Positions 1 through 64,000 of a DNA stretch of 64,000 bases are shown one piece after another. Position numbers and translations under genes: made by a program. Position 1 is the stretch's first letter, and each line of letters opens with the position of its first letter. Origin of the DNA: a virus; IMG/VR virus record IMGVR_UViG_3300009130_000021, positions 1-64,000 of that record, one strand, 5' to 3'. The notes under the pieces are model-generated. The model was not told the DNA's origin. It did not search any database and saw only the letters and a program-made list of their open reading frames with translations.

Positions 1-1
1 A

Positions 2-154
2 CCAAGTGTGGCAGGTAAGTGTATTGAAAGAGCGAAAGTACACTGGACAGATTGTAGTAGTAGTTTAATTGGTGATTTACAAGATGGTTGGATGTGCGAA
101 GGCAATTTAATAATAGATTACGATAAAATAAATTTATTTGAAGACGCAAGGTAA
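2..154 (+). CDS. C-terminal end of an unidentified protein (partial)
   Basis: An open frame enters from the left edge and stops at TAA 152-154, giving the last 50 residues of a protein that includes the stretch KVHWTDCSSSLIGDLQDGW. Length and amino-acid composition are consistent with a real gene on the + strand, but too little is visible to assign a family. An 8-bp inverted repeat and a late promoter follow, so this is probably the end of a transcription unit. Confidence 0.45.
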   Translation, partial: PSVAGKCIERAKVHWTDCSSSLIGDLQDGWMCEGNLIIDYDKINLFEDAR

Positions 155-192
155 TTGCATATAACTTCTTTATAAATGAGCTTGAGCGGCTG

Positions 193-211
193 TTTGTTTC
201 ATAGAAACAAA
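193..211 (+). terminator. possible weak terminator hairpin
   Basis: TTTGTTTC and GAAACAAA form an 8-bp stem with a 3-nt loop just downstream of the partial gene ending at 154. There is no good U-tract, so a terminator role is only positional. Confidence 0.3.
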
Positions 212-236
212 TTGCATTTATAATATGTTATGTCGC

Positions 237-251
237 AATAAATAATAAAAA
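237..251 (+). promoter_or_regulatory. T4-like late promoter
   Basis: AATAAATAATAAAAA lies 10 bases before the ATG at 262. The same sequence recurs before many structural genes here and resembles the T4 late element TATAAATA. The very short distance to the start codon implies a leader of about ten bases or less. Confidence 0.75.
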
Positions 252-261
252 GCTTAATTGC

Positions 262-765
262 ATGTCAAAGTTCGATAACTTAAACGGAAATTTAAAATTT
301 ATAACTGAGTATTCAGATTATATCGCTGAACAAGAATTCGATGAGGAAGGAATGCCTATTCCAGAACCTGAAGAAAATAGATTTAGATATATCTTTGTAG
401 TTAGAGGTCAAGAAGGTAAGAAGAAATATCCAGACGGAAGCACTAGCAGTAAATTCAAAACTTACGAAATTAAGGAAAAAGAACTTAAATCTTGGCTAGT
501 TGACAACATTAAGCAAATTGATGGTCAGGATCTAACTGATAATGAATCAATCATCAAAAGAAAAAAGATCTACGATTACATCACAGGTAAGAAAAGCATT
601 GTTGAACAAGAAGATCAAGATATATTAAAGAGATTTAGAACTGCTACTATTACTGAAATGATCGCAAAGGAAGTAGATAAAACAGATGTTTACTTTGAAC
701 GTAAAACAAAAGTTCCTACTACTGATATGATCGATGTAACGTTCATCATCTTAAATTCTAAATGA
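262..765 (+). CDS. late-promoter-driven hypothetical protein, 167 aa
   Basis: This soluble, charged 167-residue protein has no signal peptide, membrane segment or motif I recognise. The start is fixed by the late promoter ending 10 bases upstream. The stop overlaps the start of the next gene (ATGA, 762-765), so the two are probably translationally coupled. Late expression suggests a virion, assembly or lysis-stage role. I considered an RNA-polymerase-associated factor such as T4 gp33 or RpbA because those lie near gene 32 in T4, but the sequence gives no support. Confidence 0.7.
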   Translation: MSKFDNLNGNLKFITEYSDYIAEQEFDEEGMPIPEPEENRFRYIFVVRGQEGKKKYPDGSTSSKFKTYEIKEKELKSWLVDNIKQIDGQDLTDNESIIKRKKIYDYITGKKSIVEQEDQDILKRFRTATITEMIAKEVDKTDVYFERKTKVPTTDMIDVTFIILNSK

Positions 766-1499
766 AATATGTAAGCAATTATATAAATGGCAATAACGAT
801 TTCAGTGTTCTTGAGTACGTTACTAGAATTTTAGAGATAATTACTAATAAACCGATTCCAGAAGAGGAATACACTCAAATAGATAAATATGAAATAAACG
901 AATCTGATAAATTCGATTGTATCATATTATCTAGAAAGAAGCCTTCTCCAAAAGTTTCCTCAGATTCTCATTTCAAAGCTTTACCTTGGGAGGCAGTTAA
1001 TATGAAACAATATGGATTTTGTATTGATGCTACTATGAGAGCTGGAGCAGATATCCATATTCCTGAAATTACTATCCATTTACTCCTAAGTGAATTTGCA
1101 GATTTAGAGGAATTTAAATATAGACTTATAGATCTTATATACCATGAAGTAAAACATGTAAATCAAATTGGAATCAATAGACATCCTTCTAATATTCATC
1201 CAGGTAACGGAGAAGAGAGAAAGAACGCTGATTCTGAATTAGATTATTTCTTAATACCTGCAGAAGTAGAAGCATACGTTCATGGTATGTATAACAGATC
1301 TAGATATGAACAATCCAATCTTGACGAATTGTTCTTTAAATATCTAACTCCATTTGTTCAGAGTGGTAGAATTAATATAGGACAAGCTGAAAGAGCAGCA
1401 ACTGAATGGATCCTTTTTGCTCTTGAGAATTACCCAGATTCTAAGCTATCAGATTCACATTTAACTCAAAAAATAATAGATTCTATCGAAAACTTTTAG
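762..1499 (+). CDS. putative zinc metallopeptidase-like protein (HEVKH)
   Basis: The 245-residue product contains HEVKH at residues 128-132, a match to the HExxH zinc-binding motif. It lies at the end of a helix-like stretch (RLIDLIYHEVKHVNQ). About 35 residues later comes a conserved-looking PAEVEAYVHG segment (about 167-176) whose glutamates could supply a third zinc ligand, as in zincin-like peptidases. No signal peptide is visible, so it would act in the cytoplasm or inside the virion. It is coupled by ATGA overlap to the late gene upstream and is therefore likely a late product. Substrate unknown; the peptidase call rests on the motif only. Confidence 0.6.
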   Translation: MKYVSNYINGNNDFSVLEYVTRILEIITNKPIPEEEYTQIDKYEINESDKFDCIILSRKKPSPKVSSDSHFKALPWEAVNMKQYGFCIDATMRAGADIHIPEITIHLLLSEFADLEEFKYRLIDLIYHEVKHVNQIGINRHPSNIHPGNGEERKNADSELDYFLIPAEVEAYVHGMYNRSRYEQSNLDELFFKYLTPFVQSGRINIGQAERAATEWILFALENYPDSKLSDSHLTQKIIDSIENF

Positions 1500-1504
1500 G
1501 GAAC

Positions 1505-1525
1505 TTTTCAGTATAAAACATTAAA
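1505..1525 (+). promoter_or_regulatory. candidate early/middle promoter (AGTATAAAA type)
   Basis: CTTTTCAGTATAAAAC sits about 20 bases before the H1-like gene. The same core recurs before operons at 8123, 18858, 22208, 35040, 52679 and 56269, none of which has a strong late element at that position. Function inferred from recurrence. Confidence 0.45.
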
Positions 1526-1537
1526 ATTTTATACATT

Positions 1538-1795
1538 ATGAATGATTTTCAACAATTTAAAGCATTAGTAGAAGAAGCAAAGACTTCTATTTTTGGAGAG
1601 ATCGACTCTTTAGTAGAGAAGATGGAAAACGAAGGTGATCTTGAAAAATTCTATGAGAAAGGTGTTAAGAGCGCTGGATCTAGATTAAGAAAAGATCTAC
1701 AATCTATTAGAAAAGCAATCCACAATCCGACTGTTCGTGAAAAGATGAACGGAATCGCGAATGGAGCAAAAGACCTTAGAGAAAAAATTAAATAA
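1538..1795 (+). CDS. histone H1-like (Hc1-type) DNA-associated protein
   Basis: This 85-residue protein has a central segment, KFYEKGVKSAGSRLRKDLQ, that closely resembles the small histone H1-like proteins typical of Bacteroidota (pattern KFYEKGN.AAGTR.RKAMQ). It is lysine and arginine rich in its second half (RKAIHN, REKMNG, DLREKIK). The family is thought to bind and organise DNA. Its place just upstream of SSB, behind a candidate early/middle promoter, fits a role in phage or host DNA handling. The N-terminus NDFQQF also weakly resembles the head-targeting tags described below. It is a strong hint of host phylum. Confidence 0.65.
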   Translation: MNDFQQFKALVEEAKTSIFGEIDSLVEKMENEGDLEKFYEKGVKSAGSRLRKDLQSIRKAIHNPTVREKMNGIANGAKDLREKIK

Positions 1796-1810
1796 TTTAC
1801 ATAAAATTAT

Positions 1811-1837
1811 AAACCCTCTTATAATTCGAGAGGGTTT
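1811..1837 (+). terminator. hairpin terminator or attenuator before gene 32
   Basis: AAACCCTCT and AGAGGGTTT form a 9-bp stem with a 9-nt loop between the H1-like gene and SSB. The tail (GTTTGTGG) is not a strong U-tract, so it may only attenuate, or it may serve as a structured leader of SSB mRNA. T4 gp32 is known to regulate its own translation at a structured leader. Confidence 0.55.
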
Positions 1838-1876
1838 GTGGTATACTAATAAGGAAACAAAATAAATTTTACAATT

Positions 1877-2926
1877 ATGACAGACTTTTTTGATTTATCA
1901 GATGACTCGTTTGTACAAAAACCAGCATCGAAAGGAGAACGTAAAGTAGACACTAACATTTACAACCCAGATCCAGACGCATTTAATGGATCGTACAAAT
2001 CGGTATTTAGATTAGTACCGTACATTCACGACAAGTCGATGAGTAAATACACAAAATACTCAGCTAAATTCTACAACGCTTTAACTAAAAGCTCTTTATA
2101 TGTAGATTGTCCATCGAATGTAGGAAAACCTTCTATTTTATGGGATTTAGATTCTGTAATTAGATCGTTAAAAGATGAAGAGCCAGATCTTCATAAGCAA
2201 CTTAAAGATGCATTCTCGAGATGGAATAGCCATTACTCTCCAGTTTACATCAAGAAAGATCCACAGAGACCTGAATTAGAAGGTACTGTAAAGCTTTTAA
2301 AGTTCGCTAATCATATTAATAACATGATTGAAGAGCAAATCAATCCTGAAGAAAATGAGTTATTAGGAGATGTTCAAAAGATCAATCCTTACCACTTATT
2401 AAACGGAAAAGATTTCTTATGTGTCGTTGGTAAGAAAACAAGACAATTTAGAGACTGGTCAAAATGTAAGTTCATGGACGAAGTTACGCCATTAATCTTC
2501 AAAGTAGGGGACCAAGATGTTGCTGTTGAAAACAGTGAAAAGTCTGTTAAGTTAGTACAGGAATTCTTAAAGAAGAATACACCTAAGTTAGACGAATACT
2601 TACATAGAGAGTGGGACGCAGAAACAAGAGAAAAAGTAGCTGATGCTATTATCGCTGTTGTTGGAAATCGTTCAGTAATTGATATGCTTCTTGCTAGAAC
2701 TAAGGACGAGGAAACTAAGGCTATTATTCAGAGAAAATTAGACGGAGGAGGATCTTCTTCAGCTGCATCAAGTTCAGCACCTGCTGCTTCTGCTGCTTCA
2801 GAATTATCTGATGATTTAGAGTTTGAATCTCCTGCTGCTTCTACACCTGCTACTAGCGAGCCTGCTGCAGAATCTTCTTCAGAAGAATCAAGCGATGAAT
2901 ACGATGCATTATTCAGCGACTTATAA
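1877..2926 (+). CDS. 32: single-stranded DNA-binding protein (T4 gp32-like)
   Basis: The product coats single-stranded DNA at forks and in recombination and recruits replication proteins. The 349 residues (T4 gp32 has 301) show a basic N-terminus, a core with the diagnostic stretch YIKKDPQRPELEG (about 124-136, matching the T4 region with KDPAAPENEG), a Ser/Ala-rich linker (about 295-335) and an acidic tail ending DEYDALFSDL. The T4 zinc site appears lost: the cysteine at 78 is followed by none until 182, so the HCCC set is absent. The tail end is nearly identical to that of the gp41 helicase here. Leader 1838-1876 is AT rich. Confidence 0.92.
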   Translation: MTDFFDLSDDSFVQKPASKGERKVDTNIYNPDPDAFNGSYKSVFRLVPYIHDKSMSKYTKYSAKFYNALTKSSLYVDCPSNVGKPSILWDLDSVIRSLKDEEPDLHKQLKDAFSRWNSHYSPVYIKKDPQRPELEGTVKLLKFANHINNMIEEQINPEENELLGDVQKINPYHLLNGKDFLCVVGKKTRQFRDWSKCKFMDEVTPLIFKVGDQDVAVENSEKSVKLVQEFLKKNTPKLDEYLHREWDAETREKVADAIIAVVGNRSVIDMLLARTKDEETKAIIQRKLDGGGSSSAASSSAPAASAASELSDDLEFESPAASTPATSEPAAESSSEESSDEYDALFSDL

Positions 2927-2943
2927 AAATAATCTTTTAGAAA

Positions 2944-3267
2944 ATGGAAGATATTAACGATCAAGTAGAAGAATTGAATACTCAAGAAGCATCTACAGAA
3001 ACTGTTTCTCAAGAAACAGAAGAGCCTAAAAAACCAGCTAATGTTTTATTAGGTGCTATTTCTTACGAAAACGAAGATGATTATCAGAAGTTTTTAGATG
3101 GAATGGACATCAATCAAGCATTATTTGTTATTGTTTCTGGATGTACTCACGCTCAAAGCAAGTCAGCATATACTCTTGCTGAAGCTGAGTTAATTTCAAA
3201 AGCAATTAAGGCTATTAAAAACAAATCAGTAAAACAGGAACCTTCTAATGAGGCTCCACAATCTTAA
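2944..3267 (+). CDS. hypothetical acidic protein downstream of SSB
   Basis: This 107-residue protein has a disordered, glutamate-rich first third, a central ordered-looking part (about 33-90) and a polar tail. It lies 17 bases after SSB and 7 bases before RNase H. T4 has the helicase loader gene 59 close to gene 32, but this protein is half that length and shows no recognisable similarity. The operon context suggests a replication accessory role; function unknown. Confidence 0.7.
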   Translation: MEDINDQVEELNTQEASTETVSQETEEPKKPANVLLGAISYENEDDYQKFLDGMDINQALFVIVSGCTHAQSKSAYTLAEAELISKAIKAIKNKSVKQEPSNEAPQS

Positions 3268-3274
3268 GATATAA

Positions 3275-4420
3275 ATGGATTTCGTTATAGACGGACACGC
3301 ATTTTTAAATGTATCTTTAAGCGTTACTAAGAATATGGTCTTTAATGACCGTACTCTTGGTAACAAATATTGGGTAGATGATATATTCAATGAAGGCAGA
3401 CATATTTTAAAGGATCAAGTTAAATACTTCTTTAGAGATTTCTGCCTTAACTACCTAAATTCTCTTATCTATTCCGTTTCAGGAAAAATAGACAATGTTC
3501 ATATCGTATTTGATTACAAAAGCTGGAGAAAGGAATATCTTCAAGATTTCTTTTCTGAGACTAACTTTGAATCTGATTTATCAGTAGATGAGTTTGGATA
3601 TAAGGCTAATAGAACAAAGAACGAGACTGACTATCTTTTTAATGAATACTTAATAGATGTTTTAGTTCCAGTATTAGAAGAAAGAACTGGTATAAACAAA
3701 TACATCATAAAAGGAGCAGAAGGAGACGATCTTATCGCCTTACTTTGTGAACAAATAGAAGATGATGTTTTAGTATATACTGTAGATAGTGATATACTTC
3801 AATTACTAAAAACTAAAGGGAAAAACGTATTTTTAATATATCCTAAACAAAGAGCTAAACATAAAAAGTTATTTGTTTCTAATAATATAGTAGAATCAGT
3901 TCAAGAATCTAAAGTAGATGACTTCTTTTCTTTAGATACTACTGATATTGTAGGATCTAATTACGATTACTTAGTAGACGCTCTAACGAGTAAAGATTAC
4001 GAAAAGTATGAGCTTGATCCAACTATTGATATATTAACTAAGGTTTTTAGAGGAGACAAGAAGGATAACATTTCAAGAATGACTAAAATGACTCCTAAGA
4101 AGACTGAAGCTCTTCTTAAAATTATAGTTGAAAAATACGGCGATTCGGCATTGGAAGAGTTCATCAATTTAGGGGATGACCTCGTTAAATTTGTAGTTGA
4201 TAACATAGTAACACTTCATAAGCTTAAGGAAGATGATCAGGCTTCACGCAATGATATTGAGAAGCATTTTAGATTAAATGCAAAGTTAATATTGTTAAAC
4301 AGTAAACTTTTTCCAGAAAAGCTAGTACAAGACTTTAACGAATATTGTTCTAACATGGACATTACTCGTTTTAACTATAAGAAACTATTTGAATTAAAAA
4401 ATAATCCATCAGTTATATGA
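3275..4420 (+). CDS. rnh: RNase H / 5'-3' flap exonuclease (T4 Rnh-like)
   Basis: This enzyme removes RNA primers and flaps from lagging-strand fragments. The 381 residues (T4 Rnh 305) begin with FVIDGHAFLN, the first metal-binding aspartate. They continue with KGAEGDDLIALL and VYTVDSDILQLL, the acidic clusters of the FEN-1/PIN fold, and ILTKVFRGDKKDNISRM, which matches T4 MTKILKGDKKDNVAS and marks the helix-hairpin DNA-binding region. It sits in the SSB operon, 7 bases after the previous gene, and its stop overlaps the GroES start by 4 bases. Confidence 0.9.
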   Translation: MDFVIDGHAFLNVSLSVTKNMVFNDRTLGNKYWVDDIFNEGRHILKDQVKYFFRDFCLNYLNSLIYSVSGKIDNVHIVFDYKSWRKEYLQDFFSETNFESDLSVDEFGYKANRTKNETDYLFNEYLIDVLVPVLEERTGINKYIIKGAEGDDLIALLCEQIEDDVLVYTVDSDILQLLKTKGKNVFLIYPKQRAKHKKLFVSNNIVESVQESKVDDFFSLDTTDIVGSNYDYLVDALTSKDYEKYELDPTIDILTKVFRGDKKDNISRMTKMTPKKTEALLKIIVEKYGDSALEEFINLGDDLVKFVVDNIVTLHKLKEDDQASRNDIEKHFRLNAKLILLNSKLFPEKLVQDFNEYCSNMDITRFNYKKLFELKNNPSVI

Positions 4421-4716
4421 AACCTTTATACGAAAGAGTTTTAATCAAACCTAGAGAAAAAGAAACAACTACCGAATCAGGTCTAATGTTACCTGAAAAA
4501 GCAGTAAAGCGTCCTAACTTAGGAGAAGTTATTGCTTGTGGAGAAGGAACTACTCATAATCCAATGAAAGTTAAACCAGGAGATCTTGTGATCTGTAATA
4601 GATTTGCTGGTACTGAACTTACATATAAGGGAGATAAATGTTATATGGTAATGTCAAATGAAATTATGGCAGTATTAGATAGCTTTGATGATATTTCTCT
4701 TGAGGAGTATGAATAA
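4417..4716 (+). CDS. groES: GroES-type co-chaperonin (functional equivalent of T4 gp31)
   Basis: The product caps host GroEL so that phage proteins, chiefly the capsid protein, can fold. The 99 residues start with PLYERVLIKP and contain ESGLMLPEKA, GEVIACGEG and VKPGDLVICNRFAGTEL, the classic GroES strands. It looks more like bacterial GroES than like divergent T4 gp31. The acidic C-terminus SFDDISLEEYE is extra. Its ATG overlaps the RNase H stop (ATGA), and the operon ends at a hairpin terminator. Confidence 0.9.
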   Translation: MKPLYERVLIKPREKETTTESGLMLPEKAVKRPNLGEVIACGEGTTHNPMKVKPGDLVICNRFAGTELTYKGDKCYMVMSNEIMAVLDSFDDISLEEYE

Positions 4717-4741
4717 CCACCACTTAGCCATGTGAAGATAG

Positions 4742-4771
4742 AAATAGGGACTAAATGTCCCTATTTTTTAT
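4742..4771 (+). terminator. bidirectional terminator between convergent operons
   Basis: AAATAGGGAC and GTCCCTATTT form a 10-bp stem with a short loop, followed on the + strand by a U-rich run. It separates the + SSB-GroES operon from the - strand gene ending at 4768. Confidence 0.8.
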
Positions 4772-4950
4772 TGTTCAATTGTCTGAATTTTCCAGTTGTC
4801 TAGAGGGCCACTCAGCAATCCCTTATCATTGGAATTAAGCTCTGTAAATAGAGCCAATATATCCTTGTTTGCAACGAAACTAGATAAGTAAATAATTCTC
4901 TTATCGTAATCTATTTTCCATTTGTTGCTCTGTGCTTTAGTTGTCATCAT
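4768..4950 (-). CDS. small hypothetical protein, 60 aa
   Basis: The product is a 60-residue polar protein; initiation could be at either of two adjacent ATG codons (4950 or 4947). It lies between the sheath terminator and the convergent terminator at 4742, so it is probably transcribed on its own or by read-through from the sheath gene. No motif recognised. Confidence 0.5.
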   Translation of the reverse strand: MMTTKAQSNKWKIDYDKRIIYLSSFVANKDILALFTELNSNDKGLLSGPLDNWKIQTIEQ

Positions 4951-4983
4951 AATATTATTATTTTATAATTTACTAATACTTAA

Positions 4984-5023
4984 TAATAAAAAAATCCGAT
5001 AGATTTCTCTACCGGATTTTCTA
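4984..5023 (-). terminator. terminator of the tail sheath gene
   Basis: On the - strand, AATCCGGTAGA and TCTATCGGATT pair (one G-U) with a 4-nt loop and are followed by a run of seven T, 20 bases after the sheath stop codon. Confidence 0.8.
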
Positions 5024-5042
5024 TATTAACTATTTAAGTTTA

Positions 5043-8003
5043 TTAGAAACTTGGAGTAAATCCTGTAGATTCTGAACTTAATTGTCCTCCAACTCTTGTA
5101 ATAGTAATTCTATTAATAAACTTGTGAATTCCTCTTGGGAAGTCTACAAGAACATCAATAATAGCTGCGTTATTCTCAATTACTTCTCCAGTGTTATTTG
5201 AAGAATCGAATATTACTTCGTAGCTTGATAATCCTCTTGCTTGAACTACTGAATCCAAATAGTTTTCAACAATTGTCTTAATTCTTAATCTTGTGATCTC
5301 ATCGTTGAAGTCGAATAAGAAGTTGAATAAGATTCTAGCAATATCTCTTTCGATAGTAGATAAGTTATCTCTAACGTGAGCGTTGTTTAATGCTGAATTA
5401 ATTCTTTGGTAAGCAGTGTTATTAGAGAATAATAAAGTACCAAATCCTCTTCTCTTAACGATTAAGTTATGTCCAACAGGCTCTAAGTAAGCTCTATCTT
5501 CGTCGCTTAATTCGTATTCTACTCCTACTAATTCTGGATCGTTAATAACTCCTCTTTTTCCTCCGGCTACAATTAAGAATGGAGTACCATTTCTAAATTT
5601 CTGAACATATAAGTTAGAAATATAAGGTGCTGGTGGTACAGATAATTGTCTGTTTCCATTTCTAATTACTAAGTTAGGGAAGTTAAACATTGAGTAAGAT
5701 GAAAGTGGAACTCCATTAACATCTTCTTCTCCGAATTGGAATGTAAATCCAGGATTAAGGCTTAAATCTCCTCCTTCAGAAATTAATTGAGGAGAAACTA
5801 ATTTATTAACCTGATTAATAAAGCTAGGTTCAACTGACTCTTCAAATTGCTTAATAGATGGAGCATTTAAGATAGCCATTGATTGACCGTGCATAGCTGC
5901 AATCTTAGAAAGGTAGTATTTAGATGAAGAAGAAATTTCTCCTTCGTAAGTATCTACTACATATCTGAAGTCAATTGCTTCTTTTCCTGCTAATGTTTCA
6001 GGAATAGATGTGAAATCGAATAAGTAAGATAAGATATCTTGCTGTCTTTGTGCAGTTGAGTTAGGTAATAATGCCTCTCTAACTTTAAATCCTTTTAAGT
6101 ATTGACCTCTTAAGCTAGTTGAGAAGTTGTAAATACCTTTAATCACTTGAATCTCGTTATTAGTAGTTTCAAGACCAATTACGTTTTCTCCACTTGGAGA
6201 CATTGTAGTAATAGTGTACTCTAATCTGTAAGGAGATAAAGTTTCTTTTGAGCTAACTGAGATAATTTTAAGGTATCTGTCTCTGATTTCTCCATTTGTT
6301 CTAGCTTTAATGTAGCTATTAACTTTAATGAATTCATCAATCTTAGCTTTTTCAGTAGAACCTGAAGTAGCTCCGATTCCTACAGTAATTACGTTAGGCT
6401 GAGTGATTGAGAAATCAGTAAAGTAAGCAGAATCAGAAAGATCAAAAGTAGCTTTAAAATCTTCTCCAGATTCAGTTACTATCTTAATATGCTCGTTTCC
6501 ACCTCCAGTGTAATTAATAATATCTTCTTGAGTAGTCAATGTGATATCTGAGTAAGCTTTAAATATTACGTAAGGTAAATCATTACCTGAAACATTGATA
6601 TCTAAGTTATCTTCAACTTTTACGTAGTAATCTAAAGTACCGTTTGTCATAACGTCTCCGTTCTGTACAAATCCTTTAGCGTAAGAGTCATATAATTTAC
6701 TGTCTCCCATTGCAATAACGTAAGAAGAAGTTCCAGTTGCTCCTGCTACTAAGTAAGTATCTCCTAATGCTGGAGGTAAAGTATCAGTGAAAGCAGTTGC
6801 TCCAATAGATGATGAAATTTCGTAAACTAATTCAGCATCTGCTGGCTTACAGTAGCTTAATTGATCGATTAAAGGAGTAGCTGCTGCAACAGTAGTTCCA
6901 TCAGTTTCATATCCTCCGTCATCAACTGAGTAAGCTAATTCATCAAATCCATGACCTACTAAATCAACTCTATGTGTTCCTACGTTAGTATCACTAAATG
7001 TATTTTCTTCTAAATCAATTAAATCTAATTTATCAGTATCAAGTGCACATAAAACTCCAGTAGTTGGGAATGCTCTATTTACCAATAAATCGATAGAAAT
7101 TGAATTTCCACTCTGATCAATGAAATCAGGAATTAAACATCCAATAGTTCTATTAACTACGCTAACTTCTCTTAATGCGAAGAAATCGCTTGATTTTGAC
7201 TCAATTAAACCAGTTTCATCGAAGAACTGCTTGTAGATAGGATCTTTAGATAACTTTAAATAGTTACTCCAGTCTCCACTTACAACCATTACTTCAACCA
7301 TGTAGTCTGAAATAAAATCGTCTTCATGTACGTAAGTTGGGAAATCAATATCATTTCCTCCACCTACAGTGTTGTACCATTCTTTAGCTGTTACATCAAA
7401 TCCTGTTGTTGTAGCTTTTCTAGTCCAAACAGTAACGTTGTTCTTTCCAGTGTTAACAAATGATAATAACTTGTTAGAATCAATTGAAGTCTGTCCGAAT
7501 CCTCCAGGATTAGTAATGAAATCGTCTCCTAAAACAATGTTCTTAGTTTTATTCAATTGCTCATCACTAGCAAACCATAATCTTCTTCTGTTAAAGAAAT
7601 CAATTAATGGATTTTTTATTGGGTTAGTGTTAGCATTGTTAGATGCAGCTTCAGTATTGAAAGTAGTGAAATATACTTGATCTAAATTAGAAAGAGCATC
7701 TTCTTCATTATCAATAGGTAAAACATTCAATGCAAAAACTGGACCTTCTCTTAAAGCAACTTCAATTGCTCTATGGAAGTAACTTCCTGCTTTTTCAAGT
7801 TTAGAATCAATATCGCCAAACACTGCTTTTAATGTTCTTAAATCGTTTATTAATACCACCGTATTAAAAGGTCCTATTCTACTTGAACCTACTATAAGCC
7901 TTCCAGTTGTAATGGGAAGAGCTAAATTCTCACTCTGACCGACCTCGATAGTGTAAACTCCACTAGCTTTAAAGTCATTCAAGTTAATAATTCTTCCAGC
8001 CAT
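5043..8003 (-). CDS. 18: tail sheath protein (T4 gp18-like)
   Basis: This is the contractile sheath subunit. The 986 residues are much longer than T4 gp18 (659). The N-terminus (residues 1-80, with ASGVYTIEVGQSENLALPIT and GPFNTVVLIN) and the C-terminus (DNLSTIERDIARILFNFLFD; DFPRGIHKFINRITITR) are typical of sheath proteins, where these ends form the inter-subunit mesh. The extra length lies in the middle third (about 200-600), which is predicted to be surface domains. A late promoter ends about 12 bases before the start and a terminator follows. Confidence 0.9.
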   Translation of the reverse strand: MAGRIINLNDFKASGVYTIEVGQSENLALPITTGRLIVGSSRIGPFNTVVLINDLRTLKAVFGDIDSKLEKAGSYFHRAIEVALREGPVFALNVLPIDNEEDALSNLDQVYFTTFNTEAASNNANTNPIKNPLIDFFNRRRLWFASDEQLNKTKNIVLGDDFITNPGGFGQTSIDSNKLLSFVNTGKNNVTVWTRKATTTGFDVTAKEWYNTVGGGNDIDFPTYVHEDDFISDYMVEVMVVSGDWSNYLKLSKDPIYKQFFDETGLIESKSSDFFALREVSVVNRTIGCLIPDFIDQSGNSISIDLLVNRAFPTTGVLCALDTDKLDLIDLEENTFSDTNVGTHRVDLVGHGFDELAYSVDDGGYETDGTTVAAATPLIDQLSYCKPADAELVYEISSSIGATAFTDTLPPALGDTYLVAGATGTSSYVIAMGDSKLYDSYAKGFVQNGDVMTNGTLDYYVKVEDNLDINVSGNDLPYVIFKAYSDITLTTQEDIINYTGGGNEHIKIVTESGEDFKATFDLSDSAYFTDFSITQPNVITVGIGATSGSTEKAKIDEFIKVNSYIKARTNGEIRDRYLKIISVSSKETLSPYRLEYTITTMSPSGENVIGLETTNNEIQVIKGIYNFSTSLRGQYLKGFKVREALLPNSTAQRQQDILSYLFDFTSIPETLAGKEAIDFRYVVDTYEGEISSSSKYYLSKIAAMHGQSMAILNAPSIKQFEESVEPSFINQVNKLVSPQLISEGGDLSLNPGFTFQFGEEDVNGVPLSSYSMFNFPNLVIRNGNRQLSVPPAPYISNLYVQKFRNGTPFLIVAGGKRGVINDPELVGVEYELSDEDRAYLEPVGHNLIVKRRGFGTLLFSNNTAYQRINSALNNAHVRDNLSTIERDIARILFNFLFDFNDEITRLRIKTIVENYLDSVVQARGLSSYEVIFDSSNNTGEVIENNAAIIDVLVDFPRGIHKFINRITITRVGGQLSSESTGFTPSF

Positions 8004-8014
8004 GCTATAAAGAT

Positions 8015-8032
8015 ATTTTTTTATTATTTATT
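8015..8032 (-). promoter_or_regulatory. late promoter of tail sheath gene
   Basis: The - strand reads GAATAAATAATAAAAAAA, matching the late consensus of this genome, about a dozen bases before the sheath ATG. Confidence 0.8.
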
Positions 8033-8086
8033 CGGCAGCTATTTAATAAACATAAAAATTTTATTAAATTGGAAATCGTTGCTCCA

Positions 8087-8107
8087 TTTTTTAGTATAAA
8101 AAAGTAA
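8087..8107 (+). promoter_or_regulatory. candidate early/middle promoter of the replication operon
   Basis: TTTTTTAGTATAAAAAAG precedes the gp56-like gene by about 20 bases. It is the same element as at 1505 and 22148. Confidence 0.45.
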
Positions 8108-8122
8108 AATATTTATTGATAT

Positions 8123-8587
8123 ATGGCAAATAGTGACAATAAGTGTGCTGATTTAGAAGTTAAAGACTTCTTCACCGGTACTGTGGATACTCTAGGTCTA
8201 ATCTTAGATTCTCAGAGAAAATTTCAAGAAAGATTAGGATTCGACTTTAAAGGAATGACGTTAAAACAGATCGCGGAATTCTGGATGGTTAACAAACACG
8301 CTATGTCTGACGAGCTTAACGAAATGTTTGATGCCCTAGGAGGTATTGAAGATGGAATCGGATCGGCCGCATGGAAGTACTGGAAATCTGACAATATTAA
8401 AGCAGGAGACATGACAGTTGATGATCTTTCAGATAGAGACCAATTAGAATTATTTTATGAATGGATTGATGGATTAAAGTTCTACTTAAACTTTGGCCTT
8501 TCAATCGGTTTAATATCTAAAGATATAGTAAATCTCTTTATGTCAAAGAGTGCTGAAAACACAAGAAGACAAGATACGGGATACTAA
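8123..8587 (+). CDS. 56: dCTPase/dUTPase (T4 gp56-like, all-alpha NTP pyrophosphatase)
   Basis: The enzyme hydrolyses dCTP and dUTP to monophosphates, feeding dTMP and hydroxymethyl-dCMP synthesis while keeping plain cytosine out of phage DNA. The 154 residues align end to end with T4 gp56: the ILDSQRKFQERLG helix, the SAAWKYWKSDNIKAGDM region, DQLELFYEWIDGLKFYLNFG with the metal-binding ExxD pattern, and a C-terminal ENTRRQDTGY that matches T4 ENFARQDSGY almost exactly. It is first in an operon with the polymerase N-half, consistent with nucleotide supply at the fork. Confidence 0.88.
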   Translation: MANSDNKCADLEVKDFFTGTVDTLGLILDSQRKFQERLGFDFKGMTLKQIAEFWMVNKHAMSDELNEMFDALGGIEDGIGSAAWKYWKSDNIKAGDMTVDDLSDRDQLELFYEWIDGLKFYLNFGLSIGLISKDIVNLFMSKSAENTRRQDTGY

Positions 8588-8616
8588 GTATAACAATTAA
8601 AAATAATCCAATAACT

Positions 8617-8868
8617 ATGAACGTAGTAGGAGACGGACCAGGTCAGGGACCACAAGGACCAAATGTAAATTTAGCTGAAGCAGAAGACGTAAAATGCGAG
8701 AGTTGCGAGCATGATGTATTCGTTGAAGGCTTAATGATTAAAAAAGTATCTAAGTTTTTAACTGGAGCACCTAGAGATCAGATCTCTCCAATTCCAGTAA
8801 TAGCATGCGCTAAATGTGGACATGTTAATGAAGAATTTAGACCGCAATTGAATAACTTAGCACAGTAA
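8617..8868 (+). CDS. zinc-ribbon small protein
   Basis: The product has 83 residues with two CxxC pairs (CESC about 27-30, CAKC about 65-68), the layout of a zinc ribbon, preceded by a Gly/Pro-rich N-terminus. It lies between gp56 and the polymerase fragment, 4 bases before the latter. Zinc ribbons of this size often bind nucleic acid or RNA polymerase; its actual role is unknown. Confidence 0.7.
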   Translation: MNVVGDGPGQGPQGPNVNLAEAEDVKCESCEHDVFVEGLMIKKVSKFLTGAPRDQISPIPVIACAKCGHVNEEFRPQLNNLAQ

Positions 8869-8872
8869 TTAT

Positions 8873-10297
8873 ATGATAATAGGAGTAGAAGTAAAAGACC
8901 AAGACTTAATGATTTCTTACTATGATGCAAATGGTAAGATAGATTATATTATTAAGAGACTTGCTCCACATGAAATATTTAACTGGGTTGAAAACGATAG
9001 ACCTTCTGTAGAAAGAAACTGGAATGGTACTTTTATAAAGAAGGAAAAGTCTAAACCTCAATGGTTATCTAGAACTAGAATAGAGGAACTTATACTTGAG
9101 AAATTAACCAAAGAAGAGATTGATCTAATTTATAGTTTCGATAATCTTCCAAAAGTTAACTTCTTAGATATAGAGATCCAGTTATTAGATTCAACTTTCC
9201 CTTATCCAGAAAAAGCTGCAATGCCAGTAAACCTTATCTCGTTCTGTAATGAAGATGGGGTTTCTTACGTATTGAGCATTATGAGATCTGAAGACCATCC
9301 TGATGGATTGAGTCAAGATGAAATCAGAAAAATGGAAGAGGACGTTAACGCATATTTCAAAAAAGTAGTTCCGCTACAAGAAAAAGATAAAGCTTTATTT
9401 GAAACTGATTTTAAGATAAAGTATAAGTTTTTTGAAACTGAAGAGGAATTACTTACTTTCTATTTTCATCAAATAGCTCCTAAACAATCTTTAATTACTG
9501 GATGGAATGTAATAGACTTTGACTGGCAGTATCTTATGAATAGATGTAAGAATCTAAAGATAGATCCAATGGCCAATATGGCGTCTAATAAAACATTCTC
9601 TAAAAGACATAAGCTGCCTACTCATTTAGGAGTAATTGACTACATGGCATTTATGCAAGATCCTGGATATAAGCCATATAAAGTAGTTGAGAATTATACT
9701 CTTGATTATATTGCTACTAGAACTCTTAATACTACAAAACTTAAGCATCCTTATGCTGACATGTTAGAGTTTCAAAAAGACGTTTATATGTTTACCATGT
9801 ATAACGTTATTGATAACTTGCTTGTAAAACTTATAGATGAGAAGTTAGGTATTATGGAAGTAGCCTTTTCCGTGGCAAATGTAGCACAGATCGAGATCAA
9901 TAAGATCTTTAGTCCAGTGCATATCACGGAAGTTCTAATGAGTAGAGAGTTTCTTGCTGATAATCGAAGAATGGCTAAAAAGCCTTATTCTGACGAAGAA
10001 GTAGATACTAAATATGAAGGTGCTTATGTAATGCCTCCAATTCCAGGATACTATAGTTTTATTTCATGTTATGACTTTAAGTCGATGTATCCGAATATCA
10101 TGATGCAATGGAATACTTGTCCATCTTCTTATGTAGGTAAAGTAGGAGAAGTTCAAAATCCTGATGGTCTTATTAGAACTAAAAACAATACTTATTTTAG
10201 AAGTGATAAAGATTCAGTTGCAAGAACTATTCAATCAAGGTTATTTAACGCCAGAGTTGAAGCACAGGAACAAATAAAAGAATTGAAGTTTGGATGA
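8873..10297 (+). CDS. 43N: DNA polymerase family B, N-terminal half (exonuclease plus motif A)
   Basis: This 474-residue product carries the first half of a T4 gp43-like polymerase. Exo I is FLDIEIQ, Exo II TGWNVIDFDWQYL, Exo III MYNVIDNLLV; a YEGAYV element and palm motif A, CYDFKSMYPNIM, follow. It ends at about 474 in a helix-like ARVEAQEQIKELKFG that corresponds to the first fingers helix, then a TGA. Motifs B and C are not here but in the gene at 58664. The catalytic aspartate of motif A is therefore on a different polypeptide from that of motif C, so the halves must assemble. No intein motifs are present at the break. The stop overlaps the next start. Confidence 0.92.
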   Translation: MIIGVEVKDQDLMISYYDANGKIDYIIKRLAPHEIFNWVENDRPSVERNWNGTFIKKEKSKPQWLSRTRIEELILEKLTKEEIDLIYSFDNLPKVNFLDIEIQLLDSTFPYPEKAAMPVNLISFCNEDGVSYVLSIMRSEDHPDGLSQDEIRKMEEDVNAYFKKVVPLQEKDKALFETDFKIKYKFFETEEELLTFYFHQIAPKQSLITGWNVIDFDWQYLMNRCKNLKIDPMANMASNKTFSKRHKLPTHLGVIDYMAFMQDPGYKPYKVVENYTLDYIATRTLNTTKLKHPYADMLEFQKDVYMFTMYNVIDNLLVKLIDEKLGIMEVAFSVANVAQIEINKIFSPVHITEVLMSREFLADNRRMAKKPYSDEEVDTKYEGAYVMPPIPGYYSFISCYDFKSMYPNIMMQWNTCPSSYVGKVGEVQNPDGLIRTKNNTYFRSDKDSVARTIQSRLFNARVEAQEQIKELKFG

Positions 10298-11040
10298 TTA
10301 AGTTAATTAAAAGACTATGGTCATTTATATTTAAAAATAATAAAAAAGATATGTTTAATGAAAACGAATTAATTTCGTACAAACAGAACTTTACTGGTGA
10401 ATCTTTCCAATGGATTAAGACTCATAACTCAGCTTTAATAGGAAAAGTTGTTAAATGTAGAGACGTTCAACCTCAAGGAAATACTATCGTTGCAATATTC
10501 GACGATGGATCTAGCATTCCTGTAAGCAGACTTAATAATGATCTTATGATGATTCATGGAGATATGCAGCCTTTAACTAAGGCCGAAGTAGAAGCTATTA
10601 ACGGTCCTGCTCAAACTAAACCTATGCCAGATCCTCAAAAAGCTCCAGTAGCAGAGGAAATAGTTCCATCTTTGAATGGAGCGGAGCCAACTGGTCCTGC
10701 ACCGAGCGCGCCTATATCGGCTCATCCTAGAGCAGAGGAACCTAAAAAGAAAGAGAATCCTTTCAAAATGTTTAACTCAGATGAGACTGAATTCACTTTT
10801 AAATTAAACATTAAGATTCCAGATAAGAAGTTATTAAAGATGATGTATAACAACGCAGAAAACAAAGAGGAATTCGTTGCTCAGCTTTCTGATTACGTAC
10901 ATGAGTCTTTAACTAAAGATGTAATTGAATCATCTTTAAAATCGATGCTTGAGCCTAAAGCTAAAGTTAAAAAGGAAACTCCTAAAGCACCGACTGTAAA
11001 TTTAATACCAATAGAAGAAAATGGAGAAGAATCTAAATAA
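10294..11040 (+). CDS. hypothetical protein with basic N-terminus and proline-rich linker
   Basis: This 248-residue protein has a lysine-rich, partly hydrophobic N-terminus (LIKRLWSFIFKN), an ordered-looking domain (about 20-95), a long Pro/Ala linker (about 100-165) and a charged C-terminal domain with FTFKLNIKIPDKKLLKMMYN. It starts within the polymerase fragment stop (ATGA), so it is co-translated. An alternative start at 10350 would remove the basic leader. It could be a partner that helps hold the polymerase halves together, but that is only positional inference. Confidence 0.7.
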   Translation: MIKLIKRLWSFIFKNNKKDMFNENELISYKQNFTGESFQWIKTHNSALIGKVVKCRDVQPQGNTIVAIFDDGSSIPVSRLNNDLMMIHGDMQPLTKAEVEAINGPAQTKPMPDPQKAPVAEEIVPSLNGAEPTGPAPSAPISAHPRAEEPKKKENPFKMFNSDETEFTFKLNIKIPDKKLLKMMYNNAENKEEFVAQLSDYVHESLTKDVIESSLKSMLEPKAKVKKETPKAPTVNLIPIEENGEESK

Positions 11041-11548
11041 CGAAGAAGTATTTAACGACGGAAAGTACCGTGTAGTTAATGTTAAAGGAGAAAATTTCGA
11101 TCACAGAAAAGTAGTATGTAACACTGATTCAATTTGTATTATTCCATTTATTACAGTGGATAATAATATTGGAAACGTATACTTAACTAAGGTAAGTGAT
11201 TACGTATCTGGAGATAGCTTCAATTCATGCATTGTTAACGATACTAAATATAACAACGACTCTGAATTCTCAGAAGTTACTTCGATAATAGCTGACAAGC
11301 TTGGAGTTACTGATATTAACGTAGAGGATCTTTTCTTTATAGGAAAAGTTAAACATAACATGCCTTTCTATAAAGGATATAGATGCTATGGTATGAATTT
11401 AGATAATTATACCGATCAGCTTAATAGCATTAATCTAGAGGAAAAAGGATTAGAGAAAGTTAAATTTAATACTGTAGTAAACAGTGGACAATTGCACGAT
11501 TCTTTATGTCTATCTGCATCTCTACTTCTTTTATCTTACTTGAGGTAA
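11021..11548 (+). CDS. hypothetical protein, possibly degenerate Nudix fold
   Basis: The product has 175 residues and overlaps the previous gene by 20 bases. The order of strands (VVNVKGENFDHRKVVCN, ICIIPFITVDNNIGNVYLTK) followed by a helix (FSEVTSIIADKLGV) and LFFIGKVKHN is reminiscent of Nudix hydrolases. However, the GX5EX7REUXEEXGU box is absent, so any enzymatic role is doubtful. It lies between the polymerase fragment and uvsX in the replication operon. Confidence 0.6.
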   Translation: MEKNLNNEEVFNDGKYRVVNVKGENFDHRKVVCNTDSICIIPFITVDNNIGNVYLTKVSDYVSGDSFNSCIVNDTKYNNDSEFSEVTSIIADKLGVTDINVEDLFFIGKVKHNMPFYKGYRCYGMNLDNYTDQLNSINLEEKGLEKVKFNTVVNSGQLHDSLCLSASLLLLSYLR

Positions 11549-11598
11549 AACTATTGAATTGATCAATAGTATTTAATAAAAAATAAACAATCATTTTT

Positions 11599-12810
11599 AT
11601 GAGTAGTAAGGATTTAATTGCAGCGTTTGGAAAGTTCAATGAGGGCTTAGAAAAAACGACTAAAAAGAGAGTCAAGCTTAAAGGATTCTCTGACATTACT
11701 GAGTATATTAGCTCAGGAAACTTATTATTAAATGCTCAGTTATCTGGGTCTTTAAGAGGAGGATTTCCTAATGCACGTAGTGTAGGTTTAGGTGGAGATT
11801 CTGGAGCAGGTAAAACATTCCTTTGTTTGAATGCTATTAAGAATGCTCAAGAAATGGGGTACGCAGTATTCTATATTGATACAGAGGGAGCATTAGATAA
11901 AAAAGATTTCTCAAACTTTGGTATCAATATGGATCTTATGAAATATGTTCGTATCGGAGTTATATCAGAAGTTAAATTCTATGTTAATGACATTATTAAA
12001 ATGTCTGAAGAAAATCCAGGTCTTAAAATGTTAATCGTAGTAGATTCATTAACTCACTTGGAAACTAACAAAGAGGTTGACGATAGAGCTAAGGGTAACA
12101 ATGCTCAGGACATGGGACTTAGAGCTAAAGAGCTTAGACAATTATTTAAGTCTTTCACGTTAGATTTATCTAACTTAAAGATTCCTTTGATCTTTACATC
12201 TCACACTTACTCAAGTCAAGATCAATATACTCCAAAGCAAATGTCTGGAGGTGGAGGTCCACTATATTCTGCTTCAATCGTAGCTTTATTATCTAAAGGT
12301 AGATTACATAACGATAATGATATTACTAGTTCAGAATCTGGAAAGACTAGAACAGGAGTTATCGTTAGATCTAAAATGGATAAGAACCGTTTAGCTAAAC
12401 CTGAGGATATTGAATTCCATATCTCATTCCATAAAGGTATGAATCCATATGTAGGATTACAGGATTACATCTCATGGGAAGGTTGTGGAATAGCAAGAGG
12501 TAATAAGCTTACTGAAAAAGAATTCTCTAAACTAAAAGGAGCAGACTCTGAGAAATGTTCTCCTTTTGAAGTTGACGGTGAGAAATTCTATTTCTTACCT
12601 AAAGAATCTGCTAGAAACTATGTAAATAAATGGAATGGAGAATTAATTCCATGGAGAGAGGTTTTCACTGATAAAGTATTTACTGAAAAAGTAATTGAAC
12701 AATTAGATGAAAACGTTATTATGCCTAAATTCAAATACAGCAGTCTTGCTGAAATTGAAGAGGATGAGTTAAACGATTTACATGGTGAGATTAGCGATGA
12801 TGAAAATTAA
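11599..12810 (+). CDS. uvsX: UvsX RecA-like recombinase
   Basis: This is the strand-exchange ATPase of phage recombination and recombination-dependent replication. The 403 residues (T4 UvsX 391) show Walker A GGDSGAGKT (65-73), YIDTEGALD, Walker B LIVVDSLTHL, and the DNA-binding loop region SSQDQYTPKQMSGGGG. The C-terminus is acidic (EEDELNDLHGEISDDEN). It is followed, with overlap, by a small gene and then the gp41 helicase, the T4 order uvsX-40-41. Confidence 0.93.
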   Translation: MSSKDLIAAFGKFNEGLEKTTKKRVKLKGFSDITEYISSGNLLLNAQLSGSLRGGFPNARSVGLGGDSGAGKTFLCLNAIKNAQEMGYAVFYIDTEGALDKKDFSNFGINMDLMKYVRIGVISEVKFYVNDIIKMSEENPGLKMLIVVDSLTHLETNKEVDDRAKGNNAQDMGLRAKELRQLFKSFTLDLSNLKIPLIFTSHTYSSQDQYTPKQMSGGGGPLYSASIVALLSKGRLHNDNDITSSESGKTRTGVIVRSKMDKNRLAKPEDIEFHISFHKGMNPYVGLQDYISWEGCGIARGNKLTEKEFSKLKGADSEKCSPFEVDGEKFYFLPKESARNYVNKWNGELIPWREVFTDKVFTEKVIEQLDENVIMPKFKYSSLAEIEEDELNDLHGEISDDEN

Positions 12811-13126
12811 TAAACAGCTACCTATTAAATATCATCTAAATCTTCATTTATCTGGAGACTCCATTAATGAAGATTCAATAATGTTCGAAATAGTCAGGTA
12901 TTTAGTCAATCAACTTAATAAGAAAGACGATCCTGACTATTCAAACATTAAATTTACATCTAAAACTCTAAAATATGTTTTTGGAGATAGGATGAAAGAA
13001 GATGAGTTCAAAAATTTAGTCATAAAAATATTAAAAAATAATATAAGTATTGGTATGATTGAAACAAAGAACAAAAACCTGCTAGTGACGGATAAGTTGC
13101 TTTCTAAATTTTACGTTAATAAATGA
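12782..13126 (+). CDS. hypothetical protein between uvsX and helicase
   Basis: The product has up to 114 residues. The ATG codons at 12797 and 12800, next to the uvsX stop, are alternative starts that would fit coupling better than 12782. It is lysine rich with an alternating helix-strand pattern and no membrane segment. It occupies the position of T4 gene 40, but T4 gp40 is a head assembly chaperone and I see no sequence likeness. Its last four bases overlap the helicase start. Its small size and location would suit a helicase accessory factor. Confidence 0.6.
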   Translation: MVRLAMMKINKQLPIKYHLNLHLSGDSINEDSIMFEIVRYLVNQLNKKDDPDYSNIKFTSKTLKYVFGDRMKEDEFKNLVIKILKNNISIGMIETKNKNLLVTDKLLSKFYVNK

Positions 13127-14673
13127 TAGATTTTTCAGAAAATATTGACTCGTTAGAGCTAATGGTGTGGAACTTTATTTTAAATCCGGACAATGAATCT
13201 AATGTGTTGAAACCAGCAAATCACGAATCATTATCAAGAGAGGAATTAATCACTAGAATAGCACCTAAGTATTTTAATCACGAAAATAGATTTGAAACTT
13301 ATAAGTTTGCTCTTAAATTCTATAAGGAATATACAAAGGTTCCAAATAAAAAGGAATTAAGAAGTTATTTAGAAGTTCATAACTGTTTTATTGAAGAAGA
13401 CGAGTTAGAAGATTTATACTTATTCAACTTATCTGAATACAATTACGATTATCTTTATAGTTACGTTAAGGCTTTCATTATGTTAAGAAACCTTAATCTT
13501 ACTATGTTTGATATGATCGCATATCTTAAAACAGCGTCTATCAATCCAACTAATATTGATACTATTACTGAGAAGATTAGAAATGATATTAACAACAAAT
13601 TATCTCTAGACTTTTCAAATGCTGGAAAAGGATTAAACTTTATGGATCCTGCTTCTCACGTTCAGATTCCAAAAGTAGGTACTCCTAGTGGATTTGATTT
13701 CTTTGACAAGACTCAAGGAGGAGGTTGGAACCTTAAAACATTAGTTGTATTCCAAGGTAGACCTAAAGTAGGTAAGTCTATGGTATTAGGTAATGTTGCA
13801 GCTAGATCTTTCCTTTCTGGAAATAATACAGGCTTAGTTACAGTAGAGTTAGCTGATCGTAGTTATATGAAACGTATAGGTTCTGGTATTCTTGAGATTA
13901 AGAAAGAAGATTACGAAGTAATTAACGATATCGAAAGTGCAGGATTAATCAAAGATAAATTACAAGCACTTAAAGATTCAGGTCAGAAAATAGGACATTT
14001 AGAAGTAGTTGAATTCCCAACAGGTGGAGCTACTGCTATTGACATAGAAAACTATTTCCTTAGATTAGAATCTCAAATGAATCAGAAGTTTAAAGTAATC
14101 GTAGTTGACTACTTGAACTTATTAAAGCCAATCAAAGACGAGTCCGGTCTTTATGAAAAAGTAAAGATGATTTGTGAGCAACTTAGAGGAGTTGCAATGA
14201 GAAATGAATGGTGTATCGTATCAGCTACTCAGATTAGAAGAGACGATGTAGAGAACTTTGACTTAGGAATGGATTCGGTTGCTGAATCATTTGGATTAGT
14301 ACACACAGTAGATGCTCTTTATGGATTAATGAGAAGTCCACTTGAAGGTAGAATGAAGATCAAAGTAATCGCTAACAGAGATAACGGTTACGAAGAAAGT
14401 TATAAGTTCTACGCTATGCATAAGGATTATTTCAAATTAATAGAAGAAACTACTCCTAATAGCGAATACTATAGCGATGATGATATTGCTAATCAATTAC
14501 AAGATCAGATTAGACAGGAGACGCAAAAAGCTTTAAATAAAGCTCCAGTGACTGAGCCATCTGCTCAAACTGAAGCTCCAAAGGAACAGCCTGTTCAAGA
14601 GGCTGAGAAAGAGGATGGAAAAACTCAGAATCTTTCAGACGATGATTACGACGCATTGTTCGAATCATTGTAA
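13123..14673 (+). CDS. 41: replicative DNA helicase (T4 gp41, DnaB family)
   Basis: This is the hexameric 5'-3' helicase that drives the fork and partners primase gp61. The 516 residues (T4 gp41 475) have an N-terminal helical domain, Walker A GRPKVGKS (212-219), Walker B VIVVDYLNLL (about 325-335), and the DnaB motif ATQIRRDDVENFDLGMDSVAES. A Pro/Glu/Gln linker (about 455-500) leads to the C-terminus DDDYDALFESL. That tail nearly repeats the SSB tail DEYDALFSDL, hinting that both bind one partner. Confidence 0.93.
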   Translation: MIDFSENIDSLELMVWNFILNPDNESNVLKPANHESLSREELITRIAPKYFNHENRFETYKFALKFYKEYTKVPNKKELRSYLEVHNCFIEEDELEDLYLFNLSEYNYDYLYSYVKAFIMLRNLNLTMFDMIAYLKTASINPTNIDTITEKIRNDINNKLSLDFSNAGKGLNFMDPASHVQIPKVGTPSGFDFFDKTQGGGWNLKTLVVFQGRPKVGKSMVLGNVAARSFLSGNNTGLVTVELADRSYMKRIGSGILEIKKEDYEVINDIESAGLIKDKLQALKDSGQKIGHLEVVEFPTGGATAIDIENYFLRLESQMNQKFKVIVVDYLNLLKPIKDESGLYEKVKMICEQLRGVAMRNEWCIVSATQIRRDDVENFDLGMDSVAESFGLVHTVDALYGLMRSPLEGRMKIKVIANRDNGYEESYKFYAMHKDYFKLIEETTPNSEYYSDDDIANQLQDQIRQETQKALNKAPVTEPSAQTEAPKEQPVQEAEKEDGKTQNLSDDDYDALFESL

Positions 14674-14688
14674 AATAATAACTAACTA

Positions 14689-15252
14689 ATGGAAGATAAT
14701 CAAGATGATTTATCTAAAAAAGAAGAAATAAGAGATAAGGTTAGGAATGATAAGATATTCAATAATGGATATAAATCAGGAGAAGGCCTAAAAGAAGATG
14801 GAGAATATCAATATTATTCTACCATTTCAGTTAACTCAAACTATTCAGACAAGTATTTAAGAGATATTTACGACTATGAAGAAACTCTAGATTATAATAT
14901 AGGAGTATCTAAAATATTCGATTTAATAGATTCAGATCCTGAATTAAGAAGTTTACTTAAAAAACTAGACACTAATACTAAAATAAAACTTTCTAAGGAA
15001 GAAATTAATTGGTGTTTTAATAGAATTCTTTCTAGAATGGAAGAAGCTGTTGAAGGAGAAAAGTTTTATAATCCGATATACGTACTAGAAGTAATATCAT
15101 CTATTTTAAACTTTAGCTCTGGCGATAGTATTAAAAGTTATAAGAAAGTATTTGACTGTTTAGATGTCGAATTACAACAAGAATTAATAGTTGAGTTAGA
15201 TAAGAAATATAATTTCCTTGACTCTAAGTTGAACAGAAGAAGAATTCATTAA
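14689..15252 (+). CDS. hypothetical protein upstream of gp47
   Basis: The product is a 187-residue, very acidic and basic protein (many E, D, K) with predicted helices and no cysteine cluster or membrane segment. It ends one base into the gp47 start codon region (TAATG), so the two are coupled. No family recognised; a role linked to replication or recombination is suggested only by its neighbours. Confidence 0.65.
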   Translation: MEDNQDDLSKKEEIRDKVRNDKIFNNGYKSGEGLKEDGEYQYYSTISVNSNYSDKYLRDIYDYEETLDYNIGVSKIFDLIDSDPELRSLLKKLDTNTKIKLSKEEINWCFNRILSRMEEAVEGEKFYNPIYVLEVISSILNFSSGDSIKSYKKVFDCLDVELQQELIVELDKKYNFLDSKLNRRRIH

Positions 15253-16370
15253 TGAAATTAGACGGTATAAGGTATATTTACCTACTTGGAGATTTACACT
15301 TTGGTGTTAAAAACAATTCGATTGACCAGTATGAAATTCAAAAGGATTTCCTGGTCAATTGGTTTATTAAGCAGATCACTGATCAAGGATTTGATCCAGA
15401 TAAAGATGTTTTATTTCAAGCAGGCGATTGGAACCATGTTAGAGAATCTACTAACAATAGAGTTTCTAATTTACAATTAGAAATATTTGACAAATTAACA
15501 AAGATCTTTAAAAGAGGAATCCATATTATTTTAGGAAACCACGATGTTTACTATAAAGATAGAAATGACATTCATTCTTTAAAGCAAATTGATCTTTTAT
15601 ACGAAGGAGTAAAGATCTACGAAAAACCTGAATTACTTGTTGTAAATGGATCACATAAGTTTTTAATGTTGCCTTGGGAAAACGATGATGAAACTATTAC
15701 TAAAATAGTTAAGTCTGCTTCTAAAACTGCTGACTATATTCTATGTCACGCTGATATTAAAAGTTTTAAGCTTAATAAATTCCAGAGTATTGAACATGGA
15801 TTAAATCCGTTGAATCTAAAGGACTTTAAGAAGATTTATTCAGGACATATTCATATTAGACAATCTAAGGATAATATGGTATATGTAGGAACACCTTACC
15901 ATTTAGACCGAGGAGACTGTGGAAATACTAAAGGTTTTTATAGACTAGATGTTTCAGGAGACGAAATCAAGGAAGACTTCTTTGAAAATACATATTCTCC
16001 TAAATACGTTAAGTATTCGATACGAGAACTATTGGAAATGAATACTGATGAAATAACTAATATATTCACCAATAATTTTGTTGATATTCTTATTGACAGT
16101 GAAATGTCTAAAACCTTTCCTTTAACTAACTTCATTGAACTAATAGAAGAGTGTGGTCATCGTACTTTAGAATTTATTCCTTTTACTAACAATCGAGAAA
16201 GAAAAGAAGATGAGGTTATCTTAGATGATAATTATGAGTATAATATATTTGAAATACTTGATCTGTACTTAAAGAGTAGAGAAGTTCCTCATACTGTATC
16301 AGAAAAAGTAATTGAAAAATTTACTAACGCTTATAATAGAGCAAAAAACAAAGAAAAGGAATATGAATAA
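15252..16370 (+). CDS. 47: recombination nuclease subunit (T4 gp47, SbcD/Mre11 family)
   Basis: This is the nuclease subunit that works with the gp46 ATPase to resect DNA ends and degrade host DNA. The 372 residues (T4 gp47 339) carry the metallophosphoesterase set: GDLHFG (13-18), AGDWNH, LGNHD and SGHIHIRQ. The SbcC partner follows, but the pair is separated by a secreted-type nuclease gene that begins inside the end of this one. Confidence 0.9.
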   Translation: MKLDGIRYIYLLGDLHFGVKNNSIDQYEIQKDFLVNWFIKQITDQGFDPDKDVLFQAGDWNHVRESTNNRVSNLQLEIFDKLTKIFKRGIHIILGNHDVYYKDRNDIHSLKQIDLLYEGVKIYEKPELLVVNGSHKFLMLPWENDDETITKIVKSASKTADYILCHADIKSFKLNKFQSIEHGLNPLNLKDFKKIYSGHIHIRQSKDNMVYVGTPYHLDRGDCGNTKGFYRLDVSGDEIKEDFFENTYSPKYVKYSIRELLEMNTDEITNIFTNNFVDILIDSEMSKTFPLTNFIELIEECGHRTLEFIPFTNNRERKEDEVILDDNYEYNIFEILDLYLKSREVPHTVSEKVIEKFTNAYNRAKNKEKEYE

Positions 16371-17106
16371 GGTAATTATTTTGTTAACTGGATGGCTTTT
16401 AGTATTATCGATAACGTCATTTAAATTTGATGATACTACAAATGATGTGGTATCTAAAAAAATTGAAATCGCAGATTCTCTAGATACGAATAATCAAATA
16501 ATTAATAAGCAAGGATTCATTCTATCTTATAACGAATTACATGAGCAACCTAATTGGGTGTTCTATAAGTTATTTCCTTCTGATTTAAACTGCTTAGATA
16601 AAGCAACTAGAAAGAATAAGTTTAAATCAGATATAGATATAACTACTGGATCTGCTTCATTAGAAGATTATAAAGGATCAGGATACGATAGAGGACATTT
16701 AAAGCCTTCTGCCGATGAGACTTGTAATCAGGACCTAATGAACGAAACTTTCTTAATGTCTAATATGTCTCCTCAACATCCTAGTTTTAATAGAGGAATA
16801 TGGAAGAGCTTAGAGTCACACGTAAGGGATCTTGTTAAAGACTACGATAGTTTATATGTATACACCGCTGGAGTTCTCTCAAATAACCTCAGTACAATAG
16901 GAGACAATAAAGTCACCGTTCCCAATATGTACTATAAGATAGTTTATGTATTTAATGAAGGTGATATTTATACAGAAGCTTATTTAATTCCAAATAAGAA
17001 GAGTGTAGAACCTTATAAATATTACGCAACAACTATTTCTGCAATAGAAGACGTAACTGGAATAGATTTCCCTGGAGTCTCTATTTCATTCACAATTCCA
17101 AAATAA
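16363..17106 (+). CDS. NUC1-family DNA/RNA non-specific endonuclease with N-terminal export or anchor signal
   Basis: The product is 247 residues from the ATG at 16363, which overlaps the gp47 stop. Residues 3-19 (KVIILLTGWLLVLSITS) form a hydrophobic signal or anchor. The nuclease core has the ββα-metal motif DRGH (109-112) in GSGYDRGHLKPSAD, MSNMSPQ with the metal-binding Asn (about 134), and NRGIW. These are hallmarks of the Serratia nuclease/EndoG family, which cuts DNA and RNA without sequence preference. Export would place it in the periplasm, away from the phage genome. It interrupts the usual 47-46 pair, so it was probably acquired. No clear AxA cleavage site is visible, so it may stay membrane anchored. 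Confidence 0.82.
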   Translation: MNKVIILLTGWLLVLSITSFKFDDTTNDVVSKKIEIADSLDTNNQIINKQGFILSYNELHEQPNWVFYKLFPSDLNCLDKATRKNKFKSDIDITTGSASLEDYKGSGYDRGHLKPSADETCNQDLMNETFLMSNMSPQHPSFNRGIWKSLESHVRDLVKDYDSLYVYTAGVLSNNLSTIGDNKVTVPNMYYKIVYVFNEGDIYTEAYLIPNKKSVEPYKYYATTISAIEDVTGIDFPGVSISFTIPK

Positions 17107-17115
17107 CACACTTTA

Positions 17116-18807
17116 ATGAAGTTTAAAGAACTTAAATGGAAGAACCTTCTTTCATACGGTAATAGAGTACAATCTTACAAATTTAGCGATGAGCCTAAGC
17201 TGGTTCATGTCCAAGGAGAAAATGGAGCAGGTAAATCTTCTATAAAAGAAGCTCTTACTGTTTCTACTTACGGTAAGTCCGCTATTAGAAAGATGAAAGA
17301 TCTTCCTAATTGGATTAATCAGAATGCTTATACATATAACGAATTTGAAACTACTAAAGGTGATAACATCGTTATTGAAAGAGGTATTTCTCCTAATTTC
17401 CATAGAATTAAAGTAAATGGAGTAGATCATAATCTTCCTGATAAAAAGAAGATAGATGAATATATCGAAAAGGAATTATTAGACTTAAACTTTTCTATTT
17501 TCTGTAATACTGTTAGTTTATCGTTTGATGATTTCAAGTCATTCGTTACTCTATCTGCAGCTGATAAAAGAAAGATACTTGATCCAATGTTTGGTATAGA
17601 TGTACTAAACGACGTAAAAGATGCTCTTAAATCAGATATTTCTGAAAATAAGGAGAATCTTAAAATAGTTCAGTCTGATATTTCTACGAATACTTCTATG
17701 CTAGAAAAATCTAAGAGCCAATTAGAATCTCTTAAAAATAAAATAGAAGAATCAAATAAGTCTAAATCAGAAGAACTTAAAAAATCTTTAACTGAACTTA
17801 AAGAAAATAAAGAGAAGTTTAAGAAAGAATTCAATGAGTATAAAGAAGAAGCTGAAGGTCATGTTAAAGAATCTAATGCTAAAAGAGATTCAGTAACTAA
17901 AACTAATAGCTATATTGCAGAATGTGACAAAAAATTAAAGATACATGAGTCCAATAAGTGTCCTCATTGTTTATCTAGCCTTGAAACTGACAACGCTCAT
18001 GAAATTAAGTCTAAGATAGAAGAAAAGAAAGAAGCTCTTAAAGCTGAGTTAGATACTTTCACTAAAGAGAAAGAAAAGATAGATAATAAAATAATTGAGG
18101 TTAGAAAACTTCAAGAGAAATCAAAAGATCAATTCTACAATTTTAATTCTAAAGTATCTCAAGTTGAAGGTCAAATATTAGAGCTTGAAGCTGAAATGGT
18201 AAGTGAATCTGAAAAGAATAGCCAAGAATCTATTCAAGAAATAATCAAGTCTATCAACGATAACATTAAAGAGTTACAAGTTAAAGAATCTGAGTATAGT
18301 GATGATAGTGAAATATACTCTGTTTTAAACGGAGCTCTATCTGACGGAGGAATTAAGAAAGTAATGCTAGATAAGATTCTTCCAACTCTTAATAATAGAA
18401 TCGCAGATATTTCTGATAGATTAGAATTCAAGTTCCAATTTGAGTTCGATAATGAATTTAATCCTATTATCTACCATATAGGTATGCAAGTATCGGTTGA
18501 TAGCTTGTCTACTGGCCAAAGAAAGAAAATGAATCTTATTGTCCTATTGGCATTTATTGAGCTAATTAAGATGAAATACAATAAGATGAACGTTCTATTC
18601 TTAGATGAGATCTTTAGTGGTTTAGATAAGAAGAATGTAAACATGTCTATTGAAATTCTTAGAGAATATGCAGAGAAATATAATATGACAATATTCGTAG
18701 TATCTCATGAAACTCTTCCTGAAGAATATTTCGATGAGCATATTAATGTAACTATGCCAAATCACTTTTCTGAGATGGAAATAGTATCTAATAACAAATC
18801 AGTATAA
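17116..18807 (+). CDS. 46: recombination nuclease ATPase subunit (T4 gp46, SbcC/Rad50 family)
   Basis: The product is an SMC-like ATPase partner of gp47. The 563 residues (T4 gp46 560) contain Walker A GENGAGKS (34-41), a long coiled coil (about 180-400) interrupted by the zinc hook CPHC (KCPHCLSSLE), the ABC signature LSTGQRKKMNL, Walker B VLFLDEIFSGLD and an H-loop VVSHE. The start is 10 bases after the nuclease gene stop. Confidence 0.93.
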   Translation: MKFKELKWKNLLSYGNRVQSYKFSDEPKLVHVQGENGAGKSSIKEALTVSTYGKSAIRKMKDLPNWINQNAYTYNEFETTKGDNIVIERGISPNFHRIKVNGVDHNLPDKKKIDEYIEKELLDLNFSIFCNTVSLSFDDFKSFVTLSAADKRKILDPMFGIDVLNDVKDALKSDISENKENLKIVQSDISTNTSMLEKSKSQLESLKNKIEESNKSKSEELKKSLTELKENKEKFKKEFNEYKEEAEGHVKESNAKRDSVTKTNSYIAECDKKLKIHESNKCPHCLSSLETDNAHEIKSKIEEKKEALKAELDTFTKEKEKIDNKIIEVRKLQEKSKDQFYNFNSKVSQVEGQILELEAEMVSESEKNSQESIQEIIKSINDNIKELQVKESEYSDDSEIYSVLNGALSDGGIKKVMLDKILPTLNNRIADISDRLEFKFQFEFDNEFNPIIYHIGMQVSVDSLSTGQRKKMNLIVLLAFIELIKMKYNKMNVLFLDEIFSGLDKKNVNMSIEILREYAEKYNMTIFVVSHETLPEEYFDEHINVTMPNHFSEMEIVSNNKSV

Positions 18808-18832
18808 AACCTAGTAAGGTCAACAAAGTATA

Positions 18833-18850
18833 AAATATTTAAGCAAATTA
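18833..18850 (+). promoter_or_regulatory. candidate early/middle promoter
   Basis: AACAAAGTATAAAATATT, about 10 bases before the dCMP enzyme gene, shares the AGTATAAAA core with the elements at 1505 and 8087. Confidence 0.4.
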
Positions 18851-18857
18851 AGTTTAT

Positions 18858-19724
18858 ATGAGAATTTATACTGGAGAATCTTTCGCAGATGTTTATAAAG
18901 AAAGTTTAAAGGATTTATTAACCAATCCTGATTACGAATCTTCGCCTAGAGGAATGGCATGTAAAGAAATAATCGATGCAACGTTGGTTATTGATAATCC
19001 AATCCTAGGTACTTATAAAAACGAAAGAAGAGGATCTCAATATAAGTATATTGCAGCAGAATTCCTTTGGTATTTCTTAGGTAGAAACGATGTAGCTTTT
19101 ATTGAAAAGTTTGCAAGTTTCTGGAAGCAAATTCAAAATGAAGATGGAACTGTTAATTCAGCTTATGGAAGTTTATTATTCTTACCTAGCGCGTCTAACG
19201 GAGCATCTCAATACGAATGGGCTATTAACTCTATCATAAAAGATAAAGATACTAGACAAGCAGTAATGCACTTCAATTTACCTAAACATCAGAGATATAC
19301 TAATAAGGATTTTGTATGTACAATGTATGGAAATTTCCATGTTAGGGATAATAAATTACATTTCTCTATTAAAATGAGAAGTAATGACGCTATCTTAGGT
19401 ACTGCTACAGATATAGCATTCTTTACAATGTTACATCAACAGGCATTCTTACACCTTAAGAAAACTTATCCTGAATTAGAAATGGGTAAATATACTCATA
19501 TTGTAGATTCATATCATATTTACGAAAGACATTTCGATTTAGTTAAAGAAATGTTAGAAAAAGATTTTGAAGCAGAATCTATCGGTACTCTTACTACATC
19601 TTTGATCAAAAAAGATGCAAAACCGTCAGATGCTTTAGAAGAATTATATAATAAGTATAATAATGAAGATAAGCAGTCTAATAATGATTGCGAAGTATAT
19701 AACTTTATATTAGAAAATATATAA
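18858..19724 (+). CDS. 42: dCMP hydroxymethylase-like (thymidylate synthase fold, predicted dCMP specific)
   Basis: The 288 residues have the thymidylate synthase fold: SAYGSLL, KDTRQAVMHF (phosphate-binding Arg), catalytic Cys154 in FVCTMYGNF, MRSND (173-177) and DSYHIYERHF. The cysteine context (CT, not PCH), MRSND and above all Asp185 in LGTATDIAF match T4 dCMP hydroxymethylase (gp42). In thymidylate synthases the aligned position is the Asn that reads dUMP (PFNIA), and changing it to Asp is known to switch preference to dCMP. I therefore predict a dCMP hydroxymethylase or methylase. It is coupled to dCMP deaminase, and a gp56-like dCTPase is also present, so the modified-cytosine pathway of T4 is plausible. 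Plain thymidylate synthase remains possible. Confidence 0.72.
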   Translation: MRIYTGESFADVYKESLKDLLTNPDYESSPRGMACKEIIDATLVIDNPILGTYKNERRGSQYKYIAAEFLWYFLGRNDVAFIEKFASFWKQIQNEDGTVNSAYGSLLFLPSASNGASQYEWAINSIIKDKDTRQAVMHFNLPKHQRYTNKDFVCTMYGNFHVRDNKLHFSIKMRSNDAILGTATDIAFFTMLHQQAFLHLKKTYPELEMGKYTHIVDSYHIYERHFDLVKEMLEKDFEAESIGTLTTSLIKKDAKPSDALEELYNKYNNEDKQSNNDCEVYNFILENI

Positions 19725-20155
19725 TGAGCCCAAAAGAATTAAAAAAGCATATATCATATCTTAAGATGGCTTCTGAGTGGTCTGAAAATTCTTGCTGTAA
19801 TAGGAAGAAAGTAGGAGCACTTATAGTTAAGGATCAGATGATTATATCAGATGGATACAATGGAACTCCTAGCGGGTTTACAAATGACTGTGAGGACGCA
19901 AACGGAGATACTAATTGGTTCGTTCTTCATGCAGAAGCTAATGCTATAACTAAGCTTTCTAAATCTACTCAAAGCGCCGATGGTGCAACTTTATATTTGA
20001 CTCTATCTCCTTGTAAAGAGTGTTGCAAATTGATCATTCAGTCTGGAATAAAGAGAATTATCTATAAAGAAGAATACAGAGATACTTCAGGTCTTTTAAT
20101 ACTAAAAGAGGCTGGAATTGCTGTGCTTAAATTAGACTATGAAAATGGACTGTGA
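19724..20155 (+). CDS. cd: deoxycytidylate deaminase (T4 Cd-like)
   Basis: The enzyme converts dCMP to dUMP for thymidylate synthesis. The 143 residues have the zinc site HAEAN (69-73, catalytic Glu71) and PCKECC (96-101), plus CNRKKVGALIV and the substrate loop DGYNGTPSGF typical of phage and bacterial dCMP deaminases. Its start shares one base with the stop of the preceding gene. Confidence 0.92.
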   Translation: MSPKELKKHISYLKMASEWSENSCCNRKKVGALIVKDQMIISDGYNGTPSGFTNDCEDANGDTNWFVLHAEANAITKLSKSTQSADGATLYLTLSPCKECCKLIIQSGIKRIIYKEEYRDTSGLLILKEAGIAVLKLDYENGL

Positions 20156-20549
20156 AAGAGAGTTAAATATAATCTTCATTAGAGAGTTTAGAAGCTTTAG
20201 CTCTATCTATTCAAAGAAGAGTAAGGAGGATTATATTCTAAATGTTAATAAGATAATTAAGGACAAATTTGAATCTAGGTTTATTACTCCTAATAAGGTT
20301 CAATCCTTTATTATTAACTACGAGATTAAAAAGTTATTGGATAAGGCAATAAACATTAAAAACCAAAAGTATAAGAAAATAGTTTATCTAAATTCTAATC
20401 TTTCAGTTTCTTTAATACAAAATGCTATGGAATTTATATCCGAAGAATATCATCCAATAAAATTCAACTTTAGTTTAATTGAGCCTAAAGAATTTGATTC
20501 AGTAGGGTTGGACAATATTCCTGGATTAGATATTATTAAGCAAGACTAG
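20139..20549 (+). CDS. hypothetical protein, 136 aa
   Basis: The product is a lysine and isoleucine rich 136-residue protein; initiation could also be at 20145, both inside the deaminase gene end. No known motif. Its stop codon lies inside the terminator hairpin at 20539. It is the last gene of the long + strand replication operon. Confidence 0.6.
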   Translation: MKMDCERELNIIFIREFRSFSSIYSKKSKEDYILNVNKIIKDKFESRFITPNKVQSFIINYEIKKLLDKAINIKNQKYKKIVYLNSNLSVSLIQNAMEFISEEYHPIKFNFSLIEPKEFDSVGLDNIPGLDIIKQD

Positions 20550-20566
20550 AATTAGTCTTGCTTTTC
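20539..20566. terminator. bidirectional terminator overlapping two stop codons
   Basis: AGCAAGACTA and TAGTCTTGCT form a perfect 10-bp stem with loop GAAT and a T-rich run on the + side. The stop of the + gene (20547-20549) and the stop of the - gene (20552-20554) both fall inside the hairpin. Confidence 0.85.
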
Positions 20567-21007
20567 TTCTTTTTCTTTACACTTACAGTCTCCGTTACAC
20601 TTACATTCTTTAGATTCTTCTACTTTATCAGCACAAGATCCTTCGAATAAGAATTCGTTAAAATCAGTGTAACATTCACCTTCGTTTGCTTTACCTACGT
20701 TAGCAGTAGGGATCCCCATATTATCATATGAATCTTTATAATTGTAAGGATTCTTACCATCCTCTTGTTTATGAACTAGATCTCCTCCCATTGCTTTATA
20801 AGTAGGGTTCCAAACTTCGTGAGAGAAAGCTTCGTGTCTTTCTACTTTGTTTTGAAAATTCTTTAACTTTCTATCTTTATTTACAAAGTTACCTTTAGAG
20901 TCTTTGAACTGTTCTGCTGATGCAGGTCCTCCGAATCCAGGCTTCTTTAGATCCATAAAGTTATCGAAAGTATGTATGTCTCTTCTTTTTACGTTAAAAA
21001 CTTCCAT
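20552..21007 (-). CDS. hypothetical late protein next to tail tube
   Basis: The product has 151 residues: a polar N-terminal two thirds (VKRRDIHTFDNFMDLKKPGF) and a C-terminus of clustered cysteines (CKCNGDCKCK) followed by charged residues, which could bind metal. It lies one base after the tail tube gene on the same strand, so it is probably late and virion related. Function unknown. Confidence 0.65.
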   Translation of the reverse strand: MEVFNVKRRDIHTFDNFMDLKKPGFGGPASAEQFKDSKGNFVNKDRKLKNFQNKVERHEAFSHEVWNPTYKAMGGDLVHKQEDGKNPYNYKDSYDNMGIPTANVGKANEGECYTDFNEFLFEGSCADKVEESKECKCNGDCKCKEKEEKQD

Positions 21008-21008
21008 C

Positions 21009-21578
21009 TTAAATAGTTATTTGTCCTACTCTTGTTTCGTTAGTTCTATCTGCTACGAAAGATGCTGATAATTTATAAATGTTATCTGTGTTGTAATCTA
21101 AATCGATAGCGTTAAATGGCTTCGAAATAAATGCAGGTTGGAATTTAAAATCTCTAAAGATATCTCCAGCCTTGTTAAAAATAGCTACGTAAATTTCTCC
21201 AACGTAATCTTTCTTTAATCCTTGTCTACCAGTTGCTGGATCATAGATTAAATCAGACCATCCTCTAAGAGTGTTATAAACATACATATTGTTTGACTCG
21301 TTTAAGTTAACCTCGAAGTCAATAGTGATGTTTGCTAACGTATCGTTCGGAGTAGCTTTAGCGAAAGCTCTTTTAGCGAACTTATAAGACTGAGTAGTAG
21401 TCCCGTCAGTAAAAAATTCTGGTAATCCCTTAACTGATAATACTTGCTCAACTAAAAGATCAACATTGTCTGTAATAGCAGCAGGCGGAGTAATAATTAC
21501 TTCGAACTGATTCTGAAATATCGGTTCGTAATAATTTCTAGCCGCTTGTGAATTATCCCAATGTGGTAAACCTGCCAT
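21009..21578 (-). CDS. 19: tail tube protein (T4 gp19-like)
   Basis: This subunit of the inner tail tube has 189 residues (T4 gp19 163). Features are the N-terminal YYEPIFQNQFEVIITPP, NLNESNNMYVYNTLRGWSDL, GEIYVAIFNKAGDIFRDFKF and the C-terminal YKLSASFVADRTNE, all characteristic of T4-type tube proteins. It is encoded between small late genes on the - strand, far from the sheath gene rather than adjacent to it as in T4. Confidence 0.9.
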   Translation of the reverse strand: MAGLPHWDNSQAARNYYEPIFQNQFEVIITPPAAITDNVDLLVEQVLSVKGLPEFFTDGTTTQSYKFAKRAFAKATPNDTLANITIDFEVNLNESNNMYVYNTLRGWSDLIYDPATGRQGLKKDYVGEIYVAIFNKAGDIFRDFKFQPAFISKPFNAIDLDYNTDNIYKLSASFVADRTNETRVGQITI

Positions 21579-21587
21579 GGTGAAAGA

Positions 21588-21872
21588 TTATTTTTTATTT
21601 TTCTTTTTCTTCTCTCTTTCTTCATTAGCGTCTCTAGTTTTAGTGTAGTTAGACCACAACGTATTATAGATATCGCATGAAGCTCCTAAGAAGTTAATAA
21701 TACCAACATATTTTTTCTTATCAAGACCGTCCATGTTGGCAACTTTGATTCCTATTTTCTTAGCGTCACTGGTAGTTAATTCCTCATCTTCGTCTTTACC
21801 TACTAATTTCTTAAGGTCTCCCTTCTTTTCAGCTAAATAGTAATCTTCAAATTTAGTTATTGCTAAATTCAT
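21588..21872 (-). CDS. small late protein with N-terminal head-targeting-like tag
   Basis: The 94 residues begin with NLAITKFEDYYLAEKKG, a match to the recurrent tag (hydrophobic, x, x, F/Y, x, D/E, F/Y), with a possible prohead protease site after YLAE. The body is helical and ends in a basic run of lysines (EREKKKKNKK), as might suit a DNA-contacting internal head protein. It is 9 bases before the tail tube gene and downstream of the late promoter at 22118. Confidence 0.6.
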   Translation of the reverse strand: MNLAITKFEDYYLAEKKGDLKKLVGKDEDEELTTSDAKKIGIKVANMDGLDKKKYVGIINFLGASCDIYNTLWSNYTKTRDANEEREKKKKNKK

Positions 21873-21881
21873 TCGGTTATA

Positions 21882-22103
21882 TTATTTTCCTACAATATTC
21901 TTACCTTTGATAGTAGCCATGTGCTTCTTCATGTGCTTGTCTAAAAGAGAAGTTCCTTTTCCTTTAACTGCCTCTGAAGACATGTCTTGATCAACTTTAG
22001 ATGTAGTTTTAGCATCTTTGTTTTTGATATCAGCTTTTCCGCCTTTGTTTACTGCGTCACTTACTGACATAAATTCTTTGTAGCTCATTACTTTATTTTT
22101 CAT
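21882..22103 (-). CDS. small basic late protein with N-terminal head-targeting-like tag
   Basis: The 73 residues begin with MKNKVMSYKEFMSVSD, close to T4 internal-protein leader MKTYQEFIAEA. The rest is lysine rich and low in hydrophobics (18 Lys), as expected for an internal, DNA-associated head protein. It is directly behind a late promoter. Head packaging is inferred, not shown. Confidence 0.6.
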   Translation of the reverse strand: MKNKVMSYKEFMSVSDAVNKGGKADIKNKDAKTTSKVDQDMSSEAVKGKGTSLLDKHMKKHMATIKGKNIVGK

Positions 22104-22117
22104 GTGAACTGTACATT

Positions 22118-22134
22118 ATTTTTATTATTTATCT
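22118..22134 (-). promoter_or_regulatory. late promoter of tail tube operon
   Basis: The - strand reads AGATAAATAATAAAAAT, about 15 bases before the ATG at 22103. Confidence 0.8.
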
Positions 22135-22147
22135 ATAAATAGACCGA

Positions 22148-22172
22148 CTTTTTAGTATTATAAGTAATAAAA
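22148..22172 (+). promoter_or_regulatory. candidate early/middle promoter of helicase-topoisomerase operon
   Basis: CTTTTTAGTATTATAAGTAA is a variant of the AGTATAAAA element at 1505 and 8087, about 40 bases before the helicase start. Confidence 0.45.
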
Positions 22173-22207
22173 TCTTAATTTTCATAATTAAGATATAGCA
22201 ATAATAT

Positions 22208-23800
22208 ATGAGGAATATCAAACTAGAGCATGATCCTAGGCCACAACAGATCGAAATGCTCGATTTCGTAAAACAATCAATTGAAGACGATAAGAAATAT
22301 ATCACAATAGATGCTCCCACTGGAACAGGTAAATCGTATGCAGCGGTAATGATCGCCGATTGGTATACAAGAGAAGTTAATAAAGATGCAAAGGTTAATG
22401 TTTTAACCAATACTAAAGTTCTACAGGATCAATACACCAAAGACTTTGATTTCATGGCTTCTCTTAAAGGTAATACTAGTTATTGGTGTAGTCGTAATCT
22501 AATGTCTTGTGGAGAATCTAAACTTTTAAATAGCGTTAAAGGTGGAAGATGTGGAGACTGTCCGCATACCGCTGCTCAAGATAGATTTAAGAAAGAACGA
22601 GTAAGTTTGACTAATTATCATCTTATTACTGCTTATTCTATGTATAGCCCTGATATATTAAATGATAGAGGCGCTAGTTTACTAATTATAGATGAAGCAC
22701 ATTCCTTTGAAGAAGCATTTTGTGGATTCGTTAGCTCAGTCGTATCTGAAAGAGCGCTCACTAGTTTGGATATCTGGCATCCTTCAATGGCAGAAGATCT
22801 TGATAACATAGTTGATATTGTCAAATTGGCAGATTATTGTTCTCGTGTGATTATTCCCAAGCTAACAAATAAAATCGCTTATTTTATAGACGAGGCAAAA
22901 GCTGCTAGAAGTAAAAAGAAGAGAGCAGAATTAGCAGGTAAAGCAGATTACTGTGATAAGTATATGTGCAAAATGGAGAGATTTATTAAAGATAGATCTA
23001 ATTTTGCTAATAACTGGGTATTTGAAAAAACTTTAGATCAAAATGGAGTTTCTAGGATACTAGTTGAGCCTATATGGGGAAATGCCTACATGAAAGAATT
23101 ATTCTGGGACAAATACGACCATGTTATATTTATGTCAGGTACTATATTGAACATAGAGATTTTTAACTTCTTAATGGGAATAACTGAAGAAGAAAATAAT
23201 TATATGTCCCTGCCGTGTCCGTTTGATGCAGCAAAAAGACCTATTATCTATGCTAAAGTAGGAAAGATGTCATATCATGAAAAAGCTGATACTTTTAAGA
23301 GACTTGTTCCTATCATGAAAAACATATTAAAAAAAAATAAAGACAATAAAGGAATAATTCATTCAGGAAACTATGGATTAAGCGAATGGATTAGAAAGTC
23401 AATAAAGGATAAACGTTTATTAGTTCACGAATCTAAAACCAGAGAAAAAACTCTAGTAAAACATTTAGAGTCAGAAACTGAAACGGTACTTGTATCGCCA
23501 TCAATGATGACCGGAATAGATTTAAAAGACGAACTATCTAGATTTCAAATTATTTTAAAAGTTCCTTTTCCAAATCTACAGAGTAGCAAAATCAAGAAGA
23601 GATTAGAAACTCGACCTGATTGGTACAATTGGAGAACTTTAATTGACGTTTTACAATCTTATGGTAGATCTATTAGAAATGAAGACGATTGGGCAGAGAC
23701 TTATATATTAGATACCTGTTTTGATCAAGTAATTAAGAAAGATGTTCCAGATTACGTTAAAGATGCAATTAAGATAAAAGTTCCGCCTCGCAAAAAGTAA
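22208..23800 (+). CDS. DinG/XPD-family helicase with iron-sulfur cysteines
   Basis: The product is a superfamily 2 DNA helicase of 530 residues: Walker A PTGTGKS (37-43), four cysteines at 94, 101, 115 and 118 that match the 4Fe-4S domain of DinG and XPD, DEAH box (162-165) in LLIIDEAHSFEE, MSGTI, and motif VI QSYGRSIRNEDDW. This class unwinds 5'-3' and removes R-loops or damaged structures. It differs from the T4 helicases Dda and UvsW, and is first in an operon with topoisomerase. Confidence 0.85.
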   Translation: MRNIKLEHDPRPQQIEMLDFVKQSIEDDKKYITIDAPTGTGKSYAAVMIADWYTREVNKDAKVNVLTNTKVLQDQYTKDFDFMASLKGNTSYWCSRNLMSCGESKLLNSVKGGRCGDCPHTAAQDRFKKERVSLTNYHLITAYSMYSPDILNDRGASLLIIDEAHSFEEAFCGFVSSVVSERALTSLDIWHPSMAEDLDNIVDIVKLADYCSRVIIPKLTNKIAYFIDEAKAARSKKKRAELAGKADYCDKYMCKMERFIKDRSNFANNWVFEKTLDQNGVSRILVEPIWGNAYMKELFWDKYDHVIFMSGTILNIEIFNFLMGITEEENNYMSLPCPFDAAKRPIIYAKVGKMSYHEKADTFKRLVPIMKNILKKNKDNKGIIHSGNYGLSEWIRKSIKDKRLLVHESKTREKTLVKHLESETETVLVSPSMMTGIDLKDELSRFQIILKVPFPNLQSSKIKKRLETRPDWYNWRTLIDVLQSYGRSIRNEDDWAETYILDTCFDQVIKKDVPDYVKDAIKIKVPPRKK

Positions 23801-23809
23801 TTTACATAT

Positions 23810-25672
23810 ATGTCAAAAAACATAGACGATAAGTACACTAAACTCACTGACCGAGAACATGTACTAAGAAGACCTGGAATGTATATTGGATCTACTGCTT
23901 CTCATACTGATGAGTTAGAAGTATTTGACGGAGATCTTATACATCAAAGAAAAGTAACTTACAATCCTGGTTTCATTAAGATATTTGATGAAGTTGTTTC
24001 AAACTCAGTAGATGAGCATAAAAGAAACAAGAAACTTAATGAGATCAAGGTAACAGTTAATTTAGATACATCTGAGATCATTATTTTAGACAATGGTGGT
24101 ATACCTGTTAAGAAACATACGCAACATAAAGAGTGGATCCCAGAAATGATCTTCTCTAATCTTAGAGCAGGATCTAACTTCGATGATACTAAAGATCGTG
24201 ACGTAGCAGGAACCAATGGTGTAGGTGCAACATTAACAAATATCTACAGTACAAAGTTTTCTATTAGCACTTGTGATGGAACTGATAAGTTCGATCAAAC
24301 ATTTAGTAATAACATGGCTAAGAGAACTACTCCTAAGATTTCTAAATCAGCAAAGGGATTTACTAAGATTTCTTATTTTCCTGATCTTGCCAGATTTAAA
24401 ATGAAATTTATTGGAAAAGATTCTCATGACATGATGTTTAAGAGATGTCTTGATATTGCAGCATGTAATCCAAGACTATATGTTACTTTTATAAGCATTG
24501 AAGGAGGAAAGAAAAAGTCCACAAAGTTAAAGTTTAAAGACTTTAGGCAATATGTTGAAATGTATAATCCAGGTGAATTCTTCTACGAATCATCTAAGGA
24601 TTTTAAAATAGCAATAGCAGGATCTCATTCTGGATTTAAGAATACTAGCTTTGTAAACTCAGTTCATACTAAAGATGGAGGTACTCATGTTGACTATATT
24701 GCAAATCAACTTATATCTCAGCTTCGTGAAATGATTCATAAGAAGCACAAGATTCAAGTTAAGCCTAGTGATATTAGAAACCATTTACATATATTCATTG
24801 ATTGTACTGTAGTTAACCCTGCATTCTCATCTCAAACTAAAGAGAAATTAATTACTGAGCATAAGTTATTTAAAACAGAACATACTGTTACTGAAAAGAT
24901 TGCTAAAGAAGTATTCGGATCAGAAGTTATTAAGACTGTTTTAGACTGGGTTGAAAAGAAAGCACTCGCTGCTGAAAGAGCAGAGCTTAGAAAACTTAAT
25001 AAAGCTCTTGATAAAGGTAGAGTTAAGAAATTAATTGATGCTCAAAAGAAAGGTGATCGTAGAAAATGTATCTTAGGGATATACGAGGGAGACTCTGCTA
25101 CATCAGCTGTTCGTAAGTTTAGAGATACTCAAACAATGGGAGCTTTTCCTTTAAAAGGTAAGTTTATTAATGTTCATGAATTACCTAATTCTAGAGTAAT
25201 CAATAACGAAGAGGTTAAAGGATTAATGGGATCTCTTGGTCTTAAACTAGGAGAAGATCCTAAAGGATTAAGATACGGTAAGATTTATATCTATACTGAT
25301 GCGGATCCAGATGGTAATAGTATCGCAGCTCAGTTAATTAACTTCTTTGCTAAATACTGGCCTGAATTATTTAAAATAGGAATGGTCTATAAAGTAATGA
25401 CTCCTTTAGTTGTTGCTAGTAAAGGATCTAAAGTTATAAAGTTATACACTAATTCAGAACTAGAAGAGTTTGTTGATAAACAAGGAGCTAGAATTTCTGG
25501 TTGGAATATGGAATATAAAAAAGGATTAGCATCTTTAACAGATTCTGAATACAACGAAATAATTAAGGATCCTAAATTAGTTAGAATTTCTTTAGGCGAT
25601 GATTACAAAGAAGGTTTAGAAGACTGGTTTGGTAGAGATTCTCAACCTAGAAAAGATAAATTATTGAAGTAA
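23810..25672 (+). CDS. 39: type II topoisomerase large subunit (T4 gp39+gp60, GyrB-like)
   Basis: This is the ATPase and Toprim subunit. The 620 residues combine what T4 encodes as gp39 (516) and gp60 (160). The GHKL ATPase shows DEVVSNSVDEHKRN, LDNGGIPV and VAGTNGVGATLTN. The transducer domain follows, and the Toprim metal site is at E426 (EGDSA) and the DADPDG cluster beginning at D497. The start is 9 bases after the helicase stop and the small subunit follows 1 base later. Confidence 0.93.
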   Translation: MSKNIDDKYTKLTDREHVLRRPGMYIGSTASHTDELEVFDGDLIHQRKVTYNPGFIKIFDEVVSNSVDEHKRNKKLNEIKVTVNLDTSEIIILDNGGIPVKKHTQHKEWIPEMIFSNLRAGSNFDDTKDRDVAGTNGVGATLTNIYSTKFSISTCDGTDKFDQTFSNNMAKRTTPKISKSAKGFTKISYFPDLARFKMKFIGKDSHDMMFKRCLDIAACNPRLYVTFISIEGGKKKSTKLKFKDFRQYVEMYNPGEFFYESSKDFKIAIAGSHSGFKNTSFVNSVHTKDGGTHVDYIANQLISQLREMIHKKHKIQVKPSDIRNHLHIFIDCTVVNPAFSSQTKEKLITEHKLFKTEHTVTEKIAKEVFGSEVIKTVLDWVEKKALAAERAELRKLNKALDKGRVKKLIDAQKKGDRRKCILGIYEGDSATSAVRKFRDTQTMGAFPLKGKFINVHELPNSRVINNEEVKGLMGSLGLKLGEDPKGLRYGKIYIYTDADPDGNSIAAQLINFFAKYWPELFKIGMVYKVMTPLVVASKGSKVIKLYTNSELEEFVDKQGARISGWNMEYKKGLASLTDSEYNEIIKDPKLVRISLGDDYKEGLEDWFGRDSQPRKDKLLK

Positions 25673-25673
25673 T

Positions 25674-26207
25674 ATGGAAAATTCAACGATATCTCAATAT
25701 TTAGATAACGATTATAAAGAATACGCAAAGTACGTTATTGAAAGTAGAGCAATTCCTTCAGTTATTGATGGATTAAAGCCTACTCAAAGAAAAGTAGTAC
25801 ATGCTTCTAATAAACATTGGAGAAACGATTCAGTTAAACCAATGAAAGTATATCAATTAGGAGGTAAGATTGCAGCTGAAGTAAATTACCACCATGGGGA
25901 CTGCCTAGATCCTAATACTGAGATATTATTATCAGATGGGACTATCGTTACTATTAAAGATTGGTATGATAACTATAAAGAAGTGAAATTAAAAGTGTTA
26001 TCGTATGACGAAGAGTCTAAAAAATTCGTAGAAGCAGTTGGCCACTCTCCTAGAATAGGAAGCATTACCGATTTAGAATATGAAATAGAAATGGAGGACG
26101 GAAGTATCTTTAAATGTACTGAAAATCACCCATTCTTAACTAATAGGGGATGGATTGAAGCTAAAGATTTAACTGAAGATGATGACATAATACAGGTAAA
26201 ATCATAA
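25674..26207 (+). CDS. 52N: topoisomerase gp52 N-extein (76 aa) fused to N-terminal split intein
   Basis: Residues 1-76 match the start of T4 gp52 (ESRAIPSVIDGLKPTQRKVV, ending AAEVNYHHGD). From Cys77 the sequence becomes an intein N-part of 101 residues: block A CLDPNTEILLSDG, block B FKCTENHPFLT, and ends VKS then stop. The insertion is in the highly conserved GyrA motif around HGD, the kind of site inteins favour. The matching C-intein is at 27181, across an endonuclease gene. Protein trans-splicing should restore a subunit of about 450 residues, close to T4 gp52 at 442. Confidence 0.93.
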   Translation: MENSTISQYLDNDYKEYAKYVIESRAIPSVIDGLKPTQRKVVHASNKHWRNDSVKPMKVYQLGGKIAAEVNYHHGDCLDPNTEILLSDGTIVTIKDWYDNYKEVKLKVLSYDEESKKFVEAVGHSPRIGSITDLEYEIEMEDGSIFKCTENHPFLTNRGWIEAKDLTEDDDIIQVKS

Positions 26208-26233
26208 AACATCACCAAGATGATATAATGGCT

Positions 26234-26250
26234 TTATAAATAAAAATAAA
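26234..26250 (+). promoter_or_regulatory. late-type promoter of homing endonuclease
   Basis: TTATAAATAAAAATAAA lies 5 bases before the endonuclease ATG at 26256. The other endonuclease gene here (48742) has a near-identical element. Late promoters before homing endonucleases are known in T4. Confidence 0.65.
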
Positions 26251-26255
26251 GCGTT

Positions 26256-27191
26256 ATGTTAAAATGTAAAAAGTGCGGCTCTAGTTTTGAAAACAGTAAA
26301 TATTTAAATATCAATAGATATAATAATCCTGATAAGTATTTGCATACGTGCAAAGAATGTAGAAAACTAAAAAAATGTAAAAATTGTAATATTGAATTTA
26401 AACATCATCAGAATATAACATGCTCTAAAAAATGTGCAGAAGAGCTTAAGAAGAAAACCTATATGAAATCTCAAGGAACTCCTCATAATTTTTCAAAAAA
26501 CTCAAAGTCTAGGCTTAAATTTGAAAAAACTTTAGTTGAAAATGAAGGGATTAATAATGTGTTTCAAAGAGAATCTGTAAAAAAATCTATTGAGCAGACT
26601 ATAGTGAAAAGATATGGAGTAGACAATATATCTAAATCTAATGAAATTAAAAAGAAAAAGAAAATAACTTTAAAGAATACATTGTCTAAAAATCCAAACT
26701 TATTTAAGGAAAAATGGTGGAATCTTCATGATAATTTTATTAGAGAATTAGGATACGACCCAAGATTAGGTGTATTAGGAAAAGCTTCAATTGAATCATT
26801 ATCGATATTCAATAAAATTATTCAGTATTGTTATGATATTGGAATTAAAGATGAGGATATATACATAGGAATAGATGATAAATCTGAATATTTCATAAAC
26901 ACTGGAACTAAAACGTATTTTTATGATTTTTGTATAAGATCTAAAAAGATTATTATAGAATACCACGGTATCGGATTTCATGCCAATCCTAATTGGGATA
27001 CTAATAAACTAAATGAGTGGAGATCAGTTTTCACAAATGAAACAAGCAGAGAAAACATTAGAAAAACTAAAATTAAAAATAATGCTGCTATTAAAAAAGG
27101 GTTCAAGATCCTAGAGATATGGGGAGATTGCGATATAGATGAGAATATAAAAAAATGTAATAATTTTATAAAAGATAATTATGAAAATTAA
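26256..27191 (+). CDS. free-standing homing endonuclease, Vsr-like (EDxHD-type), within split-intein locus
   Basis: The 311 residues have N-terminal zinc-finger-like cysteines (CKKC, CKEC, CKNC, CSKKC within 1-60) and a basic repeat region with ENEGINNVFQ and KRYGVDNISKS, typical of DNA-binding parts of phage endonucleases. A Vsr-like nuclease domain follows with E180 (ASIES), D224 (FYDFCI), E235 and H237 (IIEYHG), H242 and a final KGFKILEIWGD. This resembles the EDxHD family described for fractured genes with split inteins in metagenomes. It has its own late-type promoter and overlaps the C-intein start by 11 bases. It presumably cleaves the uninterrupted gp52 gene to spread the locus. Confidence 0.85.
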   Translation: MLKCKKCGSSFENSKYLNINRYNNPDKYLHTCKECRKLKKCKNCNIEFKHHQNITCSKKCAEELKKKTYMKSQGTPHNFSKNSKSRLKFEKTLVENEGINNVFQRESVKKSIEQTIVKRYGVDNISKSNEIKKKKKITLKNTLSKNPNLFKEKWWNLHDNFIRELGYDPRLGVLGKASIESLSIFNKIIQYCYDIGIKDEDIYIGIDDKSEYFINTGTKTYFYDFCIRSKKIIIEYHGIGFHANPNWDTNKLNEWRSVFTNETSRENIRKTKIKNNAAIKKGFKILEIWGDCDIDENIKKCNNFIKDNYEN

Positions 27192-28425
27192 ATCAATAAA
27201 AGTTAATAAGCTAGATTCTAAAAAGAATTTCTATGATATAACAGTCGATAAGCATCATAATTTTGTTATAGGCATGAAATCTAAGATTGTTACCCACAAT
27301 TCAAGTATGAACTCTGCTATTATTGGTATGGCGCAAAAGTTTAAGAACTCTATGCCTCTTTTAGAGGAAATAGGACAATTTGGATCTCTTAGGGCTCCTG
27401 ATGCAGGTGCACCTAGATATATTTCAACTAAACTTCATAAGAACTTTAGATTATTATATAAGGACTTCGAGCTATTAAATCCTAGATTTGAAGAGGGTAA
27501 TGAGATTGAACCTGATTACTTTCTTCCAATAATACCTACAGTTTTATTAAATGGAAGCTCTGGTATTGCCGTAGGGTTCGCTACTAACATTCTAAATAGA
27601 AATCCTTTAGATCTTATTAACTGCTGTTTAAAAGAATTGGAAGGTAAATCATTTAAAGAGCCTATTCCATGGGTTCATGGATTTACTGGAACATGTACTA
27701 AGCAAGAAGATACTCAAGGATCTTGGACATTTAGAGGTAAATTTGAAGTTAAGAATACTACAACAGTAGAAGTATCTGAATTGCCTCCATCAATTACTTA
27801 CTTAAAGTACGATGACTATTTAAATGGTCTTGAAGATACTAGAAAACTTACTTCTTATGATAACAATTGTAAATCTGACGTAAACTATGTTTTGAAATTT
27901 ACCAGAGCCAACTTAGCGGAATTGGTAAAGAAAAACAGGCTCGTTCGATTCCTTAAAATGGAAGAGCGCCAAACTGAAAACTTTACAGTATTAGACGAGA
28001 ACGGTAAACTTAAGATATTTAACGATTCTACTGAAATCATAAAGTATTTTGTTAACTTTAGACTTAAGTTCTACGATAAAAGAAAAAGATTCCTTATTGA
28101 TCAATTAACTAAGGTATTAACAGTTCTTTCTAATAAGGCTAAATTTATTAAAATGATAATTGAAAATAAGCTTAAAGTAAATAACGTACCAAAAGCAGAT
28201 ATTATCAAATCTTTAGAATCTAAAGGATTCGATAAAGTAGATGGATCTTTTTCTTACTTATTAAATATGGCAATTCATTCCCTTACTAAAGAGAGATATG
28301 AAGATTTATTGAAACAAGTAGGAGACAAGAAAGAAGAATTAAAAGTAATTAAAGGCACTAAGCCATCTGATATGTATAAGAAGGACTTAGAGGATCTTAA
28401 AAAAGCAATTAGAAAAGAATATTAA
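27181..28425 (+). CDS. 52C: C-terminal split intein (40 aa) fused to topoisomerase gp52 C-extein
   Basis: Residues 1-40 are a C-intein: block F NFYDITVDKHHNFVIG and block G SKIVTHN, ending in Asn40 before Ser41 as the +1 nucleophile. Residues 41-414 continue gp52: SSMNSAIIGMAQKFK, GQFGSLRAPDAGAPRYIS with the catalytic Tyr80 (116 in the spliced product), FLPIIPTVLLNGSSGIAVG and a C-terminal helical part. Because the active-site tyrosine is here and part of the DNA gate is in the other fragment, activity should depend on trans-splicing. Confidence 0.93.
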   Translation: MKIKSIKVNKLDSKKNFYDITVDKHHNFVIGMKSKIVTHNSSMNSAIIGMAQKFKNSMPLLEEIGQFGSLRAPDAGAPRYISTKLHKNFRLLYKDFELLNPRFEEGNEIEPDYFLPIIPTVLLNGSSGIAVGFATNILNRNPLDLINCCLKELEGKSFKEPIPWVHGFTGTCTKQEDTQGSWTFRGKFEVKNTTTVEVSELPPSITYLKYDDYLNGLEDTRKLTSYDNNCKSDVNYVLKFTRANLAELVKKNRLVRFLKMEERQTENFTVLDENGKLKIFNDSTEIIKYFVNFRLKFYDKRKRFLIDQLTKVLTVLSNKAKFIKMIIENKLKVNNVPKADIIKSLESKGFDKVDGSFSYLLNMAIHSLTKERYEDLLKQVGDKKEELKVIKGTKPSDMYKKDLEDLKKAIRKEY

Positions 28426-28426
28426 T

Positions 28427-28642
28427 ATGGAAGATAAAGAAAAATACGAAGAAATAGACGTAAGTAAGCCAGAGGAAAATTATTTTCAAGCAAATCCTGC
28501 TAAATTCTATAAATTAGATATTAGCAAAGTGAAAACAGTTAAGCATGTCGTTAGAGTATTAGATGCTTTTGGAATGAAAGTAATGGAAGGATCTGAAGCT
28601 TACGAAAAGATAAAAGATCTATTAATTGAAGATGAACAATAG
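28427..28642 (+). CDS. small hypothetical protein downstream of gp52
   Basis: This 71-residue charged protein contains KTVKHVVRVLDAFGMKVMEG, an amphipathic stretch. It lies one base after gp52 and overlaps the next small gene by 11 bases. No family recognised. Confidence 0.65.
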   Translation: MEDKEKYEEIDVSKPEENYFQANPAKFYKLDISKVKTVKHVVRVLDAFGMKVMEGSEAYEKIKDLLIEDEQ

Positions 28643-28754
28643 CGACGTAATAGTAATATGTTCCAATTGTGGAAAGACTAAGCTTAAATGGGAGACTGTA
28701 TGTCCTCATTGTAAAGATGTGGACGAAAGTTCTATAAAAGCTAACAAGAAGTAG
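28632..28754 (+). CDS. tiny zinc-ribbon protein, 40 aa
   Basis: A 40-residue frame carries two CxxC pairs (ICSNCGK and VCPHCKD), a minimal zinc ribbon. The ATG overlaps the end of the preceding gene, which supports coupling. Such proteins often bind nucleic acid; its actual role is unknown. Confidence 0.6.
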   Translation: MNNSDVIVICSNCGKTKLKWETVCPHCKDVDESSIKANKK

Positions 28755-28759
28755 TATAA

Positions 28760-28767
28760 TATAAATA
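28760..28767 (+). promoter_or_regulatory. exact T4 late box TATAAATA before an RNA-like segment
   Basis: TATAAATA lies just after the zinc-ribbon stop and immediately before the structured non-coding segment 28768-28900. Confidence 0.45.
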
Positions 28768-28900
28768 TACATACGGTAATACCCTAAGAAATAGGATTAA
28801 GAAAGTTCTCAGAAAATGAGGTAAAGCCTATGTACGATAACCTTAAAAGGCTCGTGCAGGTCGCTGTCAGAATAGGAACGGAAGCGGTAAAGACACATCT
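28768..28900 (+). ncRNA. candidate structured RNA
   Basis: This 180-base gap between coding regions (28755-28934) is visibly richer in G and C than its surroundings. It contains nested complementarities: UACAUA (28768) with UAUGUA (28829), hairpins CCUA/UAGG (28783/28792), CUCA/UGAG (28808/28817) and CCUU/AAGG (28841/28847), and CGCU/AGCG (28862/28883). A late-type box precedes it. It matches no RNA class I recognise and lacks a tRNA T-loop. T4 also makes small stable RNAs of unclear function. Confidence 0.45.
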
Positions 28901-28934
28901 TTCAAAACCTAAGTGTATATTTTATATTTTTACT

Positions 28935-29129
28935 ATGGAAGCAAAAACAATAAACGATTTCATTAAAGAGCTTCAATCTATAAGCGAAGACAAAAGAAAT
29001 CTACCTCTTATTATACAATGTCCGAACGGACTAGAAGTATACCCCTCAATTAAAATGAAATTTGAAAATTATGGATCTCCTCTTTTAGGTGATAAATTGG
29101 AGTCTATGATGATAACTTGGAAAGATTAA
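28935..29129 (+). CDS. small hypothetical protein, 64 aa
   Basis: I choose the ATG at 28935 (EAKTINDFIKELQSI) rather than an upstream in-frame ATG at 28830, because the longer version would translate the structured RNA-like segment into an atypical sequence. The 64 residues look like a small alpha/beta protein. The next gene begins 4 bases later. Function unknown. Confidence 0.6.
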   Translation: MEAKTINDFIKELQSISEDKRNLPLIIQCPNGLEVYPSIKMKFENYGSPLLGDKLESMMITWKD

Positions 29130-29133
29130 TATT

Positions 29134-29511
29134 ATGAAAGGAGCAGAATTAGCGCCACTTTTTGAAACTGGTCAGTATGGTAGATTATACATTACTTCTA
29201 GTAGTCATGCAAGAGGAAAGACTTTAAGAATTCAAGTTCTACCTGAAGGACAAAAAGCAAAACCTAACGGATCTGTTAATTTATGTACTAATAAAGATGC
29301 AGTTCTAGTATATGGAGTAGTTGCAGGTAATCCAGGATGGACTGAAGAATATGGATGGTTACATCATGGACCGTGGAAAGACGATTTCCATAATCTAGTT
29401 AAAGAAAAGCAAGAAGCTTTAGAAAAAGATAAACTAGAAAGAGAAGCTAGGAAAAAGGCTAAAGCTGAAAAAGAAGAAAATCGAATTAATAATTTATTAT
29501 CTAACTATTAA
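29134..29511 (+). CDS. hypothetical protein with basic coiled-coil tail
   Basis: The 125 residues have an N-terminal compact domain (ELAPLFETGQYGRLYITSSS, EYGWLHHGPWKDD) and a C-terminal Lys/Glu-rich helix (about 88-118). It lies in a run of tightly packed small + strand genes. No known family. Confidence 0.65.
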   Translation: MKGAELAPLFETGQYGRLYITSSSHARGKTLRIQVLPEGQKAKPNGSVNLCTNKDAVLVYGVVAGNPGWTEEYGWLHHGPWKDDFHNLVKEKQEALEKDKLEREARKKAKAEKEENRINNLLSNY

Positions 29512-29514
29512 GAT

Positions 29515-29691
29515 ATGGCTGGAGACGATCCAATAAACGACATTACTCCTTGTAAGATTTATACTTACGCTGAAGCATGTAATTACATGAAAGAGGAGAA
29601 TAAGAAACCTACTGATATTTATAAACCTCCTACTAAGTGGGTTGATGTTAATACAGGTAAGGAAGTAATTATCGGTTATAGCGGGTTCTAA
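29515..29691 (+). CDS. small hypothetical protein, 58 aa
   Basis: The 58-residue protein begins AGDDPINDITPCKIYTYAEA, 3 bases after the previous stop, and its TAA shares a base with the ATG of the next gene. The packing supports it as real. Function unknown. Confidence 0.55.
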   Translation: MAGDDPINDITPCKIYTYAEACNYMKEENKKPTDIYKPPTKWVDVNTGKEVIIGYSGF

Positions 29692-30041
29692 TGAATAGAG
29701 AGGATTTTGATTTTGAATTCGTAGATTCTGATTTTTCAGCTGCTGGAACAGGAACTTGTCCTAATTGTAGAAAAGGAATATGTTTCTTACCTGATATTAC
29801 AAGTCAAGTTAAAAGCGAATATAAACCTTTACTTGATCTAGAAAAAACTCACGGAATTAGAGTAACTGAATTAGAAAGAATCAGGACTAAAGAATGGACA
29901 TGTACAGGATGCATAGTTTTAAAATTAAAATCTATGGATAATGATAGAATAAAAGAAGACATAGCATTATTATTAGTAATAGGATTTATTGCATCTTTAA
30001 TATCAGTAATATATTACTTTATAAAGTTAGATTTAGTATAG
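29691..30041 (+). CDS. zinc-binding protein with C-terminal membrane helix
   Basis: The 116 residues carry two cysteine pairs (CPNC about 23-26, CTGC about 71-74) and a C-terminal transmembrane helix (ALLLVIGFIASLISVIYYFI). It is probably a membrane-anchored cytoplasmic zinc protein. Immediately downstream, an open reading frame in the -1 phase continues to 30235 without its own start codon, so the protein may once have been longer. Confidence 0.6.
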   Translation: MNREDFDFEFVDSDFSAAGTGTCPNCRKGICFLPDITSQVKSEYKPLLDLEKTHGIRVTELERIRTKEWTCTGCIVLKLKSMDNDRIKEDIALLLVIGFIASLISVIYYFIKLDLV

Positions 30042-30235
30042 ATCAAAATATACGTCAAAAGTCATATAACCAATCTCAATATTCAATATACACTGAAATA
30101 AAAGAAGGTTGTCATACTGTATGGGAAAAGACTTCCGTTGTATATCTATCTCAAATAGATTCAACTTCATGTGCAGATTATAATAAAGCTGAGCATGTTT
30201 TGGAAGTCATAGAGGAATCCAATTGTAGCAAGTAA
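30042..30235 (+). pseudogene. orphan reading frame downstream of the membrane protein (possible frameshifted extension)
   Basis: Between the TAG at 30041 and the terminator at 30255, the -1 phase is open and reads like a protein (EIKEGCHTVWEKTSVVYLSQ, ending EESNCSK, stop 30233-30235). It has no ATG, GTG or TTG start in reach and no obvious slippery heptamer. It could be the extracytoplasmic domain of the preceding membrane protein separated by a frameshift, a sequencing indel, or a decayed gene. Confidence 0.35.
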
Positions 30236-30254
30236 TTGAATATACATATAAAAG

Positions 30255-30286
30255 GAAAGGGAATCCCGTAGGATTCCCTTTTTATT
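30255..30286. terminator. bidirectional terminator between small-gene operon and capsid gene
   Basis: AAAGGGAATCC and GGATTCCCTTT pair over a CGTA loop, with T-rich flanks on both strands. It lies between the + strand gene cluster and the convergent capsid gene. Confidence 0.85.
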
Positions 30287-30309
30287 TGATGTTAATCTAA
30301 TTATTAAGA

Positions 30310-31944
30310 TTATGCGATAACCGCTCCTCCTGTTAGAACACCTAAGTCTCCAGTAACATCCATATTTACATATTGAGTTTCTGGGTGCCATCCAGCCTCA
30401 GTGATAGCGTATCTAGACTTCATTCCGATTTTCGGAGAGAAAGTTCCCTCAGAAATAGTTTGAAGAGATTCAGCCATGATGAAAGGCATAAATTTAAGAC
30501 CTGGTTCTTCATCAGCACCTTTTCTACCGATACAAATTCTAGTATCTCCGAACTTTAAGTTAGGATCAACGTAAACTTGAACACCGTAAACTTTACCAGC
30601 TGGGTATAAGTTTCCAGCAACTCCACTCATATCAGTTGGAACCTGAGCGATTGAGTAACCAGCAACATCAGCTAAAGCAGAAGCAACTCTACCGTTAGTG
30701 ATCATGAATGTACCAGCTCCGAATCTACCTCTGTGGTAAATTAAGTTAGATAATTCAAGAATCTTAGTTACTAATCTTCTTTGTAAAGTAGATACGTTCT
30801 CGAATCCACCTGCACCAGCAGTTAAATTCAATGAAGTAATACCTGAACCTTCAACTAAATCAACAGTCTCGTTGTGAGCGTCTGCTAATGAGAAGATTCT
30901 ATCAACTAATTGCTTGTTGATTGACTGAGCTAAGTCGTTAACTGCAACGTTTTCTAACATTGAGATTACGTCGTAGTTCCATACTCTGTTCAAGTCTTGG
31001 ATTTGCTCTACAGATGCAGAGATCGCAACTTGGTCAGTTCTAGCCTCGATGAACTTAGTGAACATTCTAAGACCCATTTGTCTGAATCTTGATTGCTCTC
31101 CAGCTTCTCTAGACATTCCACCAGGAACAGATCCAGTAGCTCCTAAGTAAGGACCATTGAATGCAGTACCAGCGTAATTATCATCAGATACCGAAGTAAA
31201 TCCAGAGATGTGGTTTTCTAATGCAGATACTAATTGAACATCAGCAGATGCAATAGTAACAGCAACAGTTAAAGCTGTACCTATGTCAGTGATATCACCA
31301 GCTAAGTCAGCAGCTACAGAAGTAGTTGCGTTATCAGTAACAACTTTTAAGATTAAGTGTCCATCAACTCTTGAGAAACCAACGAATTGGTAAGTTGCAG
31401 TAGCAGCAGAGTGAACGATTGCTGTACCTGGAGTTAAAGTACCACCAGCTAATTCAGTTTCAGTTACACCTTGAATCTTAACTAAGTAAGGCTCGAAATC
31501 AGAATCAGTTCTACCACCAGTATATAAATAATCCAAGTAAGGTAAGAAACCAACTGGAGAATCCATAGGAATAACTGGAGCTAAATCGAAACCGATAGTT
31601 TTAGCTGCAACCTGAATTGCTACAGGTAATAATGAAGGAAACTTATCTCCTGAACCTGAGTCAGCGTAAGAACCTTTTGCACCAGCTGCAAACGGAGTTT
31701 GAGATGGAGTTGGAGCAACAGCGTTACCTATTCCTGGTAAAGCACCTGGAGTTTGGTATAACTGTCCTGGTCCTGAGTACTGCTCGAATACTGGAGCAGT
31801 GTTATCGAAAATTGCGTGGTTGTGTGCGTATTCTGCTAACCAAGGTGTCTTTTCTAAATCAGCTCCGTAACCTTCTAAGATTGGTTGCCAAGTAGCATTC
31901 ATCTTAGTGTCGTTTGAACGTCTAAAAATTTTAGTTTTTGCCAT
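30310..31944 (-). CDS. 23: major capsid protein (T4 gp23-like)
   Basis: The 544 residues (T4 gp23 521) show family features: the N-terminal segment with WQPILEGYG and WLAEYAHNHAIFDNTAPVFEQ, PSLLPVAIQVAAKTIGFDLA, SREAGEQSRFRQMGLRMF, AISASVEQIQDLNRVWNYDV, HRGRFGAGTFMITNGRVASAL and the C-terminal GMKSRYAITEAGWH. T4 gp23 is trimmed by the prohead protease; an L-x-E site near residue 38 (WLAE) is a possible cleavage point here. The gene follows the protease-scaffold gene on the same strand. Confidence 0.93.
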   Translation of the reverse strand: MAKTKIFRRSNDTKMNATWQPILEGYGADLEKTPWLAEYAHNHAIFDNTAPVFEQYSGPGQLYQTPGALPGIGNAVAPTPSQTPFAAGAKGSYADSGSGDKFPSLLPVAIQVAAKTIGFDLAPVIPMDSPVGFLPYLDYLYTGGRTDSDFEPYLVKIQGVTETELAGGTLTPGTAIVHSAATATYQFVGFSRVDGHLILKVVTDNATTSVAADLAGDITDIGTALTVAVTIASADVQLVSALENHISGFTSVSDDNYAGTAFNGPYLGATGSVPGGMSREAGEQSRFRQMGLRMFTKFIEARTDQVAISASVEQIQDLNRVWNYDVISMLENVAVNDLAQSINKQLVDRIFSLADAHNETVDLVEGSGITSLNLTAGAGGFENVSTLQRRLVTKILELSNLIYHRGRFGAGTFMITNGRVASALADVAGYSIAQVPTDMSGVAGNLYPAGKVYGVQVYVDPNLKFGDTRICIGRKGADEEPGLKFMPFIMAESLQTISEGTFSPKIGMKSRYAITEAGWHPETQYVNMDVTGDLGVLTGGAVIA

Positions 31945-31949
31945 TTTTA

Positions 31950-31970
31950 AAAAATGTTATTTTTATTTAC
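31950..31970 (-). promoter_or_regulatory. possible late promoter of capsid gene
   Basis: The - strand reads CGTAAATAAAAATAACA just before the capsid start, overlapping the end of the protease-scaffold gene. It is a weaker match to the late consensus but would give the capsid its own transcript. Confidence 0.45.
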
Positions 31971-33933
31971 GATACTGTGCTTGTCTTGCAAGTGTATCTA
32001 GGTAATCAGAGGAATATCCTCTATTGTGCTCAACTACTCTATCTAAAGAGATCATACCTTCTGTACCTTGGCTTTCGTTAAGCTTTTCTTCTACTTTTAA
32101 GTTATTCTGCTCAATTTCAATTCTTTCACTAACTGCTTGTAAGTTTTGATCGTCCCAGAACGATTTAACTTGGTAAGGAGTGTTTAAGTTATATAATTGA
32201 GATTTAGCGTGAATTCTATTCTTTTCACTTTCATTCATCTGAGACCATAAGTTCTTATATTCTGCAGGCATGAATTTTACGTGATTTGGTAAATCGTTGT
32301 TCTTTGCAGCAACAACTGATTCCATAATTCCCATGATATCAGCTTCATTGAACCAGATAGTAGCTCCTAATGCTTCAACGATTGATTGCTTAGTTTCTGT
32401 ATCTAAAGAATAAAAACTTTCTTTATTATCATCTGATAAAGCTTTTAAGAATGGGTGTCTTGATTCTAAAACTGATTTAGCTGAGTCTGTAGTAACTTCA
32501 GTAATAACTGCTTTTACGTTTTCAACTAATGCATCAACTGAAGCAGATTCGTCAAGTTTTTCAACTTTTCCTAATAACGATCTGTTTCCTAATCCAGTTT
32601 CATTAGAATTTAATGATTCAGCTAAGTATTCGCTGTATTCAATTCCTTGACTTGCTTTTTCAGCAACGTATTCTGAATATTTTCTGTTATCGTTGATAGA
32701 TTCTGCTAAGTAGTTAGAGAATTCAATTCCTTTGTTAGAACCTTCTGCTACGTACTCTGAATATTGGATAGCTTGATCTAATTCTTCAGCTAAGTAGCTT
32801 TGGTATTTAATAGACTTGTTTACGTTTTCCTTGATGTACTCAGCGTAATTAATAGTTTGATTAACTTTTTCTGTGATATGATCTTGGTGAGAAATCGCAG
32901 ATTGTAATTGCTCTGATAAGTAAGATGAATAAGCAATAGAGTTATTAGTAGTTTCAGCTACGTGCTCTGTATAATTAATAGATTTATTAACCATTTCAGA
33001 TAAGTAGTCGTTATACTTAACTACACCTTCTAATGTTTCAGCCATTTCGTTAATGAAAGACTTCATACCATCTAATTCAGCATTACCTGTAGTTGATTCA
33101 CTAACAGCTAATTTTTCTTTGATTTCTGCAAATTGCTTTTTAAGTACTTGAGAGTAGCTTTCCATGCTCTCAACTGTTACATACTTGTCAGACATATTAT
33201 TTTCATTATTTTCAGTGTCCATAGAATTTTCTAATACTGGTTCTATAGAGTTATTTATTTGATCCATCTTATAGATTTTAAAATTATCACCAAAATTTAA
33301 ACTTTCTGATACATCAACTAATTCGTTCTTTTCAACAAAAGAATCAGTTTTAAGACTATCATAGCTTTCAGTAATCATTTTGAAATCTTGCTTAAGTGAT
33401 TCATTTACGGTTTTTCTTAGTATTGCTTCAGTAAACCCTGGTTCACCAACTAAGTCGTAAGTAAAGATCTTATGAAGTTTAACTTTTCCTTCGTTTAAAA
33501 CTTGTCCAGCAGCTCTAGAAGAAATTGATAAATTAACTCCTCCATCTAATAAAGCTTTTGCAATTTGTCCGTTAGGAGTACCTTCTAAGATTCTTAATTT
33601 GATTTTTACTTCATCTCCTCCATCGTAAGATAAATCTTCGATAAGGTGTGAAGCACTTTTTAAGTTAACATCGAAATGTGGTGGGTGATCTAAATCTCCA
33701 GTTAAAGATCCTTTAGCGATCTTTTCCTTAAGATACGATAAGTGAGGTAAGTATTCTTCTTTCTCGTAGATCCTTTTGTTATTATTCATTTTTCCAAAAA
33801 CTGCACAAGTTCCTTCTAGAATAATATTTTTAGGTTCGTTACTTTTAACAGCTAAATCACGACCAACGTTTTCAACTATTAATACTGAATCACCAGTTAC
33901 AACCGATTGGTTATTAGCACTAAGATTTTCCAA
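31963..33933 (-). CDS. 21: prohead protease fused to head scaffold (T4 gp21 + gp22-like)
   Basis: The 656 residues contain a T4 gp21-type protease (about 35-175): NNNKRIY (51-56), LTGDLDHPPHFDVN with His83, and NLSISSR (134-140) with the candidate nucleophile Ser, each aligned with T4 motifs NRNKRLY, LGELNHPP and GVSSRG. After about 240 comes a long coiled coil, including ten consecutive 14-residue repeats (about 306-445) of pattern Y-S-x-Y-L/V-A-E. A further helical region runs to the end. T4 makes protease and scaffold separately. A late-like element and an internal ATG (residue 238 or 247) might also give a scaffold-only product. Confidence 0.88.
   Translation of the reverse strand: MENLSANNQSVVTGDSVLIVENVGRDLAVKSNEPKNIILEGTCAVFGKMNNNKRIYEKEEYLPHLSYLKEKIAKGSLTGDLDHPPHFDVNLKSASHLIEDLSYDGGDEVKIKLRILEGTPNGQIAKALLDGGVNLSISSRAAGQVLNEGKVKLHKIFTYDLVGEPGFTEAILRKTVNESLKQDFKMITESYDSLKTDSFVEKNELVDVSESLNFGDNFKIYKMDQINNSIEPVLENSMDTENNENNMSDKYVTVESMESYSQVLKKQFAEIKEKLAVSESTTGNAELDGMKSFINEMAETLEGVVKYNDYLSEMVNKSINYTEHVAETTNNSIAYSSYLSEQLQSAISHQDHITEKVNQTINYAEYIKENVNKSIKYQSYLAEELDQAIQYSEYVAEGSNKGIEFSNYLAESINDNRKYSEYVAEKASQGIEYSEYLAESLNSNETGLGNRSLLGKVEKLDESASVDALVENVKAVITEVTTDSAKSVLESRHPFLKALSDDNKESFYSLDTETKQSIVEALGATIWFNEADIMGIMESVVAAKNNDLPNHVKFMPAEYKNLWSQMNESEKNRIHAKSQLYNLNTPYQVKSFWDDQNLQAVSERIEIEQNNLKVEEKLNESQGTEGMISLDRVVEHNRGYSSDYLDTLARQAQYRK
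32599..33018 (-). repeat. ten tandem 42-bp (14-residue) scaffold repeats
   Basis: The protein repeats with period 14 from residue 306 to 445, for example KYQSYLAEELDQAI, QYSEYVAEGSNKGI, EFSNYLAESINDNR, KYSEYVAEKASQGI. Several units carry L-x-E or V-x-E followed by a small or polar residue, resembling gp21-type cleavage sites. DNA repeats have diverged, which argues for selection on protein periodicity. Confidence 0.85.
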
Positions 33934-33943
33934 TAGTTCTCAA

Positions 33944-33960
33944 TTTTTTATTATTTATAT
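33944..33960 (-). promoter_or_regulatory. late promoter of protease-scaffold gene
   Basis: The - strand reads ATATAAATAATAAAAAA, containing TATAAATA, ending about 10 bases before the start codon. Confidence 0.8.
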
Positions 33961-33998
33961 TTAATAAACTTGAAAAAATTGAAAAATTGTGCTCTAGA

Positions 33999-34967
33999 TT
34001 ATGAAAGGATTGATTTAAGTGTATTTATATTTTCATCTGATAGATCAGACAAATCTGGACAGATGATATTAAACTTTATAGTATAGTTACCCATGTCTCC
34101 ATTTTCTTTCTTAAGACCTTCTCCTTTAATGTTAAACTTAAGATTATTTAAGGTTTCTGGAGAGTTAATTTCAGCTCTATATTTTTTACCTACTATAGTT
34201 TCTACTTCTACTTTTTCTCCTGGTATTAAAGCAGTTGTTAAAGGAATATCTAAATATTGAACAATATTATACCCGTCTATTTCCATATCCTCAGGGACAT
34301 CTATTTCTACTTTTAGATTACAATCACCTTGAACCATAGTCGACTCAGGCTCTCCCCAGATATTAGGCTTAGATACTACAGACTCATTACCTAATCCTTT
34401 TAATTTAATATTGACAAAATACTTTCCGTTTTCTTTAATTACCTTAGCATGTTTCTCAGTAAGTTTTAAGAATACATTTATCTTTTTATCCTCTAAGTTA
34501 GATTTAAATGAAGAGTCTACGGTTGATCTTTGATATTCTAATTTAATAGGATTTCCTTCTATCGCATCTATAATCGATATTAAAGTATCTCTATTAATAT
34601 TCAAATAAGAATAATCCTCACTTTTAGGTCTTCTAAATGCTGATCTATTAAACTTTCCTCCAAATGTTTCATTTACCGCTTGGTCCCATGTTTTATGAAA
34701 TGAATCTTCTTTAGGTCTACGTCCCCTATTTCCAAATCCACCGAATCCTCCTGAGAATGGATTAGATCTAGATTGATCATATGATTTTCTTTTACTTGAA
34801 TCTCCTAGAGTTTCGTATGCTTCTGCTATCTCTTTAAATTTAACATCTGCACCTTCTTCTTTATTCTTATCAGGGTGATATTGAAGAGCAAGCTTTCTAT
34901 ATGCCTTTTTTATTTCAGCATCAGTTGCTTTTTCATTAACCTCTAGTATTTTATAAAAGTCTTTCAT
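33999..34967 (-). CDS. J-domain co-chaperone (DnaJ/CbpA-like)
   Basis: The product stimulates host DnaK. The 322 residues begin with a J domain (1-65: [23 protein letters not shown] at 31-33), then a Gly/Phe-rich linker (about 70-85). Two beta-rich substrate-binding domains follow, ending in [20 protein letters not shown], as in CbpA and class II DnaJ; the zinc-finger cysteines are lacking. It sits upstream of the head genes on the same strand with its own late-type element, suggesting help in capsid or tail assembly alongside the phage GroES. Confidence 0.85.
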
Positions 34968-34983
34968 ATCTAATAATTAGTAC

Positions 34984-34997
34984 AGTTATTTATTAAT
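34984..34997 (-). promoter_or_regulatory. late-type promoter of J-domain gene
   Basis: The - strand reads TTAATAAATAACTG about 17 bases before the ATG. It matches the AATAAATAA core but lacks the following A-run. Confidence 0.55.
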
Positions 34998-35000
34998 TAG

Positions 35001-35027
35001 TTTCATTATTAAGTATTATTATAAAAA
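35001..35027 (+). promoter_or_regulatory. candidate early/middle promoter
   Basis: ATTAAGTATTATTATAAAAA precedes the + strand gene at 35040 by about 13 bases and resembles the AGTATnATAA element. Confidence 0.35.
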
Positions 35028-35039
35028 CTATAAATCATC

Positions 35040-35315
35040 ATGATAGAAGGATTTAAAAAACATAGGCACGAAAGAAACCCTTTAGAAAAAGAGTTACATG
35101 ATAAGTTCTTAACTGATCATAATGCAGCAGGTCAAGTTGGTGATATGGATAGTATAGTATTCGGTCACGATACTAGTTTATATCCTTTAGATAATTTATC
35201 TGATAGGGAGAGACGTATAGTTGTGAGTACTATTCAATGGTTAGGATCCCCAGTAGGTCAATGTTTTTTAGCCGACTGTGGATTTAAATTAAAGAGGAAT
35301 GGCAAAGAAGGTTAG
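35040..35315 (+). CDS. hypothetical protein, 91 aa
   Basis: The soluble 91-residue protein ends IQWLGSPVGQCFLADCGFKLK; the WLGSPVGQ pattern is one I associate with uncharacterised phage proteins. It is first of three overlapping small genes flanked by late operons on the other strand. Function unknown. Confidence 0.65.
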   Translation: MIEGFKKHRHERNPLEKELHDKFLTDHNAAGQVGDMDSIVFGHDTSLYPLDNLSDRERRIVVSTIQWLGSPVGQCFLADCGFKLKRNGKEG

Positions 35316-35523
35316 AATAGTAGAACGTATACATGTTGATGGTACTATTAAGTACGTAATTCAACAAAAGCATTTCTTATTTAGATGGTTGTGGGTTGAC
35401 GCATGGATTAATAGAGGAGTAGAATGTAATGATTCGTATTATTCTTTAGAAGAGGCTGAAAAGAACCTTTGCTACTTCGACGGTAGTAGATCTAAACAAA
35501 AGGTTGTTAAATATGGGAGTTAA
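35299..35523 (+). CDS. hypothetical protein, 74 aa
   Basis: The 74 residues overlap the previous gene by 17 bases. The pattern IKYVIQQKHFLFRWLWVDAW with aromatic clusters resembles short phage beta-sheet proteins, and a related layout occurs in the 60-residue protein at 57293. Function unknown. Confidence 0.6.
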   Translation: MAKKVRIVERIHVDGTIKYVIQQKHFLFRWLWVDAWINRGVECNDSYYSLEEAEKNLCYFDGSRSKQKVVKYGS

Positions 35524-35821
35524 AAATATATTCTATTTTATACAAGGTCATTTAAAAAGATTAGGAGACGATCTTAATCTTATTCCTGAGCATCAAAGAG
35601 AACAGGTAGTATATAGATCTAATATATGCAAAAATGATTGTATGAAACATGGTTATTGTATATTCTGTGGATGCGATGTTCCTGAAAAGTTATACAATAA
35701 AAGATCTTGTAATAGCGGTAAGAGATTTCCTGATATGATGAATGAAGAAGATTGGGAAAAATTCAAGAAATCCAATAACATTAATTTTATTAAATACGAC
35801 GATTCTACTTCGAAACCTTAA
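35513..35821 (+). CDS. small cysteine-rich zinc-binding protein
   Basis: The likely start is the ATG at 35513 (GVKNIFYFIQGHLKRL), overlapping the preceding stop; an upstream ATG at 35504 is possible. A cysteine cluster (NICKNDCMKHGYCIFCGCDV then SCNSGKRFPD) matches a small phage and Bacteroidota zinc family with the pattern CxxCGC...K...C...KW or F. The 3' end overlaps the convergent spike gene by 17 bases. Function unknown. Confidence 0.65.
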   Translation: MGVKNIFYFIQGHLKRLGDDLNLIPEHQREQVVYRSNICKNDCMKHGYCIFCGCDVPEKLYNKRSCNSGKRFPDMMNEEDWEKFKKSNNINFIKYDDSTSKP

Positions 35822-36563
35822 CTGTTTCAGAAAGAGCAAAACTTTTGAATTGTTCTACTAAAGTAGCAGCCATTCCTAAGCTTGTAGGTAATTTAGCATC
35901 AATTAAAGCTGCCATTTGAGTAAGTAATAAAAATAGTTGATCTCCTAGAACTGCACTTCCGGTAACAGGACTATGTCCAACTTTAACAAAGTTACCATTT
36001 ATCCAAATATCATTAGAAGTAGCTTCAATTTCACTTCCAGAAGTCATATTTATAGTACTATTTGAAGTAACATTGATTTCTCCTCCTCTTAATTCTATCG
36101 AAGAAGCAGAATCTGCATGTTCTATTGTAATAGCTCTATCTTGACCTATATTAATTCTAGATCCTTTAAGCTGAATAGTAATTCCTTTATTTAAAGTAAA
36201 CCAAATCTTTAATTCTTCATCTCCGTCGAATAGCATAATGTGAGTACCTGCATATTCTCCTTCTTTGTTAAGCTCTTCTTTGATTCCTTCTTCTAATTCG
36301 TGAATTCCATAGTATTCTGGACTGTACTCATTGCCATTATTGAACTTAACTGCAACAATAGATCCAACTTTAGGAATAGAAATAGAACCTGCACCTCCTT
36401 TTCCACCAAAATATACACTTTTTTGTTGTGGATATGCATAAGGAATGTCTTCAGCCGGTATTCCTTCATGTAAACCAAATATTCTAACTTTACATCGACC
36501 TTCTTTTCTGTCGTCTTTGATATCTTCAACTATTCCTACGTATGTTTGATCGTATTTGTTCAT
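35805..36563 (-). CDS. 5: baseplate central spike (gp5/gpV/VgrG-like, no lysozyme domain)
   Basis: The 252 residues form an N-terminal OB-fold (1-95: YVGIVEDIKDDRKEGRCKVR, PKVGSIVAVKFNNGNEYSPE) and a repetitive beta-helix (about 115-195: SRINIGQDRAITIEH, GEINVTSNSTINMTSGSEI), then an alpha-helical tail. T4 gp5 has a lysozyme domain between these parts; here there is no room for one, so this is a simple spike and peptidoglycan cutting must be supplied elsewhere. It clusters with hub genes. Confidence 0.78.
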   Translation of the reverse strand: MNKYDQTYVGIVEDIKDDRKEGRCKVRIFGLHEGIPAEDIPYAYPQQKSVYFGGKGGAGSISIPKVGSIVAVKFNNGNEYSPEYYGIHELEEGIKEELNKEGEYAGTHIMLFDGDEELKIWFTLNKGITIQLKGSRINIGQDRAITIEHADSASSIELRGGEINVTSNSTINMTSGSEIEATSNDIWINGNFVKVGHSPVTGSAVLGDQLFLLLTQMAALIDAKLPTSLGMAATLVEQFKSFALSETVKVSK

Positions 36564-36577
36564 ATTAATTTATACTG

Positions 36578-37726
36578 TTAACCTCCATATACGTTTTGAT
36601 CAGTTGGATTAGGCCAATTAGGAACTTGATCTCCATTTGACGCATATCCTTGTGAATATCTATCGCCTAAGTCAGAAATAGGTGGCTCTATGAGCTGACT
36701 TGCTGCTCTAAGAGCTGGATTTACGAATCCTCCTACTTTAGAAAGTTCATTTTGAATCTTTTGTCCTGCGTTTTGTATACTTTCACCAATAACTGGCAAT
36801 CCGCTAAGGAAATTTGCTGCATTTTGACCTTGAGTTGCAATATTACGTAATCCCCATGGGTTTCTAGTGTTAGTTTTATCAGGATCTTCAAATATTTCAG
36901 TTCCGTCTCCAAATTTAGCCTCTTCTTCGAACCATCCTACTTTTATAGCAAATTTATTGTTATCTTCAGATCTTCCGTCTGATCCTACTTCAAAAGTACT
37001 AGGTCCAGGTAGAGATTCAGAGAAATCGAACTCACATTGTCTACATTTAAACTTAATATATCCATATTCGTCCATAACATTAGATAGAACATTACCACCG
37101 CCTACAATATTACCTATCGAGCCAGTGTCGATTCCCAAAGATTGAGCAATTCCTTGAGTTTCACCCGGTAAACGGTATCTTAAGTTCCTCCATTCAGCAA
37201 TATAGATATCTACTGAGAACCATCTTAAATTATCAGGAACTCTTTCTCTTCTATACTTAGCGTCGAATATTGCATTTCTATATAGGCCTGCTAATTCTGA
37301 TATTCTAAGATCTACTGCTTCCAATGTCTTTATTTCTAAAGTCATTTTATCGGAATTAGCTTTATATCCTTTAGACTGATCTGTGTTATATTTATATAAA
37401 TCAGAAAGACCTGTTATAGATTGAAAATACCAAGGAGCGTTGAAAGTTAAATGTCTCAGAATTCCCTTAAATGTGGCAAGACCGTCTGCTTGAGCTGCGT
37501 ATCCTCTATTAGTTAAGAATCCGGTTGCACTAGTCGCAGTTCCAGTATTAAACAGAGGACTATTAGATAAACTCAATTCGTCAATTTCTGCCTGAGCTGG
37601 AGTATCTTCAAATTTAAAATCTAATGCAAATGTTAAATAAGTAGGCTCATCAAAAGAATCTAAAAAGACTCCTTTTGTAAAGTTATTATGCTTATTATTT
37701 AAGTTTATAAAATTATGCATTATCAA
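36578..37726 (-). CDS. baseplate or tail-tube-junction structural protein
   Basis: The 382 residues have no signal or membrane segment and overlap the hub gene upstream by 14 bases. Features include LRHLTFNAPWYFQSITGLSD, DAKYRRERVPDNLRWFSVDI, and a CxxC (FKCRQCEFDF) followed by a poorly ordered Pro/Asn-rich C-terminus. Position between spike and hub and its length suggest an equivalent of T4 gp48 or gp54, which start the tube on the baseplate. I do not see decisive motifs. Confidence 0.5.
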   Translation of the reverse strand: MIMHNFINLNNKHNNFTKGVFLDSFDEPTYLTFALDFKFEDTPAQAEIDELSLSNSPLFNTGTATSATGFLTNRGYAAQADGLATFKGILRHLTFNAPWYFQSITGLSDLYKYNTDQSKGYKANSDKMTLEIKTLEAVDLRISELAGLYRNAIFDAKYRRERVPDNLRWFSVDIYIAEWRNLRYRLPGETQGIAQSLGIDTGSIGNIVGGGNVLSNVMDEYGYIKFKCRQCEFDFSESLPGPSTFEVGSDGRSEDNNKFAIKVGWFEEEAKFGDGTEIFEDPDKTNTRNPWGLRNIATQGQNAANFLSGLPVIGESIQNAGQKIQNELSKVGGFVNPALRAASQLIEPPISDLGDRYSQGYASNGDQVPNWPNPTDQNVYGG

Positions 37727-39185
37727 TTATATTTTTTTCAGCTCTCCAGTTCATCTTACATAGCTCAAATTCAGTTGAATATTGAAAACCTTCTGCTTTT
37801 CCATCGTATATATACTTAGTTCCATTCACGTAATACCTTCCAGACAAAGTATCGTTTAATACTATAGTGCTATCGGTAACAGGAGTTTCTTCTACTGCTC
37901 CATCAGTCTTATCTCTATTAGCCTGTTGTAATTTAGCCTCTCCTATATCGTCGTGCATTGCAACAAATAATCCACTCCCTTTGATAATTTGGAAGTTAAT
38001 ACCTGATGTTTCAACAGTCATCTTTACTTTATTTAATTCGGTATTATTATGATCGTTTATAGTCTTAGATGCGTTCCATTCAGAATGCGCGTTTCCATAA
38101 TCTATATTTTGCCACTTCTTAATTAAATTATTTCTAAGAACCTCGTCGTCAGGTATTAGAGATAAGTCATTATTCTTATATCCTTTTATAAGGATTGGGT
38201 TTACGTAAAATTTAGTAAACTTATCAGACTCTAATTTATGATCGTAATAATATATTTGGTGTCGATATCCTCTGTTTTGTAGAATACTTCCAACTTCTCC
38301 GCTTAAATTAAATTTCTTAATAAATTGAGGTCTTCCTTTATCAGATGGGTGATTAGTTAAATATATTGGAACTTCATCAGTTTCAAATTCAGTATTACCT
38401 TCTGATTTTTCAGATCTTTCATTATTGACATTACGCTGCATTCCACTAGTTGTATTCTGATACGTATTATTAATTTCCGCGTTAATATTAAGTTGTTCTG
38501 TGACGTCTATTAGGTTTATATTATAGTACTTATCAATAAAAGAAGTAAAAAAAGTATCGTCATCTTTATATGCATGGTCGCTAACATGCTTCATAAAATC
38601 TAAAGAATTATTATTAGAATTTATCCATGTCATAATATCCGATGTGCTTATTTCGTTTTGTGCATATCCTAAATTAAGATCTGATGCTAATTGTAATAAT
38701 GCATCTTTTGAAGAAACATTAGAGTAGCTTTTAGAAACATTGTCATATAGCTTAGGAATGTATAATTCTCCGTATATAGAAAAAGAATAATTATCTGATC
38801 CTAATGGTTTCATTTCAACTATAAGAAAATCACATCTAATAGGCTTAAATTTAGAATTTTGAGGTTTTATATACACGCTTATTATAGGATCATTCTTAGG
38901 ATAGTTTGCACTATTTAAAGTTCCAGTATTATCGTTGAATATAATCTTAATAGTAGGTATTTTTCCAGTTTCATCAAGTACCATATAATCAATATCTGTA
39001 ACGTATACTGAGTTTATCATAACTAAAGGCTTATCTGCTCCAGCTTTATCTATTGCAGAATTCCCGCCTTTACCTGTAACGAATAATAAGTTATCCTTTG
39101 ATAATTCTCTATCGTCAGGTAATGACATTTCCTTTAAAGGAACTGCTGGTTTGCTTATAACTTTTATTAAATCCTTAGATGCCAT
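37713..39185 (-). CDS. 27: baseplate hub protein (gp27 / late-control-D-like)
   Basis: The 490 residues (T4 gp27 391) contain a segment typical of gpD/gp27 hubs: SSKDALLQLASDLNLGYAQ, then TWINSNNNSLDFMKHVSDHA and DTFFTSFIDKYYNINLIDV, the part that builds the tube-like hub domain. The N-terminal third is beta rich (IPTIKIIFNDNTGTLNSANY). It would form a trimer with the spike. Overlaps neighbours by a few bases on both sides. Confidence 0.7.
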   Translation of the reverse strand: MASKDLIKVISKPAVPLKEMSLPDDRELSKDNLLFVTGKGGNSAIDKAGADKPLVMINSVYVTDIDYMVLDETGKIPTIKIIFNDNTGTLNSANYPKNDPIISVYIKPQNSKFKPIRCDFLIVEMKPLGSDNYSFSIYGELYIPKLYDNVSKSYSNVSSKDALLQLASDLNLGYAQNEISTSDIMTWINSNNNSLDFMKHVSDHAYKDDDTFFTSFIDKYYNINLIDVTEQLNINAEINNTYQNTTSGMQRNVNNERSEKSEGNTEFETDEVPIYLTNHPSDKGRPQFIKKFNLSGEVGSILQNRGYRHQIYYYDHKLESDKFTKFYVNPILIKGYKNNDLSLIPDDEVLRNNLIKKWQNIDYGNAHSEWNASKTINDHNNTELNKVKMTVETSGINFQIIKGSGLFVAMHDDIGEAKLQQANRDKTDGAVEETPVTDSTIVLNDTLSGRYYVNGTKYIYDGKAEGFQYSTEFELCKMNWRAEKNIIDNA

Positions 39186-39760
39186 TATATAAATAGTTTA
39201 TCTTTAAGCAAAGCTGCTTGTAGTCTAGATCGTGATATTGGAACTGGGCAATTTTTCTTATTTACAGTAGTAACATCTTCACCGAATACTAGTCTACCGT
39301 CTTTAACTTTTACATTAGAATCTCCTACGGAGTTAATGTTAGGTGGCAATTGTTTCTTATTTAAATTATTTAGTCTGTTCTTATCTTTCTGAGATTTAGG
39401 ATCTATTATTGGATCAACATCTTGCTCTGATCTCTCTCCTCTTTCTGGAATGTCTCTAGGGGATATGAAAAGACTAGAAAAAGAAGAATTAGGTATTCCA
39501 TATAAGATGTCATCTACATCAATAGAAAAAGGGTTAGATATTCCATTATATTTTAATAATCCGTCCCATAAGCTTTGATCTCCCAAAACTCTTTTTGCCA
39601 CTAAATCAGGTCGCATCTTCTCCTCTTCTTCTACTCGAAGTATTCCTACTCCAATAGATTCTAAAGGATATCTAAATGTGTTATAAATAAGATCAGTAAA
39701 TGATCTATTTTCACCATCTTGTATCGTCTTCTTATTTCCTAATATCTTACTAAATAACAT
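39185..39760 (-). CDS. 53: baseplate wedge protein (gp53-like, LysM-type fold)
   Basis: The 191 residues (T4 gp53 196) contain RPDLVAKRVLGDQSLWDGLL and YNGISNPFSIDVDDILYGIP, which have the LysM-like layout seen in gp53-type baseplate proteins: a helix, KYN, then a proline-containing strand. The rest is a polar linker. It lies one base from the hub gene in the baseplate operon. Confidence 0.6.
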   Translation of the reverse strand: MLFSKILGNKKTIQDGENRSFTDLIYNTFRYPLESIGVGILRVEEEEKMRPDLVAKRVLGDQSLWDGLLKYNGISNPFSIDVDDILYGIPNSSFSSLFISPRDIPERGERSEQDVDPIIDPKSQKDKNRLNNLNKKQLPPNINSVGDSNVKVKDGRLVFGEDVTTVNKKNCPVPISRSRLQAALLKDKLFI

Positions 39761-39765
39761 ATAAT

Positions 39766-41700
39766 TTAATCTTTTGTAACAAATGTCTTAAAGTAGGCTG
39801 GGATATTATCATTTCCAAATCCACTTCCATAGAATGCTGATACTCTAGCTTTAGCATCTTTCATTGCTTGTTCATTACCTCCTCCAGTGTTCGCATTGCT
39901 AACTCCTGCTGTTTCATTTACATCAGCCTTATCGTTTGCTTTAGCCGCTACTTTACTGTTTACTCCAAACTGTTTAGTTTTAAGGTCAGTCTGTTCACCA
40001 TATGATTGGTTAGCTGCACTCGGCGGAGCTACTTTAGAAGTTGACATGAATCCGTTTCCTAAGTTAAACATAGATTCTATATCTTGTTTTGCTCTAGGCC
40101 TTCCGTGTTTAAGAGTAACTTTAAAACTAAATTCAGTAGGAAAGTCGTCAAGTCCTAGTGTTTCTCCAACTGTCATTTTAACATCGCTTACTACAAGGTT
40201 TCCTATCATAGCAATTGGATTCATTGGGTTACCTACTGTTAAATGCCATTCTCCAATTGCTCTACCGTCTAATATCGCTCTATAGCTCAAAGGAGATTGC
40301 ATTAATGCTCCTAATTTTCCAGCTATCATTTTGTTTGCAATTCCTGCTAAATCTTCAGTTACTGAGTAATTTCTTGCGTCGCTTAGTCCCTTTGCTTTAT
40401 CTGCTGCTTGTCTTCTTTTTTCACCTTCCGGATCTTTAATAGCCTTTGCCATTTCGTTTATAGTGCTCTGAAGTCCACCTAATCCTGCTTTAACCTGCGC
40501 GCTTAATGCTTCCATTCCTTTAGCCATTGCTTCAGGAACATCTCCCTTTAGTATTGCTTCTTCCATTCCTAGTGGGTCTAGTGTAATCCCAGTTTGAGCA
40601 AAATATCTAATAGATCCTCCCCAGAACGGAGCAGTGTTATATGTCAAAGATAAAAAGTTAGTCAATAAATCTAAAAACGCAATCTTAGGATTTATATTAC
40701 CGTATGATCTTAAAGAGTAGTCAAAATTAAGAGTTATATCTCTCATATAATTAAACCCGCGATCTCTTATCCTAGTCTTATTTACTACATTAACTGGACC
40801 TAGAATTCTATTCCAATATGGACCTTTTGGACCGTATGCTCCTTTAACATATTCCTGCATTTTAGAATCAAATCCAGTAAGCTTTGCAAAGCTAATGCTG
40901 TCGTTTCCAGCAAACAGCTGAGCTTTTACTTGCTTATATAAAGGAGAATCTTTATTTTCTACACCTAAGACTTCTAATAGAGCGTCTACACTTATTTCAT
41001 TACCTGCAACGTCTTGTACTTCAGTGTCTAAATCTTTCCATAAGTATCCCCAGTCTACATTAATGATATTATTTAAATCATTGTCTATATCACTACCATA
41101 CCAGCTAACTGCTTGCGCTAAAGGAACAAAAGGTCCTCTTTCTTTTGGTAGGCTATCAATATTATCTTCTACTGGAATAGGATATCTCCTAAGAGTTAAC
41201 ATTCGGTTATTAGGAACCTTTCCGTAATACTTACACCATAAAAAATCAGAAGTTGCATATGGCATTGGAGTCATAGGATTACTTTTTTCAGATCCTACGT
41301 TTCTTCTAGACCATTCTATGATTCTTTGAGCAGTTGGATTTTCAACGTATTGTCTTTCACTACTAAAGCTTTTGAAATTACCTTTTGTATCATTTACAAA
41401 ATCAGATTCTCCCGATTTAGCAGGAGTGAAATACTTAAGCATATTTCCAGGAGCCTCTGCTATATTTGAATCAAAGTGATAGTCTTTATTATATTCTCCA
41501 ACATTAAGTCCAAATTTACTGTATCTAAATACATTAAATGCGTTAAATAACGACAGGACACCTGGTGCCTTAATTCCCCCATCAACTCCTCCGTCAGCAT
41601 CTTTCTTATATCCATCTGAAAGTAGATTAAAAGAATCGTTTGTACTTATCTGCGATGTTACTTGTGCTAACTTATTATTATCTCTATTGAAAATTGACAT
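39766..41700 (-). CDS. large tail/baseplate structural protein, 644 aa
   Basis: It is the first gene of the - strand baseplate operon behind a late promoter. The 644 residues include an Ala/Lys-rich helical section (about 395-455) and a C-terminal beta domain (EWHLTVGNPMNPIAMIGNLV, then LGLDDFPTEFSFKVTLKHGR). The latter is a pattern I associate with tail-tube-related proteins of large phages. Candidate roles are baseplate hub or tube initiator. No T4 gene name can be assigned with confidence. Confidence 0.6.
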   Translation of the reverse strand: MSIFNRDNNKLAQVTSQISTNDSFNLLSDGYKKDADGGVDGGIKAPGVLSLFNAFNVFRYSKFGLNVGEYNKDYHFDSNIAEAPGNMLKYFTPAKSGESDFVNDTKGNFKSFSSERQYVENPTAQRIIEWSRRNVGSEKSNPMTPMPYATSDFLWCKYYGKVPNNRMLTLRRYPIPVEDNIDSLPKERGPFVPLAQAVSWYGSDIDNDLNNIINVDWGYLWKDLDTEVQDVAGNEISVDALLEVLGVENKDSPLYKQVKAQLFAGNDSISFAKLTGFDSKMQEYVKGAYGPKGPYWNRILGPVNVVNKTRIRDRGFNYMRDITLNFDYSLRSYGNINPKIAFLDLLTNFLSLTYNTAPFWGGSIRYFAQTGITLDPLGMEEAILKGDVPEAMAKGMEALSAQVKAGLGGLQSTINEMAKAIKDPEGEKRRQAADKAKGLSDARNYSVTEDLAGIANKMIAGKLGALMQSPLSYRAILDGRAIGEWHLTVGNPMNPIAMIGNLVVSDVKMTVGETLGLDDFPTEFSFKVTLKHGRPRAKQDIESMFNLGNGFMSTSKVAPPSAANQSYGEQTDLKTKQFGVNSKVAAKANDKADVNETAGVSNANTGGGNEQAMKDAKARVSAFYGSGFGNDNIPAYFKTFVTKD

Positions 41701-41708
41701 TCAACTTC

Positions 41709-41725
41709 TTTTTTATTATTTATTA
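41709..41725 (-). promoter_or_regulatory. late promoter of baseplate operon
   Basis: The - strand reads TAATAAATAATAAAAAA, ending about 8 bases before the ATG at 41700. Confidence 0.8.
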
Positions 41726-41747
41726 GAAATTGTAATGATATAAGTTT

Positions 41748-43076
41748 TTATTTTCTACCTGCTGATATAAAATCTTTAAATGATAATATCTTACTTTTAG
41801 ACTTCTTTTTAGATTTCTTCTTTGATTTTCCTTTGTTCTTAGATAAAGGTCCAGCTAGAGACATTGTATCCATAGATCCAGCCATAGTCTCCGGGGATTG
41901 AAAGAATGTTCCAGGTGAACTTGATCCTGAATCCATAGGTGCAATCATATCTTCTTCTAAAGTGTCGTCAAATAAACCTAAAGTGTCTAGAATATCTAAG
42001 TCCTCTTCATCAGTTCCTAATTTGCTAAGCATTAACCTGTCTACTTCACTTTTATCAACTTCCCAACCATCTAAGAAATATTTACTTTTTCCATTTGATA
42101 GTACTAAAGCAGGCCCGTCTTCCCTGTGTCGTTTTCCGTTTACATGATATTCTAAGTCTCCATTGCTTCTTATTACGGAAGGTCCGTCTTCTCTATGGTA
42201 TTCACCATCTACGAGCCATTCCTTTCTTCCATCTTTTTGAATAACAGCAGGTCCTCCTTCTCTGTGCAGATTTCCGTTCTTAAACCATTTTTCAACTCCA
42301 GATTCATGATTGATTTTAGCAGGTCCGTCTTCTCTATGTACCATATTACGCCTATACCATGTTTCAAATGCTACTTCATCAGTGTCTCCTACATATCGTA
42401 TTGAAGCAGGTCCATCTTCTCTGTGGCGTAACATCGTTCCCCATTCTGAAGGAATTCTCCATTCTTCTATGCGATCCTTTCCAAAATATCTAGTGCTTTT
42501 TACCGGTGTTTTATTTTCGTTTATTTCCATAAACATTTCAAATAATCCTAAAGTGTCTAATATTTCTATATCTGACTTATCGTATCCTGATTTCATTAAG
42601 AAATCTACTTCTTCTATCTGCTTTCCGTTGATATAATATTCTAAGTCACCATTGTTTCTTATTACAGCAGGTCCTGATTCATTATGTAAAGTGTTATTCT
42701 TTAACCAAAATACATCACCATTACTAGACTCAACTTTTCCATCTCCAGTATGACCTTCAAAATGAGCAATGATCAGAGGATCTTTTAAAATCCATCTACC
42801 ATTATCATTTTTACCTGCATATTTAATAAGAATCCCTTCTTCTGAATTAAAGTGACCTTTTCTTAATATAAGATTAGTTGCCCAATACCCTCTCTTAGAA
42901 GAATCGTATTTTTCATTCTTGATATCTTCAACAATAAATCTTACAATCTCACTATATCTTCTACCCTCTTTTCCAGATTCCCATATAAATTTAAGGACGC
43001 TGTAAGTTGTAGAATTATCGTCTATTCTAAGTTTAGTATTTTTAGTGGTTGATACGTATTGGTATTTAGAACTCAT
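41748..43076 (-). CDS. HREDGPA-repeat protein with winged-helix-like N-terminus and C-terminal tag
   Basis: The 442 residues have an N-terminal region (25-100) that looks like a winged helix (YSVLKFIWESGKEGRRYSEI, WILKDP). Two sets of HREDGPA repeats follow, at 131 and at 218, 247, 271, 294 and 317. Each set is followed by a DTLGLF module (174-179, 364-369). A Ser/Pro and Lys-rich linker leads to the C-terminal KILSFKDFISAGRK. The repeat (MORN/YwqK-like, about 23 residues, with W-x-NG turns) probably forms a long beta-sheet. The C-terminal module is shared with the proteins at 50136 and 50690. Late expressed; head packaging is inferred from the tag. Confidence 0.72.
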   Translation of the reverse strand: MSSKYQYVSTTKNTKLRIDDNSTTYSVLKFIWESGKEGRRYSEIVRFIVEDIKNEKYDSSKRGYWATNLILRKGHFNSEEGILIKYAGKNDNGRWILKDPLIIAHFEGHTGDGKVESSNGDVFWLKNNTLHNESGPAVIRNNGDLEYYINGKQIEEVDFLMKSGYDKSDIEILDTLGLFEMFMEINENKTPVKSTRYFGKDRIEEWRIPSEWGTMLRHREDGPASIRYVGDTDEVAFETWYRRNMVHREDGPAKINHESGVEKWFKNGNLHREGGPAVIQKDGRKEWLVDGEYHREDGPSVIRSNGDLEYHVNGKRHREDGPALVLSNGKSKYFLDGWEVDKSEVDRLMLSKLGTDEEDLDILDTLGLFDDTLEEDMIAPMDSGSSSPGTFFQSPETMAGSMDTMSLAGPLSKNKGKSKKKSKKKSKSKILSFKDFISAGRK

Positions 43077-43285
43077 TATTTACCTAATTTCTTGTATTGT
43101 TCAAAGTTTAATATAGTCTTAGCTTGATTAACGTTTTCAGTTTTACTAGACTTCATGAAATTGTATACTGAATCACTAGCGTTTCCGCTTTCTTCTGGAT
43201 GCTGTAAGATAGCATTTTTAAGCTTCTCTTTACCTTTTGCCCAGTTTTCTACGTTTTTCCAGCTTGAATCTTTTTTAGACATCAA
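43076..43285 (-). CDS. small late protein with C-terminal tag
   Basis: The 69 residues follow directly after a late promoter; either of two adjacent ATG codons may serve. The C-terminus AKTILNFEQYKKLGK matches the tag at the C-terminus of the HREDGPA proteins (KILDFKSFKK). It shares one base with the start of the next gene, so the two tagged proteins are coupled. Function unknown; a head-internal protein is plausible. Confidence 0.6.
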   Translation of the reverse strand: MMSKKDSSWKNVENWAKGKEKLKNAILQHPEESGNASDSVYNFMKSSKTENVNQAKTILNFEQYKKLGK

Positions 43286-43292
43286 AAATAGA

Positions 43293-43308
43293 TTTTTTAT
43301 TATTTATC
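43293..43308 (-). promoter_or_regulatory. late promoter of tagged-protein operon
   Basis: The - strand reads GATAAATAATAAAAAA, about 7 bases before the ATG at 43285. Confidence 0.8.
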
Positions 43309-43349
43309 GATTTATTGGTAATATAATCATATAACTTAAATATAAGATT

Positions 43350-43724
43350 ATGAATGTATCGGAAATGATCCAAGCTCTAGATCAAAAAGAAGAGCAATTA
43401 AAAGCTGAACTTGAAAAAGTTAAAAATGCTAAAGATGCTATTGTTTCTCTTAACTTAGATTCTCAAGAAGGTTCAGTTAAGAAAGTATCTGTTACTAGAA
43501 ATAGAGATAGATCAGGAATCAATATTAATTTACCTGCAGCAACTGAAAGAGTTTTACCATTTATTAAAACTAAAAATGGAATTACTTTAAAGTCTTTACT
43601 TAAGAAATGTACTCAAGTTAACGGTCAAAAATATGCCGTTAATTCAATGAGAGCTTATTTAAGCGCTTTAAGTGCAGCTGGTAAGATTGAAAAGAAAAAA
43701 GACAGATATTTTAAAACTGTATAA
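43350..43724 (+). CDS. coiled-coil protein with C-terminal winged-helix-like domain
   Basis: The 124 residues have an N-terminal coiled coil (1-35, EMIQALDQKEEQLKAELEKV) and a C-terminal domain (about 60-124: VLPFIKTKNGITLKSLLKKC, SMRAYLSALSAAGKIEKKKD) with the shape of a winged helix. It may be a small DNA-binding regulator that dimerises through its coiled coil. It is co-transcribed with the next gene, 2 bases away. Inference only. Confidence 0.6.
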   Translation: MNVSEMIQALDQKEEQLKAELEKVKNAKDAIVSLNLDSQEGSVKKVSVTRNRDRSGININLPAATERVLPFIKTKNGITLKSLLKKCTQVNGQKYAVNSMRAYLSALSAAGKIEKKKDRYFKTV

Positions 43725-43726
43725 TT

Positions 43727-44017
43727 ATGAGCAGCTCAGCAAGTGTAGATTTTGATTTTGTAGAAGGATTTGTTAATGAGGACCGAACTGTTAATGTTCA
43801 ATTAAGAATTAAAGACGGAGAAGATTTAAAAGAAGCAATCTCAGAAATCTTTAAAAATTCTAAAGACGATAAGAGTATATCTATTAACAAATCAGTCATA
43901 AACAAAATATGGTTTAAAGGACACGATTCAGTAACTGAATTAAAGCAAAGGAGAGACGATATCATTAACGATATCACAGAGTCCTTTGATAGAGCTATTG
44001 AAAACATTACTAGATAA
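43727..44017 (+). CDS. hypothetical protein, 96 aa
   Basis: The 96 residues are acidic at the N-terminus with a helical C-terminus (TELKQRRDDIINDITESFDR). They pair with the putative regulator upstream and are followed by a terminator. No family recognised. Confidence 0.6.
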   Translation: MSSSASVDFDFVEGFVNEDRTVNVQLRIKDGEDLKEAISEIFKNSKDDKSISINKSVINKIWFKGHDSVTELKQRRDDIINDITESFDRAIENITR

Positions 44018-44036
44018 TTTCGATAAAATAAGAAAA

Positions 44037-44070
44037 TAAAAAGGCTACCTTTTGGTAGCCTTTTTTTATA
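44037..44070. terminator. bidirectional terminator
   Basis: AAAAAGGCTACC and GGTAGCCTTTTTTT pair over a short loop, between the convergent genes ending at 44017 (+) and 44066 (-); it overlaps the - strand stop codon. Confidence 0.88.
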
Positions 44071-45667
44071 ATTCAAATGTTGTAAATTCTCCGTTGATAA
44101 AGTTTATATGTTGAGCTTTACCATTTGGATATATGAATACATGAGATTGTAGCCATCCACTTGGACCTACGTTATATCCAACTCTAAGTTTAGTAGATGT
44201 TCCTACTGAAAGAGCTCCATCTAATCTACCTGGAGAATGATAATGTCCAACTATAATCTTAGTATTAAGTTTTCTGAATTGTTGTAGAGACCCTCTGCTT
44301 CCATTAGAACCAACATCTCCATGTTGAGCTAATTCCCATCCATTAACCATATAACTATCACTACGACCTAATGTAATGAATTGAGGAAACTCTCTATTAA
44401 TAAGTTCTGGAATAACTCCTTTGATTGGACCTTCTTCAGAATATTGTTTCAATAATATTTGACTATATTCCATGTACTCCATAGAATTCTTAGCAGTAGG
44501 CTGTTTCTTCCAGTCTCCATTTTTGAGCCATCTATCAATGAAGTCGTCATGGTTACTTCGTACAATAACAACATTGTCAAAATCTTCAAATTTCTTTAAC
44601 TCATCAAGCATGTAATTAATTTCATACTTAAGAGAATTAGTCCCCATTACTTCTTTTCTATACTGTTCGAATGGATCCTTCATAGTATGGTGACTAATAG
44701 AATATCCATCAAACACATCATGTAATACTACGTGGTCAGGTTTAAGTATCTTAAGGGCATCTATAGTTTTATCAACTACTTCCTTATCTTCGTGGCCATA
44801 GTGCATATCTCCAAATATACATGCATCTATCTTGTCATTTCTAGATACTTTACTAGATCCATTAGACCCATCACTTTCTCCATCGTATTCAACTGAGTAG
44901 ATTAAATCTATGAAGTTACCGTTGTCATCAGCAGTTACTTGCCTAGCAAAGAAATCATCTTGATCTTTAATCTCAACGATAACGAATCCTAAGCTGTGGT
45001 GGAATTCTCCTTTCTTACCTGATTTAGAATCAGTATAATTAGATACAGTACATGCTCCAGTAGTCATCATCATCTTAGGAACCTGTCCTTCAAGAACTGG
45101 AATCATTTGCAATTGAACCTTAGGTGATCCAAAAATACATGAATTAATTCCACTAATACCTTGCATTCCTGTCATTGGATTTACTGCAGTTGGCTGTATC
45201 TTAATATCTGACATAATACTTACATATTTGTGAATATCATGTCTAGCTGCATCTAAGTATGGAATAACTCTTTCATTCCAATGATCTTTACTTTCTGCGC
45301 TAAATATAGAAGTAGGGTTTTTATATCTACCTGCTATAATATGAATATCAGCTCCTATCTCTTCTGCATATGCTTCCATGTTAGACATGAATGCTCTATG
45401 TACTGGAGTGTTATTCTGAGCCCAGCTTATTATAAACCTTTTCTTTTTCTTGTCAAATTTCTTTGCTTTGGCTTCTAATAATTCTGGTGGATCTACTTCG
45501 CTCTTCTCAGTTAAACCTAATTGCTTAACCCATTTCTCCATAGTCTTTGGAGATTTTCCTGAGTATTTTGCTAAAATGTCTAATCGATTGTGATATTTAA
45601 GAGTTTTGTCTAAGTAGATTTCGGAAAAATATTGCTTATCTTTATCAGTTAAGTCTTTAAATCTCAT
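44066..45667 (-). CDS. calcineurin-like phosphoesterase with N-terminal helix-turn-helix
   Basis: The 533 residues begin with a helix-turn-helix-like segment (20-55: HNRLDILAKYSGKSPKTMEK). A middle domain (about 75-270) follows, then a metallophosphoesterase: FGDMHYGH, VLHDVFDG, VRSNHDDFIDRW, AQHGDVGSNGSRG and VGHYHSPG, the five metal-binding blocks. The substrate could be DNA, RNA or a nucleotide. The HTH plus nuclease layout suggests a DNA-targeted enzyme, but I cannot name a family member with a known job. Single gene unit between a terminator and the - strand NMNAT operon. Confidence 0.75.
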   Translation of the reverse strand: MRFKDLTDKDKQYFSEIYLDKTLKYHNRLDILAKYSGKSPKTMEKWVKQLGLTEKSEVDPPELLEAKAKKFDKKKKRFIISWAQNNTPVHRAFMSNMEAYAEEIGADIHIIAGRYKNPTSIFSAESKDHWNERVIPYLDAARHDIHKYVSIMSDIKIQPTAVNPMTGMQGISGINSCIFGSPKVQLQMIPVLEGQVPKMMMTTGACTVSNYTDSKSGKKGEFHHSLGFVIVEIKDQDDFFARQVTADDNGNFIDLIYSVEYDGESDGSNGSSKVSRNDKIDACIFGDMHYGHEDKEVVDKTIDALKILKPDHVVLHDVFDGYSISHHTMKDPFEQYRKEVMGTNSLKYEINYMLDELKKFEDFDNVVIVRSNHDDFIDRWLKNGDWKKQPTAKNSMEYMEYSQILLKQYSEEGPIKGVIPELINREFPQFITLGRSDSYMVNGWELAQHGDVGSNGSRGSLQQFRKLNTKIIVGHYHSPGRLDGALSVGTSTKLRVGYNVGPSGWLQSHVFIYPNGKAQHINFINGEFTTFEL

Positions 45668-45725
45668 ATCAACTTGGTGATTTTGATATCTTATATAAGA
45701 TAACTAAGCTAGGTTTTAATATTAC

Positions 45726-47528
45726 CTAACCTTTAAGTGACTCTGCTTCTTTACACAGATTAAAAAATTCTGAATATATTGATTTAGGAACCAATTTCTT
45801 AAACTCTATGTAGTTTTCATCTACAATAGTTTTTATTACTTCCTCCGATCCTTCTGAACTGTTTACTTGTATAAGTTTAAAGTCATCGTCTATTCTAAAT
45901 AAATTATTCTTCTTTTTGATATACTCAAACTGAAGCGCATAATCTTTAATTCTCTCGTTATTGGATGCCCACAGTATAGGAGAATATTCAGGGACGATCT
46001 CTGACATTATATTCTGAATACTAATTGAATCTACTATTTTAATATCTTCAATCATATCTGGGAATTCCTGTTGCACCTTTTCCAATAATATTCTAATGGT
46101 ATTCTCTGAAAATGGATTCTTAGACTTATTTTTATATTGACATACTAAAACAGTCTTTAGTCCGTTCTTGTTATATAACTTTTCCACAGATTTTAAATAT
46201 CCATTATGGAAAGGTTGAAACTTAGCAATAAAAACGTTTACTTTATTACTCTTCTTTTTTTTAGTACTTGAATTTTCTCCTAAAAACATAGTTTCAGGAT
46301 TCTGATTGATATATTCAGTAAATGAAGGGAATAATGCTTCATACAATTTATCTCCTGTTACTATTCTTTTAAGTTTCTTAATTTGAATATTAAGAGTTGA
46401 TAATAATTCAGGATTAAAGAAGCTAGAAGAAGACTTCTTTCTAACTCTTCTAAAGAAGTTAGCCAATATTCTATATACTTCTTTATATGTATCGTTGTCT
46501 TTTATAATTGACTCAATCTCAGAGTCTCCTATTAAATCGTAATCTATTTCAAATTCCTCTCTTTTTAAATAATCTGGAACATCTAATCTTAATCCGTCAT
46601 ATTTAAAAGAATATTCTTTAATAAATCCTTTAAAAATACCATTTATTATTGAAATAAACCTTTTATCATAATCTTCAGCGTCTCCACACATTTCCCTTAA
46701 TTCATATTCTGATAAGGTTTCAATATAGTTCATTAGATCTATAACAATAAGCCATATATAATCATTTGACTTATTTTCTGGTGTCTCATTAGATTTAATC
46801 TTTTCTTGGAATATTGGATCAACTATCTTAGCAAGAAATACACTTGATTTAGGATCTTCCTGGTTTCCGTAGAATCTGAAAATGATTTCGTCAATACCAT
46901 CTTTTAAACCGTTCATTAGGAATGATGATTCTAATCCTGGATTTAATATAGATATTATAAACTTAGTAAAAGAAGTAGTCTTAAACTTTTTAACTAGCTC
47001 GTCCCATGGAGTATTAATAAAGTCAAGAATAGAAGTCTTTTGATCGTCATCTAATCTACCTTCAAATATAATAGGAGGTGCTTCAACTTCAAGGAAATAA
47101 GCCCAGCGTTCTAACTCTTCTTTAGATTGTAGAGTCTCAATAGGCTTTCCATTCTCATCAAGTTTATGAATGTATGATAAAACTAACCCATTCTTAGGTT
47201 TGTTGTCATATTTAGAATGTGATCCATTTTTGTTACTAATAAACTGGAATCCAAAATAAAGATTATTAGGAATCCTATTAACTTTATCTTGAGGGATATT
47301 ATTAAAATATGAAATAGCATTGTTATAAAATTTCATTAACATCTGATCAACATAAGTAATTTGTCCAGCTTTCTTAAAAAACTTGAAATTACCATCAGTA
47401 GATTTCTTCACACCGAAGAAACTACCATTAATATTTTCGTTAATGATTACGTATTCATTTAATATATTACCTAAGAAGTCATCTCCTTTCTTATCTTTGA
47501 CTTCCTTTAAGTGCTTTATTCCAGGCAT
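45726..47528 (-). CDS. fusion protein: ligase-like N-domain and NMN adenylyltransferase-like C-domain
   Basis: Of the 600 residues, the C-terminal 170 look like NadM/NMNAT: VFIAKFQPFHNGY (432-444, an Rossmann nucleotidyltransferase motif close to GRFQPFHxGH), KNPFSENTIRILL, LWASNNERIKDY and VNSSEGSEEV. The N-terminus contains NENINGSFFGVKK (30-42), placed like the lysine motif of RNA ligases (ExxDGxNF). The expected lysine is Asn32, so that site may be inactive or not a ligase. The middle 250 residues are helical. It may support NAD supply during infection or repair RNA. Co-transcribed with a tagged protein. Confidence 0.6.
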   Translation of the reverse strand: MPGIKHLKEVKDKKGDDFLGNILNEYVIINENINGSFFGVKKSTDGNFKFFKKAGQITYVDQMLMKFYNNAISYFNNIPQDKVNRIPNNLYFGFQFISNKNGSHSKYDNKPKNGLVLSYIHKLDENGKPIETLQSKEELERWAYFLEVEAPPIIFEGRLDDDQKTSILDFINTPWDELVKKFKTTSFTKFIISILNPGLESSFLMNGLKDGIDEIIFRFYGNQEDPKSSVFLAKIVDPIFQEKIKSNETPENKSNDYIWLIVIDLMNYIETLSEYELREMCGDAEDYDKRFISIINGIFKGFIKEYSFKYDGLRLDVPDYLKREEFEIDYDLIGDSEIESIIKDNDTYKEVYRILANFFRRVRKKSSSSFFNPELLSTLNIQIKKLKRIVTGDKLYEALFPSFTEYINQNPETMFLGENSSTKKKKSNKVNVFIAKFQPFHNGYLKSVEKLYNKNGLKTVLVCQYKNKSKNPFSENTIRILLEKVQQEFPDMIEDIKIVDSISIQNIMSEIVPEYSPILWASNNERIKDYALQFEYIKKKNNLFRIDDDFKLIQVNSSEGSEEVIKTIVDENYIEFKKLVPKSIYSEFFNLCKEAESLKG

Positions 47529-47545
47529 ATTAAAAGTTTAATGAT

Positions 47546-48130
47546 TTATACTTCAGAACCTTCTCCTTGATCTGATGCTTCCTGACCTTTAGTAGGAGCA
47601 ACCATAGGAGCTTTATCTTCTTCGTCTTTAGTTTCTTTTTCAGTAGCGTCAATTACCTCAGTCTTATCTAATTTCTTTCTTAATGACATAGCATCTATTG
47701 AAATTGAAATACTTCTAATGTTATCAACATCTTCAGAGTTTTCTGTAAAGTACTTTAATACTTTTTTAAGGTTCATGTTAGATTCTCTTCCAAATCCTCC
47801 AGCCTCATCGATTTTCTCTCTTAACGCTTTAGTTGCATCCCAGCTACCTGAGTAACTGATGTTCCAACAGAAAAATTTAACTTCCTCTCCTTTAGAGTTA
47901 TAAAAGTGATTAATATCTTTGATTTTCTCGATAGCACCGTTAGCGTCTCTATATGAAGTTGAATGACCTTTACTGTCTGATGGTATACCAAACTTTACTC
48001 GATCAGGCATGATTTCCATTAATTCATGTATTCTTTCGATTACTGATTCTGCATCATATCCTTTTAATTCTACTTCTTTGTTTTCGTTTATAGCTACGAA
48101 GTCGCTAAATTTATGTACTCGATTTTTCAC
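47546..48130 (-). CDS. late protein with N-terminal head-targeting-like tag, 194 aa
   Basis: The N-terminus MKNRVHKFSDFVAINENKEV matches the tag seen in several late proteins, with a possible protease site after INE. A globular domain (30-155) follows, then an acidic, disordered C-terminus. A late promoter lies just upstream. It shares a transcript with the NMNAT-like protein, 17 bases downstream. It could be an internal head protein; the function of the body is unknown. Confidence 0.62.
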   Translation of the reverse strand: MKNRVHKFSDFVAINENKEVELKGYDAESVIERIHELMEIMPDRVKFGIPSDSKGHSTSYRDANGAIEKIKDINHFYNSKGEEVKFFCWNISYSGSWDATKALREKIDEAGGFGRESNMNLKKVLKYFTENSEDVDNIRSISISIDAMSLRKKLDKTEVIDATEKETKDEEDKAPMVAPTKGQEASDQGEGSEV

Positions 48131-48142
48131 AGTATTAAATTA

Positions 48143-48157
48143 TTTTTATTATTTATC
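48143..48157 (-). promoter_or_regulatory. late promoter
   Basis: The - strand reads GATAAATAATAAAAA, about 12 bases before the ATG at 48130; it overlaps the end of the kinase gene. Confidence 0.8.
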
Positions 48158-48745
48158 AACTATCTTGTCTAATAAATTATTAAATAGCTCAAAGCTATTG
48201 TCATCTTTCTTATTAGTGAAGCTCACTAATTCATTATTTCTAGATGAGTCAGTAAGTTGAACTGCGAACTCAGAGAATACTTCTTTATATATTAAGTCTT
48301 CTTCATTAAATGATTCGTACTTATTAAAAATGTCTTCTTTATTCCTTTCTTCTGGAACGTGTCCTTTTTCGTTTTCTATTCTAATTACTTTACAATTATT
48401 ATAAATACTACTATCAAGTATTTTTTTAAATTCTTCAATTAATCTTTTCTTTGGTAAACGATTTCTATAAATTGACCACACATAAGCAGAGAAGATTGAT
48501 CTATCAAAAACAATATGCTTATCCTTTAATAAAGTATTAGATATTTCTAAGATTGTTAAAATATTTGAGATACTAAAATAATGAACCCCAGGTCCCTTTT
48601 CTTGATCTTCAAATCCTAAGTTTTTAATATAATCAGAAAATGCAAATTTATAATATACTATATTATCATTCGTGTTCTGTTTAAAGTAATTATCAAGCAG
48701 TGTAGTTTTTCCCGTTCCCCTTACTCCCTCTATTAATATAATCAT
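48149..48745 (-). CDS. deoxynucleoside/thymidylate kinase-like P-loop protein
   Basis: The 198 residues have Walker A GVRGTGKTT (8-16) at the N-terminus, FDRSIFSAYVWSIYRNRLPK with the DRS/DRY motif of the deoxynucleoside and thymidylate kinase family, and a basic lid-like region. It could phosphorylate (modified) deoxynucleotides, complementing the gp56/gp42-like enzymes in the way T4 gp1 does, although gp1 belongs to another fold family. Its start overlaps the homing endonuclease stop by 4 bases. Confidence 0.65.
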   Translation of the reverse strand: MIILIEGVRGTGKTTLLDNYFKQNTNDNIVYYKFAFSDYIKNLGFEDQEKGPGVHYFSISNILTILEISNTLLKDKHIVFDRSIFSAYVWSIYRNRLPKKRLIEEFKKILDSSIYNNCKVIRIENEKGHVPEERNKEDIFNKYESFNEEDLIYKEVFSEFAVQLTDSSRNNELVSFTNKKDDNSFELFNNLLDKIVDK

Positions 48746-49566
48746 AGATCATTAAACTTTTTTTCATATCTATCTAAAAATTTAATACTATTATTCAATC
48801 TTAAAGTTTTAATATCATCGTCGCTTAATTTGATAGGATCTATTAATTTATATACTAATCCGTTCTTTTCACAGAAATCTATAGCTGCTTTTGTTTTTAT
48901 AGAGACTTCGTAAGAATTCCATAATGATTTAGGTTTACATTCTATCATATATTTATAATTTAATATAAAATCCGGCCTATACGTTCTATTCTTTCCATTA
49001 ATAGTATAAGATATTTCATATTTTTTAAGTTCTCCATTTTCCCATGGTATATTAAATCGTTCTATCACTAATACCATATAAGATAATTCCTTAATGCTTC
49101 TAAAATACCATCCTTTATACCAACCTGACCATCCATTACCAGATCCCATAGGTGAAGGCTTTCCATACATTGCGTTGTTTTTTCCAGAGCTAGCAATTGA
49201 CAGCTTTTTTCTTATTAAAGCTGCTTTATCTTTTCCATGTATATCATCTAAGCTTTTACCTTTAAACGGACTTGGGTTACTTTTTCCATACATTGGGTTA
49301 CTTTTTCCACTTATGTCTAATCTTCCTTCTAAATAAGCTAATGATGTAGATTCGCTTATTCTTTTTTTAGATTCTTCAGAATGATTTTTTCCAGCAAATC
49401 CATACTTAATTTCACCTGACTTCATTTTATTATGCATCTTATTAAAATTATCTTTACCTCTACATTTTCTACACTTAGAGTTCCATTTGATAGCATCTCT
49501 TAATGTATATTTAGTTGAGTATTTTATATCAACGCCACACTCTGGACAGTTTCTCTTAAATTCCAT
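48742..49566 (-). CDS. homing endonuclease with NUMOD3 repeats and PD-(D/E)xK nuclease
   Basis: The 274 residues have zinc-binding cysteines CPEC (7-10) and CRKC (32-35). NUMOD3-type DNA-binding repeats follow (GKNHSEESKKRISES about 59, GKSNPMYGKSNPSPFKGK about 87, GKNNAMYGKPSP about 128), then a nuclease with E160, RPDF (D199) and IECK (E209, K211). The order E...PD...ExK marks the PD-(D/E)xK fold rather than HNH or GIY-YIG. It has a late-type promoter like the endonuclease at 26256. No intron or intein surrounds it, so it is a free-standing mobile gene, coupled to the kinase. Confidence 0.82.
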   Translation of the reverse strand: MEFKRNCPECGVDIKYSTKYTLRDAIKWNSKCRKCRGKDNFNKMHNKMKSGEIKYGFAGKNHSEESKKRISESTSLAYLEGRLDISGKSNPMYGKSNPSPFKGKSLDDIHGKDKAALIRKKLSIASSGKNNAMYGKPSPMGSGNGWSGWYKGWYFRSIKELSYMVLVIERFNIPWENGELKKYEISYTINGKNRTYRPDFILNYKYMIECKPKSLWNSYEVSIKTKAAIDFCEKNGLVYKLIDPIKLSDDDIKTLRLNNSIKFLDRYEKKFNDL

Positions 49567-49570
49567 TTTT

Positions 49571-49585
49571 ATTTTTATTTATATG
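49571..49585 (-). promoter_or_regulatory. late-type promoter of homing endonuclease
   Basis: The - strand reads ATATAAATAAAAAT 5 bases before the start, almost the same element as before the endonuclease at 26256. Confidence 0.6.
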
Positions 49586-49611
49586 AGTTCACTTCTTCTA
49601 AGTCTCTTAAT

Positions 49612-49627
49612 CATAAATAATAAAAAA
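49612..49627 (+). promoter_or_regulatory. first of two tandem late promoters
   Basis: CATAAATAATAAAAAA, 28 bases upstream of a second copy at 49640. Confidence 0.75.
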
Positions 49628-49639
49628 ATATTAAATATG

Positions 49640-49655
49640 AATAAATAATAAAAAG
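49640..49655 (+). promoter_or_regulatory. second tandem late promoter
   Basis: GAATAAATAATAAAAA about 10 bases before the ATG at 49666. Two copies in a row suggest strong late expression of the tag/HREDGPA/M15 operon. Confidence 0.8.
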
Positions 49656-49665
49656 TTTTAGTTTA

Positions 49666-50139
49666 ATGACAAAATACATTCAACTTTTCGAAGATTTTGA
49701 CGCAAGGTCAGGTAATATTAACCAAGAACATACTTGGAGTGATCTTAGAAACCAAATGCAAGCTAAGCTGCCTTTTACTATTGTAGATTTCAAAGACGAA
49801 GCATCTTATCAGAAATTTAAAGATGTCGAACTTCAAGGTAAAGATTATATAGATCAAACGTATACAGTATATGACGAGGGTAATGCTGTTAAAATGAAAA
49901 GTGTTTTTATTTTTGACGGAGATGAATCCGCATCAGAGATAGCATTAGATTACATTAAGAATTATAACATATATAGAATAATAGCTGGAGAAAAAGGAAA
50001 AGATTTTCCAACTCTTTATAATGAAGGAGGATCTTCAGACTTTGGAAACGATCTACTTATTGCATTAAGTCCTGACGATTTAGGAAATGATGACTATTAT
50101 AAAGTAGATAGCCAATATTATAAATTTATAAGTACATGA
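49666..50139 (+). CDS. late protein with N-terminal tag, first gene of HREDGPA operon
   Basis: The 157 residues begin MTKYIQLFEDFDARSG, a match to the recurring tag (IQLFEDF). The body is a small alpha/beta protein with acidic patches (FIFDGDESASEIALDYIKN). It follows tandem late promoters and overlaps the next gene by 4 bases. Likely a head-internal or virion protein; no family recognised. Confidence 0.65.
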   Translation: MTKYIQLFEDFDARSGNINQEHTWSDLRNQMQAKLPFTIVDFKDEASYQKFKDVELQGKDYIDQTYTVYDEGNAVKMKSVFIFDGDESASEIALDYIKNYNIYRIIAGEKGKDFPTLYNEGGSSDFGNDLLIALSPDDLGNDDYYKVDSQYYKFIST

Positions 50140-50690
50140 TAAGTGAATTACACATAGATGATGCCAATGTTAAACATTGGTATTTGAAAGGTACTCGTAA
50201 ACATCACCGTGAAGACGGACCTGCTTATGAGACTCCTGATGGGACTAAAAAGTGGTTCTTTAATGGAAAGCTTCATCGTGAAGATGGACCTGCTACTGAA
50301 TGGAAAGGCGGATCTAGAGAATGGTATAACGATAATAAGTTACATCGTGAAGACGGACCTGCCGTCGAACTAGATAACGGAGTTAAAGCGTGGTTTATTA
50401 ATGGTGATCCACATAGAGAAGATGGTCCTGCTTATATACATCCATCAGGAATTAAAAAATGGTACCAAGACGGTTTATTACATAGAGTGGATGGGCCTGC
50501 TGTTGAATGGGATGATGGTGAGAAGTCCTGGTTTCTTAATGGCGAACAGTATTCAGAAAAAGATTGGAAGCGCGAAGTTGCTAAAACTGAACTTGGAATG
50601 GACGACGTCGACTCTCAAATATGGGACACGTTAGGACTATTTGAAGGTAAGATACTGGACTATAAGTCATTTAAAAATAAGATGTCGTAA
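50136..50690 (+). CDS. HREDGPA-repeat protein with C-terminal tag, 184 aa
   Basis: Five repeats have histidines at 24, 47, 70, 93 and 116, an exact 23-residue period with the pattern H-R-E-D-G-P-A-x7-G-x-K-x-W-F-x-NG. These are MORN/YwqK-like beta hairpins. They are followed by IWDTLGLFEGKILDYKSFKN, the same DTLGLF plus KIL-x-Y/F-K-x-F module found in the two other members. No signal peptide. Overlaps its paralogue by one base. Known relatives are mostly uncharacterised; YwqK-type repeats occur in toxin-antitoxin contexts. Confidence 0.75.
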   Translation: MISELHIDDANVKHWYLKGTRKHHREDGPAYETPDGTKKWFFNGKLHREDGPATEWKGGSREWYNDNKLHREDGPAVELDNGVKAWFINGDPHREDGPAYIHPSGIKKWYQDGLLHRVDGPAVEWDDGEKSWFLNGEQYSEKDWKREVAKTELGMDDVDSQIWDTLGLFEGKILDYKSFKNKMS

Positions 50691-51331
50691 TGAAAAACGG
50701 AAAAATAGTAAAAAACGGAACAGAGCAGTGGTATAAAGATGATTTACTCCATAGAGAAGACGGACCTGCATACACTAAAATATATTCAAGTGGAGCAATG
50801 AGTATAAAGTACTATATTAATGGAGTTCAGCATAGAGAAGACGGACCTGCTGAAATTCAGTATGATTCTGACGGTGATCTTGAAATAGAGGAATGGTATT
50901 ATTATTATGAAGGTGAATTACATAGAGAAGATGGACCTGCTGAAATTCAATACGAAGGCAATAAGATAGTATACGAAGGATTTTTTATTAATGGTGAATT
51001 ACATAGAGAAGACGGACCTGCTATTATATCAGATTTTGGAAATGGTAAATTAAAAGAATGGTGGGTAAACGGTGAAAAGCATAGACTAGACGGCCCTGCT
51101 GTAGCACATCCCGATCCTTCTAACATGAGTCCTAAATACTGGATTCACGGGAAGCCTTTCTATAAAGAGAAAGATTTTAGAAATAAATTAAAAGAGCTTG
51201 AAATTAAAAAAGATATAGAAGATCTTAAAGGTTCAGGTTCAGATGAAGAAGAAATAGATATTATGAAAACTCTTGGAATGTTTGAGAGTAAAATACTTGA
51301 CTTTAAGTCGTTCAAAAAAATTAACAAATAA
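50690..51331 (+). CDS. HREDGPA-repeat protein with C-terminal tag, 213 aa
   Basis: Five repeats (H at 21, 48, 78, 105 and 131) have a looser 26-30 residue period than the paralogue upstream. A charged helix follows, then IMKTLGMFESKILDFKSFKK at the C-terminus. Tandem duplication followed by divergence is likely. One-base overlaps with both neighbours imply tight translational coupling to the M15 peptidase downstream. Confidence 0.75.
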   Translation: MKNGKIVKNGTEQWYKDDLLHREDGPAYTKIYSSGAMSIKYYINGVQHREDGPAEIQYDSDGDLEIEEWYYYYEGELHREDGPAEIQYEGNKIVYEGFFINGELHREDGPAIISDFGNGKLKEWWVNGEKHRLDGPAVAHPDPSNMSPKYWIHGKPFYKEKDFRNKLKELEIKKDIEDLKGSGSDEEEIDIMKTLGMFESKILDFKSFKKINK

Positions 51332-51783
51332 TGAGTAAAACTATTAAAGATTACTTTGATATCGAAGAATTAGTAGATAAACAAGTATTTGATAGATTCG
51401 GAGAAGCTTCTTGGAAATTCTTAGATCCTACTATTTTAGAATGTATATTAGTAGTAAGAGAAGGACTAGATAAACCTATGACTATCAACAATTGGAAATG
51501 GGGAGGTAAATTCTCTCAGCGTGGACTTAGACATAATATGAGTTCAATGGTTAAAGGTAAAACTAGGCCATATCTTTCTGCTCACATGTTCGGTAAAGCT
51601 GTAGATTTCGATGTTAAAGGAATGACTGCTATCGAAGTTAGAAAATGGATCGTTGAAAACGAAGATAAATTTCCATGTAAAATCAGATTAGAGAGAAATT
51701 TAAATGGTAAGCCTATTACTTGGGTACATTTAGATACTATGTCTGATGACAGTGCTCCTAAAGTATATCAGTTTGATGTTTAA
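51331..51783 (+). CDS. M15-family peptidase, candidate endolysin
   Basis: The 150 residues contain SAHMFGKAVDFDV (H85, D92) and WVHLDT (H133), the zinc-binding H-D-H set of M15 peptidases (VanY/Ply118-like), which cut peptidoglycan stem peptides or crosslinks. There is no signal peptide, so it would need a holin for access, or act from the virion. Because the spike lacks a lysozyme domain, it may serve in lysis or in entry. It is last in the late HREDGPA operon, next to a convergent holin-like gene. Confidence 0.78.
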   Translation: MSKTIKDYFDIEELVDKQVFDRFGEASWKFLDPTILECILVVREGLDKPMTINNWKWGGKFSQRGLRHNMSSMVKGKTRPYLSAHMFGKAVDFDVKGMTAIEVRKWIVENEDKFPCKIRLERNLNGKPITWVHLDTMSDDSAPKVYQFDV

Positions 51784-52208
51784 TCAATAATAACATGAGT
51801 TCCTACAATTCTAGTGGGAACTCCTTTTTCATCCCATTCAACTGCAACTCCTCTGCATAATATCTTTACTTCGTGACCTTCTTTATGATTAAATCTTAGA
51901 ACTTCCTCAAATCCGTCACTGCATCCATTTATATATTTACCTATACTTTTTTTTGCTGATTCTAAATCTTCAGGGTGACATATGGACATCCAAGCAGATG
52001 GACTATTTTCCATCTCATTATCTAAATATCCTAATTGAGCTTTAAATTTTTGACTTAAGTATTCGTATCCAGTTCTTAGGTTCCAGTCCCAGTAACCATC
52101 TGTTGTATGTTCTATTACAAATTCAAGAATATTTCTTTCTCTTTTTGCGTTTTCTTCAACTTTAGATAAAGTATCAGTAAGAGCTATTAATTTGTCTAGA
52201 TTACTCAT
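51780..52208 (-). CDS. PAS-domain protein
   Basis: The 142 residues from the ATG at 52208, which fits the upstream stop at 52210, start with a short helix (SNLDKLIALTDTLSKVEENA). A complete PAS_3-type domain follows: IEHTTDGYWDWNLRTGYEYL, AQLGYLDNEM, HPEDLESAK, EVLRFNHKEGHEVKILCRGV and GVPTRIVGTHVI. There is no kinase, cyclase or DNA-binding output domain, so it may bind a ligand or a host PAS partner. PAS domains are uncommon in phages. The 3' end overlaps the M15 gene by 4 bases. Confidence 0.82.
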   Translation of the reverse strand: MSNLDKLIALTDTLSKVEENAKRERNILEFVIEHTTDGYWDWNLRTGYEYLSQKFKAQLGYLDNEMENSPSAWMSICHPEDLESAKKSIGKYINGCSDGFEEVLRFNHKEGHEVKILCRGVAVEWDEKGVPTRIVGTHVIID

Positions 52209-52209
52209 A

Positions 52210-52566
52210 TTATAAGATTTTATCTTTGAATGCCGTAAATATAATCCACAATATTTGAACTGCAATACCTACTCCAATAACAACTAACCATCTATTCTTC
52301 TGGATATATATTTCATCCTTTCCTTCTTTCATCTGAGTAACTGACCATACTTCAGTAACTTTATCTTTCCATTCTTTAAGTTCAGCAACGTCTTTTTCAG
52401 TAGATTTAAACTGATTTAATGTGTCGTTTATTTCCTTAAATTTTTGATCCATATCCGTTCTTAGCTGATCTTGCCCGTCATTTAGCCTTTTTAATTCGTT
52501 TAATACTAATTTTCCATATTCAGTCCAACCGTTTCTAGCTATATTGTTATTGTTCTCAGAGTCCAT
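52210..52566 (-). CDS. coiled coil with C-terminal membrane helix (XhlA/holin-like)
   Basis: The 118 residues have a long N-terminal coiled coil (20-85, LKRLNDGQDQLRTDMDQKFK) and one transmembrane helix near the C-terminus (WLVVIGVGIAVQILWIIFTA) with a short basic end. This is the layout of XhlA-type holin-associated proteins. It neighbours the candidate endolysin, has its own late promoter, and is followed by the PAS gene. A lysis role is inferred from layout. Confidence 0.55.
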   Translation of the reverse strand: MDSENNNNIARNGWTEYGKLVLNELKRLNDGQDQLRTDMDQKFKEINDTLNQFKSTEKDVAELKEWKDKVTEVWSVTQMKEGKDEIYIQKNRWLVVIGVGIAVQILWIIFTAFKDKIL

Positions 52567-52593
52567 GTTAAGGTATCTTAATGGTAGATTATT

Positions 52594-52610
52594 ATTTTTA
52601 TTATTTATTA
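52594..52610 (-). promoter_or_regulatory. late promoter of holin-like/PAS operon
   Basis: The - strand reads TAATAAATAATAAAAAT, some 25 bases before the ATG at 52566. Confidence 0.78.
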
Positions 52611-52644
52611 AAAGAAGAGTAGCCTTTTTAAAACTGTGGGGAAA

Positions 52645-52673
52645 GATACCAGTATAATCTATAATAAATAGTT
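52645..52673 (+). promoter_or_regulatory. candidate promoter of uvsY-uvsW operon
   Basis: ACCAGTATAATCTATAATAA contains the AGTATnAT core and is followed by ATAATAAATA, so both promoter types may overlap here. Confidence 0.4.
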
Positions 52674-52678
52674 ATATT

Positions 52679-53113
52679 ATGGCAGGTAATAACGCTGAAC
52701 AGATAAATGATAGATTCAGATCAAAGAGATCAGAGATATCAGGAGACATTCAAAAAGGTATTGAACTAATGTCTAATTTTAAGACAATAAAAGATGCTCA
52801 AGTGTCGATGTTATCACTTAGGCAGCGATTATTAGAAGAAAGTCATGTATTATTAGAACATACTTCAGCCATAAGAAGAAAACTAAGATCAGAAAAAGGT
52901 AAACATTTAGAAGCAATATCTAAAGATTTGCAACATAGATATCAATATAACGAAAAAAATGTTATAATTGAAGGAAAAACTGCAAATATTAAAGAAACTT
53001 TAGATAATATTGAAAATCAGTTATCCTTTTTTAGCGACTCTATTAAAACCATAGATAATATTCTATACGGTGTTAAAACTAGAGTTGATATAGAAAAAGC
53101 ATTAGGATTATAA
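52679..53113 (+). CDS. uvsY: candidate recombination mediator UvsY
   Basis: The 144 residues (T4 UvsY 137) are almost entirely helical and charged, with a basic middle (IRRKLRSEKGKHLEAISKDL) and a C-terminal helix (LSFFSDSIKTIDNILYGVKT) that parallels the T4 UvsY oligomerisation helix. UvsY loads UvsX onto gp32-coated DNA. It ends exactly where the UvsW gene begins, and uvsY lies next to uvsW in T4. Assignment rests on size, helicity and neighbour; sequence identity is low. Confidence 0.5.
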   Translation: MAGNNAEQINDRFRSKRSEISGDIQKGIELMSNFKTIKDAQVSMLSLRQRLLEESHVLLEHTSAIRRKLRSEKGKHLEAISKDLQHRYQYNEKNVIIEGKTANIKETLDNIENQLSFFSDSIKTIDNILYGVKTRVDIEKALGL

Positions 53114-54820
53114 TTGTTACGCTTTAGAGTAGACGGCAACGAAATAGAATTAGTAGAGTCGTCTCTAAATTCAGAAAAAAAGAAAGTTTACAACTTCTTT
53201 AAAAAGAAATCAAAGGATAGCTTATTTAATGTTCTAGTTGAGCGTGGAATATGGGACGGAATGGACCATTTCATGTCTGAAGACTGGAGGCTTCCAATCG
53301 GATTGTGGAAAGAGATTTATGCTTTTTCTAAGAAGTCTGGAATAGAAGTTAGAATAGAAGGAATAGATGAAAGGCTTAATTTAGATTTAGATAGAGAAGA
53401 ATACACTCGATTTGTAGATCAATTATACGACGGAATATTAACTGGAGAAGGAGATCCTTTTTATCCTAGAGACTATCAGTTCGAAGGAGTATATAGAGCT
53501 ATTAAGAACGTATTTTGTTGTGAAGAACTTGCAACATCTGCAGGTAAGACTTCTATATTCTATACTTATAACTCATACTTAAAATTCAAGGATGTAATTA
53601 ATAAGAAAAGCAAGGCTCTTTTAATAGTTCCTAACGTAACTTTAGTTAACCAGACTGCAGAATCATTTGAAGAATTTAATAATGGATTAGTCGAGTGGAA
53701 TATTCACAAAGTAGGAGGAGCAAAAGACTCATTTGATTTAAAGAAGTTTAAAGAATGTGATATGTTAATAATTACATATCAAAGTCTTATTAATATGATC
53801 CCTGAATGCTTAGAGGAACGTCTAGCTACTTTAGAAAAGAAGCGAGTTAAGAAGGACGATCAAGAAAAGAAGCAAAAAGACATAATGAAGCTTAAAAAGA
53901 AGATTAAAATTGCTAAGATTAACAGTATCTCTTCTTATTTCGGTGTTCTATGTGTCGATGAAGCACATAAGTCTAGAGGAAATTCAATTAGTACTATATT
54001 AAATGCATGTAAGAACTGGAAATATAAACTGGGTCTATCTGGTACTATGAAAATTGACGTAAAGTATTCTGATTTTTACATGATGCAGCGAAATACTGGA
54101 CCTCTAGTCATGACTTTAGGAGCAAAGTTCTTAATTGACAATGAATATAGCCCAGATATAAAAATAAAGCAAATATTCTTAGATTACGACAGAACACTAC
54201 CTCTAGTTAGCAAATATTTAGATATTCAGGAGAATAAAGATAAAAAAGAAAAGATGAAAAAGCAATTTACCGACGTTAAGAAGTTCGGTAAGTACATGCT
54301 TGATATCGAAAAGGATATAATCTTTTCTTCTGAGAATAGAATCGAATTCATTAGTAAATTTGTTAAAAAACTAGGTAAGAATACTTTGATTCTTTTCTCT
54401 GATGTTAAAAATGAATACGGATTAAATATATGTAGGAAAATATCAGAATGGAATCCAAATACTTTCTATATTGACGGTGAGATTGAGAATGAGGACCGTG
54501 AAAGATTTAAAGCTGTAATGGAATCAGAAGATATGGTAGTTATAGTTGCATCATATGGAACTTTTGCCACAGGTATTAATCTTAAGAAAGTATTTCACAT
54601 TATATTCGCAGAATCAACTAAAGCCGAGATTACAATTAGACAGGCAATAGGTAGAGGAATGAGAAAGATAAAAGGTAAGACTGAAGTCGTTATATGGGAT
54701 ATTGTAGATGATTTAAGCGGTTATTCTATTAGACATTCTGAGAGTAGAATGAAAATATACAAGGAACAGAAATTCAAAGTCCTTAAACCAATACGAATAG
54801 ATCTTAATAAGATAAACTAA
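53114..54820 (+). CDS. uvsW: UvsW-like SF2 helicase
   Basis: This helicase acts in branch migration and R-loop unwinding at the switch to recombination-dependent replication. The 568 residues (T4 UvsW 587) begin with a UvsW-type N-domain (RGIWDGMDHF, RLPIGLWKEIYAF), then Walker A ATSAGKT (140-146), VDEAHKSRG, LGLSGTMK, and the C-terminal RecA-like domain with VASYGTFATGINLKK and QAIGRGMRK. Translation appears to start at a TTG (53114-53116) directly after the upstream TAA. Confidence 0.88.
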   Translation: MLRFRVDGNEIELVESSLNSEKKKVYNFFKKKSKDSLFNVLVERGIWDGMDHFMSEDWRLPIGLWKEIYAFSKKSGIEVRIEGIDERLNLDLDREEYTRFVDQLYDGILTGEGDPFYPRDYQFEGVYRAIKNVFCCEELATSAGKTSIFYTYNSYLKFKDVINKKSKALLIVPNVTLVNQTAESFEEFNNGLVEWNIHKVGGAKDSFDLKKFKECDMLIITYQSLINMIPECLEERLATLEKKRVKKDDQEKKQKDIMKLKKKIKIAKINSISSYFGVLCVDEAHKSRGNSISTILNACKNWKYKLGLSGTMKIDVKYSDFYMMQRNTGPLVMTLGAKFLIDNEYSPDIKIKQIFLDYDRTLPLVSKYLDIQENKDKKEKMKKQFTDVKKFGKYMLDIEKDIIFSSENRIEFISKFVKKLGKNTLILFSDVKNEYGLNICRKISEWNPNTFYIDGEIENEDRERFKAVMESEDMVVIVASYGTFATGINLKKVFHIIFAESTKAEITIRQAIGRGMRKIKGKTEVVIWDIVDDLSGYSIRHSESRMKIYKEQKFKVLKPIRIDLNKIN

Positions 54821-54842
54821 AGGGCTAGTTAGTCTAGCCCTT
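54820..54842. terminator. bidirectional terminator overlapping stop codon
   Basis: AAGGGCTAG and CTAGCCCTT pair over a 5-base loop, between the convergent uvsW and phoH genes; the phoH stop lies in the loop. Confidence 0.8.
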
Positions 54843-55593
54843 CATCTTTTTCTATTTTTTCAAATATTCTAAGAAGTTTCTTGATAATTGGATGTCTAAC
54901 TACATCTTCTTCAGTGAATTGTGTAACTCCAATCTCTTTAACTTCTGAAAAGTATTCCATTAGTATTTCTAAAGCACTTTTCTTTCTCTTATTCACGGAT
55001 TTTTGTTTAACGTCTCCAAGGAATATTATCTTAGATCCAAATCCTATTCTTGTGATAAGTGTTCTTAAGTTATCTTTAGATATTTGTTGAGCCTCATCTA
55101 TAATGATAATAGCATTATCAAGAGTTACTCCCAGTGCAAATTTTATAGGAAGTATTTTGATAACGTTATTCTCTCTTAGAGTATTGACTGCTTCTTGTCC
55201 TATTACTTTAGCGAAGTTACTCATAAACGGATATGTATATCCTTCCATTTTCTCTTCCAATGATCCTTTTAAATATCCGATCTCTTCGTCTTTAGGAACA
55301 TTCACTGACTTTATAAGAATAATTTCTTTATATTTGTCAGATTGATCTTTAATTAATTTTAACGCTTTAGCACATGATAAGTACGTTTTACCAGTTCCAG
55401 GTGGTCCCACTATAATGCTAATATCTTTATCGTTGATATTATTCAATGCTTGTTTTTGGGCTTCTGATTTACACTTGATATTAATACTCTTGCTTAATAC
55501 GTTCTGAATGCTTACTGTTCTACGATTGTCAGTCCAAGTATTAATGTCCTTTTCCATGTCATCGTAATCTTTAGAAGTTTTTCTTTTTTTCAT
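54829..55593 (-). CDS. phoH: PhoH-like ATPase
   Basis: The 254 residues are the P-loop ATPase of the PhoH family, common in T4-like and marine phages: Walker A GPPGTGKT (63-70), SVNVPKDEEIGYLKGSLEEK, Walker B IIIIDEAQ and the GDVKQKSVNKRKKSALEIL sensor region. In bacteria PhoH is linked to RNA metabolism; its phage role is unsettled. It overlaps the upstream gene by one base. Confidence 0.9.
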   Translation of the reverse strand: MKKRKTSKDYDDMEKDINTWTDNRRTVSIQNVLSKSINIKCKSEAQKQALNNINDKDISIIVGPPGTGKTYLSCAKALKLIKDQSDKYKEIILIKSVNVPKDEEIGYLKGSLEEKMEGYTYPFMSNFAKVIGQEAVNTLRENNVIKILPIKFALGVTLDNAIIIIDEAQQISKDNLRTLITRIGFGSKIIFLGDVKQKSVNKRKKSALEILMEYFSEVKEIGVTQFTEEDVVRHPIIKKLLRIFEKIEKDEGLD

Positions 55594-56198
55594 TAATAAA
55601 TTTTGTGTGCTATTACTATTCCTAGTAATATTTTTATATGATGCAAGTGCAAGTTATAAAAATCTGACGCGCATCTGAAAGTATTGTAGTCTAAGTCCTC
55701 GCTGTTGACTTTTCTTAAATTCTTTAACTTGTATATAAGACGAGAATCTATATCAACTTCTCTTAGTTTTAACATTTCGTCGAATATACCGTCAAAAGAA
55801 TCTCCGGCTAATAAACTAGGTCCAAGTTTCTTAACGAATTTTTCACCTTCTTTAATTTGAAAAAGTTTATCAGCAACTTCATCTGCGACTAGTCCCTTAT
55901 CGAGTTTTTCTCTAACTGAATCGAGTTTTCTTACTTTCTTAGAAATACTGCATATAAACTCTATATCGAATGTATAGAAAGAGAAACATATATCTGATTC
56001 TCCGTTTTGATACGTAAAGTTTATAAAATACAAGTCATTGTAAGATGTCTCTTTAGCTACTAACGGGTCAACTTCTACTGAGTCGGATATCTTGTCTATT
56101 GATATCTCATAGTCTTTAAATGGGAAAGATGATAAGAAAGGAAACAGCTTGAAAACAGTTTGAATACTTAAATCTTCACTATTAATCTCCTCGTACAT
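55593..56198 (-). CDS. late hypothetical protein upstream of phoH
   Basis: The soluble 201-residue protein has acidic N- and middle parts (EVDPLVAKETSYNDLYFINF, EGEKFVKKLGPSLLAGDSFD) and no recognisable motif. Its late promoter puts both it and phoH in a late transcript. Function unknown; the position would suit a small tail or baseplate component. Confidence 0.65.
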   Translation of the reverse strand: MYEEINSEDLSIQTVFKLFPFLSSFPFKDYEISIDKISDSVEVDPLVAKETSYNDLYFINFTYQNGESDICFSFYTFDIEFICSISKKVRKLDSVREKLDKGLVADEVADKLFQIKEGEKFVKKLGPSLLAGDSFDGIFDEMLKLREVDIDSRLIYKLKNLRKVNSEDLDYNTFRCASDFYNLHLHHIKILLGIVIAHKIY

Positions 56199-56211
56199 CT
56201 ACAGTTGAATA

Positions 56212-56228
56212 GTTTTTATTATTTATTT
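56212..56228 (-). promoter_or_regulatory. late promoter of phoH operon
   Basis: The - strand reads AAATAAATAATAAAAAC, about 12 bases before the ATG at 56198. Confidence 0.78.
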
Positions 56229-56243
56229 GAAAGAAGATAATCT

Positions 56244-56266
56244 CGTTTAGTATATTATAAAATAAA
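56244..56266 (+). promoter_or_regulatory. candidate early/middle promoter
   Basis: CGTTTAGTATATTATAAAAT shares the TTTnAGTATnnTATAA pattern of the elements at 1505, 8087 and 22148. Confidence 0.4.
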
Positions 56267-56268
56267 TC

Positions 56269-56430
56269 ATGGTTAATAATAAATTAATATTAGCGATATC
56301 TATAATGTTTATAAGCTGTTCAGGGACTAAGGAGATCTTAGATGCTGATCCTCAAATAGATAAGAAGGAGCTTGTTGACGAGTTTGAAAGAGATATTGAA
56401 TTAGGAAATTATGACCCGTTAAAAGAATAA
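56269..56430 (+). CDS. small lipoprotein, 53 aa
   Basis: The 53 residues begin MVNNKLILAISIMFISCSGT: a signal peptide ending in a lipobox (FISC, Cys17), followed by a short acidic mature chain (ILDADPQIDKKELVDEFERD). The mature part of about 37 residues is small enough for an outer-membrane spanin subunit or a surface exclusion protein. Followed 3 bases later by a second lipoprotein gene. Confidence 0.65.
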   Translation: MVNNKLILAISIMFISCSGTKEILDADPQIDKKELVDEFERDIELGNYDPLKE

Positions 56431-56433
56431 ATT

Positions 56434-56700
56434 ATGAAGAAGTTAACATTAGTATTAGCAGTTATTGTTTTAGCATTAAGTTCATGTACTGAAAACGCAA
56501 GAGCTAAAAAGTGGGGAGGTAGTATGACTATTGAAGTTCCTGTTGGAAACAAAGTGACTAATATTACTTGGAAGAACGGAGATCTATGGTATTCATATAG
56601 ACCGTTTCAAGAAGGTGAATCTCCTGTTACTCAGTATTTTGTTGAAGAGAGTAATTTCGGAATCATGGAAGGAACTGTTAAATTCATCGAGAGTAAGTAA
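56434..56700 (+). CDS. lipoprotein, 88 aa
   Basis: A signal peptide with lipobox (KLTLVLAVIVLALSSC, Cys18) is followed by a 70-residue beta-rich mature domain (MTIEVPVGNKVTNITWKNGD, EGTVKFIES). It is predicted to be anchored in the inner or outer membrane facing the periplasm. Roles to consider are superinfection exclusion or lysis. The stop overlaps the next start (TAATG). Confidence 0.75.
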   Translation: MKKLTLVLAVIVLALSSCTENARAKKWGGSMTIEVPVGNKVTNITWKNGDLWYSYRPFQEGESPVTQYFVEESNFGIMEGTVKFIESK

Positions 56701-56867
56701 TGTCTAAAATTGATATACTTCATGCAAGTGCATATGCACATCTAAAGGCTGCCGAGGAATTCGGTAAGCTAGGCCAATTAAAGAGAAGAGATTCTGCTTT
56801 AAAGGAGTATAATTCAATTACTAAAAAGATTCAAGAAATTAAAGATGCATTATCAAAAGACTCTTAG
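56700..56867 (+). CDS. small helical protein, 55 aa
   Basis: The 55-residue all-helical charged protein (HASAYAHLKAAEEFGKLGQL) starts inside the lipoprotein stop codon. No family known. Confidence 0.55.
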   Translation: MSKIDILHASAYAHLKAAEEFGKLGQLKRRDSALKEYNSITKKIQEIKDALSKDS

Positions 56868-57300
56868 TTTAATTACAGTAGAATGGTATTATCCAGACGG
56901 AACTGCTTTTATGGATAGCGGTGAATTTGAATTTGATCCAGATAAAAAAGAGATTCATGTATATGGAGATAATAGTGTAGAGAATCCAATATACTTTAAT
57001 GTTAGCGCAGGAGATTCATATACTAATGATCTTATACAAAATTATGATTTAATAGAACAAGAAGATTTTCAAAAGTGGATAATTAAAGGTATTGACCAGG
57101 TAGTCAATCCTCAGTCTATTGATGGATTATCAGTAAGATTAATGAGGAAAATAGGAGTATTTGAATTAGTAGTTGAATCTATTAACACTGTTACACCGTC
57201 TACTCCAAATGGTCCTGCTGAATATGATTTTGAAGTATATTGTAACGGAATATTAGGACTTAACTATATTATAACTGAAAATCCAGATTACGATGGCTAA
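56845..57300 (+). CDS. hypothetical protein, 151 aa
   Basis: The 151 residues start 23 bases inside the preceding gene. The chain is beta rich and acidic (VEWYYPDGTAFMDSGEFEFD, YNDxL-like LIQNYDLIEQEDFQKW) and has no cysteine pairs or membrane segment. It overlaps the next gene by 8 bases. Not recognised. Confidence 0.65.
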   Translation: MHYQKTLSLITVEWYYPDGTAFMDSGEFEFDPDKKEIHVYGDNSVENPIYFNVSAGDSYTNDLIQNYDLIEQEDFQKWIIKGIDQVVNPQSIDGLSVRLMRKIGVFELVVESINTVTPSTPNGPAEYDFEVYCNGILGLNYIITENPDYDG

Positions 57301-57475
57301 GTATAAAATAGATACTGAGATAGTAGATGGGTTAGAATTGTATGTAGTAAAGTATAAGAAATGGTATTGGAAAAAATGGAGAAGAATCCCAAATAGTGGA
57401 TATTCAGATTATTACCTAGCATTTTTACAAATGTCTCATTATAAATTAGGATTACCTCACGAATATTATTCATAG
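57293..57475 (+). CDS. small aromatic/basic protein, 60 aa
   Basis: The 60 residues contain YKKWYWKKWRRIPNSGYSDY, rich in Trp, Tyr and Lys, similar in style to the 74-residue protein at 35299. It overlaps its upstream neighbour and precedes the next gene by 2 bases. Function unknown. Confidence 0.6.
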   Translation: MAKYKIDTEIVDGLELYVVKYKKWYWKKWRRIPNSGYSDYYLAFLQMSHYKLGLPHEYYS

Positions 57476-57477
57476 AA

Positions 57478-57801
57478 ATGGAAAAAAGTAGCATTATTAA
57501 AAAACTAATTAAAGAAGGCTTAATTACACAGCAGACTAGAATTCAAATTAGTCCATATTATGGATATAATCCTGATAACATAGATAAAATATGTAAATCA
57601 AGCGGATTAACTGAAGAAGAATTCAATGAATTGTGGGAAAGTCAGCCATTCTCTGAGGAATTCTTTGGATTCTTTACTTTTGAAAATCATTTTGACGATC
57701 TTACTCTCATGTATAATTCTGGAAAACTATACGATATGTCAAATAAAGATACTAGAGAGAAGGTTAGAAACGCATTAAATCAGATGGTAGACTTAGATTA
57801 A
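57478..57801 (+). CDS. hypothetical protein, 107 aa
   Basis: The 107-residue protein is mostly helical (IIKKLIKEGLITQQ, DKICKSSGLTEEEFNELWES), perhaps with a small helix-turn-helix-like N-terminus. It lies one base before the next gene. Function unknown. Confidence 0.6.
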   Translation: MEKSSIIKKLIKEGLITQQTRIQISPYYGYNPDNIDKICKSSGLTEEEFNELWESQPFSEEFFGFFTFENHFDDLTLMYNSGKLYDMSNKDTREKVRNALNQMVDLD

Positions 57802-57802
57802 T

Positions 57803-58468
57803 ATGTCAAGAAAAGTTATAAGTTTAGACGAAAATATCACTTTAATTGAAGGTGAAGATATTGCACTAGGATATTTCGTAGATATCATAGATTCTAGATA
57901 CGAGGATATGGATGAACAGGGAGAAGGATTCCTAGTTGAAGCTTCATCTGAATTCGGATTCATGAAGAATCTAATTAATATAGAATATGATGATCTAATG
58001 AATAACCTAGGAGTCATAATTGAAAAATGTAATGATTTTATCGCATCTTTAACTCAAGTAATCCTTCCTGAGATCATGGAACCTCCTTCAGGTTTATTAT
58101 CTGACGATATTATTCCAGTGTCTCCTATGAGTCTTGAAGAAGCATCAAACGGAAGAGAAGTAAAAACTTATCCGTTTAAGTACGATGCGTTTGATGGCTT
58201 AGATAATATGGAGGAATGGTTATCTATGAAAATAAGAAAAGGAGATTTTAAGCCTTCTTGGCTTAATTATAGAGAATACTCAGCATGTCCACTTAATATA
58301 GGAAGCATCTATTATACTCCAGCCAGTGTGTTCGAAGTATTAATTATAGATCCTAATGGAGAAACTAGATTCAAACAGAACGAGCATGTACTGTTTACAT
58401 TAAATCCTGAAGATTGGAACTTAGAATCAGTTAAATCAATTATTAATTCTATTAACAAATTACCATGA
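57803..58468 (+). CDS. hypothetical acidic protein, 221 aa
   Basis: The acidic 221-residue protein contains EDIALGYFVDIIDSRYEDMD, FASLTQ-like helices in the middle and a C-terminal domain with WLNYREYSACPLNIGSIYYT. No motif known. Its stop overlaps the ATG of the following membrane peptide. Confidence 0.65.
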   Translation: MSRKVISLDENITLIEGEDIALGYFVDIIDSRYEDMDEQGEGFLVEASSEFGFMKNLINIEYDDLMNNLGVIIEKCNDFIASLTQVILPEIMEPPSGLLSDDIIPVSPMSLEEASNGREVKTYPFKYDAFDGLDNMEEWLSMKIRKGDFKPSWLNYREYSACPLNIGSIYYTPASVFEVLIIDPNGETRFKQNEHVLFTLNPEDWNLESVKSIINSINKLP

Positions 58469-58623
58469 GTAAACTTAAGAGATTTCAAGAAGACGTAAGA
58501 CAGTTCTGGGGTTATCTTCTAGCCAGAGACATGGGTGAAATGGGAGAAGGATGTTTAATGACTATTGGAATATGGATATTTATGTTCATCGTCATATCTG
58601 CTATTATATCGACTGCATTCTAA
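58465..58623 (+). CDS. small membrane protein, 52 aa
   Basis: The 52 residues (MSKLKRFQEDVRQFWGYLLA start) have a basic cytoplasmic-type N-terminus and one C-terminal transmembrane helix (WIFMFIVISAIISTAF). ATGA overlap with the preceding gene supports translation. It lies just before the polymerase C-half. Confidence 0.65.
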   Translation: MSKLKRFQEDVRQFWGYLLARDMGEMGEGCLMTIGIWIFMFIVISAIISTAF

Positions 58624-58663
58624 ATATAAAACCATTAATCCTTTTTTAATATAAAAAGATTGT

Positions 58664-60229
58664 ATGCAAGATAATAAAGCAAAATTAATAAAGCAGTTAA
58701 GTCTTCGACAAGGAGCAATAAAGATTTTAATTAACTCAGTATATGGGGCCTTCGGTAACCAATACTTTTATTTTTACAATATCGATATTGCTGAGTCTAT
58801 TACTTTACAAGGTCAGGACATGATTAAATTCAGTAATAAGGCAATTAACTACTACTTTAAAGAGAAATGGCATTTAGATACTGAGCTTCATGAGAAACTA
58901 GGTATTAGTCAATATAAAATAAACAAAGTAAACGATGACTCTGCTATATACACTGATACAGATTCTAGTTATATTCAATTCGATTCCGCTATAAAGTCTA
59001 TTGAGCATGAATTTACTCATGAGGAATGTATTAGAATATGTATTATGCTGGATGAGCACCGATTAGGTGGATATTTCGACGACGCTTTTACAAAATACGG
59101 TAAAGTATTTAATACAGTTAATCAACAGAAGTTTAAATTGGAAGCTATTTTCGATAAAGGATTCTGGATTAAGAAAAAGAACTACGCACTTAGAACGGTA
59201 TATGAACCTAATCCTAAGAAGGAAGTGTTTCCTGTTGGCGAGAGGGAACTTCTTATTAAAGGACTTGAATCTATTAAGAGTTCATATCCAGTGTGGATAC
59301 GTGAACGCCTTAAGAAGTATATTGTATTCTTCTTAGATCATGGTGTTAACATAGATTTAGAGAAGCAATTGATTCCAATGATTGAAGAGGACTTCGAAGA
59401 ATTTAAACAATTACCTATTGATGAGATTGCTCAGAGTTTCAATGTTCGCGTATATAACAAATACATTGAAAGCGAATTCAGAGGAACTCTTAAGAAAGGA
59501 GCTACTGAATATCCTAAAGCAGTAATGCACCATAATTACCTTGTTCTTAAAAATGATGTTGAATCTAAATATCCTAAGATTAGAGAGGGTAATAAGGTTA
59601 GATTTTATATATGTGATCCAGGAGATACTGAATTTGAAGTATTTGCATATAACCCAGGAGATTTCCCTGAAGAGATTGCTCCCGAGATAGATATGAACGC
59701 TCAATATTTTAAATTATTAGTAGAACCTATTAATAGAATTTTAGGAGCAATTGGATTACCTAAAGTAAATAAATTCTTAAAGAGGTCAGTTGAGTTTAAA
59801 ACAACTAAATCTAAGAATCCACTTACTCAGGAACAATTATATCCTTTACACGTTATTAATAGCGAAACATTAGAACACACTGAAGTTGATAGAAAATTCT
59901 GGAAATACATTGGAAATGAGAATGTTGAAGTTCCAGAAGATATATTCGAAGAGTATTTAGAAGTAGTTTCTACTTATGGATTAAATACAGTTATATTAAT
60001 TAACAAGAATTTGGATCCATATAAAAAGAGAATTGCTAAGAAATTAGGATTAGATCATATACTTGAAGAAATGGAAGCTGCTAAGATAGCTGAAAAAGAA
60101 GCTAAAGCTCAAGCCAAACTTCAAGCTAAAATAGAAAAAGAAGCTGAGAGAGCTAGATTGAAAGCAGAAAAAGAAGCAGCCAAAGCGGCGGCTAAACTTG
60201 CTAAGCAGCAGTTAAAGGAGTTAGGTTAA
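58664..60229 (+). CDS. 43C: DNA polymerase family B, C-terminal half (motifs B and C, thumb)
   Basis: The 521 residues begin within the second fingers helix (KLIKQLSLRQGAIK) and run into motif B ILINSVYGAFGN, motif C YTDTDSSYIQF, and the palm and thumb (KKKNYALRTVYEPNPKKE). It has no exonuclease or motif A, which are encoded at 8873 on the same strand. The C-terminus is an unusual 50-residue Lys/Glu/Ala-rich helix (about 468-519, KAEKEAAKAAAKLAKQQLKE) where T4 gp43 has a short clamp-binding peptide. Followed at once by primase gp61. Confidence 0.92.
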   Translation: MQDNKAKLIKQLSLRQGAIKILINSVYGAFGNQYFYFYNIDIAESITLQGQDMIKFSNKAINYYFKEKWHLDTELHEKLGISQYKINKVNDDSAIYTDTDSSYIQFDSAIKSIEHEFTHEECIRICIMLDEHRLGGYFDDAFTKYGKVFNTVNQQKFKLEAIFDKGFWIKKKNYALRTVYEPNPKKEVFPVGERELLIKGLESIKSSYPVWIRERLKKYIVFFLDHGVNIDLEKQLIPMIEEDFEEFKQLPIDEIAQSFNVRVYNKYIESEFRGTLKKGATEYPKAVMHHNYLVLKNDVESKYPKIREGNKVRFYICDPGDTEFEVFAYNPGDFPEEIAPEIDMNAQYFKLLVEPINRILGAIGLPKVNKFLKRSVEFKTTKSKNPLTQEQLYPLHVINSETLEHTEVDRKFWKYIGNENVEVPEDIFEEYLEVVSTYGLNTVILINKNLDPYKKRIAKKLGLDHILEEMEAAKIAEKEAKAQAKLQAKIEKEAERARLKAEKEAAKAAAKLAKQQLKELG

Positions 60230-61365
60230 TGATAGCAGAAAGAAAGTACGGAATAACTGATTTTATTAAAGACGTTCTTAAAAAACGTTTTACTGACAAT
60301 AAATTAAAACAGCAATTAGACGAATCAGATTCAGATAAATTAAACTTTGCGTGTCCTTACTGCGGAGACTCTGAAAAAGATAGTACTAAGAAACGTGGTA
60401 ATTTCTATCACAATAGTGGCACTTACAAATGTTTTAACGACGGTTGTTTAGTTTATGTTAAAGACAAGGATTTCGTAGCTAAATTTGCTAGAAAATATTC
60501 TTTGGATATTCCATCTTTGAATGGAGCTAAAGTAACTTATAAGAAAGTCAATACTGTTCGTAGAGGACATATGATGGAATTCTTAATGAGGCCTAATGTA
60601 AATAAGAATCTACTTAATATAAAAGACCTATCGTTTAGATTTGGATTATCTAAATGTATTGATGCAAAAGCAGGATCTGATATTTATAATTATGCGAATA
60701 GCAGATATTTAATGGATCTTCCTGTTTTTAGAGATACTTGTTATTTCGATAGAGATCAAACTAAGATTCATATTTTTAATATGGATATAACGTCTGGTAA
60801 AATACTTGGAATTTCTACTCGTAAGATATCAGACGAAGCGTTCGGCCCTCGTTACGATATTAAAAACTATACTGACTTTGTTAAAAAGGCGAAGCTATCT
60901 ACTGGACTAACTGACGATGAGATTGTAATGCTCGATAATATTAATAACTACTTTAATATTCTCAATGTAAAATTCAGTAAGCCAGTTCCAGTAACTGAAG
61001 GTCAATTCGATTCCATGTTTCTAGATAATGCAATAGCCACTACTGGAGTAACTAAAAGTAAATCTTTATTAGGAACTTTATTATCTACTAAGAATTCCCG
61101 TATATTCTTTGACAATGATAAGGCAGGTAAACAGGAATCTATGAAGCTTATTCAGGAGGATTATAAAGTATTCCTATGGTCTAAATTTATACATGATCTA
61201 AGATATCAATATCCTCAATATAGAAGAGAGATAAATCAGATAACTGATATCAATAAGTTATATCAATTTTATATGTCAATAGGTAACACTATAGGTCCTG
61301 ATCAATTCAATGATTTATTGAACGAGTATTATTCAGAATCTCAATTTGATGCTCTATCGATATAA
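60229..61365 (+). CDS. 61: DNA primase (T4 gp61-like)
   Basis: The enzyme makes RNA primers for lagging-strand synthesis, with gp41. The 378 residues (T4 gp61 342) have an N-terminal zinc ribbon (CPYCGDSEKDSTKKRG, then YKCFNDGCL, about 44-72) and a Toprim-type catalytic region with VTEGQFDSMFLDNAIATTGV and IFFDNDKAGK. Starts at the polymerase stop codon (one-base overlap). Confidence 0.9.
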   Translation: MIAERKYGITDFIKDVLKKRFTDNKLKQQLDESDSDKLNFACPYCGDSEKDSTKKRGNFYHNSGTYKCFNDGCLVYVKDKDFVAKFARKYSLDIPSLNGAKVTYKKVNTVRRGHMMEFLMRPNVNKNLLNIKDLSFRFGLSKCIDAKAGSDIYNYANSRYLMDLPVFRDTCYFDRDQTKIHIFNMDITSGKILGISTRKISDEAFGPRYDIKNYTDFVKKAKLSTGLTDDEIVMLDNINNYFNILNVKFSKPVPVTEGQFDSMFLDNAIATTGVTKSKSLLGTLLSTKNSRIFFDNDKAGKQESMKLIQEDYKVFLWSKFIHDLRYQYPQYRREINQITDINKLYQFYMSIGNTIGPDQFNDLLNEYYSESQFDALSI

Positions 61366-61379
61366 TAAATAATAAAAAA
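61363..61379 (+). promoter_or_regulatory. late promoter
   Basis: TAATAAATAATAAAAAA overlaps the primase stop and lies about 10 bases before the ATG at 61389. Confidence 0.8.
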
Positions 61380-61388
61380 GTTTTTATT

Positions 61389-61694
61389 ATGAATAATCAT
61401 ACTTTAAATATGAATCAGTTCTTAAACGAAAATTCTGAAGATAGTTTAAATATCGATATTGAATTATTAGACGATATTGTAAATGCAGTAGGCAGCGAAG
61501 AGGAAGTTGAAGAATGTGCTAAAGAAGCATATGAGGAATTAAAATCTTCTTTTGAAAATGACGAAGCATCGATAGACGGTATAGATTCTTCTGAAATGTT
61601 ATCGGTTACGTCTTTAATTATTAAATTAGTTGAAAAAGGTAAGATTGAACCGGAAGAAGCTGAAGGATTCTTAGAAAGAATAGTAGCCGACTAA
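61389..61694 (+). CDS. small acidic late protein with N-terminal tag
   Basis: The 101 residues begin MNNHTLNMNQFLNENSED, a variant of the head-targeting-like tag (TLNMNQF) with a possible protease site after LNE. The body is very acidic and helical (EEEVEECAKEAYEELKSS). A late promoter lies directly upstream and a terminator follows, so it is an independent late unit between replication and head genes. Confidence 0.62.
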   Translation: MNNHTLNMNQFLNENSEDSLNIDIELLDDIVNAVGSEEEVEECAKEAYEELKSSFENDEASIDGIDSSEMLSVTSLIIKLVEKGKIEPEEAEGFLERIVAD

Positions 61695-61716
61695 TAGTAT
61701 TAAATATAAAATTATA

Positions 61717-61746
61717 AAAGAGTGTCAAAATGGCACTCTTTTTTTA
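61717..61746 (+). terminator. terminator
   Basis: AAAGAGTG and CACTCTTT pair over a 9-base loop with a following T-run; the next late promoter starts immediately after. Confidence 0.82.
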
Positions 61747-61747
61747 T

Positions 61748-61760
61748 GAATAAATAATAC
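61748..61760 (+). promoter_or_regulatory. late promoter of gp4 gene
   Basis: GAATAAATAATAC immediately precedes the ATG at 61764, after the terminator at 61717. Confidence 0.7.
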
Positions 61761-61763
61761 TAT

Positions 61764-62267
61764 ATGTCAAATAAAGATAAAGATATAAAAAGTTTTCTAA
61801 AGCCTAGGAAAGGTAGAATCAGACAGGGTTATTTCAAACCTAAAAATCCAGAGAAATATAAAGGAGATCCTACTCAAATCATATACAGATCAGGATGGGA
61901 GTTCAAGTTCTTTAGATACTGTGATGAAAATCCAAAGGTATTAGAATATTCAGCGGAGCCAGTAGGAATAGGATATTGGCATCCCATTACTAAGAAGAGA
62001 GCTACTTATTGGATCGACTGTTATATGAAAACAGTAGGAAAAGATGGTAACTTTAAGGAGTGGCTTATTGAAGTTAAACCAAACAAAGATATAATTCCAC
62101 CTAAAGCTCCTAAGAGGTTAACTGAGAAGCAGGCTTATAGATATGCGAGAGAAGCTAAAGTATATCTAATAAACACCGAAAAGTTTAAGGCAGCAAGAGA
62201 ATATGCAAAGGCACATAACATGACTTTCGGTATAATTACAGAGAACTTTTTGTTTAATAAATTGTAA
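61764..62267 (+). CDS. 4: head completion protein (T4 gp4/gp50-like, TnsA-type nuclease fold)
   Basis: The 167 residues (T4 gp4 150) match closely: GYFKPKNPEKYKGDP, IIYRSGWEFKFFRYCDENPK, YSAEPVGIGYWHPITKKRAT and WLIEVKPNKDIIPPKAPKRL. The E-D-ExK residues (E in WEFK, D in WIDCYM, EVK) form a TnsA-like PD-(D/E)xK site. In T4 the protein finishes filled heads so that tails can attach. It sits upstream of portal. Confidence 0.9.
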   Translation: MSNKDKDIKSFLKPRKGRIRQGYFKPKNPEKYKGDPTQIIYRSGWEFKFFRYCDENPKVLEYSAEPVGIGYWHPITKKRATYWIDCYMKTVGKDGNFKEWLIEVKPNKDIIPPKAPKRLTEKQAYRYAREAKVYLINTEKFKAAREYAKAHNMTFGIITENFLFNKL

Positions 62268-62276
62268 AAGATATTA

Positions 62277-62924
62277 ATGATAAAGATAGATGATATCATA
62301 ACAAACAACAGGGAAAGAGGTTACTCTGAAATATTTGAAGAGAAAGGTCAACCTATCCCTAGAAACATGTTAGTTCCAGGTCATTACTATTCCTTTGATA
62401 TTGAAATACCTAATATCACTACTAATTGGATTCCTAATAGTAAAGAGGAATATAATGAGGAACCTATGAAGTTCATTACTCCAAATCAATATTACGATTT
62501 AAATCCAGTAGGTCTAGCTTTGTATCATGATAAATGGCAAAACAATCTTATCATGATTAATCTTAAAGTTATACCTCCTAAATATCACCCTACTATTTTT
62601 AATGCTCATTTAAATATCATAGAAAAGAGCTTAGAAATAATCGGAGGATTAGGAGGAAAATTGGATCCATTAGAAGAAAGGCTTAAACAGAATCTTCCAA
62701 TGTATGGAATTACTTCTAGCATTCTTAGACAGGCAACTGGGATTAATTTAAATAGTGCAATCAACGCATATAAATTAGATTATGTTAAGAGTGCTAAGAT
62801 GTTAGACTGGAATGATATTGGAGAATTGCCTACTCCAACAATAGATACTAAAGGATTACTTTTATCCTCATCTACGTATAACGTAAATAGAATTTTTGAA
62901 CTGTTTGACTTTAAACAGTATTAA
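62277..62924 (+). CDS. hypothetical late protein between gp4 and portal
   Basis: The 215 residues contain NMLVPGHYYSFDIEIPN, KWQNNLIMINLKVIPPKYHP and a helical C-terminus. It lies 9 bases after gp4. T4 has gene 2 (DNA end protector) next to gene 4, but I see no clear similarity, so I leave it unnamed. A head or DNA-packaging role is plausible from position. Confidence 0.65.
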   Translation: MIKIDDIITNNRERGYSEIFEEKGQPIPRNMLVPGHYYSFDIEIPNITTNWIPNSKEEYNEEPMKFITPNQYYDLNPVGLALYHDKWQNNLIMINLKVIPPKYHPTIFNAHLNIIEKSLEIIGGLGGKLDPLEERLKQNLPMYGITSSILRQATGINLNSAINAYKLDYVKSAKMLDWNDIGELPTPTIDTKGLLLSSSTYNVNRIFELFDFKQY

Positions 62925-62941
62925 ATAATAAATATAATAAT
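62925..62941 (+). promoter_or_regulatory. probable late promoter of portal gene
   Basis: AATAATAAATATAATAA, a looser match to the late element, about 10 bases before the portal ATG. Confidence 0.5.
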
Positions 62942-62949
62942 CAACAGAT

Positions 62950-64000
62950 ATGGCCGGATTCGGAGACTCTAAATTTAAAAATACATCTAAATCTCTTGCA
63001 GGATTAAGTAGGTTTGGTACAAGATACGAAGACCTTCTTCTTAAGAACTCTAAAGCAATTGGATTTATTGAAGGTCAATTAGCAGCTAGGAACGATAGTA
63101 ACCTAGGATCTAACGACTTATTAAAGTATTCGATGGCTATCGCAGATACTTCATCTCAACTTAGAACAAAGTCAATCGCATTCTTTCAATTAGACTACAC
63201 AGTTAAAAGAGAAAGATTAAGAGATATCGCTTCTAATGGAGAAATTGAATTTGTATTAGACACTATTACAGATGACATGATTGTATTCAATGAAGAGAAT
63301 AGATTCTGTCATTCAAACGATCTTACTGGTAAGATCATGTATAGAGGTAATAACAAGACTGAAAGATTACAATATCAAGATAATATCGTTAAGAAGTATC
63401 ATGATAACTTTGAAGATATTTACAATGCATGGGGATTCCCAGAAGGTATTTCAGCTTGGCAATACGCATATCAATTCCTTATTGAAGGACATTTATGTTT
63501 TGAAATTATCTATGATGATTTAAATAAACCATCTAAGATTATCGGATTCAAAGAAATGGATCCTGCTACAGTTTCACCTTCTTTAACTAAAGATCAGAAC
63601 GGTAAACTATTCTTAGAATGGACTCAATATGATCCAGCTAACGGTTCAACTAGAACTTTAGCAGATTCTCAAATCATTTATATCTCTTACGCTAACCACT
63701 TTAAAACAAAGAGAGTTAGTTTCGTAGAAAGAATGATTAGATCATTTAACTTATTAAGAATATTGGAGCACAGTAAAGTTATTTGGCATATCATGAATGC
63801 TCCAATTAGATTACAAACTAAAGTTCCAACAGGATCTAAGAGTTTCCAAAAAGCTCAAGAAGATGTTAAGGAGTTTATGAACTTACTTAAGGAAGATGTA
63901 TTCTTTAATGGAGATTCTGGAGAACTTACTGTTGACGGTAAACCTAATATCTTATTCTATAAAAACTACGTTACTCCAGTTAATGATAAAGGAGAATCAA
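62950..64000 (+). CDS. 20: portal vertex protein (T4 gp20-like), 5' part
   Basis: This is the dodecameric portal, through which DNA enters the head and where assembly is nucleated. About 350 residues are visible before the window ends (T4 gp20 524). Typical portal features are the N-terminal helical region, EFVLDTITDDMIVFNEENRF, YQFLIEGHLCFEIIYDDLNK, GFKEMDPATVSPS, and the stem-helix region SFVERMIRSFNLLRILEHSK. The ATG at 62950 lies behind a late-type element. Confidence 0.88.
   Translation, partial: MAGFGDSKFKNTSKSLAGLSRFGTRYEDLLLKNSKAIGFIEGQLAARNDSNLGSNDLLKYSMAIADTSSQLRTKSIAFFQLDYTVKRERLRDIASNGEIEFVLDTITDDMIVFNEENRFCHSNDLTGKIMYRGNNKTERLQYQDNIVKKYHDNFEDIYNAWGFPEGISAWQYAYQFLIEGHLCFEIIYDDLNKPSKIIGFKEMDPATVSPSLTKDQNGKLFLEWTQYDPANGSTRTLADSQIIYISYANHFKTKRVSFVERMIRSFNLLRILEHSKVIWHIMNAPIRLQTKVPTGSKSFQKAQEDVKEFMNLLKEDVFFNGDSGELTVDGKPNILFYKNYVTPVNDKGES

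What the first reader, a model, noticed from the sequence alone, without database searches (positions are those of the whole stretch)
25674..28425. Topoisomerase gp52 broken by a split intein with a free-standing Vsr-like homing endonuclease between the halves
Seen: gp52 residues 1-76, then a 101-residue N-intein starting at Cys77 (blocks A and B intact), a stop, a separate 311-residue endonuclease gene with its own late-type promoter, then a 40-residue C-intein ending VTHN followed by Ser and the rest of gp52 with its catalytic Tyr. Known: natural split inteins with free-standing EDxHD endonucleases have been described mainly from phage metagenomes (fractured genes). Inferred: this is a complete locus in a genomic context, inserted in the conserved HGD motif of a type II topoisomerase. 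The short parts (101 + 40) make it a candidate efficient trans-splicing pair.
Basis: partly seen in the sequence, partly recalled or inferred. Interest (0 to 1): 0.93.

Follow-up and report, generated by a model that had tools for sequence, protein, structure and literature searches.

The report
Mobile split intein fracturing phage topoisomerase
A phage's DNA-untangling enzyme is encoded in two pieces that are predicted to stitch themselves together as proteins, because a selfish element made of two protein-splicing halves and a DNA-cutting enzyme sits in the middle of the gene; relatives at the same spot show the element jumping between phages, carrying its own joining residue with it, and later losing its cutter.

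Summary
The phage topoisomerase II medium-subunit gene (gp52) is split at Asp76|Ser77 by a 101-residue N-intein, a free-standing 311-residue Vsr/EDxHD-fold nuclease gene and a 40-residue C-intein; every splicing motif is intact. This is a new member of the known class "split intein plus free-standing homing endonuclease" (fractured genes). The gp52 site appears unreported in the papers held here.

Relatives add more. The site is empty in 72 IMG/VR gp52 loci and occupied in 17 other distinct sequences. (1) In one pair the 1,410-bp insert is 91% identical inside gp52 that is 71% identical, with edges at the splice codons: the element moves as one DNA unit. (2) One invaded allele differs from a near-identical empty allele at 7 of the first 15 bases after the insert (13 of 1,086 beyond), turning Gly+1 into the Ser needed for splicing. 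(3) Five loci have a broken or deleted nuclease but stay split. (4) A diverged gp52 lineage carries the same nuclease targeting domain with another, HNH-like, catalytic domain. (5) One locus has a contiguous mini-intein, perhaps re-fused. Trans-splicing and cleavage are inferred, not shown.

The parts
23810..25672 (+). uninterrupted topoisomerase II large subunit (gp39-like), directly upstream
   Evidence: PHROG_543 3.6e-188; single ORF
25674..25901 (+). gp52 N-extein, residues 1-76, ends YHHGD
   Evidence: PF00521 1.1e-13, PHROG_551 1e-24
25902..26204 (+). N-intein, 101 aa; Cys1 25902-25904, block B T73-x-x-H76 at 26118-26129; stop 26205-26207
   Evidence: TIGR01445 2.2e-13; C1, T73, H76 invariant in 8 sequences
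26208..26255 (+). spacer with promoter-like AT-rich motif TATAAATAAAAATAAA (26235-26250); function unproven
   Evidence: spacer 98% identical between two horizontally related copies
26256..27191 (+). free-standing homing endonuclease gene, 311 aa, Vsr/EDxHD fold; invariant E211, D224, E235, H242
   Evidence: Foldseek top PDB hits 1cw0, 1vsr, 3r3p prob 0.97-0.98; invariant columns
26256..26795 (+). N-terminal Cys-rich/DUF7487 region, probable DNA-targeting part (shared with relatives that have a different catalytic domain)
   Evidence: PF24308 1.6e-5, just below Pfam's cut-off
26796..27188 (+). C-terminal catalytic domain (confidently modelled part)
   Evidence: pLDDT 76-94 over most of residues 181-310 (one block at 66); Foldseek
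27181..27300 (+). C-intein, 40 aa, own ATG overlapping the nuclease stop by 11 bp; block F Asp19, block G His39-Asn40 (27295-27300)
   Evidence: TIGR01443 3.2e-5 over cut-off; D19, H39, N40, S41 invariant
27301..28425 (+). gp52 C-extein, 374 aa; Ser+1 at 27301-27303, catalytic Tyr 27418-27420
   Evidence: PF00521 2.7e-69, PHROG_551 5.8e-112

Best explanation
It is a composite selfish element at the Asp76|Ser77 site of phage gp52. The two half-genes are translated separately. The N-intein (101 aa) and C-intein (40 aa) associate, splice in trans and ligate gp52 1-76 to 77-450, giving an uninterrupted topoisomerase medium subunit. The free-standing nuclease cuts empty gp52 alleles near the same site during co-infection, and repair copies the whole cassette (N-intein, nuclease, C-intein and a few bases of 3' extein including the Ser+1 codon) into the recipient. 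Once the site is filled, the nuclease is expendable and decays, but the gene stays split because both intein halves are needed to make gp52. Shown here: anatomy, motif conservation, movement as one DNA unit, Ser+1 in every occupied allele, a 3' conversion footprint, nuclease decay. Inferred: trans-splicing, DNA cleavage, homing by double-strand-break repair.
For: Motifs and profiles. Nuclease fold. Exact empty site in 72 gp52 loci. Occupied sites scattered over the gp52 tree, at least 6-8 changes. Contigs 3300027976_000150 and 3300035698_021020: insert 1285/1410 nt identical versus 438/615 in flanking gp52 (p=1.5e-28); third positions 91% versus 45%. L107: gp52 about 30% identical to the others but N-intein mostly 46-56%. 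L026 versus empty L027: 7/15 changes right after the site versus 13/1086 beyond (p=1.2e-9), GGA AGC TTA AAT to TCA TCA TTG AGT; no 15-nt window further downstream exceeds 3. All 18 occupied alleles read have Ser+1, against 11 of 72 empty ones (Gly 32, Thr 27, Ala 2) (Fisher on 11 occupied vs 72 empty, 4e-8). dN/dS for the window against two relatives 0.12-0.16 (N-intein) and 0.065 (C-intein); nuclease 0.15-0.16 in two close pairs. Decayed nuclease with split retained: L052, L105, L201, L202, L204.
Against: No expression, splicing or cleavage data exist here. The literal EDxHD motif could not be confirmed (no invariant Asp after H242 in eight relatives). The first downstream bases differ strongly in only two intein/empty pairs (p=1e-9 and 7e-4); the pair nearest to the window (L040) already has Ser+1 and shows none. 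The N-intein dN/dS of the L026/L078 pair is 0.49, on few changes.
Confidence: 0.88

Rival explanations
1. Genes in pieces without splicing: the two gp52 fragments assemble non-covalently into a working subunit and the intein halves are vestigial, as T4-type gp39/gp60 or a phage NrdA work as separate chains.
For: Phage topoisomerase and ribonucleotide reductase genes can work as separately translated pieces (general knowledge; the NrdA case is cited in PMC3322345 and PMC10448857).
Against: All catalytic intein residues and Ser+1 are kept in the occupied alleles examined; purifying selection on both intein halves; the split lies in the DNA-cleaving core near the catalytic Tyr, and the inteins persist after the nuclease is lost (L052, L204).
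Confidence: 0.06
2. Degenerate, non-functional gp52: insertion has killed the gene and the phage relies on another topoisomerase.
For: The gene is literally interrupted, and the record is a fragment, so another copy cannot be excluded.
Against: Window gp52C against L026: dN 0.16, dS 2.1; gp39 partner intact directly upstream; halves open in every relative examined except L106, where the gp52C match runs in two frames.
Confidence: 0.03
3. Domesticated regulatory intein: splitting and the overlap of the nuclease stop with the C-half start have been recruited to time topoisomerase activity during infection, with mobility now secondary.
For: The C-half start overlaps or abuts the nuclease stop in nearly all copies with a nuclease; a promoter-like motif sits in the spacer; split state retained after nuclease loss.
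Against: Patchy presence (18 distinct occupied sequences, 72 empty loci), recent transfer of the whole cassette, and closely related empty alleles (L027, L031) show that the element is dispensable to the host gene.
Confidence: 0.08

Closest known systems
Fractured genes of Dassa et al. 2009 (gp41-1, gp41-8, NrdJ-1, IMPDH-1, NrdA-2): split inteins with free-standing endonuclease genes in phage-like metagenome sequence (paper not held; cited in PMC7090010 and PMC10448857)
   Same: Two half-genes, N-intein and C-intein of similar size, nuclease gene between them; N-intein profile matches NrdJ-1 best among solved structures (8UBS, 5e-8)
   Different: Host gene is the topoisomerase II medium subunit, which I did not find reported in the open-access papers searched; several occupancy states of one site are now visible side by side
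I-Bth0305I / EDxHD homing endonucleases and Vsr endonuclease
   Same: Predicted catalytic domain matches 1cw0, 1vsr and 3r3p as the top three PDB structures
   Different: N-terminal Cys-rich/DUF7487 region not compared with that of I-Bth0305I; literal motif not confirmed; in the L107/L202/L203/L205 lineage this catalytic domain is replaced by another, HNH-like one
Haloarchaeal MCM-d intein (PMC10643990): +1 Pro must be co-converted to Ser for invasion
   Same: The +1 residue of the empty allele is splice-incompetent and is replaced by Ser in the invaded allele
   Different: There a contiguous intein with an internal endonuclease domain; here a split intein with a separate nuclease gene in phages, Gly or Thr to Ser
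Salmonella phage S16 UvsW and Klebsiella phage KP13-7 NrdA split genes
   Same: N-intein at a fragment's end, other ORFs after it; in S16 a C-intein opens the next fragment; S16 N-intein 42% identical
   Different: Other host genes; S16 has +1 Cys and a different nuclease-like ORF (PHROG_22417/15427)

Membership tests
Intein (HINT splicing domain) | N-terminal nucleophile, block B TxxH, block F Asp, C-terminal His-Asn, +1 Cys/Ser/Thr | tested here: met
   Invariant in same-site relatives; profiles over cut-off
Intein (HINT splicing domain) | Splicing activity | not testable with these tools
   No expression data
Natural split intein with free-standing homing endonuclease (fractured gene) | Halves on separate ORFs with own stop and start, separate nuclease gene between | tested here: met
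   same in independent contigs
Natural split intein with free-standing homing endonuclease (fractured gene) | Element mobile as a unit | tested here: met
   Insert 91% versus flanks 71% identity with edges at the splice codons, in one pair of relatives
EDxHD / Vsr-type homing endonuclease | Vsr-like catalytic fold | tested here: met
   Foldseek 1cw0, 1vsr, 3r3p prob 0.97-0.98, although E-values are only 0.03-0.07; catalytic domain pLDDT mostly 76-94
EDxHD / Vsr-type homing endonuclease | Literal E-D-x-H-D active-site set | tested here: inconclusive
   E211, D224, E235, H242 invariant, no invariant Asp after H242 across eight sequences
EDxHD / Vsr-type homing endonuclease | Cuts the empty allele at the insertion site | not testable with these tools
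   Conversion footprint 3' of the site is compatible
Group I/II intron | Intron RNA structure around the insertion | tested here: not met
   No Rfam match at E<=0.1 in 24500-29500
Type IIA topoisomerase medium subunit (T4 gp52) | Both exteins align to uninterrupted gp52 on either side of the junction, catalytic Tyr present | tested here: met
   uninterrupted relative L040 matches the solved phage-type medium subunit 8ylu and TOP2

The most novel reading that the evidence does not exclude
One protein site shows the whole life cycle of a split-intein element: empty; invaded by one of two nucleases that share a targeting domain but carry different catalytic domains; nuclease lost while the gene stays split; and finally 'healed' by re-fusion into a contiguous mini-intein (L197, 144 aa, one ORF).
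Probability: 0.35. Interest if true: 0.75.

Novelty: new member of a known kind. Interest (0 to 1): 0.62.

Why it matters
Split inteins with separate nucleases are known mostly as fragments and as biotechnology tools; how they move and why they stay split is little tested. Here one site offers empty, occupied, decayed and contiguous alleles. It gives DNA-level evidence that the split cassette moves as a single unit, and that it brings along the residue it needs for splicing, so it can enter alleles (Gly or Ala at +1) in which it could not otherwise splice. The +1 residue aligns with the residue after HHGE in human TOP2A, which by general knowledge corresponds to GyrA Ser83 of the quinolone site, so the element sits in one of the enzyme's most constrained spots. 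The family also supplies about a dozen diverged natural split pairs (N-part 98-112, C-part 38-41 residues) for trans-splicing work.

Tried and rejected
Group I intron at the site: no Rfam match. Intein at the equivalent YHPHGD|C site of cellular gyrase/topo IV: 38 pattern hits in about 85,000 genomes; by reading the translations only two are GyrA/ParC-like and both run on uninterrupted; the test covers only that exact peptide. T4-type late promoter: TATAAATA not enriched. Sequence-profile search of the nuclease against the PDB gave at best Vsr at E 0.27, so structure comparison was used. A model of the L107 nuclease was too poor to search (pLDDT 46); its HNH-like label rests on motif reading and on the weak endonuclease VII match of a Klebsiella phage relative. 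Whether L197 is re-fused or ancestral: AU test p 0.035 with and 0.24 without the long-branch row L052, so undecided. Rfam, ARAGORN and folding found nothing to explain the intergenic region after gp52.

Full report
Observation. The window (part of a 70,795-bp uncultivated virus record) encodes an uninterrupted topoisomerase large subunit at 23810-25672, followed by gp52 in two pieces. Piece one is gp52 residues 1-76 ending YHHGD, then 101 residues that match the intein N-terminal profile at 51 bits (cut-off 24.5), then a stop. Piece two begins with 40 residues matching the intein C-terminal profile at 24 bits (cut-off 15.6), ends VTHN, and continues with Ser and the rest of gp52 including GAPRY. 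The Pfam topoisomerase profile breaks at position 50 on both pieces. Between them lies a 311-residue ORF; the C-half start codon overlaps its stop by 11 bp.

Identity of the nuclease. Sequence searches give only hints: NCBIfam vsr E 0.0067, DUF7487 in the N-terminal half, Vsr at E 0.27-0.35 against PDB sequences. The AlphaFold model is confident over most of residues 181-310, and its three best PDB matches are E. coli Vsr (1cw0, 1vsr) and the catalytic domain of the homing endonuclease I-Bth0305I (3r3p), each with Foldseek probability 0.97-0.98 although E-values are 0.03-0.07. Among viral models the hits include a putative Vsr endonuclease of Aeromonas phage Aes123 and annotated homing endonucleases. 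E211, D224, E235 and H242 are invariant in eight relatives; the final Asp of the literal EDxHD set is not.

The empty site. A scan of IMG/VR with the gp52 C-part gave 77 loci; 72 carry both gp52 parts and are uninterrupted exactly at this site. The one nearest to the window is L040 (89% and 80% identity to the two gp52 parts). The +1 position in these is Gly 32, Thr 27, Ser 11, Ala 2.

Occupied sites. Scans with gp52, the nuclease, the N-intein and the gp52/intein junction found the same-site element in further contigs. Two of them (L007, L008) gave identical match coordinates and near-identical scores, and L108, a 429-kb contig, encodes the same gp52 halves, nuclease and intein as huge phage LR756500.1 (L096); I count each of these pairs once. 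With the window that makes 18 distinct sequences. Their states: split with an intact Vsr-type nuclease (window, L007, L026, L078, L081, L085, L096, L106, L196); split with an intact nuclease that shares the N-terminal region but has another, HNH-like, catalytic domain (L107, L203, L205); split with a broken or truncated nuclease (L052, a ~43-residue Cys-rich stub; L105, first ~134 residues missing plus a frameshift; L201 and L202, fragments); split with only about the last 40 codons of the nuclease left (L204); one contiguous ORF with a 144-residue mini-intein (L197). All 18 have Ser at +1 by direct reading of the sequences. The Fisher test of Ser+1 (p 4e-8) was made on the 11 occupied alleles known at that point against 72 empty ones.

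Mobility. On the gp52 tree the occupied state needs 8 changes, at least 6 forced by well supported branches (that tree predates the last seven loci, and its L096 row lacks one Ser codon through a coordinate slip of mine). Two contigs, 3300027976_000150 and 3300035698_021020, give the clearest case: across the 1,410-bp insert 91.1% of bases are identical, in 615 bp of flanking gp52 71.2% (Fisher p 1.5e-28). At third codon positions the intein is 91% and gp52 45% identical, so protein constraint on the intein does not explain it. The change falls at the splice codons on both sides. The N-intein, spacer, nuclease and C-intein therefore move together as one DNA unit.

The element brings its own nucleophile. 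L026 (occupied) and L027 or L031 (empty) have nearly identical gp52. In L026 versus L027, 7 of the first 15 bases after the insertion differ, against 13 of the next 1,086 (p 1.2e-9); windows further downstream do not exceed 3 differences. The change GGA AGC TTA AAT to TCA TCA TTG AGT includes a Ser-to-Ser switch between codon families (AGC to TCA), which points to replacement of a short tract and not to point mutation for function. The empty relatives with Gly (L010, L016, L019, L025, L027, L031, L076) make Gly the likely earlier state. Upstream there is no such cluster (5 changes in 240 bp). L052 against L042 shows Thr to Ser with 8 of 15 changes against 162 of 1,086 (p 7e-4). The need for such co-conversion was described for the haloarchaeal MCM-d intein, where Pro+1 blocks splicing (PMC10643990).

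Constraint. For the window against L082 and L026, N-intein dN/dS is 0.16 and 0.12 and C-intein 0.065; for two closer pairs the nuclease is 0.15-0.16, while the N-intein is 0.17 in one and 0.49, on few changes, in the other.

Regulation. The C-half start overlaps or abuts the nuclease stop in nearly all copies that keep a nuclease, which suggests translational coupling (inference). TATAAATA is at chance level in the window. ATAAATAATAAAAA occurs 12 times exactly; 14 of 30 exact or near matches lie within 40 nt upstream of a listed start, including those of the tail sheath and head protease genes; the nuclease has a 2-mismatch version. It may be this phage's promoter motif.

Direction of change. 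On the intein tree L197 sits among the Vsr-type split rows (support 89/93, below the level the tool stars), and holding all split rows together is rejected at p 0.035 with L052 but not without it (p 0.24). Re-fusion of a split intein is thus possible but not shown.

Literature. Ten searches of the open-access library returned no paper I recognised as describing a split intein in phage gp52. Dassa et al. 2009 and Taylor et al. 2011 were not held; what I say of them rests on citing papers and on general knowledge, so the gp52 site could be mentioned there.

Verdict. A real, very probably functional, mobile split-intein element of a known class in a new host gene, with an unusually complete set of evolutionary states at one site.

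Noticed in passing
L096:1-3371 (LR756500.1): In the same huge phage the topoisomerase large subunit is also split by a different intein pair (EGL|CLEEN... and ...SHN|S) with a separate nuclease-like ORF between, so both topoisomerase subunits are fractured.
   Followed up: no
L086:3074-6222: A ribonucleotide reductase (NrdA) fragment begins with a C-intein and ends with an N-intein, so the enzyme seems to be encoded in at least three pieces; the second gap holds a nuclease related to the window's (36% over the core).
   Followed up: partly
L189:2314-5040 (Salmonella phage S16): The cultured phage S16 has UvsW split by a related intein (N-intein 42% identical, C-intein ending AHN|C) with a nuclease-like gene gp114.1 between; a possible laboratory model.
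   Followed up: partly
L188:1969-7499 (Klebsiella phage KP13-7): nrdA is annotated in two parts separated by five unnamed ORFs, one ending in an N-intein-like stretch and one a nuclease like that of L107.
   Followed up: partly
window 238, 8031(-), 22132(-), 33958(-), 41723(-), 48156(-), 49641, 56226(-), 61365 and others: ATAAATAATAAAAA, 12 exact copies (30 with up to 2 mismatches, 12.3 expected), often 10-16 nt upstream of gene starts including tail sheath and head protease; probable promoter or leader motif of this phage.
   Followed up: partly
window 28765-28935: Intergenic stretch after gp52 with an 8-bp closing helix AUAUACAU/AUGUAUAU; not significantly stable (z -0.88), no Rfam match; among the loci held only L040 has similar DNA next to it.
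   Followed up: partly
L197:3028-3570 (minus strand): Fragments similar to the N-terminal half of the window nuclease lie next to the contiguous-intein gp52, on the opposite strand.
   Followed up: no
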